A DNA stretch of 64,000 nt, taken from Desulfovibrio sp. UCD-KL4C. Its GTDB lineage: Bacteria > Desulfobacterota > Desulfovibrionia > Desulfovibrionales > Desulfovibrionaceae. The notes under the pieces are model-generated. The model was not told the origin of the DNA. It ran no database searches and saw only the letters and a program-made list of their open reading frames with translations. This document shows, piece by piece, positions 1 to 64,000 of the stretch; within the stretch, counting starts at the first letter, position 1; each line of letters starts with the position of its first letter. The stretch is from the NCBI RefSeq assembly GCF_006210265.1, contig NZ_VCNC01000001.1, positions 1,250,843 through 1,314,842 on the forward strand, written 5' to 3'. The position numbers were made by a program, and so were the translations under genes.

Positions 1-2
1 CG

Positions 3-593
3 GCTTCACTGATTGCGCTTACTAAAGATGATATTAAAGCTAGGCTGGCATATTCAACAGTCAGTCAGCTCTCATACATCATTGTAGGTGTTGCCATGCT
101 CACCCCTGAAGCGGTGCAGGGCGGGTTGATGCATATTGCCCATCACGCCTTTTCCAAAATCACATTGTTCTTCGGGGCTGGGTCAATTTATGTAGCTACC
201 CATATCAGAGAAATAAGCAAAATGGATGGGCTTGGACGACGAATGCCATGGACATTTGGAGCATTTGCAATTGCTTCGCTGTCAATGATCGGTGTTCCGC
301 CTGTTTGTGGATTTGTAACCAAATGGTATCTGATTAAAGGTGCTGTAACCATTGGACAATGGGGACTTCTGATTGCTCTTTTAGCCAGTACATTCCTGAA
401 TGCCGGATATTTCGCTCCTATTATTTATAGAGCGTTTTTTAAAGCTCCGGCTGAGGGTGCTAATCTTGAGCAATACAGTGAAGCTCCTCTCACCATGGTT
501 ATTCCTCTATTTACTACGGCATTGATTTCCGTCTGGCTGGGCCTTTATCCCCAGACGTTTTTACAGTTTATCAACGTCTTCGGAAAATTCTAA
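3..593 (+). CDS. Mrp/complex I antiporter-like subunit (MrpD type), 3' part
   Basis: The reading frame is already open at the window edge, so the N-terminal part lies upstream; about 196 residues are visible. The sequence has the Proton_antipo_M signature: a KARLAYSTVSQLSYI stretch near residues 12-26, followed by the H..HHAFSK segment of the discontinuous helix with its conserved His and Lys. Several hydrophobic helices follow, ending FINVFGKF. It should be an integral inner-membrane subunit moving H+ or Na+ in a Mrp-like or Nuo-like complex. The next gene starts 12 bp downstream behind AAGGAG, so it belongs to the operon running to 5622. MrpD is the closest reading; a NuoL/HyfB-like assignment cannot be excluded from the C-terminal half alone. 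Confidence 0.85.
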   Translation, partial: ASLIALTKDDIKARLAYSTVSQLSYIIVGVAMLTPEAVQGGLMHIAHHAFSKITLFFGAGSIYVATHIREISKMDGLGRRMPWTFGAFAIASLSMIGVPPVCGFVTKWYLIKGAVTIGQWGLLIALLASTFLNAGYFAPIIYRAFFKAPAEGANLEQYSEAPLTMVIPLFTTALISVWLGLYPQTFLQFINVFGKF

Positions 594-605
594 GGAGCGT
601 TTGGC

Positions 606-866
606 ATGAGCAACAGTTTCGGAAACTGGTTTGAAACCCAGCGCACAAAGAATCTCACAATATGGAAAAGGGCATTTGCCATCTTTCTTGTTGTGTTACT
701 GGCACTGAATTTCTTCATTCATCCTCATCATCCAGAATATCACTATGATATTTATCCAGGATTCTGGGCTTTATTCGGCTTCGGAGTTTCTGTCGCGATG
801 GTTTTTTTGATGAAGGTTCTCTTACAACCTTTCCTTGTGGGACCGGAGGAAGATGATGGAAATTAA
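606..866 (+). CDS. small two-helix membrane protein of the antiporter cluster
   Basis: This 86-residue protein has a basic N-terminus (residues 1-20), a hydrophobic helix at about 24-38, a His-rich loop (HPHHPEYHYD), a second helix at about 50-74 and an acidic tail EEDDGN. AAGGAG sits 8 bp before the ATG. I recognise no named family. Its place between two large MrpD-like subunits, and its overlap with the next gene, argue for an accessory or assembly subunit of the same complex. The His/Asp/Glu-rich loop could bind metal or face the proton path; that is inference only. Confidence 0.75.
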   Translation: MSNSFGNWFETQRTKNLTIWKRAFAIFLVVLLALNFFIHPHHPEYHYDIYPGFWALFGFGVSVAMVFLMKVLLQPFLVGPEEDDGN

Positions 867-2628
867 TGGATTTCTTCATCCGGCTGTCGCCTTTATAGCT
901 TTGGCTATGGCGTTGCCATTTTTTAGGGGACAACACTGGAAATGGTTGCTTCTTGTCCCGCCCATCATTGCAATTACGGTTGTGTTCACTGCAACAATGG
1001 GCAGTTTCGGGATTATCCCTTATCTGGGAAACACCCTGATTCTGGGCAGAGTAGATAAACTATCACTGGTGTTTGCAAATGTTTTTGCCATCCAATCGTT
1101 GATCGGCATGATTTATTCCCTTCATGTGAAGGAAAAAGCGCATCATGCATCAGCGGCATTATATGTCGCCGGATCATTCGGTTGTGTATTTGCAGGAGAT
1201 TACCTGACTTTATTTATCTTCTGGGAACTAATGGCAGTAGCTTCTACATTCCTTGTCTGGCTTCACAGAACTAAAACTTCAAGCGCAGCAGGATTCAGAT
1301 ACTTTCTGTTTCACATGCTTGGCGGGCTTTTCCTGCTCGGCGGATTGTTGCTTAGATATCATGAAATAGGCACCTTTGCATTTTTGGCTGTTGATCCTTC
1401 GGCAATGCAATATTACGACTGGCTGATCCTATTAGGATTTTGTGTTAACGCCGCTGTTGTTCCTCTGCATGCGTGGCTGCCGGATGCTTATCCTGAAGCT
1501 ACCATCCCGGGCGCAGTTTTTATGTGTGCGTTCACAACAAAAACAGCCGTTTATGTACTGGCTAGAGGGTTTTCCGGTGTATACATTCTGGCTGTTGCCG
1601 GAACATTTATGGCGGTTTACGGAGTGCTTTACGCGTCCATGGAAAACAATGCGCGCAGGATTTTATCTTACCACATCGTTTCTCAGGTCGGTTACATGGT
1701 TGCCGGTATCGGAATCGGAACCGCAATGTGTATGAACGGGGCTGTAGCTCATGCTTACGCACATATCCTATATAAAGGATTGCTCTTCATGAGTGTCGGA
1801 ACACTGATGTATTCAGTGGGTACGGCTAATCTTGATAAGCTTGGCGGTCTGGTCGGAAGACTTCCATGGGTGGTTTTGCTGTATATGGTCGGGGCGGTTT
1901 CCATTTCCGGAATGCCGTTCTTTAACGGGTTTATCAGTAAAACCATGACCATAACAGGCGCGGCTGAATCGCATCATACTTTGCTTGCGATAGGGCTTGA
2001 AATTGCTGCAGTTGGTACCTTCCTTTCGGTTGGTATAAAACTGCCGTACTTTGCTTTCTTCAATAAGCCGGCAAAGACTGAACTTAAGCTCACCAAAATC
2101 CCTAAGAATATGTATGTGGCAATGGGAATTGCAGCAACTCTCTGTTTTGCTCAGGGTGTTTATCCTCAGATGCTTTACAAACTGCTTCCGTTCCCGGTTG
2201 AATATACGCCTTACACTCCTTGGCATCTGTTGCAGTCAGCAATGCTGCTTGCATTCACAGGTGCGGGTTTCTGGGTAATGAGAAAAATTATTATACCTCA
2301 TCATGGTAGAAACCTCGATTTTGATAAGCTTTATAGGTTTATCGGAAGGACAGGATTGCAGTTGATCTGCCGCCCAGTCGCATGGGCTGATTCGATCTGG
2401 ACCACTGTGTACAGAGTGATCGGGCTTAGGGCTCTTATGGACTTCGCTGCCGGATCCTCATGGTTCGACCGCAAAGGGATTGATACGGTTGTGGACGGAA
2501 CTGCCTATTCGGTAAGAAATATCGGCAGGACCGGAGCAAAGATGCAAACCGGACGACTACAGGATTACCTTGGTCTGGCTGTTTTCTTCGCGCTCTGTAT
2601 TTACGGACTTGTCTGGTACCTTGGATAA
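856..2628 (+). CDS. Mrp/complex I antiporter-like subunit, MrpD/HyfB type
   Basis: This is a 590-residue polytopic membrane protein of the Proton_antipo_M family. ATG 856 is preferred over TTG 835 because GGAGG at 845-849 lies 6 bp before it; it overlaps the preceding gene by 11 bp. The conserved helix-5 glutamate is present (FWE, Glu124), and so is the HILYK segment. The helix-7 position that is lysine in NuoL/M/N is Asn198 here (GFCVNAAVVPLHAWLPDAYPE runs across it). The C-terminal 130 residues beyond the antiporter core contain a soluble stretch and a final helix. It probably works with the neighbouring NuoM/NuoN-like subunits in an ion-translocating membrane arm. No NADH or hydrogenase module is visible in the window, so the electron donor is unknown. 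Confidence 0.85.
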   Translation: MEINGFLHPAVAFIALAMALPFFRGQHWKWLLLVPPIIAITVVFTATMGSFGIIPYLGNTLILGRVDKLSLVFANVFAIQSLIGMIYSLHVKEKAHHASAALYVAGSFGCVFAGDYLTLFIFWELMAVASTFLVWLHRTKTSSAAGFRYFLFHMLGGLFLLGGLLLRYHEIGTFAFLAVDPSAMQYYDWLILLGFCVNAAVVPLHAWLPDAYPEATIPGAVFMCAFTTKTAVYVLARGFSGVYILAVAGTFMAVYGVLYASMENNARRILSYHIVSQVGYMVAGIGIGTAMCMNGAVAHAYAHILYKGLLFMSVGTLMYSVGTANLDKLGGLVGRLPWVVLLYMVGAVSISGMPFFNGFISKTMTITGAAESHHTLLAIGLEIAAVGTFLSVGIKLPYFAFFNKPAKTELKLTKIPKNMYVAMGIAATLCFAQGVYPQMLYKLLPFPVEYTPYTPWHLLQSAMLLAFTGAGFWVMRKIIIPHHGRNLDFDKLYRFIGRTGLQLICRPVAWADSIWTTVYRVIGLRALMDFAAGSSWFDRKGIDTVVDGTAYSVRNIGRTGAKMQTGRLQDYLGLAVFFALCIYGLVWYLG

Positions 2629-2643
2629 ATTGGAGAGATCTAA

Positions 2644-4179
2644 ATGCAAGAAGTAGCTTATCCTATTCTGACCAGTCTCGTATTTTTTCCGCTTGTGGCG
2701 GCCTTCGGATTGTTTTTCTTCCGTGGTGATTCCGCAGTCCGGATTTATACGCTGATCGTGTCAGTCATAGAACTCCTGCTTTCTATCCCCCTGTTCATGG
2801 GATTTAAACTTGGTTCGGCTGAGTTTCAATTCATGGAGAGAATGGATTGGGTGAAGCAATGGGGGATTGAATATTATCTTGGAACGGATGGCATCAGCTT
2901 CCTTATGGTTGTACTGACTATTGTTGTCCTTCCCTTATGCGTGCTCTGTTCATGGAGCTATATAAAAACAAGGGTTAAAGAATTTCACTTCTGTCTGCTG
3001 TTTATGACAGCGGCCTGCGTGGGAGTCTTTACCTCACTAGATCTGGTTTTATTCTATGTGTTTTGGGAAGCGATGTTGATACCTATGTATCTTCTTATCG
3101 CTGTGTGGGGTGGACCTGAAAAGAAATACGCTTCTCTCAAGTTCTTCCTTTATACCCTTGCAGGTAGTGCTCTTCTTTTGGTTGCGATTGTCGCTTTCAG
3201 AATTGCGGGCGGAACATTTGCAATACCAGAGCTTATGGAAAAAACCTTTTCATTCGGTTTTCAGTTCTGGGCTTTTCTGGCTCTTGCTTTGGCATTTGCG
3301 ATCAAGGTTCCCATGTTTCCTTTTCACACATGGTTACCTGCCGCACATGTTCAGGCTCCTACAGCAGGTTCAGTCATTCTGGCTTCTGTTCTTCTTAAAA
3401 TGGGAACTTACGGGTTTTTAAGATTCAACCTGCCGCTGACTCCGGCAGCAAGTGTATATTTTGCACCAATGATGATCGCAATATCCGTAGCTTCTATCAT
3501 TTACGGCGGGGCGGTCGCGCTGGGGCAAAATGATATTAAAAAAGTTATTGCTTACTCGTCTGTAAGTCATATGGGTTTTGTTACTCTGGGAATTTTCCTT
3601 TTCAATCTTCACGGGTTGGAAGGTGCTCTCTTTCAGATGCTTAACCACGGTATTGTAACAGGCGGTCTCTTTATGATGATCGGGGCAATTTACGAGCGCA
3701 GTCATAGTAGAGATATATATGATAACCTTGGTCTCGGAAAATATATGCCTGCATATATGGGATTTTGGGGGCTGTTTGCATTGTCTTCATTTGGATTCCC
3801 CGGAACTAACAGTTTTGTCGGTGAGATTTTGGTTTTCATCGGAGCTTTTGAGCAGAATCCATGGATCGGAGCATGTCTTGTTCCAGGTGCTATGATTGCT
3901 GCTGCTTATATGCTTCGTATTTCACTAAAGCTTGCATGGGGCAGACCTTCAACATGGAAAGGCTGGAAGGATTTAAATCTGCGCGAGTGGACGTATCTTG
4001 CGATTCCGGCTGTATTTGTTTTCTATATCGGCCTTGCTCCGGCACTCACTTTCAAAGTTATGGATGCCTCACTTATCAAGTTGCAAAATGATGTGCATAC
4101 AAAGTCGCAGGCTGTAAGTATAGATGATGAAAGACCGTTGGATATGGCTTGGAACTCCATCAAGAACATAGTCAAATAA
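2644..4179 (+). CDS. nuoM: NuoM-like proton-translocating subunit
   Basis: The 511-residue protein matches the length and signatures of complex I subunit M: LGTDGISFLMVVLTI early on, FYVFWEAMLIP with Glu142 in helix 5, AIKVPMFPFHTWLPAAH with Lys221 in helix 7, and IAYSSVSHMGFV further on. These are the charged residues thought to relay protons in NuoM. GGAGAG at 2632-2637 precedes ATG 2644. It sits 15 bp after the D-like gene and 18 bp before the NuoN-like gene. Unlike classical nuo operons, the partners upstream are Mrp-D-like proteins, so the complex is better described as Mrp/Nuo hybrid than as ordinary complex I. Confidence 0.9.
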   Translation: MQEVAYPILTSLVFFPLVAAFGLFFFRGDSAVRIYTLIVSVIELLLSIPLFMGFKLGSAEFQFMERMDWVKQWGIEYYLGTDGISFLMVVLTIVVLPLCVLCSWSYIKTRVKEFHFCLLFMTAACVGVFTSLDLVLFYVFWEAMLIPMYLLIAVWGGPEKKYASLKFFLYTLAGSALLLVAIVAFRIAGGTFAIPELMEKTFSFGFQFWAFLALALAFAIKVPMFPFHTWLPAAHVQAPTAGSVILASVLLKMGTYGFLRFNLPLTPAASVYFAPMMIAISVASIIYGGAVALGQNDIKKVIAYSSVSHMGFVTLGIFLFNLHGLEGALFQMLNHGIVTGGLFMMIGAIYERSHSRDIYDNLGLGKYMPAYMGFWGLFALSSFGFPGTNSFVGEILVFIGAFEQNPWIGACLVPGAMIAAAYMLRISLKLAWGRPSTWKGWKDLNLREWTYLAIPAVFVFYIGLAPALTFKVMDASLIKLQNDVHTKSQAVSIDDERPLDMAWNSIKNIVK

Positions 4180-4197
4180 ACAACTGGAGAGACTGAA

Positions 4198-5622
4198 GTG
4201 ACTTTCAATCCGAATCTGATTTTACCGGAAATCTACCAGTTTCTTGTTATTGCCATGCTTTTTATTCAAAGCATTGGCAGCCCCAAGATGCGCACTAAAG
4301 TTGGACCGTTGCTTCCGATAGCAGCAGCTTTAGGCGTGGTGGTCGCGGTTGTGTCTGTTGGAGCGCAAGGTCTTGTTTTCTGGGATTCGTATCGTGTTGA
4401 TCATTTATCCCAGTTTTTTAAGGCCGCCATTGCCATAGGTTTTTTTATAACTGTTCTTAATGCTACACGTCAGCCTACTTTGGATAAAGAAAAGACCACA
4501 GATTATTTTCTGTTCCTCGCGCTCAGTGCATGGGGATTAATGCTCTTATCTTCCGCTGTAGAGCTTATTACTATGTACCTAGCTTTGGAGCTTTCTTCTT
4601 ACAGTCTCTATACTCTCATTGCAGTGCGGGCTAAGAGTAAGGACGCTGCGGAAGCAGGTATTAAATACATTCTGTTCGGTGCAGTTGCTACGGCGCTTGC
4701 CTTGTACGGTTTCTCGTATATTCTTGCAGGAATGCACACTACCTATCTTGTTGAACTGGTAAAAGGTGATTGGAGCTTTGCCGCTTCTCCCATGGCTGTT
4801 ATCGGTATGTCGTTGTTTCTTATCGGAATGTTTTACAAGCTTGCGCTGTTTCCGTTTCACTTTTGGTGTCCTGATGTTTATGAAGGCACAAGTAATGAAA
4901 CTGCCGCGTTTGTTGCAACTTTGCCCAAGCTCGGAGCAATTGTTATTTTGATCCGCTTGGCTACAATGTTTAAGCCCGGATACGATATAACCACTATGCT
5001 GGCTGTGCTTGGCGCGCTGTCCATGACATTTGGTAACCTTGCCGCATTGGTACAGACCGATGTCAAAAGAATTCTAGGTTATTCTTCTGTCGCTCATGCT
5101 GGTTACATTATGATAGGCTTGGTCTCAGGAACTCCAGAAGGATTGGCTGCTGCAAGTTTTTATGCTTTGGCATATGTAGCAATGAATCTGACTTGTTTTT
5201 GGGTGGTCAGCAGAGTGTCTGTTGACGGACGTAATTTGAAACTCAAGGATTTGGACGGCTTGCATAAGCGTGCTCCTGCACTTGCCTTTGCGTTAGCAGT
5301 CGGAGCATTTGCCCTTGTAGGTTTGCCGCCTATGGCAGGCTTTATGGGGAAATTGTTCTTGTTCTCTGCAGGCTGGAACCACGGTTACAACTGGCTTATC
5401 ATTATAGCTGGTCTCAACACGGCGATTTCAATCTATTACTATTTAGGTCTTGTTCGCCATGCTTATACCAAGGATGCTGACGACGAATCTCCATTACCGG
5501 ACACTTCATCTTTTAGTCTTGTCGGTGCAGGGCTGCTTTCCGTGTTGGTATTAGCATTAGGATTGATGCCTTCAAGTGTTTTTGATTTAGCTTTAGGAGC
5601 TGGAGGCTCACTCCTGCCATAA
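4198..5622 (+). CDS. nuoN: NuoN-like proton-translocating subunit
   Basis: This 474-residue membrane protein has the NuoN signatures: YLALELSSYSLY with Glu131, MFYKLALFPFHFWCPDVYEG with Lys214, and RILGYSSVAHAGYI. The start is GTG 4198, preceded by GGAGA at 4186-4190. It is the last gene of the cluster: an intrinsic terminator follows about 30 bp after the stop. NuoM and NuoN normally sit side by side in complex I, and the same order here supports the assignment. Both key charged residues are present, so the subunit looks competent for proton transfer. Confidence 0.9.
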   Translation: MTFNPNLILPEIYQFLVIAMLFIQSIGSPKMRTKVGPLLPIAAALGVVVAVVSVGAQGLVFWDSYRVDHLSQFFKAAIAIGFFITVLNATRQPTLDKEKTTDYFLFLALSAWGLMLLSSAVELITMYLALELSSYSLYTLIAVRAKSKDAAEAGIKYILFGAVATALALYGFSYILAGMHTTYLVELVKGDWSFAASPMAVIGMSLFLIGMFYKLALFPFHFWCPDVYEGTSNETAAFVATLPKLGAIVILIRLATMFKPGYDITTMLAVLGALSMTFGNLAALVQTDVKRILGYSSVAHAGYIMIGLVSGTPEGLAAASFYALAYVAMNLTCFWVVSRVSVDGRNLKLKDLDGLHKRAPALAFALAVGAFALVGLPPMAGFMGKLFLFSAGWNHGYNWLIIIAGLNTAISIYYYLGLVRHAYTKDADDESPLPDTSSFSLVGAGLLSVLVLALGLMPSSVFDLALGAGGSLLP

Positions 5623-5790
5623 CGGATAAGAGATTAAGTTGGATTTATTATCCTCCGTATACCTGATGGCGTACGGAGGATTTTTTATTGAGCAGATTTC
5701 TGTCCTAGGAACATGTATACGTGCGATTTTCGAGAGGGCATCAACTAGTTCATAAAGTGCTGCATAAGCTTCAGTAAGGGGCGAACATGA
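5610..5790 (-). other. gene-like open stretch without a start (possible relic)
   Basis: Between the two facing terminators the minus strand has a frame open from about 5790 down to 5610. It reads residues such as LTEAYAALYELVDALSK and IARIHVPRTEI, with helix-like composition but no start codon in frame. A second frame just upstream reads MGDERIMTMIMFAPY before stopping, so one frameshift would join the two. This could be a decayed gene or chance; I cannot name a family. Nothing else is visible in 5688-5878. Confidence 0.25.
5650..5687 (+). terminator. intrinsic terminator of the antiporter operon
   Basis: A 10-bp perfect inverted repeat (ATCCTCCGTA at 5650-5659 with TACGGAGGAT at 5672-5681) is followed by TTTTTATT. 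Confidence 0.85.
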
Positions 5791-5878
5791 TCATAGTCAT
5801 AATTCTTTCGTCTCCCATATTACAATTAGCAGTGTTTATAATTTTATTCAGAATACGTATTTATAAAATTGTAGTTAA

Positions 5879-5925
5879 TAAAAAAAAGCCCCTCTGCCGA
5901 TTGGGGGGTGGCAGAGGGAGCTTTT
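5879..5925 (-). terminator. intrinsic terminator of feoAB
   Basis: On the minus strand AGCTCCCTCTGCC pairs with GGCAGAGGGGCT (arms at 5910-5922 and 5887-5898 on the plus strand), followed by a run of seven T at 5881-5887. Confidence 0.85.
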
Positions 5926-5953
5926 CACGAGGAGAGGCTGAGGAGGGTTAGCC

Positions 5954-8074
5954 TTATTTCATCGGTTGCAGAATCGGTAGTGGTTCAGATTCTTTTGTAC
6001 CGAGATATTTTAGTGTTCCGTATATTGCTACTAGAATTGCTAGAGCTATGCTGATGTACAATATATTTCTTCCTTCGGCTATCTGGTAGAACAGTGTTGC
6101 TACAGACCAACCTAATGCTGTGCAGTACATGGCCATGACTCCTGAGTAGAATGCACCCATTTCCTGTTTTGTTGCTCCTATTACAGCAAGACACGGGAAG
6201 TACATTAAAACAAAGAGCAGGTATGCAAAGGCTGAGAATATAGTGAAGTTAGCTGCAATATGTTTGTAAACAGAAGTACTTGCGCCGATTTCTTCGCTGA
6301 CAGTCGCGCTGTCTTCGGTAACAAGTCCAATTCCTAAAAGGTCTGCCGAGGTTAAGATTCCTACCAGTCCATCGCTGATAGTGCCGAAAGCTTCACTTAT
6401 TGATCCACTGATATCCAGCCTGGTTTCTTCTTCTGCCGGAGCATCCTCAGCAGCATCTTGCATATCAAGTGATGAGTATAATGAGTTTACTGTTCCAACG
6501 ATTGCTTCTTTTGCAAAAAGTCCGGTGAAAAGCGCAACAGATGCAGGCCAGTTGTCTTCGGTAATTCCAATTGGTTTGAACACAGGGGCGATTGCCTTGC
6601 TAGCATAGGCTAGAACAGATGCCTGTGAATCTTCGTTTCCGAAAGACATTTCTCCGTTTTTAATTCCGATTGAGTTTAACATGCTAAGAACAAACACTGC
6701 TATGACAACAATAACCCCAGCACGTTTGATAAAGCCGTTCAGTCTGAGCCATGCACTCTTAAATACCGCACCGACACGTGGGATATGGTAGAGTGGTAGG
6801 TCCATAACAAAATGGGAAGGGACACCTTTAAATAAAGTGTTTTTAAGCAGGAATCCTGTGAAAATAGCCATTGCGAGTCCTGACAGATAAATCAAGAAAA
6901 CTGCAAGCCCTGAATATGCACCGAATAAGGCTACGCAAAAAAGTGCGTAAACAGGAAGTCTTGCTCCGCATGACATAAACGGTGCCATGAAAATAGTCAT
7001 GAAGCGGTCACGTTTTGAGGTAAGAGTCCTCGCAGCCATAACTGCCGGAACGGTACAACCAAAGCCAACAACCATTGGAATAAAAGCAGAGCCTGGTAAG
7101 CCTATTTTACGCATAAAGCGGTCAGCAACAACACCAACTCGGGCCATGTACCCAAAATCCTCAAGAATTGCCAAGGCTAGGAACATAAAAAATACTACTG
7201 GTATAAATGTCGCTACAGTTTGAATCCCGGCACCAAAGCCTCCGGCAATAACGACGTGTAACCATTCTGGAGCATGTATACTTTCCAAGATTGCCGTAGG
7301 TATATCAACAAAAATAAGTCCTGCCATAATATCAAAAAAATCAATGAAGACAGAGCCTAAACCTATAGCAAACCAGAATGTTATGAACATAGAAACTAGG
7401 AAGACTGGAATTGAGGCGAAGCGGTTCATCACAATGCTGTCGACTTTATTTGTAAAGTTTTGGCTGCGATCCAATTTTTCCGTAACTACTTTGTCGCAAA
7501 TACCATCAATGATGGTATATTTTTTAACTGTATCCATTACTTCCTGCTTCGTCGCATGCGAGTCATGAGGAGGCATTTGTTTGGCAGTTGCTTCAATTGC
7601 TTTTACAGCTTTGGCTACGGAGTCTTTATCTACTGCGATAACAGGTATTACAGGTAATCCCAGTTCTTTACTGAGAGCTTCAACGTTAATATCTAGACCT
7701 TCTTTTTCAGCAACATCTAGCATGTTCAGCAGAATAATAATCTGATCTGTGTGCTCTTTGAGATCCATTGTTAAAAAAAGATTACGCGAGAGATTGGTCG
7801 CATCAACAACATTTAAAATCAGGTCATATTCACGTTCGCGAAGCACTTTTTCCGCTACTTTCTGATCTTCTGTGTCAGGAGTCAGGTTGTATGTTCCAGG
7901 CAAGTCGACAAGTTCTACTTTACTGCCTTGTAGGGGAAAAGTTCCGTGAATCTTTTCAACTGTAACTCCGGGCCAGTTTCCAACCTTTTGAGTGGATCCT
8001 GTAAGCGCATTGAAAAGGGTTGTTTTACCGCTATTCGGTACGCCTGCGATGGCAAGTCGTTCAATCTTATGCAT
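5954..8074 (-). CDS. feoB: ferrous iron transporter FeoB
   Basis: FeoB imports Fe2+ across the inner membrane. The 706-residue protein starts with a G domain: P-loop GVPNSGKT at residues 11-18, DLPGTYNL as the G3 region, and NMLD as G4. The membrane part has two Gate-like halves with the conserved cysteine segment GFGCTVPAVMAARTL. Length is within the usual range for the bacterial protein. The start at 8074 has AAGGAG 8 bp upstream, and feoA ends 2 bp before it, so the two are co-translated. No FeoC-like gene follows; the operon ends at the terminator at 5879-5925. A Fur-like box lies upstream of feoA. Confidence 0.97.
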   Translation of the reverse strand: MHKIERLAIAGVPNSGKTTLFNALTGSTQKVGNWPGVTVEKIHGTFPLQGSKVELVDLPGTYNLTPDTEDQKVAEKVLREREYDLILNVVDATNLSRNLFLTMDLKEHTDQIIILLNMLDVAEKEGLDINVEALSKELGLPVIPVIAVDKDSVAKAVKAIEATAKQMPPHDSHATKQEVMDTVKKYTIIDGICDKVVTEKLDRSQNFTNKVDSIVMNRFASIPVFLVSMFITFWFAIGLGSVFIDFFDIMAGLIFVDIPTAILESIHAPEWLHVVIAGGFGAGIQTVATFIPVVFFMFLALAILEDFGYMARVGVVADRFMRKIGLPGSAFIPMVVGFGCTVPAVMAARTLTSKRDRFMTIFMAPFMSCGARLPVYALFCVALFGAYSGLAVFLIYLSGLAMAIFTGFLLKNTLFKGVPSHFVMDLPLYHIPRVGAVFKSAWLRLNGFIKRAGVIVVIAVFVLSMLNSIGIKNGEMSFGNEDSQASVLAYASKAIAPVFKPIGITEDNWPASVALFTGLFAKEAIVGTVNSLYSSLDMQDAAEDAPAEEETRLDISGSISEAFGTISDGLVGILTSADLLGIGLVTEDSATVSEEIGASTSVYKHIAANFTIFSAFAYLLFVLMYFPCLAVIGATKQEMGAFYSGVMAMYCTALGWSVATLFYQIAEGRNILYISIALAILVAIYGTLKYLGTKESEPLPILQPMK

Positions 8075-8076
8075 TT

Positions 8077-8313
8077 TTATAGCTCCTTAACCTTTACTTG
8101 TATTGCTTCACTTTTTCTGAGTGCTACACGGCTTCCACGGATCTGGAAAACCATTGGATCGGAAATTTTTATAGGTGCCAGCGTAATAGGAGTTCCTGCA
8201 ACAAAGCCCATTTTGTGTAGTTTTTGTGCATAATCAGAAGAGTCAAGTTCAAATCCAAGAACGCAGTATGACTTTCCTGAACAAATTTCTGAAAGTTTAA
8301 TATTTTTAGTCAT
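8077..8313 (-). CDS. feoA: ferrous iron transport accessory protein FeoA
   Basis: The 78-residue protein is a single SH3-like FeoA domain: LSEICSGKSYCVLGFE, then MGFVAGTPITLAPI and RGSRVALRKSEA, the typical order of a FeoA/MntR-C-terminal fold. FeoA is thought to act on FeoB at the cytoplasmic face. GGAG lies 7 bp before ATG 8313. It is first in a two-gene operon with feoB. Confidence 0.95.
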   Translation of the reverse strand: MTKNIKLSEICSGKSYCVLGFELDSSDYAQKLHKMGFVAGTPITLAPIKISDPMVFQIRGSRVALRKSEAIQVKVKEL

Positions 8314-8375
8314 TTTATACTCCTATATAGCTAAGGTTTTTCTTGCAAAGTTAGTTGTTGAAATTTGGATAAGGC

Positions 8376-8394
8376 GAATATGACTGTCGTTATC
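8376..8394. promoter_or_regulatory. candidate Fur box upstream of feoAB
   Basis: The minus strand reads GATAACGACAGTCATATTC, matching the 19-bp consensus GATAATGATAATCATTATC at 14 positions (counted by eye). It lies about 63 bp before the feoA start. Iron repression of feoAB by Fur is established in many bacteria, so position and match agree. Confidence 0.6.
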
Positions 8395-9043
8395 AATTAA
8401 AGAAACTCCTAAATAAAGTTAACAGATCAAACATTTCCGATAGCTTGGTTAAAATTTGAGATGTGGAATGCCAGCAATGTCTTAAGACAAAAGGTAAAAC
8501 AAAAATTGGATATTGAAAATCAAAATCAATTTTCTTCTATGCAAGTTGAAAACATTGGTCAATAAAAAAATTGATTTTATTTAAAAACTTTTTTCCATGA
8601 TCGCTGCTTGAGGTTGTGATTTTAAAGAGTAATATTTATCCTCATGGCACATATATATCATTACTAATATGGAGTAGAGCGATAACATATGGCTAAAATT
8701 AATGAAAATGACAAGGCTGCTGGTAGGGTTGTATTGATGAAACGCCATACTGTACAAATCGGACTATTGTTCGTTCTTCACAAATGACGGTGATGCAGTG
8801 GATAATTGGGTTTTTAGCTTAAATATTTCGGCATAGGGGCTATCTTATTTGGGTAGGATGTTCACCTTTTGGTGCGACGGTAACCTGGCTTTTCAGAATA
8901 GAAACAAGAGGAATAAATTTGAAAATTTTTGAGTAATTTTCTTTTTATATCTTTGCAGGTCACAGGTTGCATTAGAACTCAGGATGCTTATCTATCTAGT
9001 AATGTGATATAAATTTTCGAGTTAATATATTATGGAGGCTGGA
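8395..9043. other. long AT-rich gene-poor stretch
   Basis: About 650 bp with no convincing gene. It contains an inverted repeat GAAAAT-N8-ATTTTC at 8515-8534, and a 32-codon open frame starting MAKINENDKAAG at 8689-8787 with only a distant GGAG. After that stop, another frame reads TNDGDAVDNWVFSLNISA before stopping. The last two could be relics of one gene or chance. The promoter of the next gene must lie near its 3' end. Confidence 0.4.
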
Positions 9044-9661
9044 ATGCACGAAGTCAGTATGGGCGGAACTCTTCGCGATTACCTTAGCGGAGAGGAAATA
9101 GAAGAAACGACTTACGAAGAGTTCAGACAGGCTTTGGCGAAGATTTTAGTTGAAGAGCATGGTTATCCTAAGGATTCGTTAAAAGCTAAGGTAGATCTTT
9201 GTTTCGATATTGACGGCGAAGAAATGTGTCGAACTATTGATTTGGTTGTATATGATCCAGATGCTCTCCCAATCCTTATGGTGATGTTTTGCGCTGGTGA
9301 TGTTGGAAGTTATGAGAGGGAAGCTGTTTGTGCCGGAAAGCTTTTCCAGGGCGGACCGGTTCCTTACGTGATCATAACTGATTCAATGGATGCTTTTTTG
9401 CTTGACGCTATTTCTGGTGAGACTCTTGCCCATGGAATGAGATCTGTTCCTGACTACAAAAAGCTTCTTTCTATGGTTGAAGGTTATAAAAGAGAACCTT
9501 TGCCAGCAGAAAGAAGGTCTAAAATCGAAAGAATCTTCTACACATATACTGGGTTTTTACAGGGGACATGTTGTAGTGAATCGTGCTCATTGCCTCCGAT
9601 CAGAAAGATTGAGCTGAATAAAATTCCTAAAGGTAAAACTTTGAAGAAACAAGATATATAA
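9044..9661 (+). CDS. orphan HsdR N-terminal-like (type I restriction R, HSDR_N_2) protein
   Basis: The 205-residue product resembles the stand-alone HSDR_N domain: an N-terminal helical part (YEEFRQALAKILVEEHGYPK), then a restriction-endonuclease-like core with DLCFDID, TIDLVVYDPD and a later strand PYVIITDSMDAFLLDA. ATG 9044 is chosen because GGAGG (9034-9038) lies 5 bp upstream; ATG 9032 would put that site inside the gene. No helicase domain and no HsdM/HsdS neighbours are present, so it is not a restriction system by itself. A CCSESC motif appears near residue 175 in the C-terminal part. Function is unknown; the family assignment is by pattern only. Confidence 0.7.
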   Translation: MHEVSMGGTLRDYLSGEEIEETTYEEFRQALAKILVEEHGYPKDSLKAKVDLCFDIDGEEMCRTIDLVVYDPDALPILMVMFCAGDVGSYEREAVCAGKLFQGGPVPYVIITDSMDAFLLDAISGETLAHGMRSVPDYKKLLSMVEGYKREPLPAERRSKIERIFYTYTGFLQGTCCSESCSLPPIRKIELNKIPKGKTLKKQDI

Positions 9662-9684
9662 GTTTAACTTTTTATTAGATAATC

Positions 9685-9728
9685 AAGGCCCTAAATTCAG
9701 CTTATGCAGAATTTAGGGCCTTTTTTAC
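9685..9728 (+). terminator. intrinsic terminator
   Basis: GGCCCTAAATTC (9687-9698) pairs with GAATTTAGGGCC (9709-9720), followed by six T. It ends the HsdR-N-like gene. Confidence 0.9.
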
Positions 9729-9808
9729 GTAATTGTAAAAAGGTAAATGCTAAATGTAGTCGTTTTTTTTAAAAGATGTGTGGACTTAATATGTTAGTAG
9801 TGAAATAA

Positions 9809-11221
<1,413 letters not shown>

Positions 11222-11252
11222 TTTACTCTCTTTTTTATGTATAATTACACCC

Positions 11253-11292
11253 AAAGGGCGGATTGCGTTTTTCGCTTTTCGTCCTTTTTTTA
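11253..11292 (+). terminator. intrinsic terminator of gdhA
   Basis: AAAGGGCG (11253-11260) pairs, with one G-T, with CGTCCTTT (11280-11287), followed by T residues. The inner GCG/CGC may extend the stem. Confidence 0.65.
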
Positions 11293-11322
11293 TGTAATAA
11301 TTAAAATTTTGGTGGAAGGCAT

Positions 11323-14301
11323 ATGGAAAGTAAAATGATGTTTACTGACAATAATGGACGAAAGTTCAGTCTTTATCATGATCTTATGCAAATTAAAGTC
11401 AGAGAGATTCTTTTAATTTCCAGTCCATATGACGCTTGGGTTATGGAGGAAGATAGTAAAATTTCAGAAAGAATAGTAAGTGAATACCGTGGGCTTAACC
11501 TCAGTCGTCCGCCGCGCCTTACATGGGTTTCAAATATTGATGAAGCTCTTGATAATCTGGGAAAAAATAGTTTTGATTTAGTTATTATTATGCCTCATCT
11601 TTCAAACATGGATTGTTTTGATATGGGGCTTAGAATAAAAGATAAAGTTTCTGGTATCCCTGTAGCAATGCTCAGTCACAGGCAGGTGGAAATTGCTGAT
11701 GGTGGTGCTTTAGGCGGTGTAGATATTCAGTTCGTTTGGTCAGGAGATGCAGAACTGTTAGTGGCGATGGTTAAGAATCTTGAGGATTTGCTTAACGTTG
11801 AGCATGATACTCAGGCTGTCGGAATCAGGGTTATTATTGTTGTTGAAGATTCTCCACGTTATTTAGCTTCTTTTCTTCCTATATTATATAAAGAACTTGT
11901 CCGGCAGACTCAGGCTCTTCTAGAAGAAGGATTAAACTCTGAACATCGCCTTTTAACCATGCGTGCTCGTCCTAAAATTCTTACAGCACGGACTTATGAA
12001 GAAGCTTTAAAACTTATCAAAAAGTATGGGCCGTATATTTTAGGTGTAATTTCTGATGTGCGTTTTCCTAGAGATGGTAAACTTAATGGAAGCGCAGGAG
12101 TTGATTTGTTAAAGGATATTAAGGCGCATAGGGAAGATATTCCACTTCTCCTTGCCAGTAATGAACCCGCAAACAAATCCAGAGCTGAAGAAATATCAGC
12201 CTATTTTGTTGATAAAAATTCTCCTGATTTAATGTCAGAAGTACGAAGTTTTGTGACTGAACACCTCGGATTCGGGGATTTTATCTTTAGAGACCTTGAG
12301 GGAAAAGAGATATCCAGAGCTTCCAGTTTATATTCATTAGAAAAAATACTTCGTAATATTCCGCAAGATATTTTTTTAAAACACTGCGAAAAAAATGATT
12401 TTTCACGTTGGTTTTATGCTCGAACTGAAATTAGACTTGCCAATAAACTTAGACCACTGAAGGATATTGATTTTCCAAATGTTGAAACTCATCGGCAGTT
12501 TATGCTCTCACTTATTGCAGCGCGTCGTACACGCAGACAGCAGGGTGTGATTGTTTCATTTAATCCAAAGGATTTTGACCCTAAGACAGAATTTTTGAAA
12601 ATAGGTTCAGGTTCACTCGGTGGGAAGGCTAGAGGTTTGGCTTTCATCTGCTCTATGTTATGCCGTAATCCGTGGATGCATGAAAAGCATACAGATATTG
12701 TAATATCTGCCCCTAAAACTCTGACTATCGGTACATCCGGATTTGATGATTTTATGGAGATGAATAATCTGTCTTATCTCGCTTCAGCAGATGTTGAAGA
12801 TGAGCAGGTAACGCAGATATTTTTAGATGCCTTTTTTCCCGGTTGGATTGAAGCTCAACTTTGGGCATATTTAATGGAAGTGAAATATCCGCTTTCCGTA
12901 AGATCTTCCAGCCTTCTTGAAGATGCCCAGTATCAGGCGTACGCAGGGCTTTACAGCACATATATGATTCCTAACGATCATCATGCTCTCGAAAACCGCC
13001 TTGCGCAGCTGGTGGACGCTGTTAAGCTTGTATGGGCTTCTACTTATTATAAAGCTCCCAAATCTTTTTCGCAGCGAGTTAATCAACGGACTGACGAAGA
13101 AAAAATGGCAGTAATTATCCAGCAAGTTGCAGGCCAGCAATATGGGGATTATTTTTTTCCGGCTATTTCAGGAGTAGGGCAATCATATAATTATTATCCA
13201 TTTGGCAAAATGAATCCTGAAGACGGTGTTGCAACTATAGCATTGGGAATTGGTAAGTCTGTTGTCGATGGCGAGCAATGCATAAGATTCTCACCCAAAT
13301 ATCCTAAAATACTTCCGCAATGTCCGACACTTCCAGATTCTCTTAAAAATGCTCAAACTCGGTTTTACGGGCTCAAAATGAATAGAGGAGAAGATCTTAA
13401 TATTCATGAAGATGCTAATTTAGAAAGATTAAATATTGCAGATTTTGAAGATATTCATCCGGTGCAGATGCTTGCTTCAACTTATCTGCCGGAAGAAGGA
13501 AGGATAAGGGATACCGCTGCTGTTTCAGGGCCGAAAGTTATTTTATTTGCGCAAGTTTTAAAGCATAAATCAATACCTCTTGCATCCGTTTTAAAAGATA
13601 TACTTCTTATTGCTGAAAAAGGCATGGGAGGTCCTGTGGAAGTTGAATTCTGCATCAATATGTATGAAGACGGGCGCAAACCGGAATTTAATATTCTTCA
13701 GCTGAGACCCATGAGTGCCAGAGCTGATCTTAATCAGGTTCATATTACAGATGAAGATTTGAAAAGCGCGGTCTGTATTTCAAGTCATGCATTAGGCAAT
13801 GCGGAAAAAAATGATATTGAAGATATATTGATAGTCCGGCCTGATACATTTGATGTTTCTAAAACTCGTGAAATAGCAATGGAAATTTCTAAAATAAACG
13901 GAAAACTTGTAGGGCTTAATCGTAAATATGTTCTTGCAGGGCCTGGAAGATGGGGCTCCGCTGATCACTGGCTAGGTATTCCCGTTGAGTGGCCCGATAT
14001 TTCAGGCGTTTCGGCAATTATTGAAACTTCTACTGAAACGCTCAAGGTTGAAGCTTCACAAGGTTCTCATTTCTTTCATAACATCACAACACTTGGAATT
14101 AATTATTTAATGGTTTCGGATAAGGAAGATAATTTTATAGATTGGGAATGGTTTGCAAAACAGCCCATAGTTGAGGAGGGAGAATTTGTCAGCCATCTAA
14201 GAGTTTCTGTTCCAATACTTCTTAAAGTGGATGGCAGAAATTCTCAGGGGGTAATTCTTCCGGAAAAGGGTAAGTCTGATTTTTGTTTAATTAATGAATG
14301 A
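11323..14301 (+). CDS. receiver-domain PEP/pyruvate-binding (PPDK/PPS N-terminal) protein
   Basis: This 992-residue protein has two receiver-like regions followed by a PEP/pyruvate-binding ATP-grasp domain. Region one (about 25-150) lacks a clear phospho-acceptor. Region two (about 168-312) has the acidic pair Glu175-Asp176 and a candidate acceptor Asp245 in VISDVRFP. The ATP-grasp part begins near GSGSLGGKARG (428-438), has SVRSSSLLEDAQYQAYAGLY in the middle, and closes at QLRPM (793-797). No swivelling phosphohistidine domain and no PEP-synthase TIM barrel are visible, and the last 195 residues are not recognised. It is probably a signalling or phosphotransfer protein using ATP, not a PEP synthase. 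It is flanked by terminators and stands alone. Confidence 0.8.
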   Translation: MESKMMFTDNNGRKFSLYHDLMQIKVREILLISSPYDAWVMEEDSKISERIVSEYRGLNLSRPPRLTWVSNIDEALDNLGKNSFDLVIIMPHLSNMDCFDMGLRIKDKVSGIPVAMLSHRQVEIADGGALGGVDIQFVWSGDAELLVAMVKNLEDLLNVEHDTQAVGIRVIIVVEDSPRYLASFLPILYKELVRQTQALLEEGLNSEHRLLTMRARPKILTARTYEEALKLIKKYGPYILGVISDVRFPRDGKLNGSAGVDLLKDIKAHREDIPLLLASNEPANKSRAEEISAYFVDKNSPDLMSEVRSFVTEHLGFGDFIFRDLEGKEISRASSLYSLEKILRNIPQDIFLKHCEKNDFSRWFYARTEIRLANKLRPLKDIDFPNVETHRQFMLSLIAARRTRRQQGVIVSFNPKDFDPKTEFLKIGSGSLGGKARGLAFICSMLCRNPWMHEKHTDIVISAPKTLTIGTSGFDDFMEMNNLSYLASADVEDEQVTQIFLDAFFPGWIEAQLWAYLMEVKYPLSVRSSSLLEDAQYQAYAGLYSTYMIPNDHHALENRLAQLVDAVKLVWASTYYKAPKSFSQRVNQRTDEEKMAVIIQQVAGQQYGDYFFPAISGVGQSYNYYPFGKMNPEDGVATIALGIGKSVVDGEQCIRFSPKYPKILPQCPTLPDSLKNAQTRFYGLKMNRGEDLNIHEDANLERLNIADFEDIHPVQMLASTYLPEEGRIRDTAAVSGPKVILFAQVLKHKSIPLASVLKDILLIAEKGMGGPVEVEFCINMYEDGRKPEFNILQLRPMSARADLNQVHITDEDLKSAVCISSHALGNAEKNDIEDILIVRPDTFDVSKTREIAMEISKINGKLVGLNRKYVLAGPGRWGSADHWLGIPVEWPDISGVSAIIETSTETLKVEASQGSHFFHNITTLGINYLMVSDKEDNFIDWEWFAKQPIVEEGEFVSHLRVSVPILLKVDGRNSQGVILPEKGKSDFCLINE

Positions 14302-14322
14302 GGTTAATTGATAAAATTAGTT

Positions 14323-14358
14323 GAAAAGCGGTGATAGTTATTAACTACCACCGCTTTT
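14323..14358. terminator. bidirectional intrinsic terminator
   Basis: AAAAGCGGTG (14324-14333) pairs with CACCGCTTTT (14349-14358), with an inner TAGTTA/TAACTA stem. The A and T ends serve both strands: the receiver-PEP protein on plus and the RND operon on minus. Confidence 0.85.
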
Positions 14359-14367
14359 ATATCTCAT

Positions 14368-17300
14368 TTAATCGTCATGTTTATGCGGAATTCCTAAAAG
14401 ATCACGCTTAGCTCTGCCTCGTTCGTACATCCATTTCTGGAGAGTATCCATATAAGTATAAACAACTGGCGTCAGGTATAGCGTAACAACTTGTGAAAGT
14501 ATAAGACCACCGACGATTGCAAGTCCCATAGGTTGTCTGGCCTGCGCTCCTGCACCAAGCCCTAGGGCAATAGGCATGGCTCCTGCTATTGCCGCAACTG
14601 TAGTCATCATGATCGGCCTGAATCTTTCCAGTGAGCCTTTAATTGCTGCGTCTTGAGGGCTGAGTTTATCCTCTTCTTCCGCTTCAAGTGCAAAGTCGAC
14701 AACCATAATAGCATTTTTCTTAACAATACCGATCAGCATGATTATACCTACAATTCCGAACAGGTCGAGGTCCTTGCCGAATAAGGTCAGTGTTAAAAGT
14801 CCACCGATAGCGGCCGAAGGGAGACCGGAGATAATAGTGATCGGATGTATCCAGCTTTCATACAAAATGCCAAGAATTACAAAGATGATAAATATAGCAA
14901 TGAGTAGCAGGAAAAATACACTGCTCATTGATTTCTGAAATTCATCAGCAGTTCCTTCAAAGTTTGAAACTACCGTATCCGGTAAAGTTTCTAAAGCCAG
15001 TGCGTTAATTGCTGCAGTGGCATCACTCAAAGAGAACCCCGGAGCAATATTAAATGAATAGGTTACAGACGGCAGCATACCTGTATGGTTAACCTGCATC
15101 GGGCCTGGTTTATCTTCAAAAGTGGCAATGTTATCAAGACGAACCAGTTGTCCATCTTTGTTGGCAACATATAGTTTTTTAAGATCTCTTGGGTCTTTTT
15201 TATTGTAAGGAAGAACTTCCAGAATAACCCAGTACTGATCTGTATCTCCGTAAATTGTAGATACTTTGCGTTCTGAGTAGGCTGAATTTAACGTGTTTTC
15301 TATGTCGTGAGCAGTAATTCCGTAGTAAGAGGCTTTATCTCTGTCTATTTTTACCCATAGTTCTGGATTGTTATCAAGAAGGTCAGAATTTAACCCTGTC
15401 AGGAATGGGATTTTATGCATGGCCATTTCAAAACTAGGTGCTATTTCGAACAGTTCCATCTGATCAGGGGCCTGAATCGTATACTGGTATAAGTTCTTAG
15501 TTGTTTTAGCCGTAAGCCTGATCATTGGAGGATTCTGAATCCAGACCATGATTCCGGGATCTTGATTAAGTTTTTGCATTAAAGAGCGCGCAATTTCATC
15601 TGCGGTCATCTTACGTTCACCAGGTTCAACAAGCATCGGGAAAATATATCCCTGATTGAGAAGAGGAACGCCTGCAACGAGGATGACGTGTTTAATATTT
15701 TCGTCAGCTTCCAGTATAGGTTCAAGATCTAAAATATGCTTTTTCATCGATTTATATGAGATTCCCTGCTTACCTTGCGCAAACCCCTGACAGTAGCTCA
15801 TATCGTCTGTGGGTAGAAAACCCTTTGGAATGATCATAAAGAAATGAATAGTTGCTAACAGAATGATTCCCGCGGCGACCATAGTCATACGGCGATGGCG
15901 CATTACAAAATGAAGCGAGCGTTCATAATTGCGCAGTAAGAAATCATTGAATTTGTCAGATTCGGAGAGCTTGCTTCCCGGCTTAAGAAGCCTGCTTGCA
16001 AGCATTGGTGTTAAAGTTAGTGAGACAACACCGGAGGCAAGGATGGCAACTGTTATGGTCATTGCAAATTCATGTAGAATTCGGCCGATAATACCGGACA
16101 TATACATCAACGGAATAAAAACAACCGATAATGATAAGGTCATCGAAACAATGGTAAAGGTGATTTGCTTGGCACCTTCAAGGGCCGCGTAGTATGGTTT
16201 TTTGCCCATTTCTAAATGACGGACGACGTTTTCGATCATAACAACCGCGTCATCCACAACAAATCCGACCGAGAGCGTTAGTGCTAGCAGTGACAGGGTA
16301 TCCAGTGAATACCCCATTACATACATAATTGCGAAGGTGAAAATAATAGATACTGGAATAGCAACCGCTGCAATAAGGGTTGCAGATATGTTTCTAAGAA
16401 AGAAGAAAATAACGCAGATAACAAAGAAAATAGCCAGCAGTAATGTTACTTGAACATCATTAACCGCATCTTTAATCGGGGTAGATCGGTCATACAAAAC
16501 CGTCATATCTATTCCCGCAGGAATCTGCTGGCGAATTGTTGGAAGCATTCCTAGAATTGTCTGGCATACCTGAATCGTATTTGATCCGGGTTGTTTTTGA
16601 ATAGCTATAATAATTGCGCGTTTACCGTTGACCCACGATCCTGATTTATCACTCTTAATAGAGTTTATTACAGTTCCTACATCTGAAAGGCGTACAGTCC
16701 TGCCGTCCTTTGATTCGAAGATCATAGGTAGAAATTCTTCGGCAGTTTTCAGCTGTCCTGTTGATTCAATTGTTACGGACTGGAGTTTATTGTCTAATGT
16801 TCCTACTGGCTCTTTTACATTTTGTGTGGACACGGCTTGACGGACTGTTTCCATATTAATGCCGCGCGCCGCAAGTTTTTCAGGGTCAACTCGAACCCTT
16901 ACAGCAAGTTTTGCTTCGCCGTAAACTACAACTTTAGACACTCCGTTAACCATTGAGATACTATCGGTAAGGAATGTTGTAACATATTCATTTACTTTAT
17001 AAAGTGGCATAGACTCTGACCATAGAGCCATATAAAGAATCGGATCGTCGGCCGGATTTACTTTTTCATAATAAGGTTGCTGCGGCAGGTCTGAGGGCAG
17101 GTCTCCGCTGGCACGGGAAATTGCTGCCTGAGTATCAGAGGCTCCACCGTCAATATCCCTGTCTAAGTCAAACTGGAGTGTAATAAGGGTTTTTCCGAGT
17201 GAGTTGACGGAACTCATGCTGCGCAAGCCGGGCATTGATGTAAATTGCTTTTCAAGCGGGGTAGCAACGGATGAAGCCATTGTTGAAGGGCTTGCTCCGG

Positions 17301-17454
17301 GAAGTGTAGCAGTAACCTGAAGCGTAGGAAACTCAACAGCAGGAAGGTAGCTTACAGGTAATTTAAAATACCCGACAATTCCAAAAAAAACCATGGCAAT
17401 GACCACAAGGGCAGTCATGACCGGGCGCTTAATAAATAGTTCTGTTACGTTCAT
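14368..17454 (-). CDS. RND (HAE1-type) efflux pump inner-membrane transporter
   Basis: The 1028-residue protein has the AcrB/MdtB plan: helix 1 after MNVTELFIKRPVMTALVV, a large periplasmic loop, helices 2-7, a second loop, helices 8-12. The proton-relay pair Asp-Asp is present in helix 4 (FVVDDAVVMIENVV), and the GxSL-type loop residues fit the hydrophobic-drug class and not the heavy-metal class. It exports substrates from membrane or periplasm using the proton gradient. The adaptor gene ends 2 bp upstream. No outer-membrane TolC-like gene is beside it, so it presumably shares one encoded elsewhere. Substrate cannot be told from sequence. Confidence 0.93.
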   Translation of the reverse strand: MNVTELFIKRPVMTALVVIAMVFFGIVGYFKLPVSYLPAVEFPTLQVTATLPGASPSTMASSVATPLEKQFTSMPGLRSMSSVNSLGKTLITLQFDLDRDIDGGASDTQAAISRASGDLPSDLPQQPYYEKVNPADDPILYMALWSESMPLYKVNEYVTTFLTDSISMVNGVSKVVVYGEAKLAVRVRVDPEKLAARGINMETVRQAVSTQNVKEPVGTLDNKLQSVTIESTGQLKTAEEFLPMIFESKDGRTVRLSDVGTVINSIKSDKSGSWVNGKRAIIIAIQKQPGSNTIQVCQTILGMLPTIRQQIPAGIDMTVLYDRSTPIKDAVNDVQVTLLLAIFFVICVIFFFLRNISATLIAAVAIPVSIIFTFAIMYVMGYSLDTLSLLALTLSVGFVVDDAVVMIENVVRHLEMGKKPYYAALEGAKQITFTIVSMTLSLSVVFIPLMYMSGIIGRILHEFAMTITVAILASGVVSLTLTPMLASRLLKPGSKLSESDKFNDFLLRNYERSLHFVMRHRRMTMVAAGIILLATIHFFMIIPKGFLPTDDMSYCQGFAQGKQGISYKSMKKHILDLEPILEADENIKHVILVAGVPLLNQGYIFPMLVEPGERKMTADEIARSLMQKLNQDPGIMVWIQNPPMIRLTAKTTKNLYQYTIQAPDQMELFEIAPSFEMAMHKIPFLTGLNSDLLDNNPELWVKIDRDKASYYGITAHDIENTLNSAYSERKVSTIYGDTDQYWVILEVLPYNKKDPRDLKKLYVANKDGQLVRLDNIATFEDKPGPMQVNHTGMLPSVTYSFNIAPGFSLSDATAAINALALETLPDTVVSNFEGTADEFQKSMSSVFFLLLIAIFIIFVILGILYESWIHPITIISGLPSAAIGGLLTLTLFGKDLDLFGIVGIIMLIGIVKKNAIMVVDFALEAEEEDKLSPQDAAIKGSLERFRPIMMTTVAAIAGAMPIALGLGAGAQARQPMGLAIVGGLILSQVVTLYLTPVVYTYMDTLQKWMYERGRAKRDLLGIPHKHDD

Positions 17455-17456
17455 GA

Positions 17457-18605
17457 CTATTCACCGGCTCCGGTAGAATTTGTCTTACTATCTTTAACTT
17501 TAATAATCGCTCCGGGGAAAAGCCGCAACTGACCGTCAGTGATAATTGTTTCGCCTCCTTTAAGGCCGGAGGTCACAATATCAACTTTTCCTGATCTACG
17601 GTTAATTTGGACAGGTTGCATATTAACGGTCTTGTTTTGATTCATTATCCAGACAAATTTACCTTCAGGGCTGTCACAAGTTGCCTGCATAGGAATCTGG
17701 ACTACATCTTCTTCAAACAGTTTCAGCATAATATCAACGTAGTTACCTGGCCAGAGCGAATGGATGGTATTTGGAAAAGTCGCTTGCATCCAGACTGTTC
17801 CGGTCGTGGTGTCAACGTTGTTATCAATAAATGTCAATGTTCCATTATCAGGAGTAATAACTCCATTATTGATAGCCAGTACACTTAATGTGCTGTTGGC
17901 TGAATATTTTTGTACTTTAGCTAAATATTTTTGAGGAAGATAAAAATCAACGGCTATTGGTGAAATCTGATTAATAGTTACAAGTTTATCTTTATTCTCT
18001 TCAATCAAGTTACCAGCTGTAATGTTAAGGTAGCCTGCCAGCCCGTCGATTGGTGATTTTATGAAACAGTAGTGTAAATCATTTTGAGCATTTGCAAGTT
18101 TGGCTTTTGTTACAGATATAGCATCACTTGCCGTTTTCATTTCAAGACGTTTTTGTTCAAACTGTTCAGCACTGACAACTTGTCGTCTTACAAGATCACG
18201 GTAGCGGTTATAATCCTTTTCTGCTTTTTCATACTTTGTTGTGTCTGAAGCTAATTCTGCTTTATACTGGCGAATACTAGCTTCAAATGGAGATGGGTCC
18301 ATTGTGAATAATTGCTGACCTTCTGTAACATAGTCCCCATTTACAATCGCGACCTTGCTTAAATATCCGGTTACCTTTGCACGAATGGTAATGGAGTTAA
18401 TAGCCTTAACTGTGCCGATTGCCGTTATATAGTATGGAGTTATTTTTTTTACAGATTTAGCGATTGTAACTGGAGCAGGCGGAATAGTTCTTGGAGCTTC
18501 TTTGTCGCCGCACCCTTGTATCGCTCCCATTATGCTGAGCATCAGAGCTATGAGGATGAGATTACAAAATATTTTTACCGATCTTGATAAATGGATTGAA
18601 ACCAT
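17457..18605 (-). CDS. RND pump periplasmic adaptor (membrane fusion protein), lipoprotein
   Basis: The 382-residue protein has an N-terminal hydrophobic segment ending in a lipobox-like IQGC, so lipid anchoring to the inner membrane is likely. It then shows the adaptor order: a half lipoyl motif (TIRAKVTGYLSKVAIVNGDYV), an alpha-helical hairpin (about 115-170, DTTKYEKAEKDYNRYRDLV), the second lipoyl half (FIKSPIDGLAGYLNITAGNLI), then a beta-barrel. It bridges the RND transporter and an outer-membrane channel. It is first in the operon; the divergent fused kinase gene starts 242 bp away. Confidence 0.92.
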   Translation of the reverse strand: MVSIHLSRSVKIFCNLILIALMLSIMGAIQGCGDKEAPRTIPPAPVTIAKSVKKITPYYITAIGTVKAINSITIRAKVTGYLSKVAIVNGDYVTEGQQLFTMDPSPFEASIRQYKAELASDTTKYEKAEKDYNRYRDLVRRQVVSAEQFEQKRLEMKTASDAISVTKAKLANAQNDLHYCFIKSPIDGLAGYLNITAGNLIEENKDKLVTINQISPIAVDFYLPQKYLAKVQKYSANSTLSVLAINNGVITPDNGTLTFIDNNVDTTTGTVWMQATFPNTIHSLWPGNYVDIMLKLFEEDVVQIPMQATCDSPEGKFVWIMNQNKTVNMQPVQINRRSGKVDIVTSGLKGGETIITDGQLRLFPGAIIKVKDSKTNSTGAGE

Positions 18606-18847
18606 AGGGATGTGCTCCTTGATCTAGGTATATTTGTAAAACATTTTACCTCAAATAATTAAAATTTAAAAGACTGTTTTTACAAATTAATGTTTAGAAG
18701 CTATATTTAGAAACGTTTGTGAATTTATTTGTTAAATAACTTGATCAGAAGCCATTTTACATGCACATAGTATCCGTAATTTTATTTAGAAAGGTGTATG
18801 AAGCTGTTTTTTAACATAATACTAATAAAATAAAGACAAGATATATT

Positions 18848-20650
18848 ATGCAATTAGAAAGAATTTCAAAAATTCAGTATGTTGACGGGGTTCGTTTTCG
18901 AAGAGGTGTTGTTGCAGCTGCAAGCCGTCTCATTGCGAATTCCCCTCATCTTGATGCGATCAATGTTTTTCCTGTTCCTGATGGAGATACCGGAGCCAAC
19001 ATGGCCGGAACTATGCGTAGCATAGTAAAGTCTTCAGGTGATTCGCTGGAAAAATCGCTGGAAAAGATGAGTGCTTTGATTGCTGAATCTGCATTAAATG
19101 GAGCAAAGGGTAATTCCGGAGCAATTTTAGCGCAGTTCCTGTGTGGTTTTGCTGAAGGTGTAAAAGATATGAGAAGACTTTCACCTTCTGATTTTGCCAG
19201 AGTTGCATCACTTGCCGCCCACCGTTCGTGTGAAGCTATTTCTGATCCTAAAGACGGTACAATAATAAGTGTTATTAAAGACTGGTCCGCGCATTTGAGT
19301 TCCAGATCACATGAATACAAAGATTTTCATCATATTTTTTCTGATTCACTTCATTATGCTCAAAAATCGGTGAAAGCGACAACTGAAAAGCTGGCTGAAC
19401 TTAAGTCTGCCGGAGTTGTTGATGCCGGAGCTTTGGGATTTGTGTACCTTCTTGAGGGTATTGTTGATTTTCTTGAAAATGGAAAAATTGAAGAAAGTTT
19501 TATAGCTGATAACGATCCATTATATAAAGTAGACGGTGTTCAAAATAAGGTTACAGTTGAGAAACTGGAATACAGATATTGTACCGAATTCCTGCTTAAA
19601 GGATCTACCATAGATAAAAAAGCTGTTCGGGATGCTATTTCAGACATGGGTGACAGCCTCATTGTTGCAGGTTTACCTGATTGTGTGAAAGTTCATATTC
19701 ATACTAATGATCCTGACAGTGTTGAAGATATTGTTTCCGCTTTTGCCACTGTAGATAAGCGTAAAGTCGATGATATGCTGGTGCAGCATAAACGGTTACT
19801 TGCAGACACCCGCAAAGTAGGAATTGTAACTGACAGTACCTGTGATATCCCGGCTGAAATTATTGCTGAATATGATATACGGGTAGTCCCGCTTAGACTT
19901 ACAATTGACGGGCATGAATACATTGATCATGTTACTTTGGCTCCTGAAGAATTTTACAGAATGCTTCCTAATGCTGAAAAAGCTCTAACATCTCAGCCTT
20001 CTCCCGGTGATATGAAAAGAGTTTATTCAGCGGCTTGTGCTGACTATGAGAATGTCGTTTCAGTACATGTTGCACGGGTCTTGAGTGGTACATACCAAAA
20101 TGCCCTTACTGTGAGCAGAGAGTATGACACCGTTACAGCTTTTGACGGCGAGAGGGTAACCGGAGGGTTGGCTCTTTCTGTTCTAGAGGCTGCCAACGCA
20201 GCTGAAAGAGGGGCATCTGTTTCGGAAGTTGCCATGATTACGGAAAGAGCTATTAAAAATGTCAAAGTTTTTGTTACTATGGATACTCTTGATTATGTTG
20301 TAAAAGGCGGAAGGATGAGCAAAGGGCAAGGGATTATTGCCAAGGCTCTAAATATTAAGCCTATTATCGAATTTGCAGGCGAAGGTCATGTCAACACAGT
20401 GTCTAGGGCTTTTGGTCGCAAGCGGCAGGAAAAAACTTTTATCAGACTTGTAAGTGAAGCTCTTAAAGGTAAGAATAATTTGCGTTATGTTATAACACAT
20501 GCTGATGCACCGGAAAAAGCTGATAAAATTTCTGCTATTATGAAAAAAAAATATGGTGTTGATCCTCTTTTCATAGGTGCAGCCTCTCCTGTTATCGGTT
20601 TACACAGTGGCCCTGGAGCTTGCGCTATCGCTTTTCTTGCTGATGATTAA
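18848..20650 (+). CDS. DhaL/FakA-like and DegV/FakB-like fusion protein
   Basis: This 600-residue protein joins two modules normally encoded separately. Residues about 15-215 are a DhaL-type kinase domain with the nucleotide/Mg motif PVPDGDTGANM (Asp45, Asp47) and AKGNSGAILAQF. Residues about 225-315 resemble the FakA middle domain (YRYCTEFLLKG, GDSLIVAGLPDCVKVHIHTNDP). Residues about 322-600 are a DegV fatty-acid-binding fold, beginning IVTDSTCDIP (Asp329) and containing LTSQPSPGD and DTLDYVVKGGRMSKGQG. In Firmicutes FakA phosphorylates fatty acids held by FakB, so this looks like a one-chain fatty-acid kinase; that activity is inferred. It is monocistronic, with a terminator 47 bp downstream. 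Confidence 0.88.
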   Translation: MQLERISKIQYVDGVRFRRGVVAAASRLIANSPHLDAINVFPVPDGDTGANMAGTMRSIVKSSGDSLEKSLEKMSALIAESALNGAKGNSGAILAQFLCGFAEGVKDMRRLSPSDFARVASLAAHRSCEAISDPKDGTIISVIKDWSAHLSSRSHEYKDFHHIFSDSLHYAQKSVKATTEKLAELKSAGVVDAGALGFVYLLEGIVDFLENGKIEESFIADNDPLYKVDGVQNKVTVEKLEYRYCTEFLLKGSTIDKKAVRDAISDMGDSLIVAGLPDCVKVHIHTNDPDSVEDIVSAFATVDKRKVDDMLVQHKRLLADTRKVGIVTDSTCDIPAEIIAEYDIRVVPLRLTIDGHEYIDHVTLAPEEFYRMLPNAEKALTSQPSPGDMKRVYSAACADYENVVSVHVARVLSGTYQNALTVSREYDTVTAFDGERVTGGLALSVLEAANAAERGASVSEVAMITERAIKNVKVFVTMDTLDYVVKGGRMSKGQGIIAKALNIKPIIEFAGEGHVNTVSRAFGRKRQEKTFIRLVSEALKGKNNLRYVITHADAPEKADKISAIMKKKYGVDPLFIGAASPVIGLHSGPGACAIAFLADD

Positions 20651-20697
20651 GATTTTTATTTTTACTCTGCGGTAGTTTATACTGTTTTAAGTATAAG

Positions 20698-20749
20698 GCC
20701 CTAAACCTGATTCGCAAATGCGTATTAAGGTTTAGGGCTTTTCTTTTTT
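20698..20749 (+). terminator. intrinsic terminator
   Basis: GCCCTAAACCT (20698-20708) pairs with AGGTTTAGGGC (20728-20738), then TTTTCTTTTTTG. The arm resembles the terminator at 9685. Confidence 0.9.
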
Positions 20750-21253
20750 GTTTTTCATTCTTGCACTCAAACTAAACTGGATTATTACATATTTTGTTAA
20801 TTATGTTATAAGGCTTTATTTATATTTATTATACTTTAAGAGTTGGTAGTTTTATTAAAAAAAGTGTAAATATTTTGGCCTTAGATTTGATCTGTTTTTG
20901 TGAATTTACTTTTTTGTAGATTTTGCAGGGCTAGTCTTCAAAATAATAAGTTCACAATTAAAGTCTGTCAGGCATTGGTGTGACGGCGATTGTAAGAATG
21001 TTTTCTTATTAAGAAAAAAATATTTTTGTAATTTTTTCTAAAAATGGAAGATTTAAAATTTATTTATACATAAATGGAAAATACTGCTGATTTCTTGACT
21101 TTTTCTTAGTTTAAGCTATGAATAATTGTCTTTATTGAATTCTTGGCTTTGTTTTTCAGGATTCAAAAATGGTTACTGAAAGGTTAAATCATCTTTTTTG
21201 AATAGTAGCCTGTCATGAATTAATAACCAGAATGACAGTTGGGGTTAAATTAT
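20750..21253 (+). promoter_or_regulatory. promoter and leader of the polar amino acid ABC operon
   Basis: This stretch has no gene. A promoter candidate is TTGACT (21095-21100) with TATGAA (21117-21122), spacer 16. A hairpin follows: CTGTCAT (21210-21216) with ATGACAG (21232-21238), 7-bp perfect arms and a 15-nt loop. It ends just before the GGGG ribosome site (21241-21244) of the ATPase gene, so it could be an operator or a translation-control structure. The rest is AT-rich with no signal I can name. Confidence 0.45.
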
Positions 21254-21982
21254 ATGTCGATGATTGAAATTAAGAATCTTCACAAATGGTATGGTGATTT
21301 CCACGTTCTTAAAGGTATTAATGATCATGTGGATAAAGGTGAAGTTCTTGTAATCTGCGGACCTAGCGGGTCCGGAAAAAGTACTTTTATTCGCTGCATA
21401 AACAGGCTTGAAGATTATCAAAAAGGGTCCATTATTTTTGATGGAAAAGATATTCTGGAGAAGAGTGTTAATATAAATGAATTGCGTGCTGAAATCGGTA
21501 TAGTCTTCCAGCAATTCAATCTTTATCCCCACCTTACAGTATTGAAAAATGTTACGCTTGCTCCTCAGAAAGTTCGCAATACTCCGCGCGAGGAAGCTGA
21601 AGAGACTGCTCTTAAGTTGCTTGAAAGAGTAGGTATTCATGATCAGGCTCATAAATATCCCGCAGAATTGTCCGGCGGACAGCAGCAACGTGTCGCTATC
21701 GCCAGAGCTTTGGCAATGAAGCCGAAAGTGATGCTTTTCGATGAACCCACATCTGCGCTTGATCCAGAAATGATTAATGAAGTTTTAAACGTTATGAAAG
21801 ACTTGGCCCGCGAAGGAATGACCATGCTTTGCGTTACGCATGAAATGGGATTTGCCCGCGAAGTTGCCGATCGAGTTGTCTTTATGGATGGCGGTGAAGT
21901 TATCGAGCAGGCTCCTCCAGAGGAGTTTTTCAAGAATCCGCAACATGACAGAGCTAAGCTGTTTTTGAAGGAGATATTGTAG
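21254..21982 (+). CDS. polar amino acid ABC transporter ATP-binding protein (GlnQ/GltL type)
   Basis: The 242-residue ATPase powers uptake of a polar amino acid. It has Walker [10 protein letters not shown], a Q-loop region [13 protein letters not shown], the signature LSGGQQQR, Walker [15 protein letters not shown], and the H-loop CVTHEMG. Length and these motifs match the PAAT family. ATG 21254 is chosen; TTG 21239 would overlap the GGGG site. The binding-protein gene follows after 57 bp, then two permease genes, giving a complete importer. Confidence 0.95.
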
Positions 21983-22039
21983 CTGTATGCTATATTAATA
22001 GCATGGGCAAAAACCTTAAAAATGTTTTTGGGAGGATGT

Positions 22040-22855
22040 ATGAGAAAAATTTCAATCATGGTAGCCATTGTTTTGGCTATGGCCCTTTGTGCTTCCAGTT
22101 CTTTTGCAGATAAATTGCAGGAAGTTAAAGCTCGCGGAGTGCTTATCTGCGGTGTTAAGGATGCTGTTGTTCCTTTTGGTTACATTGATGCTAACTCAAA
22201 ACATCTTGTCGGTATGGATATTGATGTATGTAACTATATTGCGAAACAGCTTGGTGTTAAAACAGAGTTCAAGCCAGTAACTTCTGCAACTCGTATTCCT
22301 ATGCTTGTGCAGGGTTCAATTGACCTTGCTGCAGCAACCATGACTCATAAGATTGCCCGTGACGATACCATTGACTTCAGTATCACTTATTTCATGGACG
22401 GCCAGAAACTTCTCGTTAAAAAGGGTTCCGGTATAAAATCGGTTGCGGACCTTAAAGGCCAGAAAGTCGGTACTGCTAAAGGGTCCACATCAGAACAGAA
22501 TATTCTAAGAGCTCAGCCTGCAGCAAAGGTTCTTTCTTTTGAAGGTTATCCTCAGGCATTTCTTGCACTTAAACAGGGTAAGGTTAAGGCTGTAACTACT
22601 GACTCAACTATTCTCCTCGGTCTCAAAAACTCTGATCCAAATCCAGCAGGTTGGGAAATCGTCGGTGATTTCATTTCCCCAGAGCCTTACGGTTTAGGTC
22701 TTCCAGAAAATGAATCTAATTTCCGTGACGCTGTTAACGTTGCTCTCATCGAAATGTGGAAAAGCGGTGACTACCAGAAGATCTATAACAAATGGTTCGG
22801 ACCTGATACCAAATACGCTTTGCCTTTGACTTGGCAGATGGAACTTTGGCCTTAG
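22040..22855 (+). CDS. polar amino acid ABC transporter substrate-binding protein
   Basis: This is a 271-residue periplasmic protein. The signal peptide is at residues 1-23 (cleavage after SSSFA). The mature part is a type 3 solute-binding fold: GVLICGVKDAVVPFGYID, VGMDIDVCNYIAKQLGV, TSATRIPMLVQGSIDLAAATM with the Arg that usually binds the substrate carboxylate, and the domain-2 segment KGQKVGTAKGSTSE. These match the glutamate/aspartate or glutamine binding group; the exact ligand is not certain. ATG 22040 follows GGGAGG (22030-22035), whereas ATG 22022 would lie upstream of that site. A hairpin lies between this gene and the permease. Confidence 0.94.
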   Translation: MRKISIMVAIVLAMALCASSSFADKLQEVKARGVLICGVKDAVVPFGYIDANSKHLVGMDIDVCNYIAKQLGVKTEFKPVTSATRIPMLVQGSIDLAAATMTHKIARDDTIDFSITYFMDGQKLLVKKGSGIKSVADLKGQKVGTAKGSTSEQNILRAQPAAKVLSFEGYPQAFLALKQGKVKAVTTDSTILLGLKNSDPNPAGWEIVGDFISPEPYGLGLPENESNFRDAVNVALIEMWKSGDYQKIYNKWFGPDTKYALPLTWQMELWP

Positions 22856-22891
22856 TCAGTAAAGTTTTACTAGGGTTATATTGATTAGTAA

Positions 22892-22922
22892 CGGAAGGGC
22901 TGTGCCGAGTGCAGCTCTTCCG
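22892..22922 (+). other. intercistronic hairpin enclosing the permease start site
   Basis: CGGAAGGGCTG (22892-22902) pairs with CAGCTCTTCCG (22912-22922), 11 bp with one G-T. The stem contains the purine-rich ribosome site and the 9-nt loop ends with the GTG start (22909-22911). No U-tract follows, so it is not a terminator. It probably lowers permease translation or protects the upstream binding-protein mRNA. Confidence 0.6.
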
Positions 22923-23643
22923 AAAACAACGGATAAAAGCCTTGAACTATCAGTTTGATTGGGGTCTGGTTTTAACTGGGCAATACGGACAATGGATTCT
23001 TGACGGAGTAAAAGTTACTCTTCAGATTTCTGCTGTATCTATCGGTTTTACAATGATCCTCGGTACCATTATTGCCGTAATGCGCATGTCAAAGTTTAAA
23101 CCTTTTGAATGGTTTAGCTTTGCATTTGTTGAATTTTTTAGAAATACACCTCTACTGATTCAAATCTTTTTCTGGTATTTCGGGTCATATTCCATATTGC
23201 CTGATGCGTGGAATACTTGGTTGTATGATCATGATTTTGAGTTTGCGGCAGGGGTTATTTCTCTTACGTTTTATACCTCCGCATTCATTGCTGAAGAGAT
23301 TAGAGCGGGAATTAATTCAATTCCTAAGAATCAGCTTGAAGCTTCCAGAGCAACAGGTCTTTCTTTCATGCAGGCTTACAGGTTTGTAATTCTTCCTCAA
23401 GCATTTAGAATTATCATTCCACCGCTTATTTCACAGTCTCTCAACCTGATTAAGAACTCTTCGCTGGTAATGACCATCGGGGTTATGGATCTTACCTATA
23501 TGGCGCGGCAGATTCAGTCATATTCCTTTCATGGATTTGAAGCATTTACGGTAGCAACATTAATCTACCTTGCCATTTCGCTGATCGTGTCGTTTTCAAT
23601 TAACATGTATAATAAGCATTATCTGATTCAAATTAAATATTAG
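22909..23643 (+). CDS. polar amino acid ABC transporter permease (HisM/GlnP type), first
   Basis: The 244-residue inner-membrane permease has five or so hydrophobic helices and the cytoplasmic EAA loop QLEASRATGLSFMQAYRFVI with ILPQAFRIIIP following. The N-terminal GGVKVTLQIS-like segment (ILDGVKVTLQIS) and FFRNTPLLIQIFFWYF are typical of the HisM family. The GTG start at 22909 is the only one near a ribosome site, but it is buried in a hairpin, so the exact start is uncertain. It probably pairs with the next gene as a heterodimer. Confidence 0.92.
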   Translation: MQLFRKQRIKALNYQFDWGLVLTGQYGQWILDGVKVTLQISAVSIGFTMILGTIIAVMRMSKFKPFEWFSFAFVEFFRNTPLLIQIFFWYFGSYSILPDAWNTWLYDHDFEFAAGVISLTFYTSAFIAEEIRAGINSIPKNQLEASRATGLSFMQAYRFVILPQAFRIIIPPLISQSLNLIKNSSLVMTIGVMDLTYMARQIQSYSFHGFEAFTVATLIYLAISLIVSFSINMYNKHYLIQIKY

Positions 23644-23655
23644 GGGTGGCCGCTA

Positions 23656-24351
23656 GTGCAATGGGATGTAGTTTGGAATAACTTTGATTATTTTTTGTGG
23701 GGCGCATTTCCCGATGGACCTCTCGGCGGATTGGCGGTCAGCATTATCCTTGCTGTGTTCGGTATATTCGGAGCATTCTGGATAGGACTTGCTGCCGGGT
23801 TGATGCGACTTTCCCGTAATAAGCTAGTTAAATATCTCGCGGTGGTTTATATTGAAGTTATTCGCGGTGTGCCTTTGCTTATGCTTATTTTCTGGTTCTA
23901 TTTCTTGGCTCCTGTCCTTTTGGGGACATCTTTACCTGAATTTTATTGTGCCCTTGTCGCGTTTATTGTTTTTACCGGTGCGTATATCGCAGAAATTGTC
24001 AAAGCTGGGGTTGTCGCTTTACCAAGTGGGCAGATGGAAGCCGCAAGAGGCACAGGGCTTTCACATTATCAGGCAATGCGTTTTATTATACTTCCGCAGG
24101 CCCTTAGAAACATGATTCCTTCATTTGTTAATCAGTTTGTTTCACTTACAAAAGATACTTCACTTGCATATATTATCGGGGTTAACGAACTTACCCGTAC
24201 TGCAACTCAGGTAAATAACAGAACTCTCTCTGCTCCTACAGAAATTTTTATTACTATTGCAATTCTTTATTTTATCGTTTGCTATGTTTTAACTTATGTA
24301 AGTCGCAGAATGGAAAAGCATCTTGCCCGCTATCAGGCTCGTGATCGCTAA
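23656..24351 (+). CDS. polar amino acid ABC transporter permease, second
   Basis: This 231-residue permease has EAARGTGLSHYQAMRFIILP as its EAA loop, and VIRGVPLLMLIFWFYF, a signature of this family. The GTG start at 23656 lies 5-12 bp after GGGGTGG, and the gene follows the first permease by 12 bp. It completes the ATPase, binding protein and two-permease importer. The operon has no obvious terminator after it: convergent lrgB ends only 17 bp away. Confidence 0.92.
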   Translation: MQWDVVWNNFDYFLWGAFPDGPLGGLAVSIILAVFGIFGAFWIGLAAGLMRLSRNKLVKYLAVVYIEVIRGVPLLMLIFWFYFLAPVLLGTSLPEFYCALVAFIVFTGAYIAEIVKAGVVALPSGQMEAARGTGLSHYQAMRFIILPQALRNMIPSFVNQFVSLTKDTSLAYIIGVNELTRTATQVNNRTLSAPTEIFITIAILYFIVCYVLTYVSRRMEKHLARYQARDR

Positions 24352-24368
24352 GGATTTGTTGCACGGGT

Positions 24369-25058
24369 TTATATCCCGAGCATGGTAACTACTAATCCGA
24401 TCAATGCGCAGGTGACTCCGGCAAGGACCATAACCAGTCCGGCTACGGCTTCTTCTTCCTTGCCGAACTCTCTTGCCTTGGCGACTCCTGCTCCATGCGC
24501 CCCCATGCCTAACATAGCTCCTCTTGCGAACGATGATTGCAAGGGCAGGATACGAAGTAATATTCCGCCTAGTGATGCTCCGAGAATCCCGGTAGCAATA
24601 ACACAAACTGCAGCCAGATTCGGTGAACCTCCTACATCTTTAGCAAAAACCATAGCGAATGGGGTTGTGAACGATCGTGGTAGCATAGATAGTCGTAGTC
24701 CATGTGATAATCCTAACCAGCCAGACATCAGCCATGTACCGCCGATAGCTAGAATACATCCGAATGCTACCCCAAAAAGTAATGTAGACCAATGTTTTCG
24801 AAGTAAAGCCCGTTGTTCGTAAATTGGTAGGGCAAAAGCCACGGTGGCCGGACCGAGTAGCATGAGTAACCATTTTCCGCCTTGCATATAGTCACGGTAA
24901 CTGGTGTGTAGGGATAAAGCCAGAATCAGGCAGACAGCACAGGAAACAAGTAATGGCGATGTCCACCACGCTCCAACTCGTCCATGCACTATCCGTGCGA
25001 ACAGATAACAAAAGCAAGTGGCTGTTATCCAAAAAAATGCAATCATATCAGCGTGCAT
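24369..25058 (-). CDS. lrgB: LrgB/CidB-family membrane protein
   Basis: The 229-residue polytopic protein shows the LrgB family features: GPATVAFALPIYEQR, LPRSFTTPFAMVFAKDVGG, and the C-terminal GMGAHGAGVAKAREFG. The family acts with LrgA in murein hydrolase control, or as transporters of pyruvate, lactate or glycolate-like compounds in some bacteria. GAGG lies near the ATG at 25058, which overlaps the end of lrgA by 11 bp, so the two are coupled. With lactate and pyruvate central to sulfate reducers, an organic-acid transport role is worth considering; this is inference. Confidence 0.9.
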   Translation of the reverse strand: MHADMIAFFWITATCFCYLFARIVHGRVGAWWTSPLLVSCAVCLILALSLHTSYRDYMQGGKWLLMLLGPATVAFALPIYEQRALLRKHWSTLLFGVAFGCILAIGGTWLMSGWLGLSHGLRLSMLPRSFTTPFAMVFAKDVGGSPNLAAVCVIATGILGASLGGILLRILPLQSSFARGAMLGMGAHGAGVAKAREFGKEEEAVAGLVMVLAGVTCALIGLVVTMLGI

Positions 25059-25452
25059 GGCGCGACCTCATAAGTATATGCCATTCTACAGCCATGGAAG
25101 TTCCGATCATGACCAACGCTACACCAAAAATTACAACCACAAGAATTTTCGCACCTACCCATCCCAGAAATTCTGGATGATTCAGCAGTGTCATTGCTGC
25201 TGGAACAAAAAAAAGTAATAAATGATCTAAGAGAAATCCTGCACCGCGGGATACTAACCGAACCGGTATCCATCCAGATAAAAGCAAACTTATCAATATC
25301 AATAGACCTAATATGCTTCCTGGGATTTTAATATTTAATGATTGAGTTGTTAATTGGCAAAGCCACCATAAAAGAATTATTATGCCGACTTGAAAAGTTG
25401 TTTGCATACCCTTGCCAAAAATCGAAAGAGTATTTGTTGTTCGAGTTGTCAT
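25048..25452 (-). CDS. lrgA: LrgA/CidA-family holin-like protein
   Basis: This is a 134-residue protein with four hydrophobic helices and the family signatures IPGSILGLLILISLL, LLDHLLLFFVPAAMTLL and VGAKILVVV. ATG 25452 is preferred because AAGGAG lies about 10 bp upstream; a longer frame to 25527 has no good site. LrgA and LrgB are encoded as a pair throughout bacteria and form membrane complexes. The operon is divergent from the LysR-type regulator gene, which probably controls it. Confidence 0.9.
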   Translation of the reverse strand: MTTRTTNTLSIFGKGMQTTFQVGIIILLWWLCQLTTQSLNIKIPGSILGLLILISLLLSGWIPVRLVSRGAGFLLDHLLLFFVPAAMTLLNHPEFLGWVGAKILVVVIFGVALVMIGTSMAVEWHILMRSRHAR

Positions 25453-25475
25453 TGCAAAAGTCTCCTTGCCTTGCA

Positions 25476-25498
25476 AACTAGACACTATAGATGTAGTT
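25476..25498. promoter_or_regulatory. candidate LysR-type activator site for lrgAB
   Basis: AACTA (25476-25480) and TAGTT (25494-25498) form an inverted repeat around a CTATAG core. It lies 24-46 bp before the lrgA start, in the divergent region shared with the regulator. Match by eye only. Confidence 0.35.
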
Positions 25499-25525
25499 GG
25501 GAAATGAATTATTAGAACGTTATCC

Positions 25526-25540
25526 ATTCCAATAAGGAAT
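25526..25540. promoter_or_regulatory. ATTCC-N5-GGAAT palindrome at the LysR gene start
   Basis: A perfect 15-bp palindrome of the T-N11-A kind typical for LysR-type proteins. It lies 4 bp before the regulator ATG and covers its ribosome site, suggesting self-repression. Confidence 0.45.
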
Positions 25541-25544
25541 ACTG

Positions 25545-26426
25545 ATGGAATTACGCAATCTCAGAACTATGGTGGAAGTGGCTAGACAAGGTGGTTTTTC
25601 TCAAGCTGCCAGAGTTCTTTTTTCTACTCAGTCCACTGTAAGCAAAGCTGTAAAGAATCTTGAAGATGAACTAGGTGAAGCCCTTTTTACACGCTTGAGC
25701 GGCGGGGCTAGGCTTACCGAAGCTGGGGAGCTTGTATATGCCAGAGCTGTGGCAATGCTTGCCGAGGCTGAGCATATTCAGTCAGAATTGACAGAACTCC
25801 GAGGATTGTTAACTGGAAAATTGCGCTTAGGACTCCCAATATTTGGCAGCGCAAAACTTTTTGCCCCCTTGTTCACTATCTTTCGTAGTCGCTATCCCGG
25901 GGTGGAAATTGAACTTTTGGAGCAGGGGAGTGCACATCTTGAGGCCGCAATTCTGGCTGGAGAAGTGGAACTTGCGGTGTCGCTACTTCCAGTGTCTGAA
26001 TCGTTTGAATGGCAGGCGGTGCATGATGCTCCTCTAATGGCTCTTTTGTGGGCTGATCATCCATTGCGCCGTCGGAGAAATATTAAGCTTGCTGAACTTT
26101 CCACGTCACCTTTCATCCTCTTCGAACATGGATTCATTCTAAATGAGCGTATTGAGGAGGCATGCAGAAAACGTGGATTTGTTCCACATGCCTCAGCCCG
26201 TAGCAGTCAAATGGATTTTATTGTTGCTTTGGCGGCAGCAGGACTCGGCGTTCCTCTTGTGCCGCAAGTTATGGTTGAGGAAAGAAAACTCAGTCCGCTA
26301 AAGGCTGTTTGCGTTAACGAACCAGACTTGCGCTGGAAAGCAGCGTTAATCTGGCGTAAAGAAGCCAAACTTTCACCCGCAGCTAGGGCGTGGCTGGCTT
26401 TGACACGCGAGAAATTTCCTATTTGA
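25545..26426 (+). CDS. LysR-type regulator (CidR/YwbI-like position)
   Basis: The 293-residue protein has a winged helix-turn-helix at residues 1-60 (FSQAARVLFSTQSTVSKAVKNLE), and a periplasmic-binding-like effector domain from about 90. It is divergent from lrgAB with 92 bp between the starts. In Bacillus and Staphylococcus a LysR protein, CidR, controls cid/lrg genes in response to acetate or pyruvate metabolism, so by context this is its likely counterpart. Effector is unknown. Confidence 0.92.
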   Translation: MELRNLRTMVEVARQGGFSQAARVLFSTQSTVSKAVKNLEDELGEALFTRLSGGARLTEAGELVYARAVAMLAEAEHIQSELTELRGLLTGKLRLGLPIFGSAKLFAPLFTIFRSRYPGVEIELLEQGSAHLEAAILAGEVELAVSLLPVSESFEWQAVHDAPLMALLWADHPLRRRRNIKLAELSTSPFILFEHGFILNERIEEACRKRGFVPHASARSSQMDFIVALAAAGLGVPLVPQVMVEERKLSPLKAVCVNEPDLRWKAALIWRKEAKLSPAARAWLALTREKFPI

Positions 26427-26538
26427 TTACTATTCTTCAATATTTAACTGCTGATAAAATTATTTTAAATAACTATCAGTAGTTTAAAGATTCTATCCAA
26501 ATAATTAATCAGATTATCAAAGTTAATCAGCGTTTTCT

Positions 26539-26606
26539 TTTGACCAGTTGCCTTTATTAACTTAATGTTCTTTTAATAAGAAATTTGTGCTGTTATTGTG
26601 GTCAAA
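26539..26606 (+). promoter_or_regulatory. promoter and inverted repeat upstream of deoC-cbiC
   Basis: TTGACC (26540-26545) and TAATGT (26563-26568), spacer 17, form a promoter candidate. The -35 lies in an arm TTTGACCA (26539-26546), repeated inverted as TGGTCAAA (26599-26606), 60 bp apart, which could be paired operators. It is about 110 bp before deoC. No vitamin B12 riboswitch motif is seen. Confidence 0.45.
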
Positions 26607-26676
26607 GAAATCATTTATGTTTCTTTAATAAATAATTAATTTAGTATGTTGATTGATCAAAAATTAGGAGGTCGAA

Positions 26677-27342
26677 ATGGAAATTATTAAAGATTTAGCT
26701 TCTTATGTAGATCACACACTTTTAGATATATCAGCAGGTCCGGTGGATATTGAACAACTATGTAGAGAGGCAGTTGAATATGGATTTGCTTCTGTTTGTA
26801 TCTATCCATGGCATATAGCGCAGGCCGCGGAGCTATTGCGTGCTGAAAAGGCAAAAGTCTGTGCAGTTATAGGATTTCCTTCAGGAGCCACGCTTACTGA
26901 GGTTAAAATGGTTGAAGCTATGCGAGCCGTAGAAAAAGGTGCACAAGAACTTGATATGGTCGTAAATATTGGAGCTTTGAAGGCTGGTGATATTAAAACT
27001 TTCTTAAAAGATATTTTTTTGACAGTTGAAGGGGCCGGTGGTGTTCCAGTAAAGGCTATTATTGAAACAGGTCTTCTTGATGGTGATCAAAAAAAACAAG
27101 CGTGTGAGCTGGCCGTAAAGGGCGGAGCCTCATATGTTAAAACATGTACCGGATTCAGTTGCGGCAGCGCTACTGTTGAAGATATAAAACTCATGCGCAA
27201 GGTCGTCGGAAATTCTGTTGGTGTAAAAGCAAGCGGCGGAATAAAATCTTATGCACATGCTTGTGAGCTTATCGATGCCGGAGCTTCTCGCCTTGGCACA
27301 TCTTCTTCGTTAAAAATTATTCAGGAGACAATCAGTGGTTGA
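26677..27342 (+). CDS. deoC: deoxyribose-phosphate aldolase
   Basis: DeoC cleaves 2-deoxyribose 5-phosphate to glyceraldehyde 3-phosphate and acetaldehyde. The 221-residue class I aldolase has YVDHTLL, VIGFPSG, ELDMVVNIG, and the Schiff-base lysine Lys155 in YVKTCTGF, then GVKASGGIKS. AGGAGG lies 9 bp before the ATG. The end overlaps the start of cbiC by 8 bp. No other nucleoside-catabolism gene is nearby, so the pairing is unusual. Acetaldehyde would feed aldehyde or alcohol dehydrogenases known in sulfate reducers; that link is inferred. Confidence 0.95.
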   Translation: MEIIKDLASYVDHTLLDISAGPVDIEQLCREAVEYGFASVCIYPWHIAQAAELLRAEKAKVCAVIGFPSGATLTEVKMVEAMRAVEKGAQELDMVVNIGALKAGDIKTFLKDIFLTVEGAGGVPVKAIIETGLLDGDQKKQACELAVKGGASYVKTCTGFSCGSATVEDIKLMRKVVGNSVGVKASGGIKSYAHACELIDAGASRLGTSSSLKIIQETISG

Positions 27343-28012
27343 TAAAGTTGAACTTCTTACTATTGCAAGGCCCGAAGATATTGAAAAAAAATCCTTTGAA
27401 ATAATTGATTCTGAAGTTCTTAAGCCTAGAAAATTTCAAGGTATTGAATGGCAAATAGCAAGAAGGATGGTTCATACAACTGCCGACTTTGAACTTATAG
27501 ATCTTGTACGTTTTCACCCGGATGCTGTTGATAACGGTTTGAACGCTCTACGTGTAGGGTGCACTCTTGTAACTGATACAGAAATGGCTCGGTGCGGAAT
27601 ACCTATGCGTAGAATGAATCCTTTAGGGTGTGAAGTTCGTTGTCTGATGAACGATCCTGAGGTTATTGCTTCTGCGAAACAGAATTCAACTACAAGAGCT
27701 CACGCTGCTCTGGAACTTGCTGCAAATAAACTGAAACCGGCTATCCACGTAATCGGGAATGCTCCGACTGCCTTGATAAGACTTATTCGGCTCATTGAAG
27801 CTGGAAAAATGGAAATTCCTGCTTTAGTTGTAGGTATGCCCGTAGGGTTTGTAAATGCTGCTGAATCAAAAGATCTATTGATGAGTTACGGAAGTATTCC
27901 ATATGTTTCAATTTCTGGCAGAAAAGGAGGCTCTGCGCTGGCCGCCTGTGTTATAAATGCTTTAGCGGAGGTCGTTTTGTCTGAGAAAAATTTATCTTCG
28001 GAGTTACGCTAA
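27335..28012 (+). CDS. cbiC: precorrin-8X methylmutase (CbiC/CobH)
   Basis: The 225-residue enzyme shifts a methyl group from C-11 to C-12 in the corrin ring to give cobyrinic/hydrogenobyrinic acid. It has ARRMVHTTADFEL with catalytic His47, VGCTLVTDTEMARCGI, HVIGNAPTAL and VGMPVGFVNAAESK. Its GTG start (27335) is inside deoC and CAGGAGA lies upstream. With the Desulfovibrio-like setting, the anaerobic cobalt-early route (CbiC) is more likely than aerobic CobH. Other cobalamin genes are not in the window. Confidence 0.95.
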   Translation: MVDKVELLTIARPEDIEKKSFEIIDSEVLKPRKFQGIEWQIARRMVHTTADFELIDLVRFHPDAVDNGLNALRVGCTLVTDTEMARCGIPMRRMNPLGCEVRCLMNDPEVIASAKQNSTTRAHAALELAANKLKPAIHVIGNAPTALIRLIRLIEAGKMEIPALVVGMPVGFVNAAESKDLLMSYGSIPYVSISGRKGGSALAACVINALAEVVLSEKNLSSELR

Positions 28013-28192
28013 TTTTCTTTAAGATTATAATATCTTCATATTTTATTAACTTTTAGAAATAAAAATATTTGCTGTTTATACAGTGTGGTTATACAACGTA
28101 TAATACTATAGATGTAAAGTTTGTCTGTATTTATAAATTATTTTGATTTTACTTTTTTAAATTATTTAGTTTCTTACTTGGTACAATAAAAT

Positions 28193-31009
28193 ATGTTTGG
28201 GATGAATCTTTCTTCACTAAAGTCTTTTTTTCGATTTAATAAAGGCGAACGGTCTATTTCTCGTGACCTTTCAGCATGCCTTGTTTTTGCGCTTGCCGTA
28301 ATTATTGGGCTTGTCACTGCTTATGAGTATTTTGGGCGATCAAGGATGCTTCGGCAGGAGATTGAAGAAAAAGCAGATACTTATATAAAGCAGTTAACCA
28401 AGTCTGTGATATTTCCTATTTGGAATTTTGATATGGTATCGCTCAAACATGTTTGCAGTGCCTATACTCAAAATGATCAATTCGCTAAGCTTAAAATTAT
28501 TGATGCCAACGGTGATGTCCTTTTCAGTTTTGTTAGAGCTGGAGAAAATAGTGATGACCCAATTGTCAGGTCTCAAGACTTATTTATTGAAAAAGAGAAA
28601 ATCGGCTCTTTAAGTTTTGAACTTTCAACCAAAGCATATCTTCGCAATTTAGATTGGATCTTATTTGTTTCTAGCCTTACATTTTTAATTTCGGTTGCGG
28701 TTATTTATGTTGTTACTGGGATTTTGCTTGATTATTTTATCAGAAAACCTATGAGTCAGTTGCGAAAAGGTCTTGATAAAGTGGCGATCGGTGATTTTTC
28801 ATATATATTTGAGGAAATACATTACTCAGAACTTCTTGCGATCGGTTCACGTTTTAATCGTATGACGGAGGAAATTGCTAATAGAGAAAAAAGACTTGAA
28901 GAAGTAAATAATATTTTAAAAGGCGAAATTCATGAGCGCGAAAAATCTGCTGAATCTCTTATAAAAAGTGAGAAACGCTATCGGGCATTAGTAGAAACGA
29001 CCTCTGAAGGGTTTTTGATGGTCGATGAAAATCATATTTTACTTGATGTAAATCCGGCTTTTTGCCGTATGATCGGAGTTTCACGTGAAGAGGTTTTAGG
29101 AGAAAAGCTTGCGGCTGTATTAGGTAGTGTTGCTTCGGAAAGACTTGCTGAAAAAAGAAATGGAGGCCACCGTTTTGAAATTAGTGTTCGTGATAAAAAA
29201 GGAAACGACATAGATATTTCGATTCATGCAACTAATTTATATGAAAGTTTTTCTACTCACCTTTTATTCGCTTTTATTACAGATATTTCAAATCACAAAT
29301 TACTTGAAAAAGCTTTAAGAGCTTCTGAAGAAGAATATCGGACAATTGCGGATTATACTTTTGACTGGGAAATGTGGATATCAGCTGAGGGACAAGTTAG
29401 ATATGTAAGCCCATCCTGTGAAAGAATTTCCGGGTATCCAAAATCTTATTTCATGGAAGGACCAAGCTGCGTTGAAAAAATGCTCCATATGAGTGATCGA
29501 GTATTTTGGCAGGATGCTTTGTCTGGGAAATTTCTTTCCTTAGACGGTATAGACCTACGCTTATTTCGCCAAGACGGCTCGATGCGATGGGTTTCTCTAA
29601 CAGGTCATCAGGTTTTTGCTGAAGATGGTTCTTCACTTGGAGTCAGAATTTCTCTGTGTGATATAACTAAACGTAAATTTATGGAAAAACAGCTTCAATA
29701 TGAAGCTCTTCATGACCCTCTTACAGGGCTTGCCAATAGAACTTTATGTTCTGATAGAATAATAAAGTGTCTTGAACGTGCGCACAGGCGTAGTAACTAT
29801 TATTATGCTGTAGTCTTTATGGATCTGGATCGGTTTAAGGTAATTAACGACAGTCTAGGGCACAATATCGGTGACAAACTTTTAGTTGAAGTTTCCCAAA
29901 GACTACTCCAAGCTGTTAGAGAACTAGATACGGTTTCACGGTTCGGAGGTGATGAATTTATCATTGTCCTTGAAGAACTGGCAACACCGCGTGAAGCTAT
30001 CCGTATTGTCCGCCGAATAAGAGAAGCTCTAAGTATACCTATGTTGATTGAGGGGCATAAGATAAGTGTGGCTGCCAGCTACGGGATCATACTCAGTCCT
30101 ACAACGTTTGAAAAACCGGAAGAATTGGTCCAGAACGCCAATGTGGCTATGCATCAGGCAAAAGAAGCTGGGCGTGATAAAATGAAGGTTTTCAATAGAC
30201 GAATGCTTGATAAAGCTATGCATACCATGAAATTGGAAAGTGATCTTCGTGCCGGCATACTGAATAATGAATTATACTTAGATTATCAGCCGATTTATTC
30301 TTTGGAAAGTAAGGAAATTATAGGATTTGAAGCGTTGCTGCGGTGGCTACATCCAGAACGTGGCCTTGTAATGCCCGGTGAATTTATTTCTATAGCAGAA
30401 GAGTCAGGTTTGATTTTTGAACTTGGGAATTGGATTATTTCCTATGCTTGCCGTGAAATCAAAGGGTGGATTGAGAAGTATGAAAATGCAGCAGATTTGG
30501 CTGTTTCTATTAATATTTCAGGTCGTCAATTTTCTCAAATTTCACTTGTTGATAATATCCTTTCAACTCTTAATCAGTTAGATTTGTCCCCCAAAAATTT
30601 AAAAATTGAGATAACTGAAACAGCAATTATGAAACGGGCTGATCAGGCTGTGAAAATGCTTAGCAAGCTGCAAAATGCCGGAGTGCTGGTCTCAATTGAT
30701 GATTTTGGGACAGGGTATTCATCCATGAGTAATTTACAGCAATTTCCGTTAGATCAACTTAAAATCGACATCAGCTTTGTAAGAAGAATTACAAAATCTC
30801 CTGAAGATATTGAAATAGTTAAGGCTATAATCAATTTAGCGCATAATTTAGGACTTTATGTTGTGGCGGAAGGAGTAGAAACTGAAGAGCAGGAAACCAT
30901 TTTGCGCAATATGGGCTGTGAATTTGGGCAGGGATATTTGTTTTCAAAGCCGATGACAGTTGCCGAGGTTGAAGCCTTTTTGAAAAGGGACAATTCGTTA
31001 TTTAGATAA
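28193..31009 (+). CDS. membrane-bound PAS-GGDEF-EAL c-di-GMP protein
   Basis: The 938-residue sensor has helices at about 28-48 and 155-180 around a periplasmic domain, a HAMP-like linker (FIRKPMSQLRKGLD), a helical coil, two PAS domains (about 260-370 and 380-495), GGDEF (residues 500-660) and EAL (675-930). The GGDEF motif (585-589) is intact, with an inhibitory RxxD site (RELD) 5 residues before it. The EAL motif (713-715) and DDFGTGYSS are intact, as is AEGVE near the C-terminus. Both synthesis and breakdown of c-di-GMP are possible. It is a single gene: no strong ribosome site precedes ATG 28193, and a terminator follows at 31138. The signal sensed is unknown. Confidence 0.93.
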   Translation: MFGMNLSSLKSFFRFNKGERSISRDLSACLVFALAVIIGLVTAYEYFGRSRMLRQEIEEKADTYIKQLTKSVIFPIWNFDMVSLKHVCSAYTQNDQFAKLKIIDANGDVLFSFVRAGENSDDPIVRSQDLFIEKEKIGSLSFELSTKAYLRNLDWILFVSSLTFLISVAVIYVVTGILLDYFIRKPMSQLRKGLDKVAIGDFSYIFEEIHYSELLAIGSRFNRMTEEIANREKRLEEVNNILKGEIHEREKSAESLIKSEKRYRALVETTSEGFLMVDENHILLDVNPAFCRMIGVSREEVLGEKLAAVLGSVASERLAEKRNGGHRFEISVRDKKGNDIDISIHATNLYESFSTHLLFAFITDISNHKLLEKALRASEEEYRTIADYTFDWEMWISAEGQVRYVSPSCERISGYPKSYFMEGPSCVEKMLHMSDRVFWQDALSGKFLSLDGIDLRLFRQDGSMRWVSLTGHQVFAEDGSSLGVRISLCDITKRKFMEKQLQYEALHDPLTGLANRTLCSDRIIKCLERAHRRSNYYYAVVFMDLDRFKVINDSLGHNIGDKLLVEVSQRLLQAVRELDTVSRFGGDEFIIVLEELATPREAIRIVRRIREALSIPMLIEGHKISVAASYGIILSPTTFEKPEELVQNANVAMHQAKEAGRDKMKVFNRRMLDKAMHTMKLESDLRAGILNNELYLDYQPIYSLESKEIIGFEALLRWLHPERGLVMPGEFISIAEESGLIFELGNWIISYACREIKGWIEKYENAADLAVSINISGRQFSQISLVDNILSTLNQLDLSPKNLKIEITETAIMKRADQAVKMLSKLQNAGVLVSIDDFGTGYSSMSNLQQFPLDQLKIDISFVRRITKSPEDIEIVKAIINLAHNLGLYVVAEGVETEEQETILRNMGCEFGQGYLFSKPMTVAEVEAFLKRDNSLFR

Positions 31010-31137
31010 AAATTTATATTGTTAATTCTTAAAGTCGATATGATTTTTACTGCACTTTACGGATTTGGTGAATCTTGAAAAAAGCAGCTTGCACTGAAAT
31101 TTATCATTTATCACATGAAATGTGCATATTTAAAAAT

Positions 31138-31173
31138 TAAAAAGAACCAATACTCTGTATGGTTCTTTTTTTG
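31138..31173 (+). terminator. intrinsic terminator
   Basis: AAAGAACC (31141-31148) pairs with GGTTCTTT (31161-31168), with T residues following. It ends the GGDEF-EAL gene. Confidence 0.85.
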
Positions 31174-31445
31174 TTTTATTCAGGTGATTGTTTAATCCAT
31201 ATTTATTCTTTGCAGTTTTTTTTGCAATCAATATTAAAAAAAAGTTAATTTGTTGCTATGTTAAAAAAGATGCTTTAAAAGTATGATATTGCACAAAAAG
31301 TATTAAATACTGTTGCATGTGCGGTTCTGGCGTGCTAGGGCCGAATTTACATCCTGATTTTTTCAGGATTGTTTTAGTAGAGGTTCGTTTGTCTCTCGCA
31401 AGCGAGTAGACTTATGGAAAAATTACTCCAAAACTGGATCAGTTT
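31174..31445 (+). promoter_or_regulatory. structured leader of korDABC
   Basis: No gene is seen here. Signals in order: palindrome AGTATT-A-AATACT (31299-31311); hairpin ATCCTGA/TCAGGAT with T5 loop (31351-31369); a bulged hairpin GTCT-CTCGC/GCGAG-T-AGAC (31391-31411); and AAACTG-GAT-CAGTTT (31431-31445), which touches the korD ATG and would hide its ribosome site. Together they suggest post-transcriptional control or a protein-binding leader; the class is unknown. Confidence 0.45.
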
Positions 31446-31754
31446 ATGAGTGCCAAAAACAAAGGGAAAAGTAAGGTTACGATTTTTCCGGACTGGTGCA
31501 AAGGCTGCGGAATTTGTGCTGCCTTTTGTCCGGCGAAGGTCATGGAGCTGAATGATCAAGGCAAGGCGATCGTTGTCAGAGAAGAAGACTGTATTAATTG
31601 CGGATTCTGTGAGCTGCATTGCCCGGATTTCGCAATTATGATTCAGCCTAAAATGGATGATGACATTCCGGCGGTATGCAGAGATCTACTACTAAAGAAA
31701 ACTGGAGGTCAGGTTGCCGGAGAAAGTGAAGAATCCAATAAGGAAAAGGGATAA
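31446..31754 (+). CDS. korD: 2-oxoacid:ferredoxin oxidoreductase, ferredoxin (delta) subunit
   Basis: This 102-residue protein carries two 4Fe-4S motifs, CKGCGICAAFCP and CINCGFCELHCP, as in KorD/OorD. It passes electrons from the TPP centre of the alpha-beta subunits to free ferredoxin. It is first in a D-A-B-C operon, the order seen for 2-oxoglutarate:ferredoxin oxidoreductases. The C-terminus after residue 75 is charged and variable. The ATG directly follows a small palindrome and has no clear Shine-Dalgarno, unlike its neighbours. Confidence 0.92.
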   Translation: MSAKNKGKSKVTIFPDWCKGCGICAAFCPAKVMELNDQGKAIVVREEDCINCGFCELHCPDFAIMIQPKMDDDIPAVCRDLLLKKTGGQVAGESEESNKEKG

Positions 31755-31764
31755 GGTGTAATCC

Positions 31765-32916
31765 ATGGCCAGGCCCAAAAAGAAACATAATAAAGAAATT
31801 TTTGCTCTTGGCAACGAGGCTGTTGTCGAAGGCGCTTTGTTGGCAGGATGTAATTTTTATGCCGGTTATCCTATTACTCCATCCTCGGAGATAATGGAGA
31901 TAATGGCGCAACGATTACCGACAATTCCAAATGGGGCTTTTATCCAGATGGAAGATGAAATCGGTGGGATTGGCGCTATTATCGGGGCTTCGCTTGCTGG
32001 TCGTAAAGTTCTTACAGCTACTTCCGGTCCGGGATTTTCGCTTATGCAGGAAAATCTGGGATACGGTTGCATTACAGAGACACCTCTTGTCATTGTTAAC
32101 GTCATGCGTGGTGGCCCTAGTACTGGTCTTCCTACTTCACCAGCGCAGGGTGACGTTCAGCAGGCTAGATGGGGAACTCATGGTGATCATTCAATAATAG
32201 TCCTTTCAGCTTCAAATGTTCAGGAATGTCTTGAAATGACAATTGAAGCTTTTAACCTTGCTGAAAAGTATCGTACTCCGGTAATCCTTCTGATTGATGA
32301 AATTACTGCGCACACTCGTGAGAAAATAATAATTCCTAACGAAAATGAGTATGAAGTTTTCAATCGTACTCTTCCGACCATGCCTCCTGAATGGTATAAA
32401 CCGTACGAAGAAACAGTCCGGGGCGTTCCTCCTATGCCCGCGATTGGTTCAGGATACAGGTTTCATGTCACAGGACTTACGCATGATGTGAACGGTTTTC
32501 CCACCTCTCGTGCTGATGAAGTTCGCGAACTTAATGAACGTTTATTCCGTAAAATTGATCAGTTTCTTGACGATATTCAGCTTGTTGAAGAAGTTGATAC
32601 CGATGACGCTGAAGTTGCGGTTATTGCATATGGAACAGTTGCACGGTCCGCAGAGCTAGCAGTTAAACAGGCTCGCGCACTTGGTGTAAAAGCCGGTCTG
32701 CTTAACCTTAAAACTTTGTTTCCATATCCGCGTAAGGCGACAGAAAAACTTCTGTACAAGGTGAAGACTATTATTGTTCCTGAAATGAATATGGGGCAAA
32801 TTTCCAGAGAAGTGAAAAGAGTTAATAATGGCCAGGTAAGCGTACGGACCATTAATAAAGTTGACGGGCAGATTATAGCTCCCGCCGAAATCCTCAAAGT
32901 CTTAACACGGGTATAG
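31765..32916 (+). CDS. korA: 2-oxoacid:ferredoxin oxidoreductase alpha subunit
   Basis: The 383-residue subunit has the pyrimidine-binding half: FYAGYPITPSSEIMEIMA, FIQMEDEIGGIGAIIGASLAG, and TATSGPGFSLMQENLGYG. It also has the NVMRGGPSTGLPTSPAQGD loop typical of KorA/OorA. In Kor the substrate is 2-oxoglutarate, converted with CoA to succinyl-CoA; related enzymes use other 2-oxoacids, so substrate is inferred. It starts 10 bp after korD and ends 2 bp before korB. Confidence 0.93.
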   Translation: MARPKKKHNKEIFALGNEAVVEGALLAGCNFYAGYPITPSSEIMEIMAQRLPTIPNGAFIQMEDEIGGIGAIIGASLAGRKVLTATSGPGFSLMQENLGYGCITETPLVIVNVMRGGPSTGLPTSPAQGDVQQARWGTHGDHSIIVLSASNVQECLEMTIEAFNLAEKYRTPVILLIDEITAHTREKIIIPNENEYEVFNRTLPTMPPEWYKPYEETVRGVPPMPAIGSGYRFHVTGLTHDVNGFPTSRADEVRELNERLFRKIDQFLDDIQLVEEVDTDDAEVAVIAYGTVARSAELAVKQARALGVKAGLLNLKTLFPYPRKATEKLLYKVKTIIVPEMNMGQISREVKRVNNGQVSVRTINKVDGQIIAPAEILKVLTRV

Positions 32917-32918
32917 CC

Positions 32919-33755
32919 ATGGCAGATATAAAAGGAACACAGCTTATTCACGAGTATCTGAGGCATAACAAAAAGTTTCCGCATGTTTTTTGCGCAGGTT
33001 GCGGGCATGGAATTGTGCTTGGTTCTTTAATCAGAAGTATTCACGGACTGGGCCTTTCAAAGGACGATGTCTGCGTTGTCGCCGGTATCGGCTGTTCTGG
33101 AAGATTAGCAGCCTATGTTGACTTCAATACAGTTCATACGACTCACGGCAGGGCACTTACTTTTGCTACTGGCATTAAGATGGCTAAACCGAACATGCAT
33201 GTAATTGTTGTCATGGGTGATGGTGATTCTATGGCTATCGGAGGTAACCATCTTATTCATGCCGCTCGCAGAAATATCGGGGTAACCGCATTAATTCTTA
33301 ATAATAATATTTATGGTATGACCGGAGGACAGTGTTCTCCGACAACCCCGTCCGGGTCATTTTCAATGACAACTCCTGCAGGCCAAATGGAGCAAAGTTT
33401 TGACTGTGTAGAACTTTGTAGCGCAGCAGGGGCTAATTATGTTGCTAGAGGTAGTGTTTTTCATGTTAATAAGCTTGATGCAATGATCATGGAAGGAATA
33501 ACTAACCCCGGATTTGGTGTCGTTGAGATTTTGTCACCGTGTTTTACTCAGTACGGGCGTAAGAATAAATTTAAATCGCCCGTGGAAATGTATCAGGCCC
33601 TTAAGAAAAAAGTTACTCCGATTGAGCGGTTTAATGAAATTCCTGAAGCAGAACGCGGTGAAAGAGTTCCATCTGGAGTTTTTGTTAAAAAAAATAAGCC
33701 GGGTCTGGAAGAGAAATATTATGAAATGGCTGCCATGTGTCAGGGGGGCGAATAA
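32919..33755 (+). CDS. korB: 2-oxoacid:ferredoxin oxidoreductase beta subunit (TPP)
   Basis: The 278-residue subunit binds thiamine diphosphate and a 4Fe-4S cluster. It shows FCAGCGHGIV, GIGCSGR, and the TPP motif GDGDSMAIGGNH with NNNIYGMTGGQ. The last codon overlaps the gamma ATG (TAATG at 33753-33757), so translation is coupled. It works with KorA as the catalytic heterodimer. Confidence 0.94.
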   Translation: MADIKGTQLIHEYLRHNKKFPHVFCAGCGHGIVLGSLIRSIHGLGLSKDDVCVVAGIGCSGRLAAYVDFNTVHTTHGRALTFATGIKMAKPNMHVIVVMGDGDSMAIGGNHLIHAARRNIGVTALILNNNIYGMTGGQCSPTTPSGSFSMTTPAGQMEQSFDCVELCSAAGANYVARGSVFHVNKLDAMIMEGITNPGFGVVEILSPCFTQYGRKNKFKSPVEMYQALKKKVTPIERFNEIPEAERGERVPSGVFVKKNKPGLEEKYYEMAAMCQGGE

Positions 33756-34369
33756 TGAAAAATCAGCATTTAGAAAGATTTGAAATTCGTCTTTCAGGTT
33801 TAGGTGGTCAGGGAATTCTTACGCTTGGTAAAGTCATGGGGTCGGGGCTTGCGCTGGGGCAAGGGTATAATGTTACCCAGACACAGAGTTATGGTCCTGA
33901 AGCCCGCGGCGGAGCCAGTCGTTCAGACTTAGTTATAAGTTCAGAAAAGATAAGTTATCCTAAGGCTGAATCTGTGGATTTGCTTATCGCTCTTAGTCAA
34001 GAAGCTTGTAACATGTACTTTAGGAACCTAAAACCAGGTGGTCTTTTGTTAATTGAAAGTGATCTGGTAAAACAGCCGCCTGTAAATATGTTCTTAGGGC
34101 TCCCGTTTACTCATCTTGCTAAAGATAAAATCGGTCTTGTTCAAACCATGAACACAATTGTACTTGGCGCAGCTACTTTCCTTCTTCCTTTTACTAACCA
34201 TAGAGTTATTCGTAAAAATCTTGAAGAAATTCTTCCAGCTAAAATTGTTGAGATTAATGTGAAAGCTTTTAATCTTGGATATAAAGAAGCTAAGAAAAAC
34301 TTTGGTGATCCTGAATTACTTTGGAAAAATAATAGTGTTGTTGTAGAAGAAGAGCACGATTCAATTTAG
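33755..34369 (+). CDS. korC: 2-oxoacid:ferredoxin oxidoreductase gamma subunit
   Basis: The 204-residue subunit is the CoA-binding gamma domain. It shows RLSGLGGQGILTLGKVMG and TQSYGPEARGGASRSDLVIS. ATG 33755 is used with AGGGGGG (33742-33747) upstream; GTG 33737 would place that site inside the gene. It closes the operon, and a strong terminator follows 22 bp after the stop. Confidence 0.94.
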   Translation: MKNQHLERFEIRLSGLGGQGILTLGKVMGSGLALGQGYNVTQTQSYGPEARGGASRSDLVISSEKISYPKAESVDLLIALSQEACNMYFRNLKPGGLLLIESDLVKQPPVNMFLGLPFTHLAKDKIGLVQTMNTIVLGAATFLLPFTNHRVIRKNLEEILPAKIVEINVKAFNLGYKEAKKNFGDPELLWKNNSVVVEEEHDSI

Positions 34370-34390
34370 CCATTACTAGACGTTTTTATC

Positions 34391-34431
34391 GAAGGTCTTT
34401 CAATCATTTTTGATTGGAAGACCTTTTTTTA
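34391..34431 (+). terminator. intrinsic terminator of korDABC
   Basis: AAGGTCTTTCAATCA (34392-34406) pairs with TGATTGGAAGACCTT (34411-34425), 15 bp with one G-T, then T residues. It overlaps the 3' end of the convergent lipoprotein gene. Confidence 0.9.
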
Positions 34432-35054
34432 TGGATACTGTTTGGGAGCTTTGTTGAATTTGTCTGCAAAATATTTACATCATATTTAAAAAATGAATCT
34501 GAAATTCGGTTGAATTCTGTAATTACTTCAAGCTGAGTTTTTGTAAGATTATTTAAATCCCACTTCTCACAAAGTTCCTGAGGTTCGCGGGCTCTGTCTC
34601 GTGTTTTAATAACGACAATGCTCCGTGTTCCTGTTTTTATAAAACTGGAGCGCACTAAATGGCAGTCAACATGGGCTGTGAAGCATTGTACGTCGGGAGA
34701 GTCACTCAAACAGTTTCCGATAGAAACGGTATTCCAGTCTCCGATTTTAGGAATTCGAGCTTCAGCTTTTCTATTAAGAATTACTTCTATTTCAGCAGTG
34801 CCGTTACCATTTTTAAAAAAGTAATTTTTTTGAGTAAGAGATAAAAAATGTCTGGTTGAGCTGCTTTTATAACGAAGAGAAGGCATTACAGATAATTTTT
34901 TGTCTGTGGTGATATACTGTGAATCAAAAGGAATAACAAAAGGCTGTTCCGGATCTTTTCCGGAACAGCCCTCAATTGTAATTATAAACAGCACGCTTAA
35001 TAAAGCGGTGAAGAAAGACAAAGTTTTTGCCTGTCTGCTGAATCTTTTTGTCAT
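34404..35054 (-). CDS. predicted lipoprotein of unknown function
   Basis: This 216-residue protein has a basic N-terminus, a hydrophobic segment and the lipobox-like IEGC (cysteine near residue 30), so it is a lipid-anchored envelope protein. The mature part has four further cysteines around CLSDSPDVQCFTAHVDC, possibly disulfides. I recognise no family. It lies 7 bp after the NifA-like gene and probably shares its transcript. Its stop codon sits in the terminator stem of the opposing kor operon, so the two 3' ends overlap. Confidence 0.75.
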   Translation of the reverse strand: MTKRFSRQAKTLSFFTALLSVLFIITIEGCSGKDPEQPFVIPFDSQYITTDKKLSVMPSLRYKSSSTRHFLSLTQKNYFFKNGNGTAEIEVILNRKAEARIPKIGDWNTVSIGNCLSDSPDVQCFTAHVDCHLVRSSFIKTGTRSIVVIKTRDRAREPQELCEKWDLNNLTKTQLEVITEFNRISDSFFKYDVNILQTNSTKLPNSIHKKRSSNQK

Positions 35055-35061
35055 TGCTAAA

Positions 35062-36627
35062 CTATTTCTTTTTTGAGCCAGTGTATTTTTTTACGTCAAT
35101 ATTGTATTTTTTTACTTTGTAATTAACGATTCGATAACTGACTCTAAGGTCACGCGCTGCTTGAAGCATATTTCCGCGTGCTTTTTTCAAAGAATCTACA
35201 AGTAGTTCCTGTTCAAATTTAGCTACTGCTTCACCAAATGACAATGAAGTGTCTGTTGCAGTACTTTCAGCTGTCTGCAAAGTCGGTGGAAGATGGTAAG
35301 TACGTATTACTTCTTCTTCACAAATAAGCACTGCCCTTTCAATGCAGTTCTTCAATTCGCGAACGTTTCCAGGCCAGTGATACTGAGTAAAAAGATCTAT
35401 AGCAGGGCTGGAAATTCTTTTGATATTTTTGTCATATTCTGTAGAAAATAGTTCCAAAAACTGTTCTGCGAGAGGTAAAATATCCTCACGTCTTTCACGA
35501 AGAGCAGGTATGAATATGGGGAAAACATTTACTCTGTAGAATAAATCTTCTCTGAATTTACCTTCTTTTAGAAGTTTTTCAAGAGGCTGATGAGTGGCGC
35601 ATATAAGGCGAACATCTACGGTTATCGGCTGCTCTGAACCTACGCGTTGAATTTCTTTTTCTTGGATTGCTCTAAGCACTTTAGCCTGAGCGTCTAAGGA
35701 AAGTTCTCCGATTTCATCAAGGAATAAAGTTCCGTTGTTGGCAACCTCAAATAAACCGCGCTTATTTTGGTAAGCTCCGGTAAAAGCTCCTTTTTGATGT
35801 CCAAAAAGTTCGCTTTCAACAAGTTCAGCAGGGAGAGCTGCGCAGTTAAGCTTTACAAGCGGCTTGTCTCTACGTGGGCTACATCCGTGGATGGCTTCAG
35901 CAAGAAGCTCTTTACCTGTACCGGATTCACCACGCAGAAGAGCGGTAGCTCTGCTAGGGCCAACTTGACGGGCTTGACGTAAAACCTGTTTGATACTTTT
36001 TGAAGTAGCAACAAAGTTGGCCGGTGGAGGAACTTCCAGTCCACCGATTAGCGGTCCTTGGCTTAGCATTTGAGCCTGAAGAGCCATTTCTTCCTGAAGT
36101 CGTGAAACCTGATTTGAAATCAAAGCGGCAACAACTTCGAGAAAATGTTTGTGCTCTAAAAGATTATCCATAGCTAGTATCGGTGAGTCAACACTGATAG
36201 TACCCAGTATATTGTCTTCTTCCTTAGGGTTCGCTTTTTTGATGGGAACGCAAATAAAAGAAAGAGATTTTAGTTCTTCTTCTGATCTTCCGAAAGCTTT
36301 GTTCAAAAAGTCTGTGTTATCAGACATTCTGGGAATTACGACAGCCTTTCCTGTTTCGTAAACTCTTCCAACAACTCCCTTGCCGGGAGAATATGTAACG
36401 TGATCAATTTTAGCTGGACTGTGAGTTATTGACAGTTTCAGCTTTTCAGATTTCGGGTCCATAATGGCAAGAAATGCACGCTGGAAGTGGAGGTCTTTTG
36501 CCAGAATTTTCAGAATTGAGTTAAGGCTCGGCTCCAGATCATTTTGCGGAGCGATTGAACCGAGAATCTCATTTAGTGTTGATAGATAAATATTTTCCAC
36601 TTTTTCCGGCTGTCCATTAATACTCAT
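35062..36627 (-). CDS. NifA-like sigma-54-dependent activator
   Basis: The 521-residue protein has a GAF domain (about 20-180), an AAA+ domain with Walker A GESGTGKE, the sigma-54 contact loop ESELFGHQKGAFTGAY, Walker B NGTLFLDEIGE, and a C-terminal Fis-type HTH (about 475-515, MLQAARDLRVSYRIVNYKVKKY). This layout matches NifA/NorR types. No nitrogen-fixation gene is present, so the target is open; the nearby ior and kor genes are candidates. I found no convincing -24/-12 promoter near them. It has its own start after the iorB terminator. Confidence 0.92.
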   Translation of the reverse strand: MSINGQPEKVENIYLSTLNEILGSIAPQNDLEPSLNSILKILAKDLHFQRAFLAIMDPKSEKLKLSITHSPAKIDHVTYSPGKGVVGRVYETGKAVVIPRMSDNTDFLNKAFGRSEEELKSLSFICVPIKKANPKEEDNILGTISVDSPILAMDNLLEHKHFLEVVAALISNQVSRLQEEMALQAQMLSQGPLIGGLEVPPPANFVATSKSIKQVLRQARQVGPSRATALLRGESGTGKELLAEAIHGCSPRRDKPLVKLNCAALPAELVESELFGHQKGAFTGAYQNKRGLFEVANNGTLFLDEIGELSLDAQAKVLRAIQEKEIQRVGSEQPITVDVRLICATHQPLEKLLKEGKFREDLFYRVNVFPIFIPALRERREDILPLAEQFLELFSTEYDKNIKRISSPAIDLFTQYHWPGNVRELKNCIERAVLICEEEVIRTYHLPPTLQTAESTATDTSLSFGEAVAKFEQELLVDSLKKARGNMLQAARDLRVSYRIVNYKVKKYNIDVKKYTGSKKK

Positions 36628-36742
36628 ATTGTTTGCTCGTGCCGTCCAGGCTGTTTTAGTTTTCAGCTTTTTCGAATCTCATTCCATCTAAAGAGAGGAT
36701 GAATCGCGGTTTCGGCCTAAATTTCAGTTGTCATAAATCAGT

Positions 36743-36780
36743 AAAAAGTCGACAGCCGCAGTTTGGTTCGCGGCTGTCGA
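36743..36780 (-). terminator. intrinsic terminator of iorBA operon
   Basis: On the minus strand TCGACAGCCGC (plus 36770-36780) pairs with GCGGCTGTCGA (plus 36749-36759), followed by CTTTTTAC. Confidence 0.88.
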
Positions 36781-36791
36781 GATGTTCATTA

Positions 36792-37379
36792 TTAAGAAAT
36801 AGCATCCACCCCTAACTTAAGGGCTGTAATGTTGATATCAGCTACTTTGGGTTTCATGACAGATTTAATAGTTTCTGCCAAATTCTCCGGACTTAAAGGA
36901 ATTAATCCTGTTGCACAGAGAGCTCCAAGCAGAGCTACGTTGCCACTTTGAACAGCTCCGGCTTTAAGTCCTAGGCTTTGACATGGGATAAAGTATGTTT
37001 TGCTCGCGCAAGAGCTAACTTTTTCCTTGATGTACTCCAAAGGAACTTCATCTGTTTTACCTGTTGCGACGCTAAGTGGAGGAATGCTTTCAGTATTTGA
37101 AAGAATAATACCACCCGGCTTCAGGTAAGGAAGAGCGCGAAGTGTTTCAAGCGGTTCAAAGCCTAGAATTATATCAGCTTCACCGTGTGATATTTTGGGA
37201 GAAGACATACCTAGAAGAATTGCTGATTCAACAACTCCGCCTCGCTGTGCCATTCCGTGTATTTCACCTGCAGTAACATCGGTTCCGTTGTCAAGGATTG
37301 CCTGTGCAAGAAGATTTGTAGCTGTCAGGGTTCCCTGGCCGCCAACTCCGGTCATGAATATGCGCAACCTTGTATTCAT
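36792..37379 (-). CDS. iorB: indolepyruvate ferredoxin oxidoreductase beta subunit
   Basis: The 195-residue subunit is the gamma-type domain of this enzyme: MTGVGGQGTLTATNLLAQ, VTAGEIHGMAQRGGVVES. With IorA it oxidises aryl pyruvates from aromatic amino acids to aryl-acetyl-CoA, reducing ferredoxin. Its ATG overlaps the iorA stop by one base (TAATG), so translation is coupled. A terminator follows shortly after the stop. Confidence 0.94.
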   Translation of the reverse strand: MNTRLRIFMTGVGGQGTLTATNLLAQAILDNGTDVTAGEIHGMAQRGGVVESAILLGMSSPKISHGEADIILGFEPLETLRALPYLKPGGIILSNTESIPPLSVATGKTDEVPLEYIKEKVSSCASKTYFIPCQSLGLKAGAVQSGNVALLGALCATGLIPLSPENLAETIKSVMKPKVADINITALKLGVDAIS

Positions 37380-39223
37380 TAGCTGCTCCTCTTTCTGGCT
37401 TTAATGTCTTTTGTCATTTGTAGGCAAAGCATACAGCCAGAGCAAAGAATTTCATTAATTTGAATTCCGTCAGCACCTTTTTCAAAAGCAGGGCATGCAA
37501 TTGCTTCCATACAGTTGACGACTTCGTCACTCTGGTTCGCAACATATGCAGCCTGAGTAGCTTTTTTACCCAAGGCTCTTTTGGCAAAAAGCGGACATGG
37601 GTCTTTTGCTATCAGAACCCTTACTCCTTTCAGAGCCTTGAGTTCTTCAAGAGCTTTGAAAGTCGCTTTCTGATTAAGCGGGCTTACAGTGCGCACTTCA
37701 TTTACACCGCATCCCTTAACGATTGCTTCAATACTGATCTGGGCCGGATTAGAGCCTAGCAGAGTTGTCTCAACCCCGGGGTTCGGCTGATGACCTGTCA
37801 TCGCTGTGGTACTGTTATCGAGAATTACCAGTAAGATATCGTGCTGATTGAAGACTGCATTTACCAGCCCGGTTATTCCGGAATGGAAAAATGTGGAGTC
37901 TCCGATAAAACCAACTGCTGTCTGTCCTGAAGCTTTTGATATTCCGGAGCCTGCAGAGATAGATGATCCCATACAGAGCAGGAAGTCTGCCGCATTAAGC
38001 GGAGGAAGAATTCCGAGAGTATAGCATCCAATATCCGATGAACAGATTGCATCCGGTCCGAATACTTTCTTCGCAGCATAATATGTTGCGCGATGAGGGC
38101 ATCCGGCACAAAGGTTCGGAGGTCTTACTGCAAGTTTTTGTTCGGCTTCACAAAAATTGATCTTTTCAGGAACAATTCCGAGAACTTCGTGAATTACAGC
38201 AGAAACATTACCTGTGGAGTATTCTCCATTAAGAGGTAAGTTTTTGTTTTCTTTACCTATGATTTCTACGGAAATAGAATTTTTCTGAGCTAAAACTCTA
38301 AATTCTTTTTCAAGTAACGGCTCAAGTTCTTCGAGAATAATAACCTTATCTACAGATGATATAAAATCTGTAACAAGTTTTTCTGGAAGAGGGAAAGTAA
38401 ATCCTAGCTCGAGCAATTTAAACTTATCAGTAAGGCCGGAATCGGTAAGTGCATCATGAATGTATGCTCTACTGATACCGGAAGCAACAATACCTATTTT
38501 TCCGTTACCGGAAATTTTATTGTACTTTGAGCTTTCAGCCAGTTCACGTAATTCTTCAATTTTCTTAAGCAGCGCGACATGCATCGGGCGTGCAAAAGCC
38601 GGAATCGGTACAAACTTTGAAGGATCACGTTTAAAACCTTTAGGAGCATTTAATTTAGTGATTGGACCGTATTCTACCGGACCGCGCAAGTGGTTCACTC
38701 TGGTGGTAGTTCTAAGCAGAACAGGAGAAGACATTTTTCGTGACAATTTAAGAGCATCACGAGTCATATCCTTTGCTTCCTGCGCTGTAGACGGTTCAAA
38801 GCAAGGCATTCCGGCAAGGCGCGCATAATAGCGGTTGTCTTGTTCGTTTTGACTTGAGTGACAACCAGGATCATCAGCGGAAAGTAGTACCAGACCGCCG
38901 GGAGTACCTGTATATGCCAGAGTCATGAGCGGGTCGGCCGCAACATTAACACCTACATGCTTCATGGTTGTCAGAGTCATTGCTCCGGCAAGAGTTGCTC
39001 CTCCGCCTACTTCAAGAGCTACTTTTTCATTTACTGAGTATTCAAATAAAAAATCACCCTCGCTCGACAGGCGAAAAAAAGTATCGGGCACTTCTGATGA
39101 AGGGGTGCCCGGGTAGCATGTAACCATCTGTATCCCAGCTTCAAGAGCTCCGCGTACAATTGCTTCATTGCCCAGCAGTAGCTTTTTATGGCCTGGATTA
39201 TCTAAGAGAAGTGGATGAGCCAT
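37379..39223 (-). CDS. iorA: indolepyruvate ferredoxin oxidoreductase alpha subunit, reduced ferredoxin tail
   Basis: The 614-residue protein has the fused TPP halves of IorA: LLGNEAIVRGALEAG and TCYPGTPSSEVPD near the N-terminus, and the TPP-binding GDSTFFHSGITGLVN with NSTTAMTGHQPNPG. The C-terminal ferredoxin-like part normally has two 4Fe-4S sites with eight cysteines. Here I count only Cys571, Cys577, Cys594, Cys597 and Cys600. The first site has lost its CxxC start and the second (CSGCMLC) lacks the last cysteine. The gene is preceded by a TPR gene 18 bp upstream. Confidence 0.93.
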   Translation of the reverse strand: MAHPLLLDNPGHKKLLLGNEAIVRGALEAGIQMVTCYPGTPSSEVPDTFFRLSSEGDFLFEYSVNEKVALEVGGGATLAGAMTLTTMKHVGVNVAADPLMTLAYTGTPGGLVLLSADDPGCHSSQNEQDNRYYARLAGMPCFEPSTAQEAKDMTRDALKLSRKMSSPVLLRTTTRVNHLRGPVEYGPITKLNAPKGFKRDPSKFVPIPAFARPMHVALLKKIEELRELAESSKYNKISGNGKIGIVASGISRAYIHDALTDSGLTDKFKLLELGFTFPLPEKLVTDFISSVDKVIILEELEPLLEKEFRVLAQKNSISVEIIGKENKNLPLNGEYSTGNVSAVIHEVLGIVPEKINFCEAEQKLAVRPPNLCAGCPHRATYYAAKKVFGPDAICSSDIGCYTLGILPPLNAADFLLCMGSSISAGSGISKASGQTAVGFIGDSTFFHSGITGLVNAVFNQHDILLVILDNSTTAMTGHQPNPGVETTLLGSNPAQISIEAIVKGCGVNEVRTVSPLNQKATFKALEELKALKGVRVLIAKDPCPLFAKRALGKKATQAAYVANQSDEVVNCMEAIACPAFEKGADGIQINEILCSGCMLCLQMTKDIKARKRSS

Positions 39224-39241
39224 TCACGCGCTCCTATCTTA

Positions 39242-39895
39242 TTAAAGCTTAGCCTTAAGCTCGTCGATTTTGCTCTCAAGGTAGAGCTTTTGAGCAGGAT
39301 TGTTGTTCAACAGTCCCTGATAAGCCTGAATTGCAAGCTGATTGTTACCGGCTTTTTCAGCGGCACTTGCGAGCAACCTATCAATTGTGTTTGCGAAGTT
39401 TTCTCCGACTTTATTTTTAAGAGCTTGCAGAACTTTGACAGCTTCTTCAGGCTTGTCTGAAAGAACCAAGCATTTTGCTTGTCCGATGGAAGCGACTGGA
39501 GCCATCGCTTCATCGCTTTTTGCAATTTCAGCCCAAACAGATCCAGCTTGTGTAAACTTAGAAGCGTCCATCCATGCTTTTGCTAAAGCCAGCTCAACAG
39601 CAGGTTTCATTTCAGCAGGAGCGGTTTTTAAAAAGTCTGCAAGTTCTTGAGCTTTTTTTGTTCCGCTATATTTGATAAGAATGGTTCCCAATTCACTTTG
39701 AGCCTTCAACTGACTGCGGTGCTGCATGTGTTGGTATCCGGCAACTCCTGCAGCAATAACAATAATTGCTGCAACCCCTGCAATGATCATTTTCCCGTGT
39801 TCAAGAAGATAGTCGAGAAAAGGGTGAATACTGTCTGGTACTGAAGCCTGCACCTGGTCTAAAATGTCGTGTGTGGTCTGATTGTTTTCTTCCAT
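39242..39895 (-). CDS. membrane-anchored TPR protein (YfgM/PF09976-like)
   Basis: This is a 217-residue protein with an N-terminal cytosolic tail, one helix at about 37-55 (MIIAGVAAIIVIAAGVAGY), and a periplasmic Ala-rich repeat region with TPR-like helices to the end. It resembles YfgM, a helper of SecYEG. ATG 39895 is preferred because GGAGG lies 12 bp upstream; a longer frame begins at 39934. It precedes iorAB on the same strand by 18 bp and is probably co-transcribed with it, though the functional link is unclear. Confidence 0.75.
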   Translation of the reverse strand: MEENNQTTHDILDQVQASVPDSIHPFLDYLLEHGKMIIAGVAAIIVIAAGVAGYQHMQHRSQLKAQSELGTILIKYSGTKKAQELADFLKTAPAEMKPAVELALAKAWMDASKFTQAGSVWAEIAKSDEAMAPVASIGQAKCLVLSDKPEEAVKVLQALKNKVGENFANTIDRLLASAAEKAGNNQLAIQAYQGLLNNNPAQKLYLESKIDELKAKL

Positions 39896-40209
39896 TTTAA
39901 AGAAGAGCCTCCAAGATATTGTAGTATTTAGCACAAAGTTAAGTGCGCTTTATAAAGTAGTCTGACAAAAAGGTCAAAACTGAATTTTAAAGTTAACACA
40001 CCGTAAAATTAGATAAAATCATAAACCGTCTGAAAATAAATACAAAAAAAGTAAAAATAAAAAGTGCATTTTTAGGGAGATATACCGAAAAAAGCTACTC
40101 ATAGGTAATTGGTAGTTGACTTTTTTGCAATATCCTTAGTAGCCCAAATTGAGCAATCGGTGAAAATAATTTTTTTTAATTAATATATCTTGTTTAAAGG
40201 TGGGATAAA

Positions 40210-41469
40210 ATGAATTTTGCAGAAGCCATGAAAGACATAGCTAGTAAGGCTAAATCAGCATCACGGAAAATTTCGTGTGCAGATGGTTCAATTCGTGATG
40301 GCGTTATTTTAAAATTGGCATCATTGCTCGAGCAGGAGCAGGAATATATCTTTGCTGAAAATCGTAAAGACCTTGAAGCTGCTAAAGCAAATGGACTTGA
40401 TGCCTCGCGCATGCAGCGTCTTGAAATTTCTCCTGCCGTTTTAAATTACATGATTCAAGGATGTAATGAGGTTGCCGCTCAAACTGATCCCGTCGGTGAG
40501 ATTGAAAAAATGGAAAGACGTCCCAGCGGCGTAACTGTCGGTAAAATGCGTATTCCTCTCGGTGTTATTATGATGATTTTCGAATCTCGCCCTAATGTAA
40601 CGGTTGACGCTGCCGTGCTTTGTTTGAAAGCTGGTAATTCCGTTATATTGAGAGGTGGATCTGAAGCTATTCACTCAAACTTAGCATTGTCTTCACTTAT
40701 CCATAAAGCTCTTGAAAGTCAGAATTTGCCTGCTGATGCTGTTCAGGTAGTTTCGGTAACTGACAGGGAAGCAGTCAGTGAGTTGCTTAAACTTGATCAA
40801 TATATAGATGTTGTTATTCCTCGCGGTGGAGAAGGGCTAATTCGTGCTGTTGTTCAGCAGGCCACTATGCCTGTTCTCAAACATTATAAAGGTGTTTGCC
40901 ATATTTTTGTAGATAAATTCGCGGACATTGCAAAATCAGTTGATATTATTAAAAATTCTAAGACTCAGAAGCCTGGGGTTTGCAACGCTCTGGAAGGAGT
41001 TCTGATTCACGAAGATATTGCTGAGGATTTTTTGCCGGCAATGGCCACAATTCTGGGTGCATATGGTGTTCAGTTCAGAGCATGTCCTCGTTCCATGAGC
41101 TTGCTTGGTAAAACAGCCATAGCTGCGACTATCGATGATTTCGGGTATGAATTTCTTGATTTGATCCTGACTGTTAAAGTTGTTTCAAGTCAGGATGAAG
41201 CTCAGGACTATATTGCTAGATATGGTTCAAATCATACTGAAGTTATTCTGACAAAAGATCATGATCGCGCTATGAGATTTGTGCGGGAAGTTGATGCTTC
41301 AATGGTTGGAGTGAATTGTTCCACTAGGTTTAACGATGGTGGACAGCTTGGTCTGGGGGCAGAAATAGGAATTTCTACTTCAAAGCTCCATTCGTATGGT
41401 CCTATGGGTGCCAAAGAGCTGACCAGTACAAAATTTATATCACTCGGAGAATGGAACGTTCGTTTGTAG
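40210..41469 (+). CDS. proA: gamma-glutamyl phosphate reductase
   Basis: ProA makes glutamate 5-semialdehyde in proline synthesis. The 419-residue protein has VTVGKMRIPLGVIMMIFESRPNV-like N-half segments and the catalytic Cys258 in PGVCNALEG. It also has VNCSTRFNDGGQLGLGAEIGIS near the C-terminus. AAGGTGGG precedes the ATG. No proB is adjacent. A terminator follows 46 bp after the stop and overlaps the leader of nadD. Confidence 0.96.
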   Translation: MNFAEAMKDIASKAKSASRKISCADGSIRDGVILKLASLLEQEQEYIFAENRKDLEAAKANGLDASRMQRLEISPAVLNYMIQGCNEVAAQTDPVGEIEKMERRPSGVTVGKMRIPLGVIMMIFESRPNVTVDAAVLCLKAGNSVILRGGSEAIHSNLALSSLIHKALESQNLPADAVQVVSVTDREAVSELLKLDQYIDVVIPRGGEGLIRAVVQQATMPVLKHYKGVCHIFVDKFADIAKSVDIIKNSKTQKPGVCNALEGVLIHEDIAEDFLPAMATILGAYGVQFRACPRSMSLLGKTAIAATIDDFGYEFLDLILTVKVVSSQDEAQDYIARYGSNHTEVILTKDHDRAMRFVREVDASMVGVNCSTRFNDGGQLGLGAEIGISTSKLHSYGPMGAKELTSTKFISLGEWNVRL

Positions 41470-41515
41470 TTTCACGTATTGGAACAGTTTTGTATAACAT
41501 TATAGTTTAATTATT

Positions 41516-41560
41516 AAATTCCCGGTGAGATTCGTTTTAAGATCTCGTCGGGAATTTTTT
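41516..41560 (+). terminator. intrinsic terminator between proA and nadD
   Basis: AAATTCCCG (41516-41524) pairs with CGGGAATTT (41549-41557), with an inner GAGAT/ATCTC stem (41527-41531, 41541-41545), then TTT. It ends just before the nadD ribosome site GAGG (41561-41564). Confidence 0.8.
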
Positions 41561-41573
41561 GAGGTTCTTGTTT

Positions 41574-42227
41574 ATGAAAATAGGGTTGTTCGGCGGCACT
41601 TTTAATCCTGTTCACAACACTCATATTAACGTTGCGGCAGCAGTCCGGGAACGTCTTGGACTCGACCAAGTCCTGTTCGTTCCGGCAGGAAATCCCTATC
41701 ATAAAAAAGGCGGAGCCATGCTGCCCGCAGAACTTCGTTACAAACTTATCCAAAAAGCTGTTGTGGGTTTAAACAATATAGATGTCTGCGATATCGACAT
41801 GCATTCTAATCGTCCCACATATACAGTGCATACACTTAAAGAAGCTCTAAAGCGTTACCCTGATGATGATCTATATTTTTTGATGGGGCAGGATACTTTT
41901 AATTCTTTACCACTTTGGAAAGATTGGGAAGAAATACCGCGTCTTGCAAATATAGTAGCTGTCAGTAGGGAAAAATCTGATCCAGGGGAAATGGCTTTAC
42001 ATCTTAAAAAAATGTTTTCAGATATTAATAGTACAGGCTTAAATGAGTGGAAGTTGAAAGGTGGAAAGTCAGTTTACATAATTGACGATTTTGATTTTAA
42101 AATCAGTTCAACCTTTGTTCGTAAAGTGTGGACAGGTGGCGGAGACATACACCGATATGTACCCGCCGCTGTGGTCGAATTTATTGATGAGAACAGAAAA
42201 GAATTTAAGCAGTATTGGAATTTATAA
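41574..42227 (+). CDS. nadD: nicotinate-nucleotide adenylyltransferase
   Basis: NadD makes deamido-NAD from nicotinate mononucleotide and ATP. The 217-residue protein has GLFGGTFNPVHNTHINVA at its start and the C-terminal ISSTFVRK (IS-S/T-x-x-R signature). The nucleotidyltransferase motif is normally (H/T)xGH; here it reads HNTH, so the glycine is threonine. ATG 41574 is chosen with GAGG 9 bp upstream; the longer TTG frame lacks a site. Its end overlaps the convergent glycosyltransferase by 6 bp. Confidence 0.92.
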   Translation: MKIGLFGGTFNPVHNTHINVAAAVRERLGLDQVLFVPAGNPYHKKGGAMLPAELRYKLIQKAVVGLNNIDVCDIDMHSNRPTYTVHTLKEALKRYPDDDLYFLMGQDTFNSLPLWKDWEEIPRLANIVAVSREKSDPGEMALHLKKMFSDINSTGLNEWKLKGGKSVYIIDDFDFKISSTFVRKVWTGGGDIHRYVPAAVVEFIDENRKEFKQYWNL

Positions 42228-43217
42228 TAATTTCAGGATGGATACAGGGTGGATACTTTTTAAACATTCACGATTTTTACTACAATTGCTTTTTCCATGA
42301 AGTGAGCATGGGCGGCATTTAAGGTCTGATTCTAATATCTTGTCATTTTTTCCGGCTGGATAAAAACCCCATGCTCTGGACGTAGGTCCGAACATCGCAA
42401 TGACCGGAGTTCCCACTCCTGCGGCAAGGTGCATAGGTCCAGAATCACCCGTTACCAGATACTTGGCTTCACTCAGTAGAGCGCATGTCTGTCGCAATGA
42501 AAATTTATTTGTAAAATTCCATTCAGCTTTGTCGACATTTAATTCATTTGTATCTTTTCCAATAACTGCCCACTGAAGACCTTTCGCATCAAGCTGATTT
42601 ATAAGCTCAATCCAATACTCGCGTGGCCATGATTTGTCAGGGTGCGTGGCGTACGGATGAAGAGCAATAAAGCCTTTGCTTAATTTCTTATGAGCCATCT
42701 TTGCAAGAGCATCTTCTTTTTCATCATCAGTAAGATAAATATGAGGTAAGAGATTTTCCGGGGCAGGAAGGTTTTTTTCTATGGCAGAAGCATAGCGTAC
42801 TGTTACCGGCTTACTCTCTAAAATTTTTTCAAGTTTTTCTGACCCGGTCAGTTTAAAAGCTCTCCGTTCGAGGCTGAATTTTTTGTACCGTGAAACAGGG
42901 CCGTGCCAGCGCTGAGAAAGAATTCGAGATCTGAGGGTAGAGTGCAGATCAATCAGCTCACATCCTTCATATTTATTGGAGAGTCGTCCCGCTTTGGTAA
43001 TCCATGCCAGGTCACCAAGATCTTCTTTGTTAAGTCTTATAATTTCAGTTATATGCGGATTATTTTCTAACGGAGCAGCATATTGTTGTTTTGTTATTAC
43101 GCTGAAGGTCCAGCCATATTTTTCAGCCCAGAAGTCTATAACTCCGGTTGTCAGGATTAAGTCTCCAAGAGCACTGAGTCTGAATAGAATTTTGTGATTA
43201 TCTTTAAATTTGTGCAT
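42222..43217 (-). CDS. glycosyltransferase family 9 (heptosyltransferase-like)
   Basis: The 331-residue protein resembles WaaC/WaaF heptosyltransferases: ILFRLSALGDLILTTGVIDF at the start, ALHPYATHPDKSWP, and the late GDSGPMHLAAGVGTPVIAMFGPT nucleotide-sugar site. It probably adds a heptose to lipopolysaccharide core on the cytoplasmic face. A CRPCSLHGKSNCSKNRECL cysteine-rich end is typical of some family members. It is convergent with nadD and alone. Confidence 0.9.
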   Translation of the reverse strand: MHKFKDNHKILFRLSALGDLILTTGVIDFWAEKYGWTFSVITKQQYAAPLENNPHITEIIRLNKEDLGDLAWITKAGRLSNKYEGCELIDLHSTLRSRILSQRWHGPVSRYKKFSLERRAFKLTGSEKLEKILESKPVTVRYASAIEKNLPAPENLLPHIYLTDDEKEDALAKMAHKKLSKGFIALHPYATHPDKSWPREYWIELINQLDAKGLQWAVIGKDTNELNVDKAEWNFTNKFSLRQTCALLSEAKYLVTGDSGPMHLAAGVGTPVIAMFGPTSRAWGFYPAGKNDKILESDLKCRPCSLHGKSNCSKNRECLKSIHPVSILKLL

Positions 43218-43486
43218 TGTCGGCCTATTTTAATTGCGGGTGCTAAAAGGTCAATGTAAATTTTAATTGTGAATTTCTTAGAATTTTCCAGCTAAGAAGT
43301 GATTTAGTAATTTCGTTAAAGTTTAATTATACACGGACCTTAATTAAAAGTCATAATAATATTCTTAAGTGGTATGGAATTGGTCAAAATAGTCCTATTT
43401 CTGTTGCACCTGTAGTTTCCTTCTGATAGTTGTCTAATTATATCTAGTGCAGATCATCATTGTGATTAACTTTAACCAAAAAATTA

Positions 43487-44542
43487 ATGCTGGATCTAAT
43501 AATTTCCGTCGGATTGGCTACTCTCATATCTGCTTACTGTTCTGTCAGTGAAGCCGTTTTTTATTCTTTTCCACGGAGCCGCATAGAAAAACTGCGTAAA
43601 GAAGGGCATAAGTCAGGGATTCGCCTGCATAAACTTCGCCTAAACGTAGAAAAGCCTATAACAGCGATATTAACTCTTAATACTGTTGCCAACACTGCCG
43701 GAGCTTCAATTGCCGGAGCCGCATGGAGCAAAGTATACGGGGTAGAGACCCTGCCGTTGTTTGCTATTGGATTCACTCTTATTATTTTACTTTTTTCTGA
43801 AATTCTTCCCAAGACATTGGGAATTGTTTACTGTTATTCCTTGGGGCCAGCGCTTGCGCGTCCTATCGAAATAATGGTCTGGATATTTTCTCCAGTTATT
43901 TGGGTGTGTGGATATCTTGCCCGTCTTGTCAGTAAGGGGAGCAAGGGACCACAGGTTACGGAAGATGACATCAGAGCAATGGTCAGTTTAACTCGAAAAT
44001 CCGGGGCGATTAAACCTTATGAAGCCCTCTCAATTGCTAACATCCTGTCGTTGGACGACAAGATCGTGGAGCAAATTATGACCCCCCGGACTGTAGTGTT
44101 TTCCCTGCCCACTGAAATGACTGTCGCTGAGGCTCATGAAACGTACAGTGCATGGCCGCATAGTCGTATCCCCGTTTATGAAGGTGACAATACGGAAGAA
44201 GTCGTAGGAGTCATCTACAGACGGTTGGTTTTTGAAGCACTTGCAGATCACAGGGATACCGTCAAACTTTCTGAGTTGATGAAACCTGTTCGGTTTGTAC
44301 TCGAGAATATTACCCTCGATAAGTTGCTGGTTAAATTCCTCGAGAGTCGTATGCACTTATTTGTAGTGCTCGATGAGTATGGAGGAATGTCCGGAGTTGT
44401 AACACTTGAAGATGTAATGGAAGAAATTCTCGGTAGCGAGATCGTCGATGAGACCGATCAGGTCGTAGACATGCGTGAACTTGCTCGTAAGAGAAGAGAA
44501 AAACTTATTGCCAGTCGGAAAAATAAAACTTCTGGTATTTAG
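43487..44542 (+). CDS. CNNM/DUF21-CBS membrane protein (metal-efflux family)
   Basis: The 351-residue protein has a DUF21 membrane part (residues 1-145) with LILLFSEILPKTLG, then a CBS pair (about 190-320) containing IVEQIMTPRTVVFSLP and HLFVVLDEYGGMSGVVTLEDVMEEILG. It stops in a basic tail without the usual CorC/HlyC C-terminal domain. Family members are linked to Mg2+ or Co2+ efflux. It sits 19 bp before ccmE, so possibly in one transcript; functional link to Ccm is not evident. Confidence 0.9.
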   Translation: MLDLIISVGLATLISAYCSVSEAVFYSFPRSRIEKLRKEGHKSGIRLHKLRLNVEKPITAILTLNTVANTAGASIAGAAWSKVYGVETLPLFAIGFTLIILLFSEILPKTLGIVYCYSLGPALARPIEIMVWIFSPVIWVCGYLARLVSKGSKGPQVTEDDIRAMVSLTRKSGAIKPYEALSIANILSLDDKIVEQIMTPRTVVFSLPTEMTVAEAHETYSAWPHSRIPVYEGDNTEEVVGVIYRRLVFEALADHRDTVKLSELMKPVRFVLENITLDKLLVKFLESRMHLFVVLDEYGGMSGVVTLEDVMEEILGSEIVDETDQVVDMRELARKRREKLIASRKNKTSGI

Positions 44543-44561
44543 AAATATAACGGAGAACAAT

Positions 44562-44978
44562 ATGGCCAAAAAAAGCGGAAAAGGCGTTTATATTGCCGCC
44601 TTGATACTTTTTCTGGGTGGACTGGGATGGCTTATTTATTCTGGGCTTTCTCAGGACAGTGTATACTTTCTCAACGTTTCGGAAGCTCTTGCCATGGATG
44701 AAAGTCATCTTGGACAATCCAGACTTTTCGGTAAAGTCGGACCGCAAAATATTGAAAGAACTAACGGCGGGCTTGGTGTGACGTTTGATCTTACAGATCA
44801 AAAAAATCCAAGCCAGAGTATTCATGTTGAATACCGCGGTGCTGTTCCTGATACATTTAAGGTTGCAGCTGAAGTTATTGTTGAAGGTGCTTTTGTCAAC
44901 GGAAATAAGGCTTTTAAAGCTAATTCATTGATAACTAAGTGCCCGTCAAAATATCAAAAGAAAAATCGTAAAGTGTAA
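44562..44978 (+). CDS. ccmE: haem chaperone CcmE, Cys-type
   Basis: CcmE carries haem to CcmF in cytochrome c maturation. The 138-residue protein has an N-terminal helix (IAALILFLGGLGWLIYSGL) and a periplasmic OB fold (LFGKVGPQNIER, VTFDLTD, VEYRGAVPDTFK). The haem-binding histidine of the classical HxxxY motif is replaced: CPSKY, Cys127 and Tyr131. This Cys variant is established in Desulfovibrio-type Ccm systems. ATG 44562 has GGAG 10 bp upstream. A terminator separates it from ccmF. Confidence 0.95.
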   Translation: MAKKSGKGVYIAALILFLGGLGWLIYSGLSQDSVYFLNVSEALAMDESHLGQSRLFGKVGPQNIERTNGGLGVTFDLTDQKNPSQSIHVEYRGAVPDTFKVAAEVIVEGAFVNGNKAFKANSLITKCPSKYQKKNRKV

Positions 44979-44994
44979 CTTTGTTTTTAAAATG

Positions 44995-45031
44995 ATCCTG
45001 TCAGGGGTAAGTTAACCTGTCAGGATTTTTT
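44995..45031 (+). terminator. intrinsic terminator after ccmE
   Basis: ATCCTG-T-CAGG (44995-45005) pairs with CCTG-T-CAGGAT (45016-45026) around one T-T mismatch, followed by six T (45026-45031). Confidence 0.85.
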
Positions 45032-45078
45032 GTGTTTAACTACTTGATTTAAATATCCATTAATGGAGTTGATATAAT

Positions 45079-46956
45079 ATGCAAATTATTGCCAATCTGA
45101 TGCTTTTACTTGCACTCTTGGCCTCGCTTGGAGCTGGAGCATATGCATGCCTCTCGTTGCTTACGGGCAGACGCAATGTGCTTGTGCTGTTAGATAGATT
45201 GAATGTTGTTGTAGCTGGATTTGTTACAATCGCGACTGTGATTCTAACTGTAGCGCTGCTTAGCAGTGATTATTCATACATGTACGTCTATGAACATGTT
45301 GATAATACATTGCCTCTTTTTTACACAATTACAGCCCTTTGGGCCGGGGCAGAAGGGTCTTTGCTTTTTTGGATTTTTTCCATAGCCGCTATGGGTATAA
45401 TTTTTTCAAGATTTCAATTTTTTAATGAATTCTCTGAAAAAACACGCCTTTATTACTGGCTGTTTTATATGATTGTGATGGCTTTTTTCCTTTTAATAGT
45501 GACATGCTGGTCCAGTCCTTTTATGGAACTTGTTCCTGTTCCGACTGACGGTAAAGGTCTTAATCCATTGCTCAGAAATCCGGGCATGATTTTTCATCCA
45601 CCTCTTCTCTTTCTCGGTTACGCCGCTTTTACAAGTCCTGCCGTTCTTGCTCTTGCCTCATTTATTTGCGGTGAAACAAAGTCATGGGTAAGGTTCTGTC
45701 GTAACTGGAACATTCTTGCTTGGGTTTTCCTCACAGCCGGAATTATTCTTGGCGGTTGGTGGTCCTATATGGAACTGGGGTGGGGCGGATACTGGGCATG
45801 GGATCCAGTTGAAAATGCTTCACTTATTCCGTGGCTCAGCGCGACAGCTTTTATGCATACCGCAATTATAGAACTTAAACGAAAAGCTCTGCAAAAAACA
45901 AATGTCTTTTTAATGAGTCTTACATTCTTACTCTGTATTTTCGGAACATATCTGGTTCGCAGTGGAGTTGTTCAGTCCCTTCATGCTTTCGGTGAAGGAG
46001 GAGTCGGGTTTCCGCTTGCGCTATTTATGCTCTTCTCACTTGGTTTAACTGTATTAGTTCTGTTCATCGGACAGCGTCAGGAATCAAAGTCTCTTTCCAA
46101 TCTCGGAAGCAGGCAGGGATTACTTGTAGTAGCTGCTTGGGCGTTGCTCGCACTTGGGCTGATTGTAGGGATGGGTACAATGTGGCCCGTCATCAGCAAA
46201 ATGTGGAGTGCTAATCCAGTTGGACTTGAAGCTAATTTCTATAACCGTGTATGTCTGCCGCTATTCACCTTGTTGATTCTGCTTTTTGCTGTCTGTCCTT
46301 GGCTTAGTTGGAAAGAAGGTATCAGAGATAAGCGTGGACTTGTTCTGGTCATTGTCGCCTTTATCTGCGGACTTGGCGGTAGCTGGCTGGCAGGAATGCA
46401 TCACCCCTTAGGTCTCATTACCTCTGCGGCTTCCATTGCTGCACTTGTCGGGATTGTCGGAGTGTTTCTTTTTATACCCGAGGTCCGCAAAGTTACCTCA
46501 ACTATGGGAGTATACGGTATTCACTTCGGTGTTGCTCTCGTTGTTCTCGGTGTTGCATGGTCTGGACCTAATCAGGTTGTGGGTGAGTTTGTTCTCAGTA
46601 AAGGGCAAAGTGCTCAGATTGCAGACTATACATTAACTTTTAAAAGTTATTCAGAAAGTCAGACTCCGGCAATTGCTAAAATTGCATCACTTGTTGAAGT
46701 AACTAAAGATGGTAAGCATGTCGGGCTCTTGAATCCTGAACGTAGAATATATCGTAATTTCCCTCAGCCGTTTGCGGAGGTCTCTGTTATCCCCGGACTC
46801 GGTGATGAAATTTACGGTGTCCTGCTTGGTGTTGACGATAAAGGCGCAGTAACACTTAAGGTAAGCATTAATCCCCTGATCAACTGGATGTGGATAGGCG
46901 GTATTTTGATGTGTCTATTCGGGCTGGTTTCGTTCAGGAAAACTCGTTTAAGTTAA
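45079..46956 (+). CDS. ccmF: cytochrome c haem lyase subunit CcmF
   Basis: CcmF, together with partner proteins, ligates haem to apocytochrome c at the periplasmic face. The 625-residue polytopic protein has the WWD domain (GGYWAWDPVENASLIPWL), GAEGSLLFWIF, and HPPLLFLGYAAF with a conserved haem-ligand region. No ccmH or ccmG appears in the cluster, as in Desulfovibrio-type systems. It leads ccmFABCD-TPR, starting after the terminator that ends ccmE; no ribosome site stronger than TGGAGTTG is seen. Confidence 0.95.
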   Translation: MQIIANLMLLLALLASLGAGAYACLSLLTGRRNVLVLLDRLNVVVAGFVTIATVILTVALLSSDYSYMYVYEHVDNTLPLFYTITALWAGAEGSLLFWIFSIAAMGIIFSRFQFFNEFSEKTRLYYWLFYMIVMAFFLLIVTCWSSPFMELVPVPTDGKGLNPLLRNPGMIFHPPLLFLGYAAFTSPAVLALASFICGETKSWVRFCRNWNILAWVFLTAGIILGGWWSYMELGWGGYWAWDPVENASLIPWLSATAFMHTAIIELKRKALQKTNVFLMSLTFLLCIFGTYLVRSGVVQSLHAFGEGGVGFPLALFMLFSLGLTVLVLFIGQRQESKSLSNLGSRQGLLVVAAWALLALGLIVGMGTMWPVISKMWSANPVGLEANFYNRVCLPLFTLLILLFAVCPWLSWKEGIRDKRGLVLVIVAFICGLGGSWLAGMHHPLGLITSAASIAALVGIVGVFLFIPEVRKVTSTMGVYGIHFGVALVVLGVAWSGPNQVVGEFVLSKGQSAQIADYTLTFKSYSESQTPAIAKIASLVEVTKDGKHVGLLNPERRIYRNFPQPFAEVSVIPGLGDEIYGVLLGVDDKGAVTLKVSINPLINWMWIGGILMCLFGLVSFRKTRLS

Positions 46957-46967
46957 GGCGGCTTTTA

Positions 46968-47648
46968 GTGGAAAACAGTAAAAGTATAGCCCTTAAAGTG
47001 CGTAATGCTGCCAAACTTTTTGGCACTAGGCTGGTATTTAAGAATGTGAGTTGCGACGTTTGCAAGGGGGAAATTCTCCTTGTGGTCGGGCGTAACGGTG
47101 CTGGTAAAACTACTTTGCTAAAGATTATGGCGGGGTTGTCACGACCTTCAGCAGGATCAGCAGAGGTTCTTACTACGCCTGAGAAAACAGCATATCTCGG
47201 GCATTCCACATTTATATATCCGCGACTAAGTGCTTTAAGAAATCTATCTTTCTGGGCATCCATGTATGGGCTTTCTCCATCCCGCGAGGAACTGATGACT
47301 TTGCTGCGCAGAGTAGGCCTTGAAAGAGCCGCAGAAGAACTTGCCGGATCCTTTTCACGAGGAATGGCACAGCGTCTGAATTTGGCGCGCGTTTTTCTGA
47401 TTGATCCCGATCTTCTCTTTTTAGATGAACCGGGAACCGGGCTTGATCAGAGTTCACTTCGTCTTCTTCGTGAAGAGGTCGTTGCATTGCGTGACCGTGG
47501 CGCGGCGGTTGTCTGGATCAGTCATGATGTGAATCATGATATGACTCTTGCCGATAGAATACTCGGACTTGCAAGTAACAAGCTTGAGTATCTCGGGTCT
47601 GCAGTTGATTTTGATCCGGAAACAGTTCTCGGAGGGAAACCATGCTGA
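46968..47648 (+). CDS. ccmA: haem exporter ATPase CcmA
   Basis: The 226-residue ABC ATPase of the CcmABC complex, which releases holo-CcmE. Walker A is GRNGAGKTT, the signature is FSRGMAQRLN, Walker B is LLFLDEPGTGLD and the H-loop WISHD. GTG 46968 is chosen: it follows AAGGCGG and lies 11 bp after ccmF; an ORF extension to 46890 would overlap ccmF. It overlaps ccmB by 7 bp. Confidence 0.92.
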   Translation: MENSKSIALKVRNAAKLFGTRLVFKNVSCDVCKGEILLVVGRNGAGKTTLLKIMAGLSRPSAGSAEVLTTPEKTAYLGHSTFIYPRLSALRNLSFWASMYGLSPSREELMTLLRRVGLERAAEELAGSFSRGMAQRLNLARVFLIDPDLLFLDEPGTGLDQSSLRLLREEVVALRDRGAAVVWISHDVNHDMTLADRILGLASNKLEYLGSAVDFDPETVLGGKPC

Positions 47649-48319
47649 AACGGGGACTGACCATTGCTGCTAAAGATTTAAAACTGTCGGTCGGTGGAGG
47701 ACAGGGATTAACGCAGGCAGTTCTTCTAGGACTTTTGCTTATCTTTGTTTTCAGTCTTTCGCGTCCGGCGGGACAACTTATAGAAGCTCAGGCAGCGTCA
47801 GCTATATTTTGGCTGGCTTCATCTTTTGGGCTGGTATTGGTTTTTAATACTTTGTTTTCTATGGAAGAATCAAATGAAGCTAGATTGGGGCTGTTGTCTT
47901 CACCTGTCCCACTTCATGCTATCTGGTTCGGAAAAGGTTTAGCCGGATTAGTGTTATTGCTGTGTTCACAGCTGGTATTCCTTCCGGCTACGATTGTATT
48001 TCTAGGTCAGGATTTAAACGGCTCTTTTGCAATTTTTGCAATTGTAGTTATAGCATCGGACTGGGGCCTTGTTTCGCTGGGAGCATTGCTTGGTGCAATT
48101 TCTCAGGGACAAGCCGCACGGGAATCTCTTTTGTCAGTCATTCTCTTTCCTCTGCTTCTGCCGATTTTGCTTGGTGCAATACAATTGATGACTTCTGTTT
48201 TTTCAGGAGTCGAGGCTCTTGATCAATCTTCGTGGCTAGGGATTATTTTTTCTTCATCCGCGTTGTTCAGCGGAGCCGGCCTTATTCTATTTCCATTTGT
48301 ATATAGTGGTGAACAGTAA
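47642..48319 (+). CDS. ccmB: haem exporter permease CcmB
   Basis: The 225-residue membrane protein has six hydrophobic helices and family features: KDLKLSVGGGQGL at the N-terminus, FSMEESNEARLGLLSSPVP, and LFPLLLPILLGAIQL. It forms the ABC permease with CcmC and CcmA. The start overlaps ccmA. Confidence 0.92.
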   Translation: MLKRGLTIAAKDLKLSVGGGQGLTQAVLLGLLLIFVFSLSRPAGQLIEAQAASAIFWLASSFGLVLVFNTLFSMEESNEARLGLLSSPVPLHAIWFGKGLAGLVLLLCSQLVFLPATIVFLGQDLNGSFAIFAIVVIASDWGLVSLGALLGAISQGQAARESLLSVILFPLLLPILLGAIQLMTSVFSGVEALDQSSWLGIIFSSSALFSGAGLILFPFVYSGEQ

Positions 48320-48361
48320 TCTGTTCATGTATAAAAATATAACTGTACTACGGAGCGTTAA

Positions 48362-49027
48362 ATGAGTCTTGCAATTGTAGCGCTGGTTACCGGCATTGCC
48401 TTGTGTATCGGGCAGTACTTCATCTGGATATATGCTCCAATCGAGATGACTATGGGACTGGTGCAGAAGATATTCTATATCCATATGCCCATGGCGGTAT
48501 GGGCCATGATTAGTTTTTTCGTGGTTTTTATTTTCAGTGCGATGTATTTGATTAAAAGAGATCTTAAGTTTGATTATATAGCTGGGGCAGCCGCTGAAAT
48601 CGGAGTTGTTTTCAGTGGCCTTGCACTAATAACCGGCTCTTTATGGGGCCGCGCGGCATGGAATGTCTGGTGGACATGGGACCCCAGACTCACCACAACA
48701 CTTATTATGTGGTTTGTTTATGCCGCTTATCTGGTTCTAAGAACTTCACCCATGTCTGCTGAACGCAGATCTTTAGTATGCGCTGTGCTCGGTATTGTCG
48801 CCTTTGTTGATGTTCCTCTCGTGTTCTATTCAGCGCGACTTTGGAGAAGTGTTCATCCTGCTGTGCTCGGTGCCAAGGGGGGCGGAATGGCTCCTGAAAT
48901 GTTAACCACATTGCTGGTTAATATTTCAGCTTTTGGTCTTCTATGGCTGGTCTTACTGGTCGTCCGTTTTCGTCAAGCCCGTCTTGCCGGAAAAATTGAT
49001 GCCCGGCTGGTCTGGGATAATGAATAA
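48362..49027 (+). CDS. ccmC: haem-handling protein CcmC
   Basis: CcmC loads haem onto CcmE. The 221-residue protein has six helices, FYIHMPMAVWAMISFF with a conserved His region, and the WWD motif WGRAAWNVWWTWDPRLT, which holds haem. The RLWRSVHPAVLG segment has the second conserved histidine. It follows ccmB by 42 bp. Confidence 0.94.
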   Translation: MSLAIVALVTGIALCIGQYFIWIYAPIEMTMGLVQKIFYIHMPMAVWAMISFFVVFIFSAMYLIKRDLKFDYIAGAAAEIGVVFSGLALITGSLWGRAAWNVWWTWDPRLTTTLIMWFVYAAYLVLRTSPMSAERRSLVCAVLGIVAFVDVPLVFYSARLWRSVHPAVLGAKGGGMAPEMLTTLLVNISAFGLLWLVLLVVRFRQARLAGKIDARLVWDNE

Positions 49028-49045
49028 TATCAGGAGTTATTATAT

Positions 49046-49186
49046 ATGATAAATGAAACATACTTGCTTATCGCAAATATTGCTGTATGGATAGGTATTG
49101 CCGGATATCTGGTTTTTATCGCGGCTAAAGGTGCTGCCATGGAACGGCGCATAGCTCAGCTGGAGATATTAGATAATGACAAATAA
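49046..49186 (+). CDS. ccmD: small membrane protein CcmD
   Basis: A 46-residue protein lies between ccmC and the TPR gene. It has one helix (IANIAVWIGIAGYLVFIAA) and a charged C-terminus (ERRIAQLEIL). Size, topology and position match CcmD, which ties CcmE to the CcmABC complex. CAGGAG precedes ATG 49046. The last codons overlap the start of the next gene. Confidence 0.85.
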   Translation: MINETYLLIANIAVWIGIAGYLVFIAAKGAAMERRIAQLEILDNDK

Positions 49187-49805
49187 ACAACAGACAAATC
49201 AGATTGGTGCAGATTTTGGACTCGGCGGCGGGCAAAAACTTGTCGTTTGGTTGCTTGGATTTGCACTGCTCGTAATTTTTGTGTCATCGCTGACCTATCG
49301 CATGAACCATCCAGGAAATAAGGTTGAATTCCAGCAGGAAAGTAGATCATCCGGTATGGGCATGAATCAGGAAGCTATGGGCGAAAGCATGAAAGAAATT
49401 CGCAAGCTTATGGATCAAATGCGTGCGAATCCTAAAGATATGAAAGTTCAGCTTGATCTCGCGAATGCTTTTATGATGATTCGCGCTTATGACCGTGCTC
49501 AAAACTTCTTCGAAAAGGTTTTAGCCAATGAACCGACTAATACTACTGCTCTGATGGGTCTTGGAATGTGTTATTATCAGGCGGAACATTTTGAAGAGGC
49601 GGCTAAGGAATTTGATAAGATTCTGGAAGTTGATCCCGATGATTCCATGGCTAATTTTAATTCAGGAATTATTAAAAAATATTATCTTCATGCCCATGAA
49701 GATGCGGACAAACACTTTCGAAAAATTATCGAAAATCCCAACGCTTCGCCGGATATGAAAACTCATGCTGAAGAAGAGTTAAAGAAAAAAGCTCATGAAA
49801 ATTAA
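49176..49805 (+). CDS. membrane-anchored TPR protein of the ccm operon (CcmI-like)
   Basis: The 209-residue protein has one helix (about 22-41, LVVWLLGFALLVIFVSSL) and a periplasmic region with three TPR-like units (DLANAFMMIRAYDRAQNFFEKVL, LGMCYYQAEHFEEAAKEFDKIL). It resembles the TPR part of CcmI/CycH, which delivers apocytochrome c. It starts inside ccmD at 49176 and ends the operon. A role as apocytochrome chaperone replacing CcmH/I is plausible and inferred from context. Confidence 0.8.
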   Translation: MTNKQQTNQIGADFGLGGGQKLVVWLLGFALLVIFVSSLTYRMNHPGNKVEFQQESRSSGMGMNQEAMGESMKEIRKLMDQMRANPKDMKVQLDLANAFMMIRAYDRAQNFFEKVLANEPTNTTALMGLGMCYYQAEHFEEAAKEFDKILEVDPDDSMANFNSGIIKKYYLHAHEDADKHFRKIIENPNASPDMKTHAEEELKKKAHEN

Positions 49806-49812
49806 TTAAATT

Positions 49813-49847
49813 AAAGGAACTCGTTTTATAGCGGGTTCCTTTTTTTT
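49813..49847 (+). terminator. intrinsic terminator of ccm operon
   Basis: AAAGGAAC (49813-49820) pairs, with one mismatch, with GTTCCTTT (49834-49842 region), extended by TCG/CGG, and T residues follow. Confidence 0.85.
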
Positions 49848-50255
49848 ATCTCTACAAATAGGTTATTTATTTAGATGAAATTTTAAACTAATTTTAAACT
49901 AATTTTAAATTTTTATATCTTTTTTTGAAAATAAACAGTGTAATTTGGTTTTTTTTGTAAAATTTACCTTATTTTATTCGTTTTAAGAACCATGTTATTG
50001 ACAAACATGCTTAATGTTAGCTAATTTCTTTCTTGAGATTTGGGATTTATCGAACAGAAAATCTGATTTCCATCTTGCCGGAAGGGATATCAGTTTTTGA
50101 TAATATTTCCATATTTTGAAATTTTAAGGTCGCTCAACCTTACTGAGCTATGGTATGTGTTTCGTGTTTTATTTTATACTGCTTAATATTTAATGATCAC
50201 GAATTTAGTAACTGGGGGTGCAAACCCTTACAAATTTCAGTCAAGGAGTGTTCTG
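49848..50255 (+). promoter_or_regulatory. promoter and long leader of the liv operon
   Basis: No gene is seen. TTGACA (49998-50003) with CTAATT (50021-50026), spacer 17, is the best promoter candidate. About 220 bp of leader remain before ATG 50256. It is AT-rich with short repeats such as GATATCAG and a GGTCGCTCAACC stretch that I cannot name. A leader this long could host regulation. Confidence 0.4.
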
Positions 50256-51392
50256 ATGAAACGTTCATTGTTGGTCTTGTCATTTACATTGATGCTGACC
50301 GTCGGTCTCGTTGCATTCGGTGGGACAAAAAAGGCAGAAGCTTCTGCTAAAACAATTCTTCTCGGTGTTGCCGGAGCTCACAGTGGTGACCTTGCTTCTT
50401 ACGGATTACCTTCACTTGAAGCCGCCAAACTGGTTGTTAAGGCCGTTAATGATGCCGGAGGAGTTAATGGTGCGCAGGTTGTTATTTCCAGTCAGGATGA
50501 TCAGTGCAAACCTGAGTTCGCAACAAATGCTGCATTTAAACTTGTTTCCGATGAAGCTACTGTTGTTCTTGGTCATATTTGTTCAGGCGCAACAAAGGCA
50601 GCCCTTCCTATATATAAAGAGTCAAACATAGTTTGTATGTCTCCTTCCGCTACAAATCCTCCTCTGACTCAGAGCGGAGATTATCCTAATTTCTTCAGAA
50701 CAATTGCTTCTGATGATGCTCAGGCTGCCCTTGCTACAAATTTCGCTATAGATACACTTGGACTTAAAAAAATCGCTGTAATCCATGATAAAGGTGACTA
50801 CGGTAAAGGTTTTGCTGAGTTCGCTAAAAAATACATCACAAAGTCAGATAAAGCTGAAGTAGTCCTTTTTGAAGGGGTAACTCCTGGCGCTGTTGACTAT
50901 TCCGCAGTAGTTCAAAAAATTAAAGCATCAGGCGCAGACGGTGTTGTCTTCGGTGGTTACCATCCTGAAGCTTCTAAAATTGTTTCTCAGATCCGTAAAA
51001 AGAAATTAACAATTCCTTTTATTTCAGATGACGGCGTTAAAGCTCAAAAATTTATCGACGTTGCCGGTAAGGCTGCTGAAGGTGTATACGCGACAGGTCC
51101 TCGCGATATCACCGGAAACCCAATGTATAAGGTTGCTCTTGGTCAGTATAAAGCAACTCATGATGATGAACCTGGTGCATTCTTTTTTGAAGCATATTCT
51201 GCAACACAGGCTCTTTTGAAAGCTATAGAAGTTGCTGGTTCCACTGACTATGATAAGATTGTTGAAGCTCTTCGCACTCATGAAGTTGAAACTCCTGTTG
51301 GAAAGATTAAGTTCGATTCAAAAGGTGATGCTATAGGTGTCGGTTTCTCAATGTATCAGGTCAAAGACGGTGCATATCAGGAAGTTAAATAA
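50256..51392 (+). CDS. branched-chain amino acid ABC transporter binding protein (LivJ/LivK type)
   Basis: The 378-residue periplasmic protein has a signal peptide (residues about 1-30, cleavage after AEA) and a type 1 solute-binding fold: LGVAGAHSGDLASYGLP, GAQVVISSQDDQCKPEFA, HICSGATKAALPIY, and DDGVKAQKFIDVAG. This matches LivK-type binding of leucine, isoleucine and valine. ATG 50256 is preferred because AAGGAG sits 7 bp upstream; an ORF extension to 50193 lacks one. Two hairpins follow before the permease. Confidence 0.93.
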   Translation: MKRSLLVLSFTLMLTVGLVAFGGTKKAEASAKTILLGVAGAHSGDLASYGLPSLEAAKLVVKAVNDAGGVNGAQVVISSQDDQCKPEFATNAAFKLVSDEATVVLGHICSGATKAALPIYKESNIVCMSPSATNPPLTQSGDYPNFFRTIASDDAQAALATNFAIDTLGLKKIAVIHDKGDYGKGFAEFAKKYITKSDKAEVVLFEGVTPGAVDYSAVVQKIKASGADGVVFGGYHPEASKIVSQIRKKKLTIPFISDDGVKAQKFIDVAGKAAEGVYATGPRDITGNPMYKVALGQYKATHDDEPGAFFFEAYSATQALLKAIEVAGSTDYDKIVEALRTHEVETPVGKIKFDSKGDAIGVGFSMYQVKDGAYQEVK

Positions 51393-51397
51393 CTCCA

Positions 51398-51455
51398 ATT
51401 TTAATGATTTAAATTAAAATCGGTTATGGAGGATAGGCGTTTAAGTCTGTCCTCC
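51398..51455 (+). other. two hairpins between livJ-like gene and livH
   Basis: ATTTTAAT (51398-51405) pairs with ATTAAAAT (51413-51420). Then GGAGGA (51428-51433) pairs with TCCTCC (51450-51455), with a further AG/CT pair inside. No U-tract follows the second, so these are likely mRNA-stabilising or attenuating structures for the abundant binding protein. Confidence 0.55.
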
Positions 51456-51480
51456 TGATCGTGATTCAGCAGGAACTTAA

Positions 51481-52383
51481 ATGGATTATTTTTGGGAATT
51501 ATTTTTCAGCGGCCTTACACGGGGAAGTATTTACGCGCTTATAGCACTTGGCTATACCATGGTTTATGGAATCATCGAGTTGATTAACTTTGCCCATGGT
51601 GAAGTCTACATGATCGGTGCTTTTGTAGGGATGGTTGTTGCGGGTGTTCTTACCAGTTTTGGATTTCCCGCGATGTCTATTATGGTTTTAGCAAGTATGG
51701 CTGCCGTTGTTTACGCAGCAGCTTACGGTTACACTCTTGAAAAAATAGCTTATCGCCCTCTTAGAAATGCTCCAAGGCTATCGCCTCTTATTTCCGCAAT
51801 CGGTATGTCTATTTTTCTTCAGAACTATGTAATGCTCTCACAGACTTCTGACTTTCTTTCATTTCCAAAACTTACACCGGAATTTGTTTTTCTTGAAAAA
51901 TATTCCTCGGTGATAGGTTCATCTGACTTTCTTATAATCGTAGTTGCCGCTGTTGTAATGATAGCACTTAGCTTGTTTATCAAGTTTACCAGAATGGGCA
52001 AAGCCATGCGCGCTACGGCTCAGAACCGTAAAATGGCTATGCTCGTCGGGGTCAACGTTGATCAGGTCATTTCGGCCACTTTTATTATCGGTTCGTCTTT
52101 GGCTGCCGTCGGTGGAGTCCTTATTGGATCTCACATTGGTCAGATCAACTTTTTTATTGGTTTTATCGCAGGTATTAAAGCTTTTACGGCTGCTGTTCTG
52201 GGCGGTATCGGTTCAATTCCAGGAGCTGTCCTTGGAGGACTGATTCTCGGCTGGACTGAAAGCTTCTGCACCGGATACGTTTCAAGTGATTATGAGGATG
52301 TATTCGCGTTTGCACTGCTGGTAATTATTCTGATTTTCAGGCCTTCTGGCTTACTTGGCAAGGCTCCTGTTCAGAAGGTTTAA
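51481..52383 (+). CDS. livH: branched-chain amino acid ABC transporter permease LivH
   Basis: The 300-residue permease shows GSIYALIALGYTMVYGIIELINFAHG, a LivH signature, with ATAQNRKMAMLVGVNVDQV as the cytoplasmic loop that contacts the ATPase, and AAVLGGIGSIPGAVLGG. It pairs with LivM. AGGAAC precedes ATG 51481. Confidence 0.95.
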   Translation: MDYFWELFFSGLTRGSIYALIALGYTMVYGIIELINFAHGEVYMIGAFVGMVVAGVLTSFGFPAMSIMVLASMAAVVYAAAYGYTLEKIAYRPLRNAPRLSPLISAIGMSIFLQNYVMLSQTSDFLSFPKLTPEFVFLEKYSSVIGSSDFLIIVVAAVVMIALSLFIKFTRMGKAMRATAQNRKMAMLVGVNVDQVISATFIIGSSLAAVGGVLIGSHIGQINFFIGFIAGIKAFTAAVLGGIGSIPGAVLGGLILGWTESFCTGYVSSDYEDVFAFALLVIILIFRPSGLLGKAPVQKV

Positions 52384-52436
52384 TCGGCAAAGATATTCCT
52401 TATGATTCAGACCGCGCTTACGGCGTTCTGCCGATT
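52382..52436 (+). other. inverted repeat between livH and livM
   Basis: AATCGGCA (52382-52389) pairs with TGCCGATT (52429-52436), 8-bp perfect arms, 39-nt loop. It may form a mRNA structure that tunes permease translation. Confidence 0.4.
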
Positions 52437-52464
52437 TAATTGATAAAAACGGATTGTTTGCAAT

Positions 52465-53688
52465 ATGGAAGGCTTGAAAAAATCATTATTAGTCTCAGTA
52501 TGGTTCATGTTCTTAGTCCTGCCTATTATGGGGGTCTTCGTGGACTCAATTGGGCATGTTGTTATCTGGCGTTTGGAAAGAGTTTTATACGTTGGTATAT
52601 GTACTTTTTTCCTTTCTTACCTTTGGCGTTTCATGATCCGAAAAAAAGAAGAAGGCAGAAAAGTTGACGAAGAATCCGGTGAAGAACAGGAAACTGTATT
52701 AAGTAAAATTTTTGATAATCCTGCTGTTTATTATCCTTTGCTTGCTGGGATTCTGATTTTTGCACTGGCTTTCCCTGAACTTTTTTCAATGTATCAGGTC
52801 AACATCATGATCTCAGCACTAATTTATGTTGTGCTCGGTCTTGGCCTTAACATTGTTGTTGGGTTAGCTGGGCTTCTCGATCTAGGGTATGTAGCTTTTT
52901 ATGCGGTAGGTGCTTATTCCTATGCGCTTATGAATTTATATTGGGGAGTTAATTTTTGGTTTGCTTTGCCTATCGGGGCACTGCTTGGGGCTTTCTGCGG
53001 AATTTTGCTCGGTTTTCCTGTCCTCCGGCTCAGAGGAGACTATCTTGCGATTGTAACGCTAGGTTTTGGTGAAATTATTCGTCTTATTCTTGAGAACTGG
53101 GGTGACTTTACACACGGTCCGAGTGGTATTTCAAATATTCCTCGTCCTGATTTTTTCGGGCTTTTCACAGGCCTCTCAAATTCGATTCATTTCATGTACT
53201 ATATGATGATTGTACTTGTTATATTTACAATTTTTATTGTGAACAGACTTAAGAATTCTCGAATCGGCCGTGCATGGCAGGCTCTGCGTGAAGATGAAAT
53301 AGCATGTCAGGCCATGGGGATAGATAAAGTAAAGACTAAGCTGATGGCATTTGCTCTTGGAGCCACTTGGGCAGGTTTGGTCGGTGTTGTTTTTGCCGCA
53401 AAAACTTCATTCATCAATCCGGCAAGTTTTACATTTCTTGAGTCTGCAATCATCCTATCAATAGTTGTTCTCGGTGGAATGGGATCAATTCTCGGGGTTA
53501 TCCTCGGGGCACTGGTACTTATTCTTCTTCCTGAATATCTTAGAGCCTTTTCCGAATACCGTATGCTTGTTTTCGGAGCTACAATGGTGCTGGTAATGGT
53601 TTTTAGGCCGCAGGGACTTATTAGAGATGTACGACGGAAAATTGATATTAAAGCCGTCAAGAAAGCTTTAGGTGAATCCAATGAGTAA
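52465..53688 (+). CDS. livM: branched-chain amino acid ABC transporter permease LivM
   Basis: The 407-residue permease has the LivM core: LNIVVGLAGLLDLGYVAFYAVGAY, RLRGDYLAIVTLGFGEI, ALREDEIACQAMGIDKVKTK and GGMGSILGVILGALVL. It has an N-terminal region of about 110 residues before the core, with two helices and a charged linker, longer than basic LivM. The ribosome site is weak. The stop overlaps livG by 8 bp. Confidence 0.94.
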   Translation: MEGLKKSLLVSVWFMFLVLPIMGVFVDSIGHVVIWRLERVLYVGICTFFLSYLWRFMIRKKEEGRKVDEESGEEQETVLSKIFDNPAVYYPLLAGILIFALAFPELFSMYQVNIMISALIYVVLGLGLNIVVGLAGLLDLGYVAFYAVGAYSYALMNLYWGVNFWFALPIGALLGAFCGILLGFPVLRLRGDYLAIVTLGFGEIIRLILENWGDFTHGPSGISNIPRPDFFGLFTGLSNSIHFMYYMMIVLVIFTIFIVNRLKNSRIGRAWQALREDEIACQAMGIDKVKTKLMAFALGATWAGLVGVVFAAKTSFINPASFTFLESAIILSIVVLGGMGSILGVILGALVLILLPEYLRAFSEYRMLVFGATMVLVMVFRPQGLIRDVRRKIDIKAVKKALGESNE

Positions 53689-54481
53689 TGAAAAAAGAAC
53701 AGTGCTTGAAGTTACCGGCGTTTGTAAAGACTTCGGTGGGCTTAGAGCTCTTGATGATGTTAATCTTGATGTGCGTGAAGGAGAGATTGTAGCTCTTATC
53801 GGTCCCAACGGAGCAGGAAAGACAACCTTTTTCAATTGCATTACCGGAATTTATACTCCTACTTTAGGCGATGTGAAGATTGATCCATCAGGTAAAGGAT
53901 TTAAAAGAATAAACGGGATAAAGCCAAACCATGTTACAGAAATGGGAATGGCTAGAACTTTTCAGAATATTCGTCTTTTTCCATCAATGAGTGTTATTGA
54001 AAATGTTATGATCGGATGTCACTGCCGGACGAAGGCCAGTTTCATCGGAGCTGTTTTTCGTGGTCCCGGTACAAAAAGGGAAGAACGTGAAACCATAGTC
54101 AAGAGTTACGAGCTACTCAAGGAGTTGGGGTTGGAAGGCTTTTCAGATGAGCTTGCCTGTAATTTACCTTATGGTGCGCAGAGGCGTCTTGAAATTGCAA
54201 GAGCTTTAGCAACTGATCCGTTTTTGCTCCTTCTTGATGAACCTGCCGCCGGAATGAATCCACAGGAAACCCTTGAACTTGAAGATTTAATTGTTTCCAT
54301 TAAAAAGAAACATAATATTTCAGTTCTTCTAATTGAACATGATATGAAAATGGTTATGAGTCTTTCAGACCGATTATTCGTTCTTGAATACGGTAGGGAA
54401 ATTGCTCACGGAACTCCTAAGGAGATCAGCGAGAATCCCGCTGTAATCAAGGCTTATCTCGGAGAAGATTTAGATGCTTAA
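53681..54481 (+). CDS. livG: branched-chain amino acid ABC transporter ATPase LivG
   Basis: This 266-residue ATPase has Walker A GPNGAGKTT, MARTFQNIRLFPSMSV as the Q-loop region, LPYGAQRRLEIARAL as the signature, and FLLLLDEPAAGMNPQE as Walker B. ATG 53681 lies inside livM's end; GTG 53672 is a possible alternative. The end overlaps livF by 8 bp, so the two are coupled. Confidence 0.95.
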   Translation: MSNEKRTVLEVTGVCKDFGGLRALDDVNLDVREGEIVALIGPNGAGKTTFFNCITGIYTPTLGDVKIDPSGKGFKRINGIKPNHVTEMGMARTFQNIRLFPSMSVIENVMIGCHCRTKASFIGAVFRGPGTKREERETIVKSYELLKELGLEGFSDELACNLPYGAQRRLEIARALATDPFLLLLDEPAAGMNPQETLELEDLIVSIKKKHNISVLLIEHDMKMVMSLSDRLFVLEYGREIAHGTPKEISENPAVIKAYLGEDLDA

Positions 54482-55181
54482 GCTTAAAAATATTAATACA
54501 TACTACGGCAACATTCAGGCTCTCAGAAATATAAATATTGAGGTTGCCAAAGGTGAAATAATCACTTTGATCGGAGCTAACGGAGCAGGAAAAACCACAA
54601 CCCTGATGACTATCAGTGGAGTAGTTCCTCCTCGCTCAGGTGAAGTATTGTATGAAGGGCAGCCTATTCATAAATTGAGCCCTAATAAAATAGTTAAAAT
54701 GGGAATATCTCAGGTTCCGGAAGGTCGTCTTATTTTCCCGGATCTCACCATAACTGAGAATCTGGATATGGGGGCTTTTCTACGAAATGATAAAGCAGGA
54801 ATCAAAGAAGATATGGATCTTGCTTTTAAACTTTTTCCTATTCTTTATGAGCGCAGGAAACAGCTCGGTGGAAATCTTTCCGGCGGCGAACAGCAAATGC
54901 TCGCTATTTCTCGAGCTTTAATGGCCAGACCGAAGCTTCTTCTTTTAGATGAGCCTTCGCTAGGGCTTGCACCGTTAATTATTCGGCAAATTTTCGAAAT
55001 AGTTAAGAAAATTAATAAAGAAAGTGGTACAACAGTCTTCCTCGTAGAACAGAATGCCAACCTCGCATTAAAGACAGCCCATCGAGGTTATGTCATGGAA
55101 AACGGGGAGATAACGCTCTCGGACACCAGTGAAAATCTACTGGCGAACGAGGATATTAAAAAAGCTTATTTAGGACTTTAG
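54474..55181 (+). CDS. livF: branched-chain amino acid ABC transporter ATPase LivF
   Basis: This 235-residue ATPase has Walker A GANGAGKTT, SQVPEGRLIFPDLTITENL, the signature LSGGEQQMLAISRAL, and LLLLDEPSLGLAP. It is the second ATPase of the importer. It ends the liv operon before a strong hairpin terminator. Confidence 0.95.
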   Translation: MLKLKNINTYYGNIQALRNINIEVAKGEIITLIGANGAGKTTTLMTISGVVPPRSGEVLYEGQPIHKLSPNKIVKMGISQVPEGRLIFPDLTITENLDMGAFLRNDKAGIKEDMDLAFKLFPILYERRKQLGGNLSGGEQQMLAISRALMARPKLLLLDEPSLGLAPLIIRQIFEIVKKINKESGTTVFLVEQNANLALKTAHRGYVMENGEITLSDTSENLLANEDIKKAYLGL

Positions 55182-55191
55182 AGTTGACAAA

Positions 55192-55240
55192 AGATGGCCC
55201 CGCAGATACGCGGGGCCATCTACTTTTAAATACTTTTTTT
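55192..55240 (+). terminator. intrinsic terminator of liv operon
   Basis: AGATGGCCCCGC (55192-55203) pairs with GCGGGGCCATCT (55210-55221), 12 bp, loop AGATAC. Two short T runs follow (CTTTTAAATACTTTTTTT). Confidence 0.8.
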
Positions 55241-55345
55241 AATCCATTGAATCAGAGGCAAAAAAGTATATAGTAATATAGGATTATTTCTTAATAAATT
55301 CTGATTGGTCGAAAATCCAGTCACAAACAATTTGCTACTTGCAGC

Positions 55346-55420
55346 AACCCTGCGGTATTACCTGTGAAAGGCTGGCAGGGTTTGAGAGGAATCATAGTGT
55401 AATGGTTTCTCTTTTCTTTT
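55346..55420 (+). promoter_or_regulatory. structured leader of guaBA with a terminator-like hairpin
   Basis: AACCCTGC (55346-55353) pairs with GCAGGGTT (55375-55382). A second hairpin has GAGAGG (55384-55389) with TTTCTC (55406-55411), followed by TTTTCTTTT (55412-55420), like a transcription terminator. It is 33-108 bp before guaB. The order stem then terminator resembles a riboswitch or attenuator, but matches no purine-riboswitch motif I know. Confidence 0.4.
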
Positions 55421-55444
55421 AGCTGGTAGTTTAAAATCATATGA

Positions 55445-56911
<1,467 letters not shown>

Positions 56912-56929
56912 TTAAAGTCAGGAGTCTTT

Positions 56930-58477
56930 ATGAAGCACGAAAATAAAGTAATTATTCTGGACTTCGGGTCCCAGTTTACACAGCTCATTGCTCGCAGAAT
57001 ACGCGAAGTGGGTGTATATTCCGAAATTCATCCTTGTAATGTCGATCCTGAAAAGATTAAAGCTTTGAATCCCGGAGCACTTATTCTTTCCGGTGGACCT
57101 TCATCGGTTCTTGATGCTGATTCACCTCAGCTTGATCCTGCTTACCTTGAAATGAATGTACCTGTTCTCGGAATTTGTTATGGTATGCAGCTTTTAACTC
57201 ATAGTATGGGCGGAAAAGTTGTATCCTCTGAAGATAGAGAATATGGACGCGCTGATTTTTGCGGTACCAGTGGATGTGAGTTGTGGCAGGGTATTGATGA
57301 CCTTGATAAGCTGACAGTATGGATGAGCCACGGTGACCGTGTTGAATCCATTCCTGAAGGATTTGAAATTTGCGGAACAACAGAAAGTATTCCTTTTGCT
57401 GCAATGGCTAATGAGGAACGCAAGATCTATGCTTTGCAGTTCCATCCTGAAGTTGCTCATACTGAATGCGGAAATATTATCATTTCCAACTTTGTATTTA
57501 AAATTGCAGGTCTTAAAGCTGACTGGTCTATGTCTTCTTTTGTGGAAAATACCATTAAAGAAATGCGTGAAAAGATTGGAGATGCACAGGTTGTTCTTGG
57601 TCTTTCAGGCGGTATAGATTCAAATGTTGTTGCTGTTCTGCTTCATAAAGCAATCGGTAAAAGACTACATTGTATCTTTGTAGATAACGGTTTACTTCGC
57701 ATGCATGAGCGTGAAGAAGTTATTGACTTTCTCGGAGAGCATTTTGACTTAAACGTGAAATGCGTTGATGCCGCAAGATTGTTTCTTGATAAACTCAAAG
57801 GTGTCGAAGATCCTGAAAAGAAACGTAAGCTTATCGGCTACACCTTTATTGATGTTTTCAATAAAGAAGCTAAAGCTCTTAAAAATGTTAAGTTTCTTGC
57901 ACAGGGAACTCTGTACCCTGATGTTATTGAATCTGAATCATTCAAAGGCCCCTCAGCTGTAATTAAGTCTCATCATAACGTTGGCGGGCTTCCAGAAGAG
58001 ATGGACCTTGATCTTGTTGAGCCTCTTCGTGAACTCTTCAAAGATGAAGTTCGCAAAGTTGCTGCTGAGCTTGGACTTCCTGAGCATATTACTTGGCGTC
58101 AGCCGTTCCCAGGACCTGGTCTTGCTATTCGTATTCTTGGTGAAATCACTGATGAACGCCTTGAAATATTGCGTCAGGCAGACAGAATTGTTCAGCATGA
58201 ACTTCATGCTACTGGCTGGTATCGTAAGATGTGGCAGGGGTTTGCTGTTCTGCTTCCGCTCAAGACAGTAGGTGTTATGGGCGATGACCGTACTTATGAG
58301 CATGTAATTGCTTTAAGACTGGTAGATAGTATCGATGCCATGACTGCTGACTGGAGCCGTCTTCCTAATGATATTCTAGCTCGCATGTCCAATAGGATTA
58401 TTAACGAAGTTAAGGGTGTTAACAGAGTTGTTCTCGATATCTCCTCCAAGCCACCGGCAACTATTGAGTGGGAGTAA
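56930..58477 (+). CDS. guaA: GMP synthase (glutamine-hydrolysing)
   Basis: GuaA aminates XMP to GMP. The 515-residue protein has an N-terminal amidotransferase with Cys83 in GICYGMQLL and [10 protein letters not shown], the ATP pyrophosphatase P-loop [13 protein letters not shown], and the C-terminal dimerisation part with [21 protein letters not shown] lies 8 bp before ATG 56930. Confidence 0.97.
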
Positions 58478-58544
58478 ATTTACTTCCTCTTAAAGCGTAG
58501 AAAAAGTTTTAGAAATCAGGTACAAGGTCTCAACAATTCATGAA

Positions 58545-58585
58545 AAGCCTATGCGGGATTCCAAGTTTGGATCCCGCATAGGCTT
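58545..58585. other. 15-bp perfect hairpin between guaA and tatB
   Basis: AAGCCTATGCGGGAT (58545-58559) and ATCCCGCATAGGCTT (58571-58585) form a strong stem with an 11-nt loop. There is no T run on the plus side, but CTTTTC on the minus side. It may end guaBA transcription imperfectly, or act as an RNA-processing barrier. Confidence 0.55.
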
Positions 58586-58630
58586 ACAGCGTATACATGG
58601 TTTTTTGCCAAAACGAATTAAGGAAATAAT

Positions 58631-58996
58631 ATGTTCGGAATCGGTACAACAGAACTTATCGTCATCTTGGTTGTAGCTCTGATTATCATCGGACCTCAAA
58701 AACTTCCCGAACTCATTAAAAACCTTGGTAGAGGGCTTTCAGAAGTAAAGAAAATGTCTAATGACGTTAAAAGTACTTTAGATGCAGAGGTTACTGCTGC
58801 TGATAATGAAAGACAGGCCAAAGAAGATCGCGCAAAAGAAGAAGCTCGTAGAAAAGCTGAAGTTGAAGCTATGGACAAAGCTCGTGAAGCTGAAGCTGAA
58901 GCCTTGAAATCTGAAGAAAACGTGACTTCTATGGAAGAAGAAGTCACTGTTAAAGCTGCTACTGCTGACTCTGATTCAGAAGGTAAGAAGGCATGA
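58631..58996 (+). CDS. tatB: twin-arginine translocase TatA/TatB-type subunit
   Basis: The 121-residue protein has the family start MFGIGTTELIVILVVALIIIGPQKLP, split here as N-terminal MFGIG, one helix, then the GPxKLP hinge, followed by an amphipathic helix and a long charged tail rich in Glu, Ala and Lys. The Glu in GTTEL and GPQKLP fit TatB better than TatA. It hands folded twin-arginine proteins to TatC. It overlaps tatC by 4 bp. ATG 58631 has AAGGAA upstream. Confidence 0.85.
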   Translation: MFGIGTTELIVILVVALIIIGPQKLPELIKNLGRGLSEVKKMSNDVKSTLDAEVTAADNERQAKEDRAKEEARRKAEVEAMDKAREAEAEALKSEENVTSMEEEVTVKAATADSDSEGKKA

Positions 58997-60126
58997 GCGG
59001 AGATGAGAAGGAATCTCTTGAAGTAGGCTCAGAAGAGCTGGAAGATCAAAAAAAACAAGAAGAAACAGCGAAGTCTGAAGTTGAAGATAAATCTGGATCT
59101 TCCAGTGAGAATACTGAATCCGAAAGCGATACTTCTGCAAGTTACTCTGATGACGCTGTCGAAGGTGGTGCCGATGAATCAGCTGATCTGCCGGCCGTAA
59201 GTGAAGACTCAGATGAATATGGCGAAGCTGGAGATGATGAAGAGCCTGCTATGACTTTTCTTCAGCACATGAATGAATTACGAAGACGTTTTATTAGAAT
59301 TTTTATTGCTTGCGGAGTCGGTTTTCTTGCCTGTTATTCGTTTGCAAAGCCATTGTTTTCGTTGCTCATGGCTCCTCTGGTAGCTGTTTTACCTGAGCAT
59401 TCCACTTTGATTTTTACCTCACTGCCTGAAGGTTTTGTTACTTATCTTAAAGTATCCTTTGTGGCCGGTATTTTTCTTGTATCACCTTATATTTTTTCTC
59501 AAATATGGGGATTTATTGCCCCTGGCCTTTATGATCATGAACGTAAGTGGATGATTCCTCTCGCGTTTTTATCTGCATTTTTCTTTGTTGGAGGGGCTTT
59601 ATTCGGTTATTACGTTGTATTTCCTTTCGGTTGTGAATTTTTTATGGGTTTTGCTGACGAATTCATTCGCCCGATGCCTACGCTTCGCGAATATTTGTCT
59701 TTTTCATTGAAACTGCTCTTTGCCTTCGGGGTCATTTTCGAGTTACCCTTGTTTATATTTTTTCTTTCACGACTTGGTCTTGTTACCCACACATGGCTGC
59801 GCGAGAAACGTAAGTATGCAATCCTTGTAGCCTTTATCTGTTCTGCTATTTTGACTCCTCCGGACGTGATAACCCAGACTCTTATGGCCATCCCTCTTGT
59901 TTTATTATACGAAATAGGTATCTGGACATCATACTTTTTCGGTAAAAAGGGAGGACGTTTGGAAGCCAACGCCAACGCTAAAGCTGCTGGCAAAGATCCA
60001 AAAGATTCAGGTCCTGATGATGGTGGAAACGGCGGCGCAACAACCCCATCTTCTGAAGCTGAAGCAGATAAAAAAGATAGTCATGATAAGAATCCCGGCT
60101 ATGACGAGGATATGATAGAAATGTAA
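58993..60126 (+). CDS. tatC: twin-arginine translocase TatC with acidic N- and C-terminal extensions
   Basis: The 377-residue protein is far longer than usual TatC (about 250). Residues 1-85 are Glu/Asp/Ser-rich and disordered-looking; the core begins near FLQHMNELRRRFIRIF (about 87). It has the expected six helices, YLKVSFVAGIFLVSPYIFSQIWGF, and FELPLFIFFLSRLG. From about 315 the tail is Gly, Lys, Asp and Ser rich. TatC recognises the twin-arginine signal. The extensions could tune binding of TatB or precursors; no function is known to me. Confidence 0.93.
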   Translation: MSGDEKESLEVGSEELEDQKKQEETAKSEVEDKSGSSSENTESESDTSASYSDDAVEGGADESADLPAVSEDSDEYGEAGDDEEPAMTFLQHMNELRRRFIRIFIACGVGFLACYSFAKPLFSLLMAPLVAVLPEHSTLIFTSLPEGFVTYLKVSFVAGIFLVSPYIFSQIWGFIAPGLYDHERKWMIPLAFLSAFFFVGGALFGYYVVFPFGCEFFMGFADEFIRPMPTLREYLSFSLKLLFAFGVIFELPLFIFFLSRLGLVTHTWLREKRKYAILVAFICSAILTPPDVITQTLMAIPLVLLYEIGIWTSYFFGKKGGRLEANANAKAAGKDPKDSGPDDGGNGGATTPSSEAEADKKDSHDKNPGYDEDMIEM

Positions 60127-60127
60127 C

Positions 60128-60146
60128 GGCAATCATTATGATTGCC
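60128..60146 (+). other. hairpin between tatC and hisB
   Basis: GGCAATCA (60128-60135) pairs with TGATTGCC (60139-60146) around a TTA loop. It lacks a U-tract and lies just before the AGAGAGG site of hisB, so it may affect translation or mRNA stability. Confidence 0.5.
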
Positions 60147-60165
60147 ATGATTAAGAGAGGTTTGT

Positions 60166-60753
60166 TTGTCTACTAGATCTGCATCAATTGCCCGGAATAC
60201 AAAAGAAACGGATATTTCCCTTTCGGTAAATATTGACGGTGAAGGCCGTACTGATATTTCTACCGGAGTTGGGTTTGCCGATCACATGCTTACCCTAATG
60301 TCCTTTTGGGCGGGATTTGATCTCACTCTTAAATGTAAGGGTGATCTCGAGATTGATAACCATCATACTCTTGAAGATATCGCGCTTGTTTTAGGGCAGG
60401 CCTTATCAGAAGCCATGGGTGATAAAAAAGGTATAAACCGGATTGGATTTGCTAAAGTCCCGATGGATGAGGCTTTAGTTGAAGTCGTAATTGATCTTTC
60501 CGGTAGAGCTTATCTGGTATATAACGATGATATCCTCCCAGCTGTAATTGCTGGAGATGAACGTGATGTCTGGCGGGAATTTTTTAAATCTCTAGCATTT
60601 AAAGCTGGAATGAATTTACATATTAAGTTTGAATACGGCCGTAATGGGCATCACCTTTTAGAAGGTGCTTTTAAAGCTCTTGGTCTGGCCTTTAAACAAG
60701 CTCTGTCTGTAGAAAGAAAAGGGTTACCAAGCACAAAAGGGAGTCTTGACTGA
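60166..60753 (+). CDS. hisB: imidazoleglycerol-phosphate dehydratase
   Basis: HisB dehydrates IGP in histidine synthesis. The 195-residue monofunctional protein has the two Mn-binding His motifs, DNHHTLED and RNGHHLLEG, plus [10 protein letters not shown]. The start is TTG 60166, preceded by AGAGAGG at 60153-60159, since no ATG is near. Its stop overlaps the lipoprotein ATG (TGATG). Confidence 0.95.
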
Positions 60754-61406
60754 TGAAACGATTTATTCCATTTTTTTTGGTTTGCTTCCTAGCTCTGCCT
60801 CTTATCGGTTGTCAGAGTAAAAGCAATCTTGTTAAACTGCCACGGCCTATCGGAACGATTGCTGTTGCAGGTTTTACCAATCCTGTTTTTAACTGGGAGC
60901 TTCTAGCAGGATATCTGCCTATAGAAGGAAAGCCCGTTGATAAGAAAGTATTGAAAGAGCTTGATGATAAAATGGTTGAAGTCCTAGGGAAGCATGGAGT
61001 TACTGGATATGCTCGGCCTGCTATTACCCGTCAGTGTCAGGAAATAGAAGTTTTCGAAAATTTGGGAACAAGGCGCGAAGCCGCTTTCAGCTATTGGGTA
61101 AAAGTTGGTAAGTGCATGGCTGCGGATTATATTCTTGTTCCGCAGGTTTTGTTCTGGCAGGATCTTCGCGGAATGCAAAAGGCTGACTTAAACATACAGC
61201 CTGCATCTGTCGTAATTGATCTTTTTCTCATTGATGTTAATAACAAGCGCATTGTCAGAAGATATCACTTTGATGAAACTCAGCAAACCCTTATGGAAAA
61301 TATGTTGCACGCCGACAAATTTTTTAACAGAGGCGGTAAGTGGGTGACTAGTCTTTATCTTGCTGATGAAGCCCTTCAGAGTGGACTTACGGAGCTAGGT
61401 TTATGA
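60753..61406 (+). CDS. predicted lipoprotein inside the his operon
   Basis: The 217-residue protein has a signal peptide with lipobox LIGC (cysteine near 20), so it is an envelope lipoprotein. The mature region has [11 protein letters not shown], and a conserved-looking segment [24 protein letters not shown]. The fold resembles periplasmic proteins that sum or bind beta-sheet ligands, but I name no family. It overlaps hisB by 1 bp and hisA by 4 bp. Why an envelope lipoprotein sits inside a histidine run is unexplained. Confidence 0.75.
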
Positions 61407-62131
61407 TTATTTTTCCTGCTGTTGATATTAAAGACGGACAGTGCGTTCGTCTTGCTCAGGGACAGGCTGATGCTGTCACTGTATTTGGTAAAGATCCTGT
61501 AGCACAAGCTGTTTTTTGGGAAAATCAAGGAGCTCGGTATCTTCATGTTATTGATCTTGATGGTGCTTTCAGTGGTGTTCCAAAGAATTTTGATCTTATA
61601 AAACAAATTTGTTCAGAATTAAATATTCCTGTTCAGCTCGGCGGAGGAATCAGGGATATTGAAACTGCAGCAAAATATATTGAAGCCGGAGTTAAGCGTT
61701 TAATTATTGGAACGATGGCTCTTGAAGATGAAAAAATGTTTGCAGAACTTTGCACTCGTTTTCCCGGTCAGATTGGTGTTTCACTTGATGCTGTCGATGG
61801 TAAACTTAAATCCCGCGGCTGGGTTGAAGACGCCGGAATTTCTATTTACGATATTATTCCGCGTATGGAAGCTGACGGTGCTGCTTTTATTATTTATACA
61901 GATATCAGCAGAGATGGCATGGAGTCCGGTGTTAATGTCGGTGGTCTTGCTAAACTTTGCGCTAAGACTAAGCTTCCTGTGATTGCCGCAGGTGGCGTTG
62001 CGACACTTGAAGATATTATTAATTTATATCCACTTGTTTCTAAAGGTCTCGAAGGCGCGATCTCAGGAAAAGCCATTTATACAGGCTCTCTTAATTTAGC
62101 TGAAGCTATTGAGTGGCTGGATAATAATTAG
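61403..62131 (+). CDS. hisA: ProFAR isomerase HisA
   Basis: HisA converts ProFAR to PRFAR. The 242-residue beta/alpha barrel has [14 protein letters not shown] with Asp near 8, [11 protein letters not shown], and the second acid in [24 protein letters not shown]-type control signals are not seen. The start overlaps the lipoprotein gene, so translation is coupled. A metal-binding protein gene follows after 9 bp. Confidence 0.96.
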
Positions 62132-62140
62132 GGAGAAGTT

Positions 62141-62347
62141 ATGAAAACTGTAGAAGTAAAAGGTATGAGCTGTCCGCATTGTGTTGCTTCCGTTACAAAG
62201 GCTTTAAACGGTATCGAAGATCTTAAGAACGTCAGCGTGAGTCTTGAAAAAGCAGAAGCGTCCTATGAAGAAATTAATCCGGTAGATGAAGCTAAAATCA
62301 AAGAAGTAATTTCCAAAATAGGTTTTGAACCTGGAGCAGTTAAATAA
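62141..62347 (+). CDS. CopZ-like heavy-metal-associated domain protein
   Basis: The 68-residue protein is a single HMA fold with the metal motif GMSCPHC at residues 8-14, and a C-terminal KIGFEPG. It could carry Cu+ or another soft metal. GGGAGAAG precedes the ATG. It is the last gene of the tat-his cluster, ahead of a strong terminator. No P-type ATPase is near. Confidence 0.9.
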   Translation: MKTVEVKGMSCPHCVASVTKALNGIEDLKNVSVSLEKAEASYEEINPVDEAKIKEVISKIGFEPGAVK

Positions 62348-62367
62348 TCTGATTTAGTGCTAACTAG

Positions 62368-62405
62368 AAAGCCCGCATTTCATATGAAATGCGGGCTTTT
62401 TTTAT
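62368..62405 (+). terminator. intrinsic terminator of the tat-his operon
   Basis: AAAGCCCGCATTTCAT (62368-62383) pairs with ATGAAATGCGGGCTTT (62384-62399), 16 bp perfect, then T residues. Confidence 0.92.
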
Positions 62406-62437
62406 AAACTCTATTTAGTAAACTTAGATCTTTAAAA

Positions 62438-63904
62438 TTAAATCATTTTGGGTTTGGAAAAGTCAGGCAGATTTTTTTCAAGTACATTGGCAACTTGAAG
62501 CATCGTTGTTTCTCCAAATGCTGGGCCCATGAGCTGAAGTCCTACAGGCATGTTAGTATCTTTACCAATACCAACTGGAAGGCTCATACCGGGCATTCCT
62601 ACGAGGTTCAGAGATGTGGTGAAGATATCCATGAGGTACATTTGCAAAGGATCAGCGGTAAGGTCACCTACAGGGAAAGCTGTAGTAGGGCAGGCTGGTC
62701 CGGCAATCAGGTTGCAGGACTCAAATGCCTTTTCAAAGTCGTTACGCATAAGTCTGCGTATTTGGGCTGCCTTACAGTAATAAGCATCATAGTAACCTGC
62801 GGAAAGAACATATGTACCGATGATAATACGACGTTGTACCTCGTCTCCGAAAGCCTCTGTACGTGATTTTGTGTAAAGATCTATTAGTTCATCTGCATTT
62901 TTAGTTCTGTGCCCGTAGCGGATGCCGTCAAAGCGTGAAAGGTTTGAACTGGCTTCAGCCATTGCTATAATATAATAAGTGGCGATAGCGTATTCTGTCA
63001 TTGCAAGTTTAACAGGTACGGTTTTCGCTCCGAGTTCTTCTGCTTTTTTAATCGCATTTTGGCAAACTTCAGATACTTCTTCAGAAATACCTTCACCCCA
63101 GTATTCTTCGGGAAGGCCAATGGTCAGTCCTGAGAGATCAGTACGCTTGTTAAGTGCTCCGACATAATCAGGCACTTCGCAATTAACAGAAGTAGAGTCT
63201 TTGGGATCATGCCCTGAGATAACGCTTAAGACTCTAGCTGAGTCCTCAACTGTGCGGGTCATGGGACCAATCTGGTCAAGTGATGACCCGTAAGCGATCA
63301 TACCATAACGGGAAACTCTTCCGTATGTAGGCTTTACACCGACACATCCGCAAAATGATGCAGGGAGTCTGATTGAACCGCCTGTGTCTGTGCCTAAGGC
63401 TGCGAAACACTGTCCTGCTGTAACAGTTGCACCAGATCCACCACTTGATCCACCGGGAACTCTATTGAGGTCACAGGGGTTGCGTGTGGTCTGATAAGCT
63501 GAATTCTCAGTGGTGGAGCCCATGGCAAATTCATCCATGTTTGCTTTAGCAATAACGATGGCTCCAGCTTCCTTAAGCTTTGCAATAGAGGTTGCATCGT
63601 AAAAAGGAACAAAATTTTCAAGTATTTTAGAACCGCAGGTAGTAGTAATGCCCTTTGTTGCTAGAACATCTTTAATTACTACCGGAACACCCCAAAGCGG
63701 CTTAGATGCATCCGGTCCCTGCTTATCCATTTCTGCAGCGAGTTTGAGAGCTTCTTCACCATTTTGAGCAAGCAAGGCTTTAATTTGAGGTTCGGTTTTT
63801 TCAATCTGCTGTAAACATGCTTTAACAGCATCAACCGCAGTGACTTCACCCGCAATGAGCAGGGAATGAATTTCAGTAAGTGATTTTTCAATGATTGAAG
63901 ACAT
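62438..63904 (-). CDS. gatA: Asp-tRNA(Asn)/Glu-tRNA(Gln) amidotransferase subunit A
   Basis: GatA releases ammonia from glutamine for GatB to amidate mischarged tRNA. The 488-residue amidase has the catalytic KDVLATKG lysine region, and the Ser-Ser-Lys signature [11 protein letters not shown] and [14 protein letters not shown]. The ribosome site is weak (ACGGA before ATTATATA). The end of gatC lies 69 bp upstream, so it is in a gatCA operon. Confidence 0.97.
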
Positions 63905-63973
63905 TATATAATCCGTGCAGTCTTTATGTTTATTAAAAGAAGAAAAAGGAAACTGATTTTGTTCTGTCTGCCT

Positions 63974-64000
63974 TTATACAATTCTAGGAACAACGAAGTA
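63974..64000 (-). CDS. gatC: C-terminal codons of gatC
   Basis: The minus strand reads YFVVPRIV then a stop (63974-63976). This matches the typical GatC C-terminus (FFVVPKVI-like). GatC normally precedes GatA, so the rest should lie beyond the window edge. Confidence 0.7.
   Translation of the reverse strand, partial: YFVVPRIV

Follow-up and report, generated by a model that had tools for sequence, protein, structure and literature searches.

The window, by which we mean the whole stretch of 64,000 nucleotides of Desulfovibrio sp. UCD-KL4C that was analysed, contains a gene for a protein of 600 residues (Table 1), with an ATG start and an end coordinate that takes in the stop codon. In Gram-positive bacteria the fatty acid kinase is normally made up of two separate proteins, FakA and FakB. 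An earlier note, made from the sequence alone, had proposed that a DhaL-type kinase, a FakA-like middle domain and a DegV fold lie here in one chain, with the DegV domain where FakA would have its C-terminal domain. Pfam identifies a Dak2 domain at residues 42-206 (E 3e-37), a FakA-like_M domain (PF21645) at 241-316 (E 2e-21) and a DegV domain (PF02645) at 323-598 that spans positions 1-279 of the 280 in the profile (E 9e-76), each match exceeding its curated Pfam cut-off. The NCBIfam DegV model TIGR00762 is also passed (278 bits, cut-off 99.7) and agrees, as does the predicted fold. The DegV domain follows the middle domain directly, through a very short link, and no match to FakA_C (PF13684) or to the Dak1/DhaK family was found in the protein by Pfam up to an E of 1. 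Scores with the NCBIfam models FakA_VfrB (177 bits, cut-off 975), YloV (276 bits, cut-off 396) and FakB1 (117 bits, cut-off 350) are far below the cut-offs, as expected, because the protein is not canonical either as a FakA or as a FakB. A single open frame with the order kinase, middle domain, DegV is conserved in homologues down to about 32% identity with the window protein; this frame and its domain order are far past chance and no assembly artefact. Within its own genome (3.93 Mb) the protein is the sole match to itself and the sole DegV match. In a scan of positions 18400-21300 promoter and terminator sites were no commoner than in shuffled sequence (11 versus 9.3 and 2 versus 1.7, respectively).

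Table 1. Positions in the window of the gene, its domains and the residues compared with FakA and FakB
Feature	Position	Strand	Basis
Whole gene, one-chain FakA-FakB-like protein, 600 aa (P0001)	18848..20650	+	ORF and Pfam
DhaL-type ATP-binding kinase domain, about residues 8-211	18869..19480	+	Pfam Dak2 42-206; structural match to FakA_N
Mg2+ loop NVFPVPDGDTG, residues 39-49; N39, D45, D47 = S. aureus FakA N32, D38, D40	18962..18994	+	alignment
Kinase-middle domain linker, probably flexible, about residues 212-240	19481..19567	+	pLDDT <50 at residues 217-233
FakA-like middle domain, residues 241-316	19568..19795	+	Pfam PF21645
Cys245 = FakA Cys240	19580..19582	+	C in 89/89 fusions
His283 and His285 = FakA His282/His284	19694..19702	+	H in 89/89 fusions at both
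Complete DegV domain (predicted FakB-type fatty acid carrier), residues 323-598	19814..20641	+	Pfam DegV; Z 29.6-35.6 to solved FakB/DegV
Thr381 = FakB1 Thr62, fatty acid carboxylate network	19988..19990	+	alignment
Ser413 = FakB1 Ser95	20084..20086	+	S in 88/89 fusions
Arg489 = FakB1 Arg173, required for catalysis in FakB1	20312..20314	+	alignment
Phe522 at FakB Arg205 position	20411..20413	+	alignment
His586 = FakB1 His270	20603..20605	+	alignment

An AlphaFold2 model was built from an alignment of 89 rows (mean pLDDT 88.9, pTM 0.66), a model from ten homologues (pLDDT 66) being set aside. Apart from the linker, only residues 1-3 have a pLDDT below 50. The comparison with FakA and FakB that the earlier note had suggested bears out both halves of the protein. 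In VIA-align 2, residues 5-218 match S. aureus FakA_N in five entries with Z about 34 and 1.1-1.3 A over 208-212 residues, while approximately residues 320-600 match solved FakB and DegV structures, several of them solved with fatty acid; with T. thermophilus 2dt8 this part aligns end to end (Z 34.6, 2.1 A over 274 residues). The top Foldseek match is the FakA of the S. suis FakA-FakB2 complex at an rmsd of 23 A, an agreement that holds domain by domain only. Similarity to E. coli DhaL in the kinase domain gives a Z of 25, and that of the DegV part to DhaK is distant (Z about 16).

Residues were compared among the fusions closest to the window protein (clade A, 89 rows), canonical FakAs and stand-alone DegVs, and also in a second, divergent family of kinase-middle-DegV fusions from other families of the phylum, in which the active-site residues are kept (clade B, L213-L238). 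The clade A alignment leaves out genus loci L002, L004, L007, L008, L009, L011, L012, L014 and L015, the fragment L020, L021-L023 and L028, whose contig is as long as the one from which L017 comes. The clade B set has 26 rows, L236 being partial, and does not include G297, G141 and G243; L236 is too short for the DegV set and L053 for the DhaL-middle set. The stand-alone DegV set holds 35 sequences from 7 two-component genomes and 3 from Desulfobacterota-type relatives, and omits the truncated G121:C49 and the 44-aa piece G121:C23.

The earlier note had said that missing DhaL metal residues would count against its reading; they are present. The Asn, Asp and Asp of the Mg2+ loop are found in 88, 88 and 87 of the 89 fusions, the remaining rows having a gap or X. 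In PMC11617999 the Mg site of S. aureus FakA is Asn32/Asp38/Asp40, and mutagenesis papers name D38/D40 and C240/H282/H284 as essential, the latter in PMC9136124. This site of the middle domain is interpreted as a catalytic triad in PMC9136124 and alternatively as a Zn site in PMC11617999. All 26 clade B rows keep the kinase and middle-domain residues apart from a single R at H285, and 39 canonical FakAs keep them save two rows at the Cys.

The residues of the DegV domain largely match those of FakB1. In FakB1 a network Ser171-His270-Thr62-carboxylate-Ser95 is described together with the catalytic Arg173 (PMC8892158); the FakB1 numbering used here was moved onto the window protein by motif positions and alignments, without the FakB1 sequence itself as reference. 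The Arg173 position is R throughout, in all 89 clade A rows, all 25 of clade B and all 38 stand-alone DegVs. The counterpart of Ser171 is Gly487, and Gly also occurs in 28 of the 38 stand-alone DegVs. At the His586 position 59 of the 89 fusions have H, 16 have N and 6 a gap; N, S, Y and Q together account for 24. Bacteroidota, Bacillota, Thermotogota and Synergistota supply most of these 24 rows, a hint that the carboxylate may be handled in another way there. As to a fatty-acid pocket, the lack of which the earlier note had named as a second ground for doubt, the DegV fold is complete and four carboxylate or catalytic residues are present, which speaks for a predicted carrier and answers the question of the pocket itself only in part.

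The chief difference from FakB lies at the Arg205 position. This residue is called 'completely conserved' and central to bilayer contact and FakA binding in PMC8892158, and it pairs with Glu548 of FakA_C according to PMC9136124. In the 39 FakAs of our comparison set, 37 have E as the C-terminal residue, FakA_C ending in Glu548. Clade A fusions have F in 58 of 89 rows, R in 7 and others in 24, while stand-alone DegVs have R in 36 and K in 2 of 38, 35 of which are drawn from only 7 genomes. Clade B fusions have R 20, H 4 and K 1 (n=25), so the change is a mark of clade A and not of fusion as such. An explanation of the loss by the absence of FakA_C holds only partly, since clade B also has DegV after the middle domain and yet mostly keeps R. 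Phe522 fits a carrier freed from docking on FakA_C, and predicts a membrane contact unlike that of FakB.

The architecture is not peculiar to this organism but is found in many phyla. In a contig scan of GTDB species with alignment, at least 571 relatives were confirmed, the best 80 of which each cover about 560 or more of the 600 residues. The phylum labels of these 80, a similarity-ranked and uneven sample in which one phylum is over-represented and in which labels of MAGs may mislead, are Marinimicrobia (Fidelibacterota) 28, Bacteroidota 12, Bacillota 5, Pseudomonadota, Acidobacteriota and Aminicenantes 4 each, Synergistota, Thermodesulfobacteriota and KSB1 3 each, and Thermotogota, Cloacimonadota and Spirochaetota 2 each, plus others. 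One Marinimicrobia MAG (G085) carries, as well as a clade A fusion (L038), a protein of 786 aa with the reverse order (L205:314-2674, minus strand), DegV at 3-306 and Dak2 at 343-510. The stretch that follows has, by eye and without a Pfam match, a Cys and His-x-His pattern like that of the FakA middle domain, and there is a weak PAS match under the cut-off.

PlsY is an acyl-phosphate-consuming enzyme. When 541 ORFs around these 80 loci (the best 80 of at least 571) were clustered, the commonest neighbour family was PlsY-like, present at 32 of the 80, always downstream and on the same strand. In 21 of the 32 the PlsY-like ORF starts 5-60 nt past the matched stretch and in 31 no gene lies between, the exception being L068 with one. 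All five PlsY-like ORFs scanned contain PF02660, and four pass the equivalog cut-off of TIGR00023, that of L068 being the one that does not. Marinimicrobia account for 23 of the 32 loci; the rest are labelled Acidobacteriota, KSB1, Aminicenantes or Thermotogota, or are unplaced. This adjacency is the strongest functional hint that we have, and ties the family to the use of acyl-phosphate. The statement in the earlier note that the neighbours give no hint thus holds for the window but not for its relatives (32 of the best 80 of at least 571); in the window's own lineage no PlsY match was found near the gene, in flanks that were mostly of 1.5 kb.

Second in frequency among the neighbours comes a DUF1295 membrane protein, encoded within 4 kb at 19 of the 80 loci (best 80 of at least 571; L065-L105). 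It lies downstream at 14 of these and upstream at 5, and the loci belong to Bacillota, Bacteroidota, Synergistota, Thermotogota and other groups. Both of the two scanned have PF06966. In L068 the gene order is fusion, DUF1295, PlsY. A small membrane protein is found upstream on the same strand at 15 of the best 80 of at least 571 loci, including L036, and the one scanned is PF04367 (DUF502).

In the genome of the window PlsX and PlsY are both present, located elsewhere. PF01553 is matched twice, by a frame of 271 aa and one of 632 aa, both of which we take to be shorter than PlsB; the frame of 632 aa presumably is an OlsBA-type fusion. Among 13 PF00501 matches several have full acyl-CoA-ligase length, and these may provide another route for free fatty acids. 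Two very long frames with AMP-binding domains (3206 and 1830 aa; G000:C3:502445-509910) are perhaps a nonribosomal peptide synthetase cluster.

Taken as a whole, the earlier interpretation stands as far as the fused FakA/FakB-like make-up is concerned, with kinase and lipid-carrier residues in place and no separate FakB in the genome, while several of the points that it implied are corrected. The one-chain protein is real and conserved, and very likely functional. It is probably a self-contained fatty acid kinase in one chain that would deliver acyl-phosphate to PlsY (or PlsX), a reading drawn from sequence, predicted fold and gene neighbourhood. We infer fatty acid binding, kinase activity, the substrate, a dimer, the geometry of hand-over and the source of the fatty acid. 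The loss of the docking Arg, Gly487 in place of Ser171 and the lack of His at the His586 position in part of the family are points against it.

In S. aureus FakA the middle domain is the dimerisation domain. We suggest that the DegV domain would load a free fatty acid with its carboxylate exposed, and that the ATP-loaded DhaL domain, on its flexible linker of about 30 residues, would swing onto the loaded DegV, the two meeting in cis or across a dimer. Because the link between middle domain and DegV is short, DegV must reach the kinase through a large domain motion or across the dimer, and the kinase is the likelier moving part; the geometry between kinase and DegV is beyond the reach of the model at its pTM. 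Phosphorylation would yield acyl-phosphate, which PlsY could spend to acylate glycerol-3-phosphate or PlsX could convert to acyl-ACP. With the carrier tethered, the FakB-docking C-terminal domain of FakA would be unneeded. PMC9136124 reports that S. aureus FakA without this domain stays active, with an elevenfold higher KM for FakB1 (0.99 versus 0.09 uM). This suggests that FakA_C serves affinity, and tethering could replace docking by giving the same local concentration. The replacement of the FakA C-terminal domain is a smaller jump than the earlier note implied, FakA_C being already a relative of FakB, with two FakB-related subdomains that lack the three segments roofing the tunnel (PMC9136124).

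It is quite possible that the protein is a fatty acid kinase for internal fatty acids from lipid turnover or repair, a variant that is compatible with the self-contained kinase. S. aureus FakB1 is reported, in PMC8892158, to activate fatty acids from phospholipid turnover. In the genus the locus is fixed, its neighbours being the membrane fusion protein of a divergent RND efflux operon and the ATPase of an ABC transporter, one to each side (15 of 15 other loci checked), away from fatty acid uptake genes; the FadL-type porin encoded in the genome, however, makes uptake of long-chain fatty acids possible. Exogenous fatty acids and recycled internal ones are equally possible as the substrate.

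An alternative is that the substrate of the kinase is a different hydrophobic acid or a protein and not a fatty acid. The altered docking Arg, the differing His270 counterpart in part of the family and the frequent DUF1295 neighbour (19 of the best 80 of at least 571) would agree with this. The adjoining plsY genes (32 of the same 80), the kept carboxylate-contact residues and the resemblance in fold to DegV structures containing fatty acids argue against it, and we consider it unlikely.

It could also be that the DegV domain is a structural or docking part like FakA_C, whose position it occupies and which is structurally related to FakB (PMC9136124), and that a separate FakB carries the fatty acid. 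FakA_C is, however, without the tunnel segments (same source) while the fused DegV is full length, so it looks carrier-like, unlike FakA_C. The genomes also offer few candidates for a separate carrier. We searched 50 genomes, picked for diversity from the best 80 of at least 571, for PF02645 and PF13684. Full-length FakA_C (E 1e-73 or better) and full-length stand-alone DegV were found in the same 7 genomes (5 Bacillota, 2 Thermotogota), and in this search neither was found at full length in the other 43 (Fisher p 1e-8, n=50, or 8e-8 with G127 counted as stand-alone, both uncorrected for kinship). Weak PF13684 matches in 17 of the 43 (E 7e-12 to 8e-4, many over the family cut-off) each fall on a DegV stretch, because FakA_C and DegV are kin. 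Exceptions within the 43 are a DegV fragment of 202 aa in G127, the reverse-order fusion of G085 and a partial DegV in a frame of 591 aa in G093; G081, G099, G116 and G123 have two fusions each. Full-length FakA_C is thus met only beside a separate DegV in these 50 genomes.

In the genus a DegV match was found in 16 of 17 genomes (the other, G009, is 84% complete), as a single match inside the fusion; the 16 genomes at least 90% complete are the basis of this statement. The exception is G006, in which a second DAK2-DegV fusion, 31-37% identical and split by a frameshift into two frames, lies on a contig of about 15 kb (G006:C31, L022/L023). A neighbouring ORF on this contig resembles, by eye, a secretion-system C-terminal sorting domain protein of another phylum, and the contig may therefore be a contaminant. 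From the genus and from the 43 genomes, the fused DegV is the sole full-length DegV in most carriers examined, and a role in docking alone is very improbable.

The gene itself matches in all 17 genomes of the genus, in G009 only as a contig-end fragment. That the window protein is a decayed or inactive relic is hardly credible, since it is full length in 16 of 16 near-complete genus genomes (63-91% identity in the other 15) with its synteny and all tested active-site residues kept, even though it is patchy beyond the genus, where 2 of 29 family genomes have a match and, in a sample spread evenly over the phylum, 0 of 16 further family members.

In other families of the order a fusion was found in 1 of 32 genomes, and one further genome has DegV alone. 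Of 395 genomes in the even phylum sample 35 have a match, one being the window's own; clade B contributes fusion-type matches at 25-30% identity, 26 of them near full length and 3 shorter; in 3 genomes a FakA-sized gene lies next to a separate DegV, and 2 have DegV alone, one with an internal stop. The FakA-sized genes beside a separate DegV (L210-L212, in G468, G318 and G432), classed as canonical by size and neighbouring DegV and not by a PF13684 scan, are apparently a two-gene Fak locus beyond the Gram-positives.

Phylogenetic trees were built from DhaL plus middle domain (85 rows), DegV (93) and the kinase only (66, with eight DhaL as root). In the first, clade A (support 72), canonical FakA (55) and clade B (100) each fall on one side of a branch, and the window protein groups with the rows of its genus, with Nitratidesulfovibrio and with two further members of the family (100*). 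In the DegV tree A, B and the stand-alone DegVs are similarly apart, L106 aside. With a midpoint root the DhaL-plus-middle tree places clade B outside clade A and canonical FakA, which would favour one-chain Fak as ancestral. With the DhaL outgroup the kinase-only tree is rooted among the canonical FakAs and the two fusion clades group together (94/99), a topology in favour of a single later fusion; this tree has a very long branch to the outgroup, drew a program warning of long branches meeting, and its bootstrap had yet to settle. Fused and stand-alone DegVs receive about equally weak scores from the FakA_C profiles. An ancestral one-chain Fak with FakA_C as its vestige is not supported, and the fusion may have happened once or twice.

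The self-contained fatty acid kinase would, if the one-chain form is active, give an acyl-phosphate route for free fatty acids to members of Marinimicrobia, Bacteroidota, Acidobacteriota, Synergistota and KSB1 and to some relatives in the Desulfovibrionales. It is probable, judging from the sequences, that a widespread family turns free fatty acids directly into building blocks of membrane lipids in many Gram-negatives. More tentatively, we speculate that there may be a branch of fatty acid kinases, mainly in Gram-negative phyla, that works without shuttling, in which Arg has become Phe in most members and the enzyme would be docked at the membrane and pass acyl-phosphate straight on to PlsY, whose gene is often the neighbour. 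Free fatty acids would then enter phospholipid by way of acyl-phosphate where acyl-CoA or acyl-ACP synthetases were thought to be relied on. The one-chain enzyme would permit a structure of the active complex of kinase and carrier that avoids the transient contact of FakA and FakB, and would probe the true roles of the FakA C-terminal domain and of FakB Arg205.

No description of a FakA-FakB or DAK2-DegV fusion was found among the titles and abstracts listed from the openly licensed literature, where a phrase search likewise gave none, and the fused family is apparently unstudied. DegV and DhaK were reportedly treated together in studies of the EDD domain from about 2005. Like dihydroxyacetone kinase (DhaK/DhaL/DhaM), the window protein has a DhaL fold in its kinase and a distant DhaK similarity in its DegV part; unlike it, it has no Dak1 match and its scores with the DhaL-type NCBIfam models are far under the cut-offs, and in the kinase tree the DhaLs branch outside all Fak sequences. 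With FakA (YloV/VfrB; S. aureus, S. suis 7W7H) it shares the succession of DhaL-type kinase and middle domain, the N/D/D metal loop, the Cys/His/His site and a predicted kinase fold that matches FakA_N, but FakA ends in the FakB-docking, tunnel-less FakA_C (PF13684) and the window protein in a complete DegV. With FakB and DegV (S. aureus FakB1/FakB2, 2dt8) it shares the full-length DegV fold and the counterparts of Thr62, Ser95, Arg173 and His270, but its DegV is fused to its own kinase, has Phe522 for Arg205 and is alone in the genome. Set against the known FakA-FakB system it is a variant in one chain, new with respect to the openly licensed literature searched.
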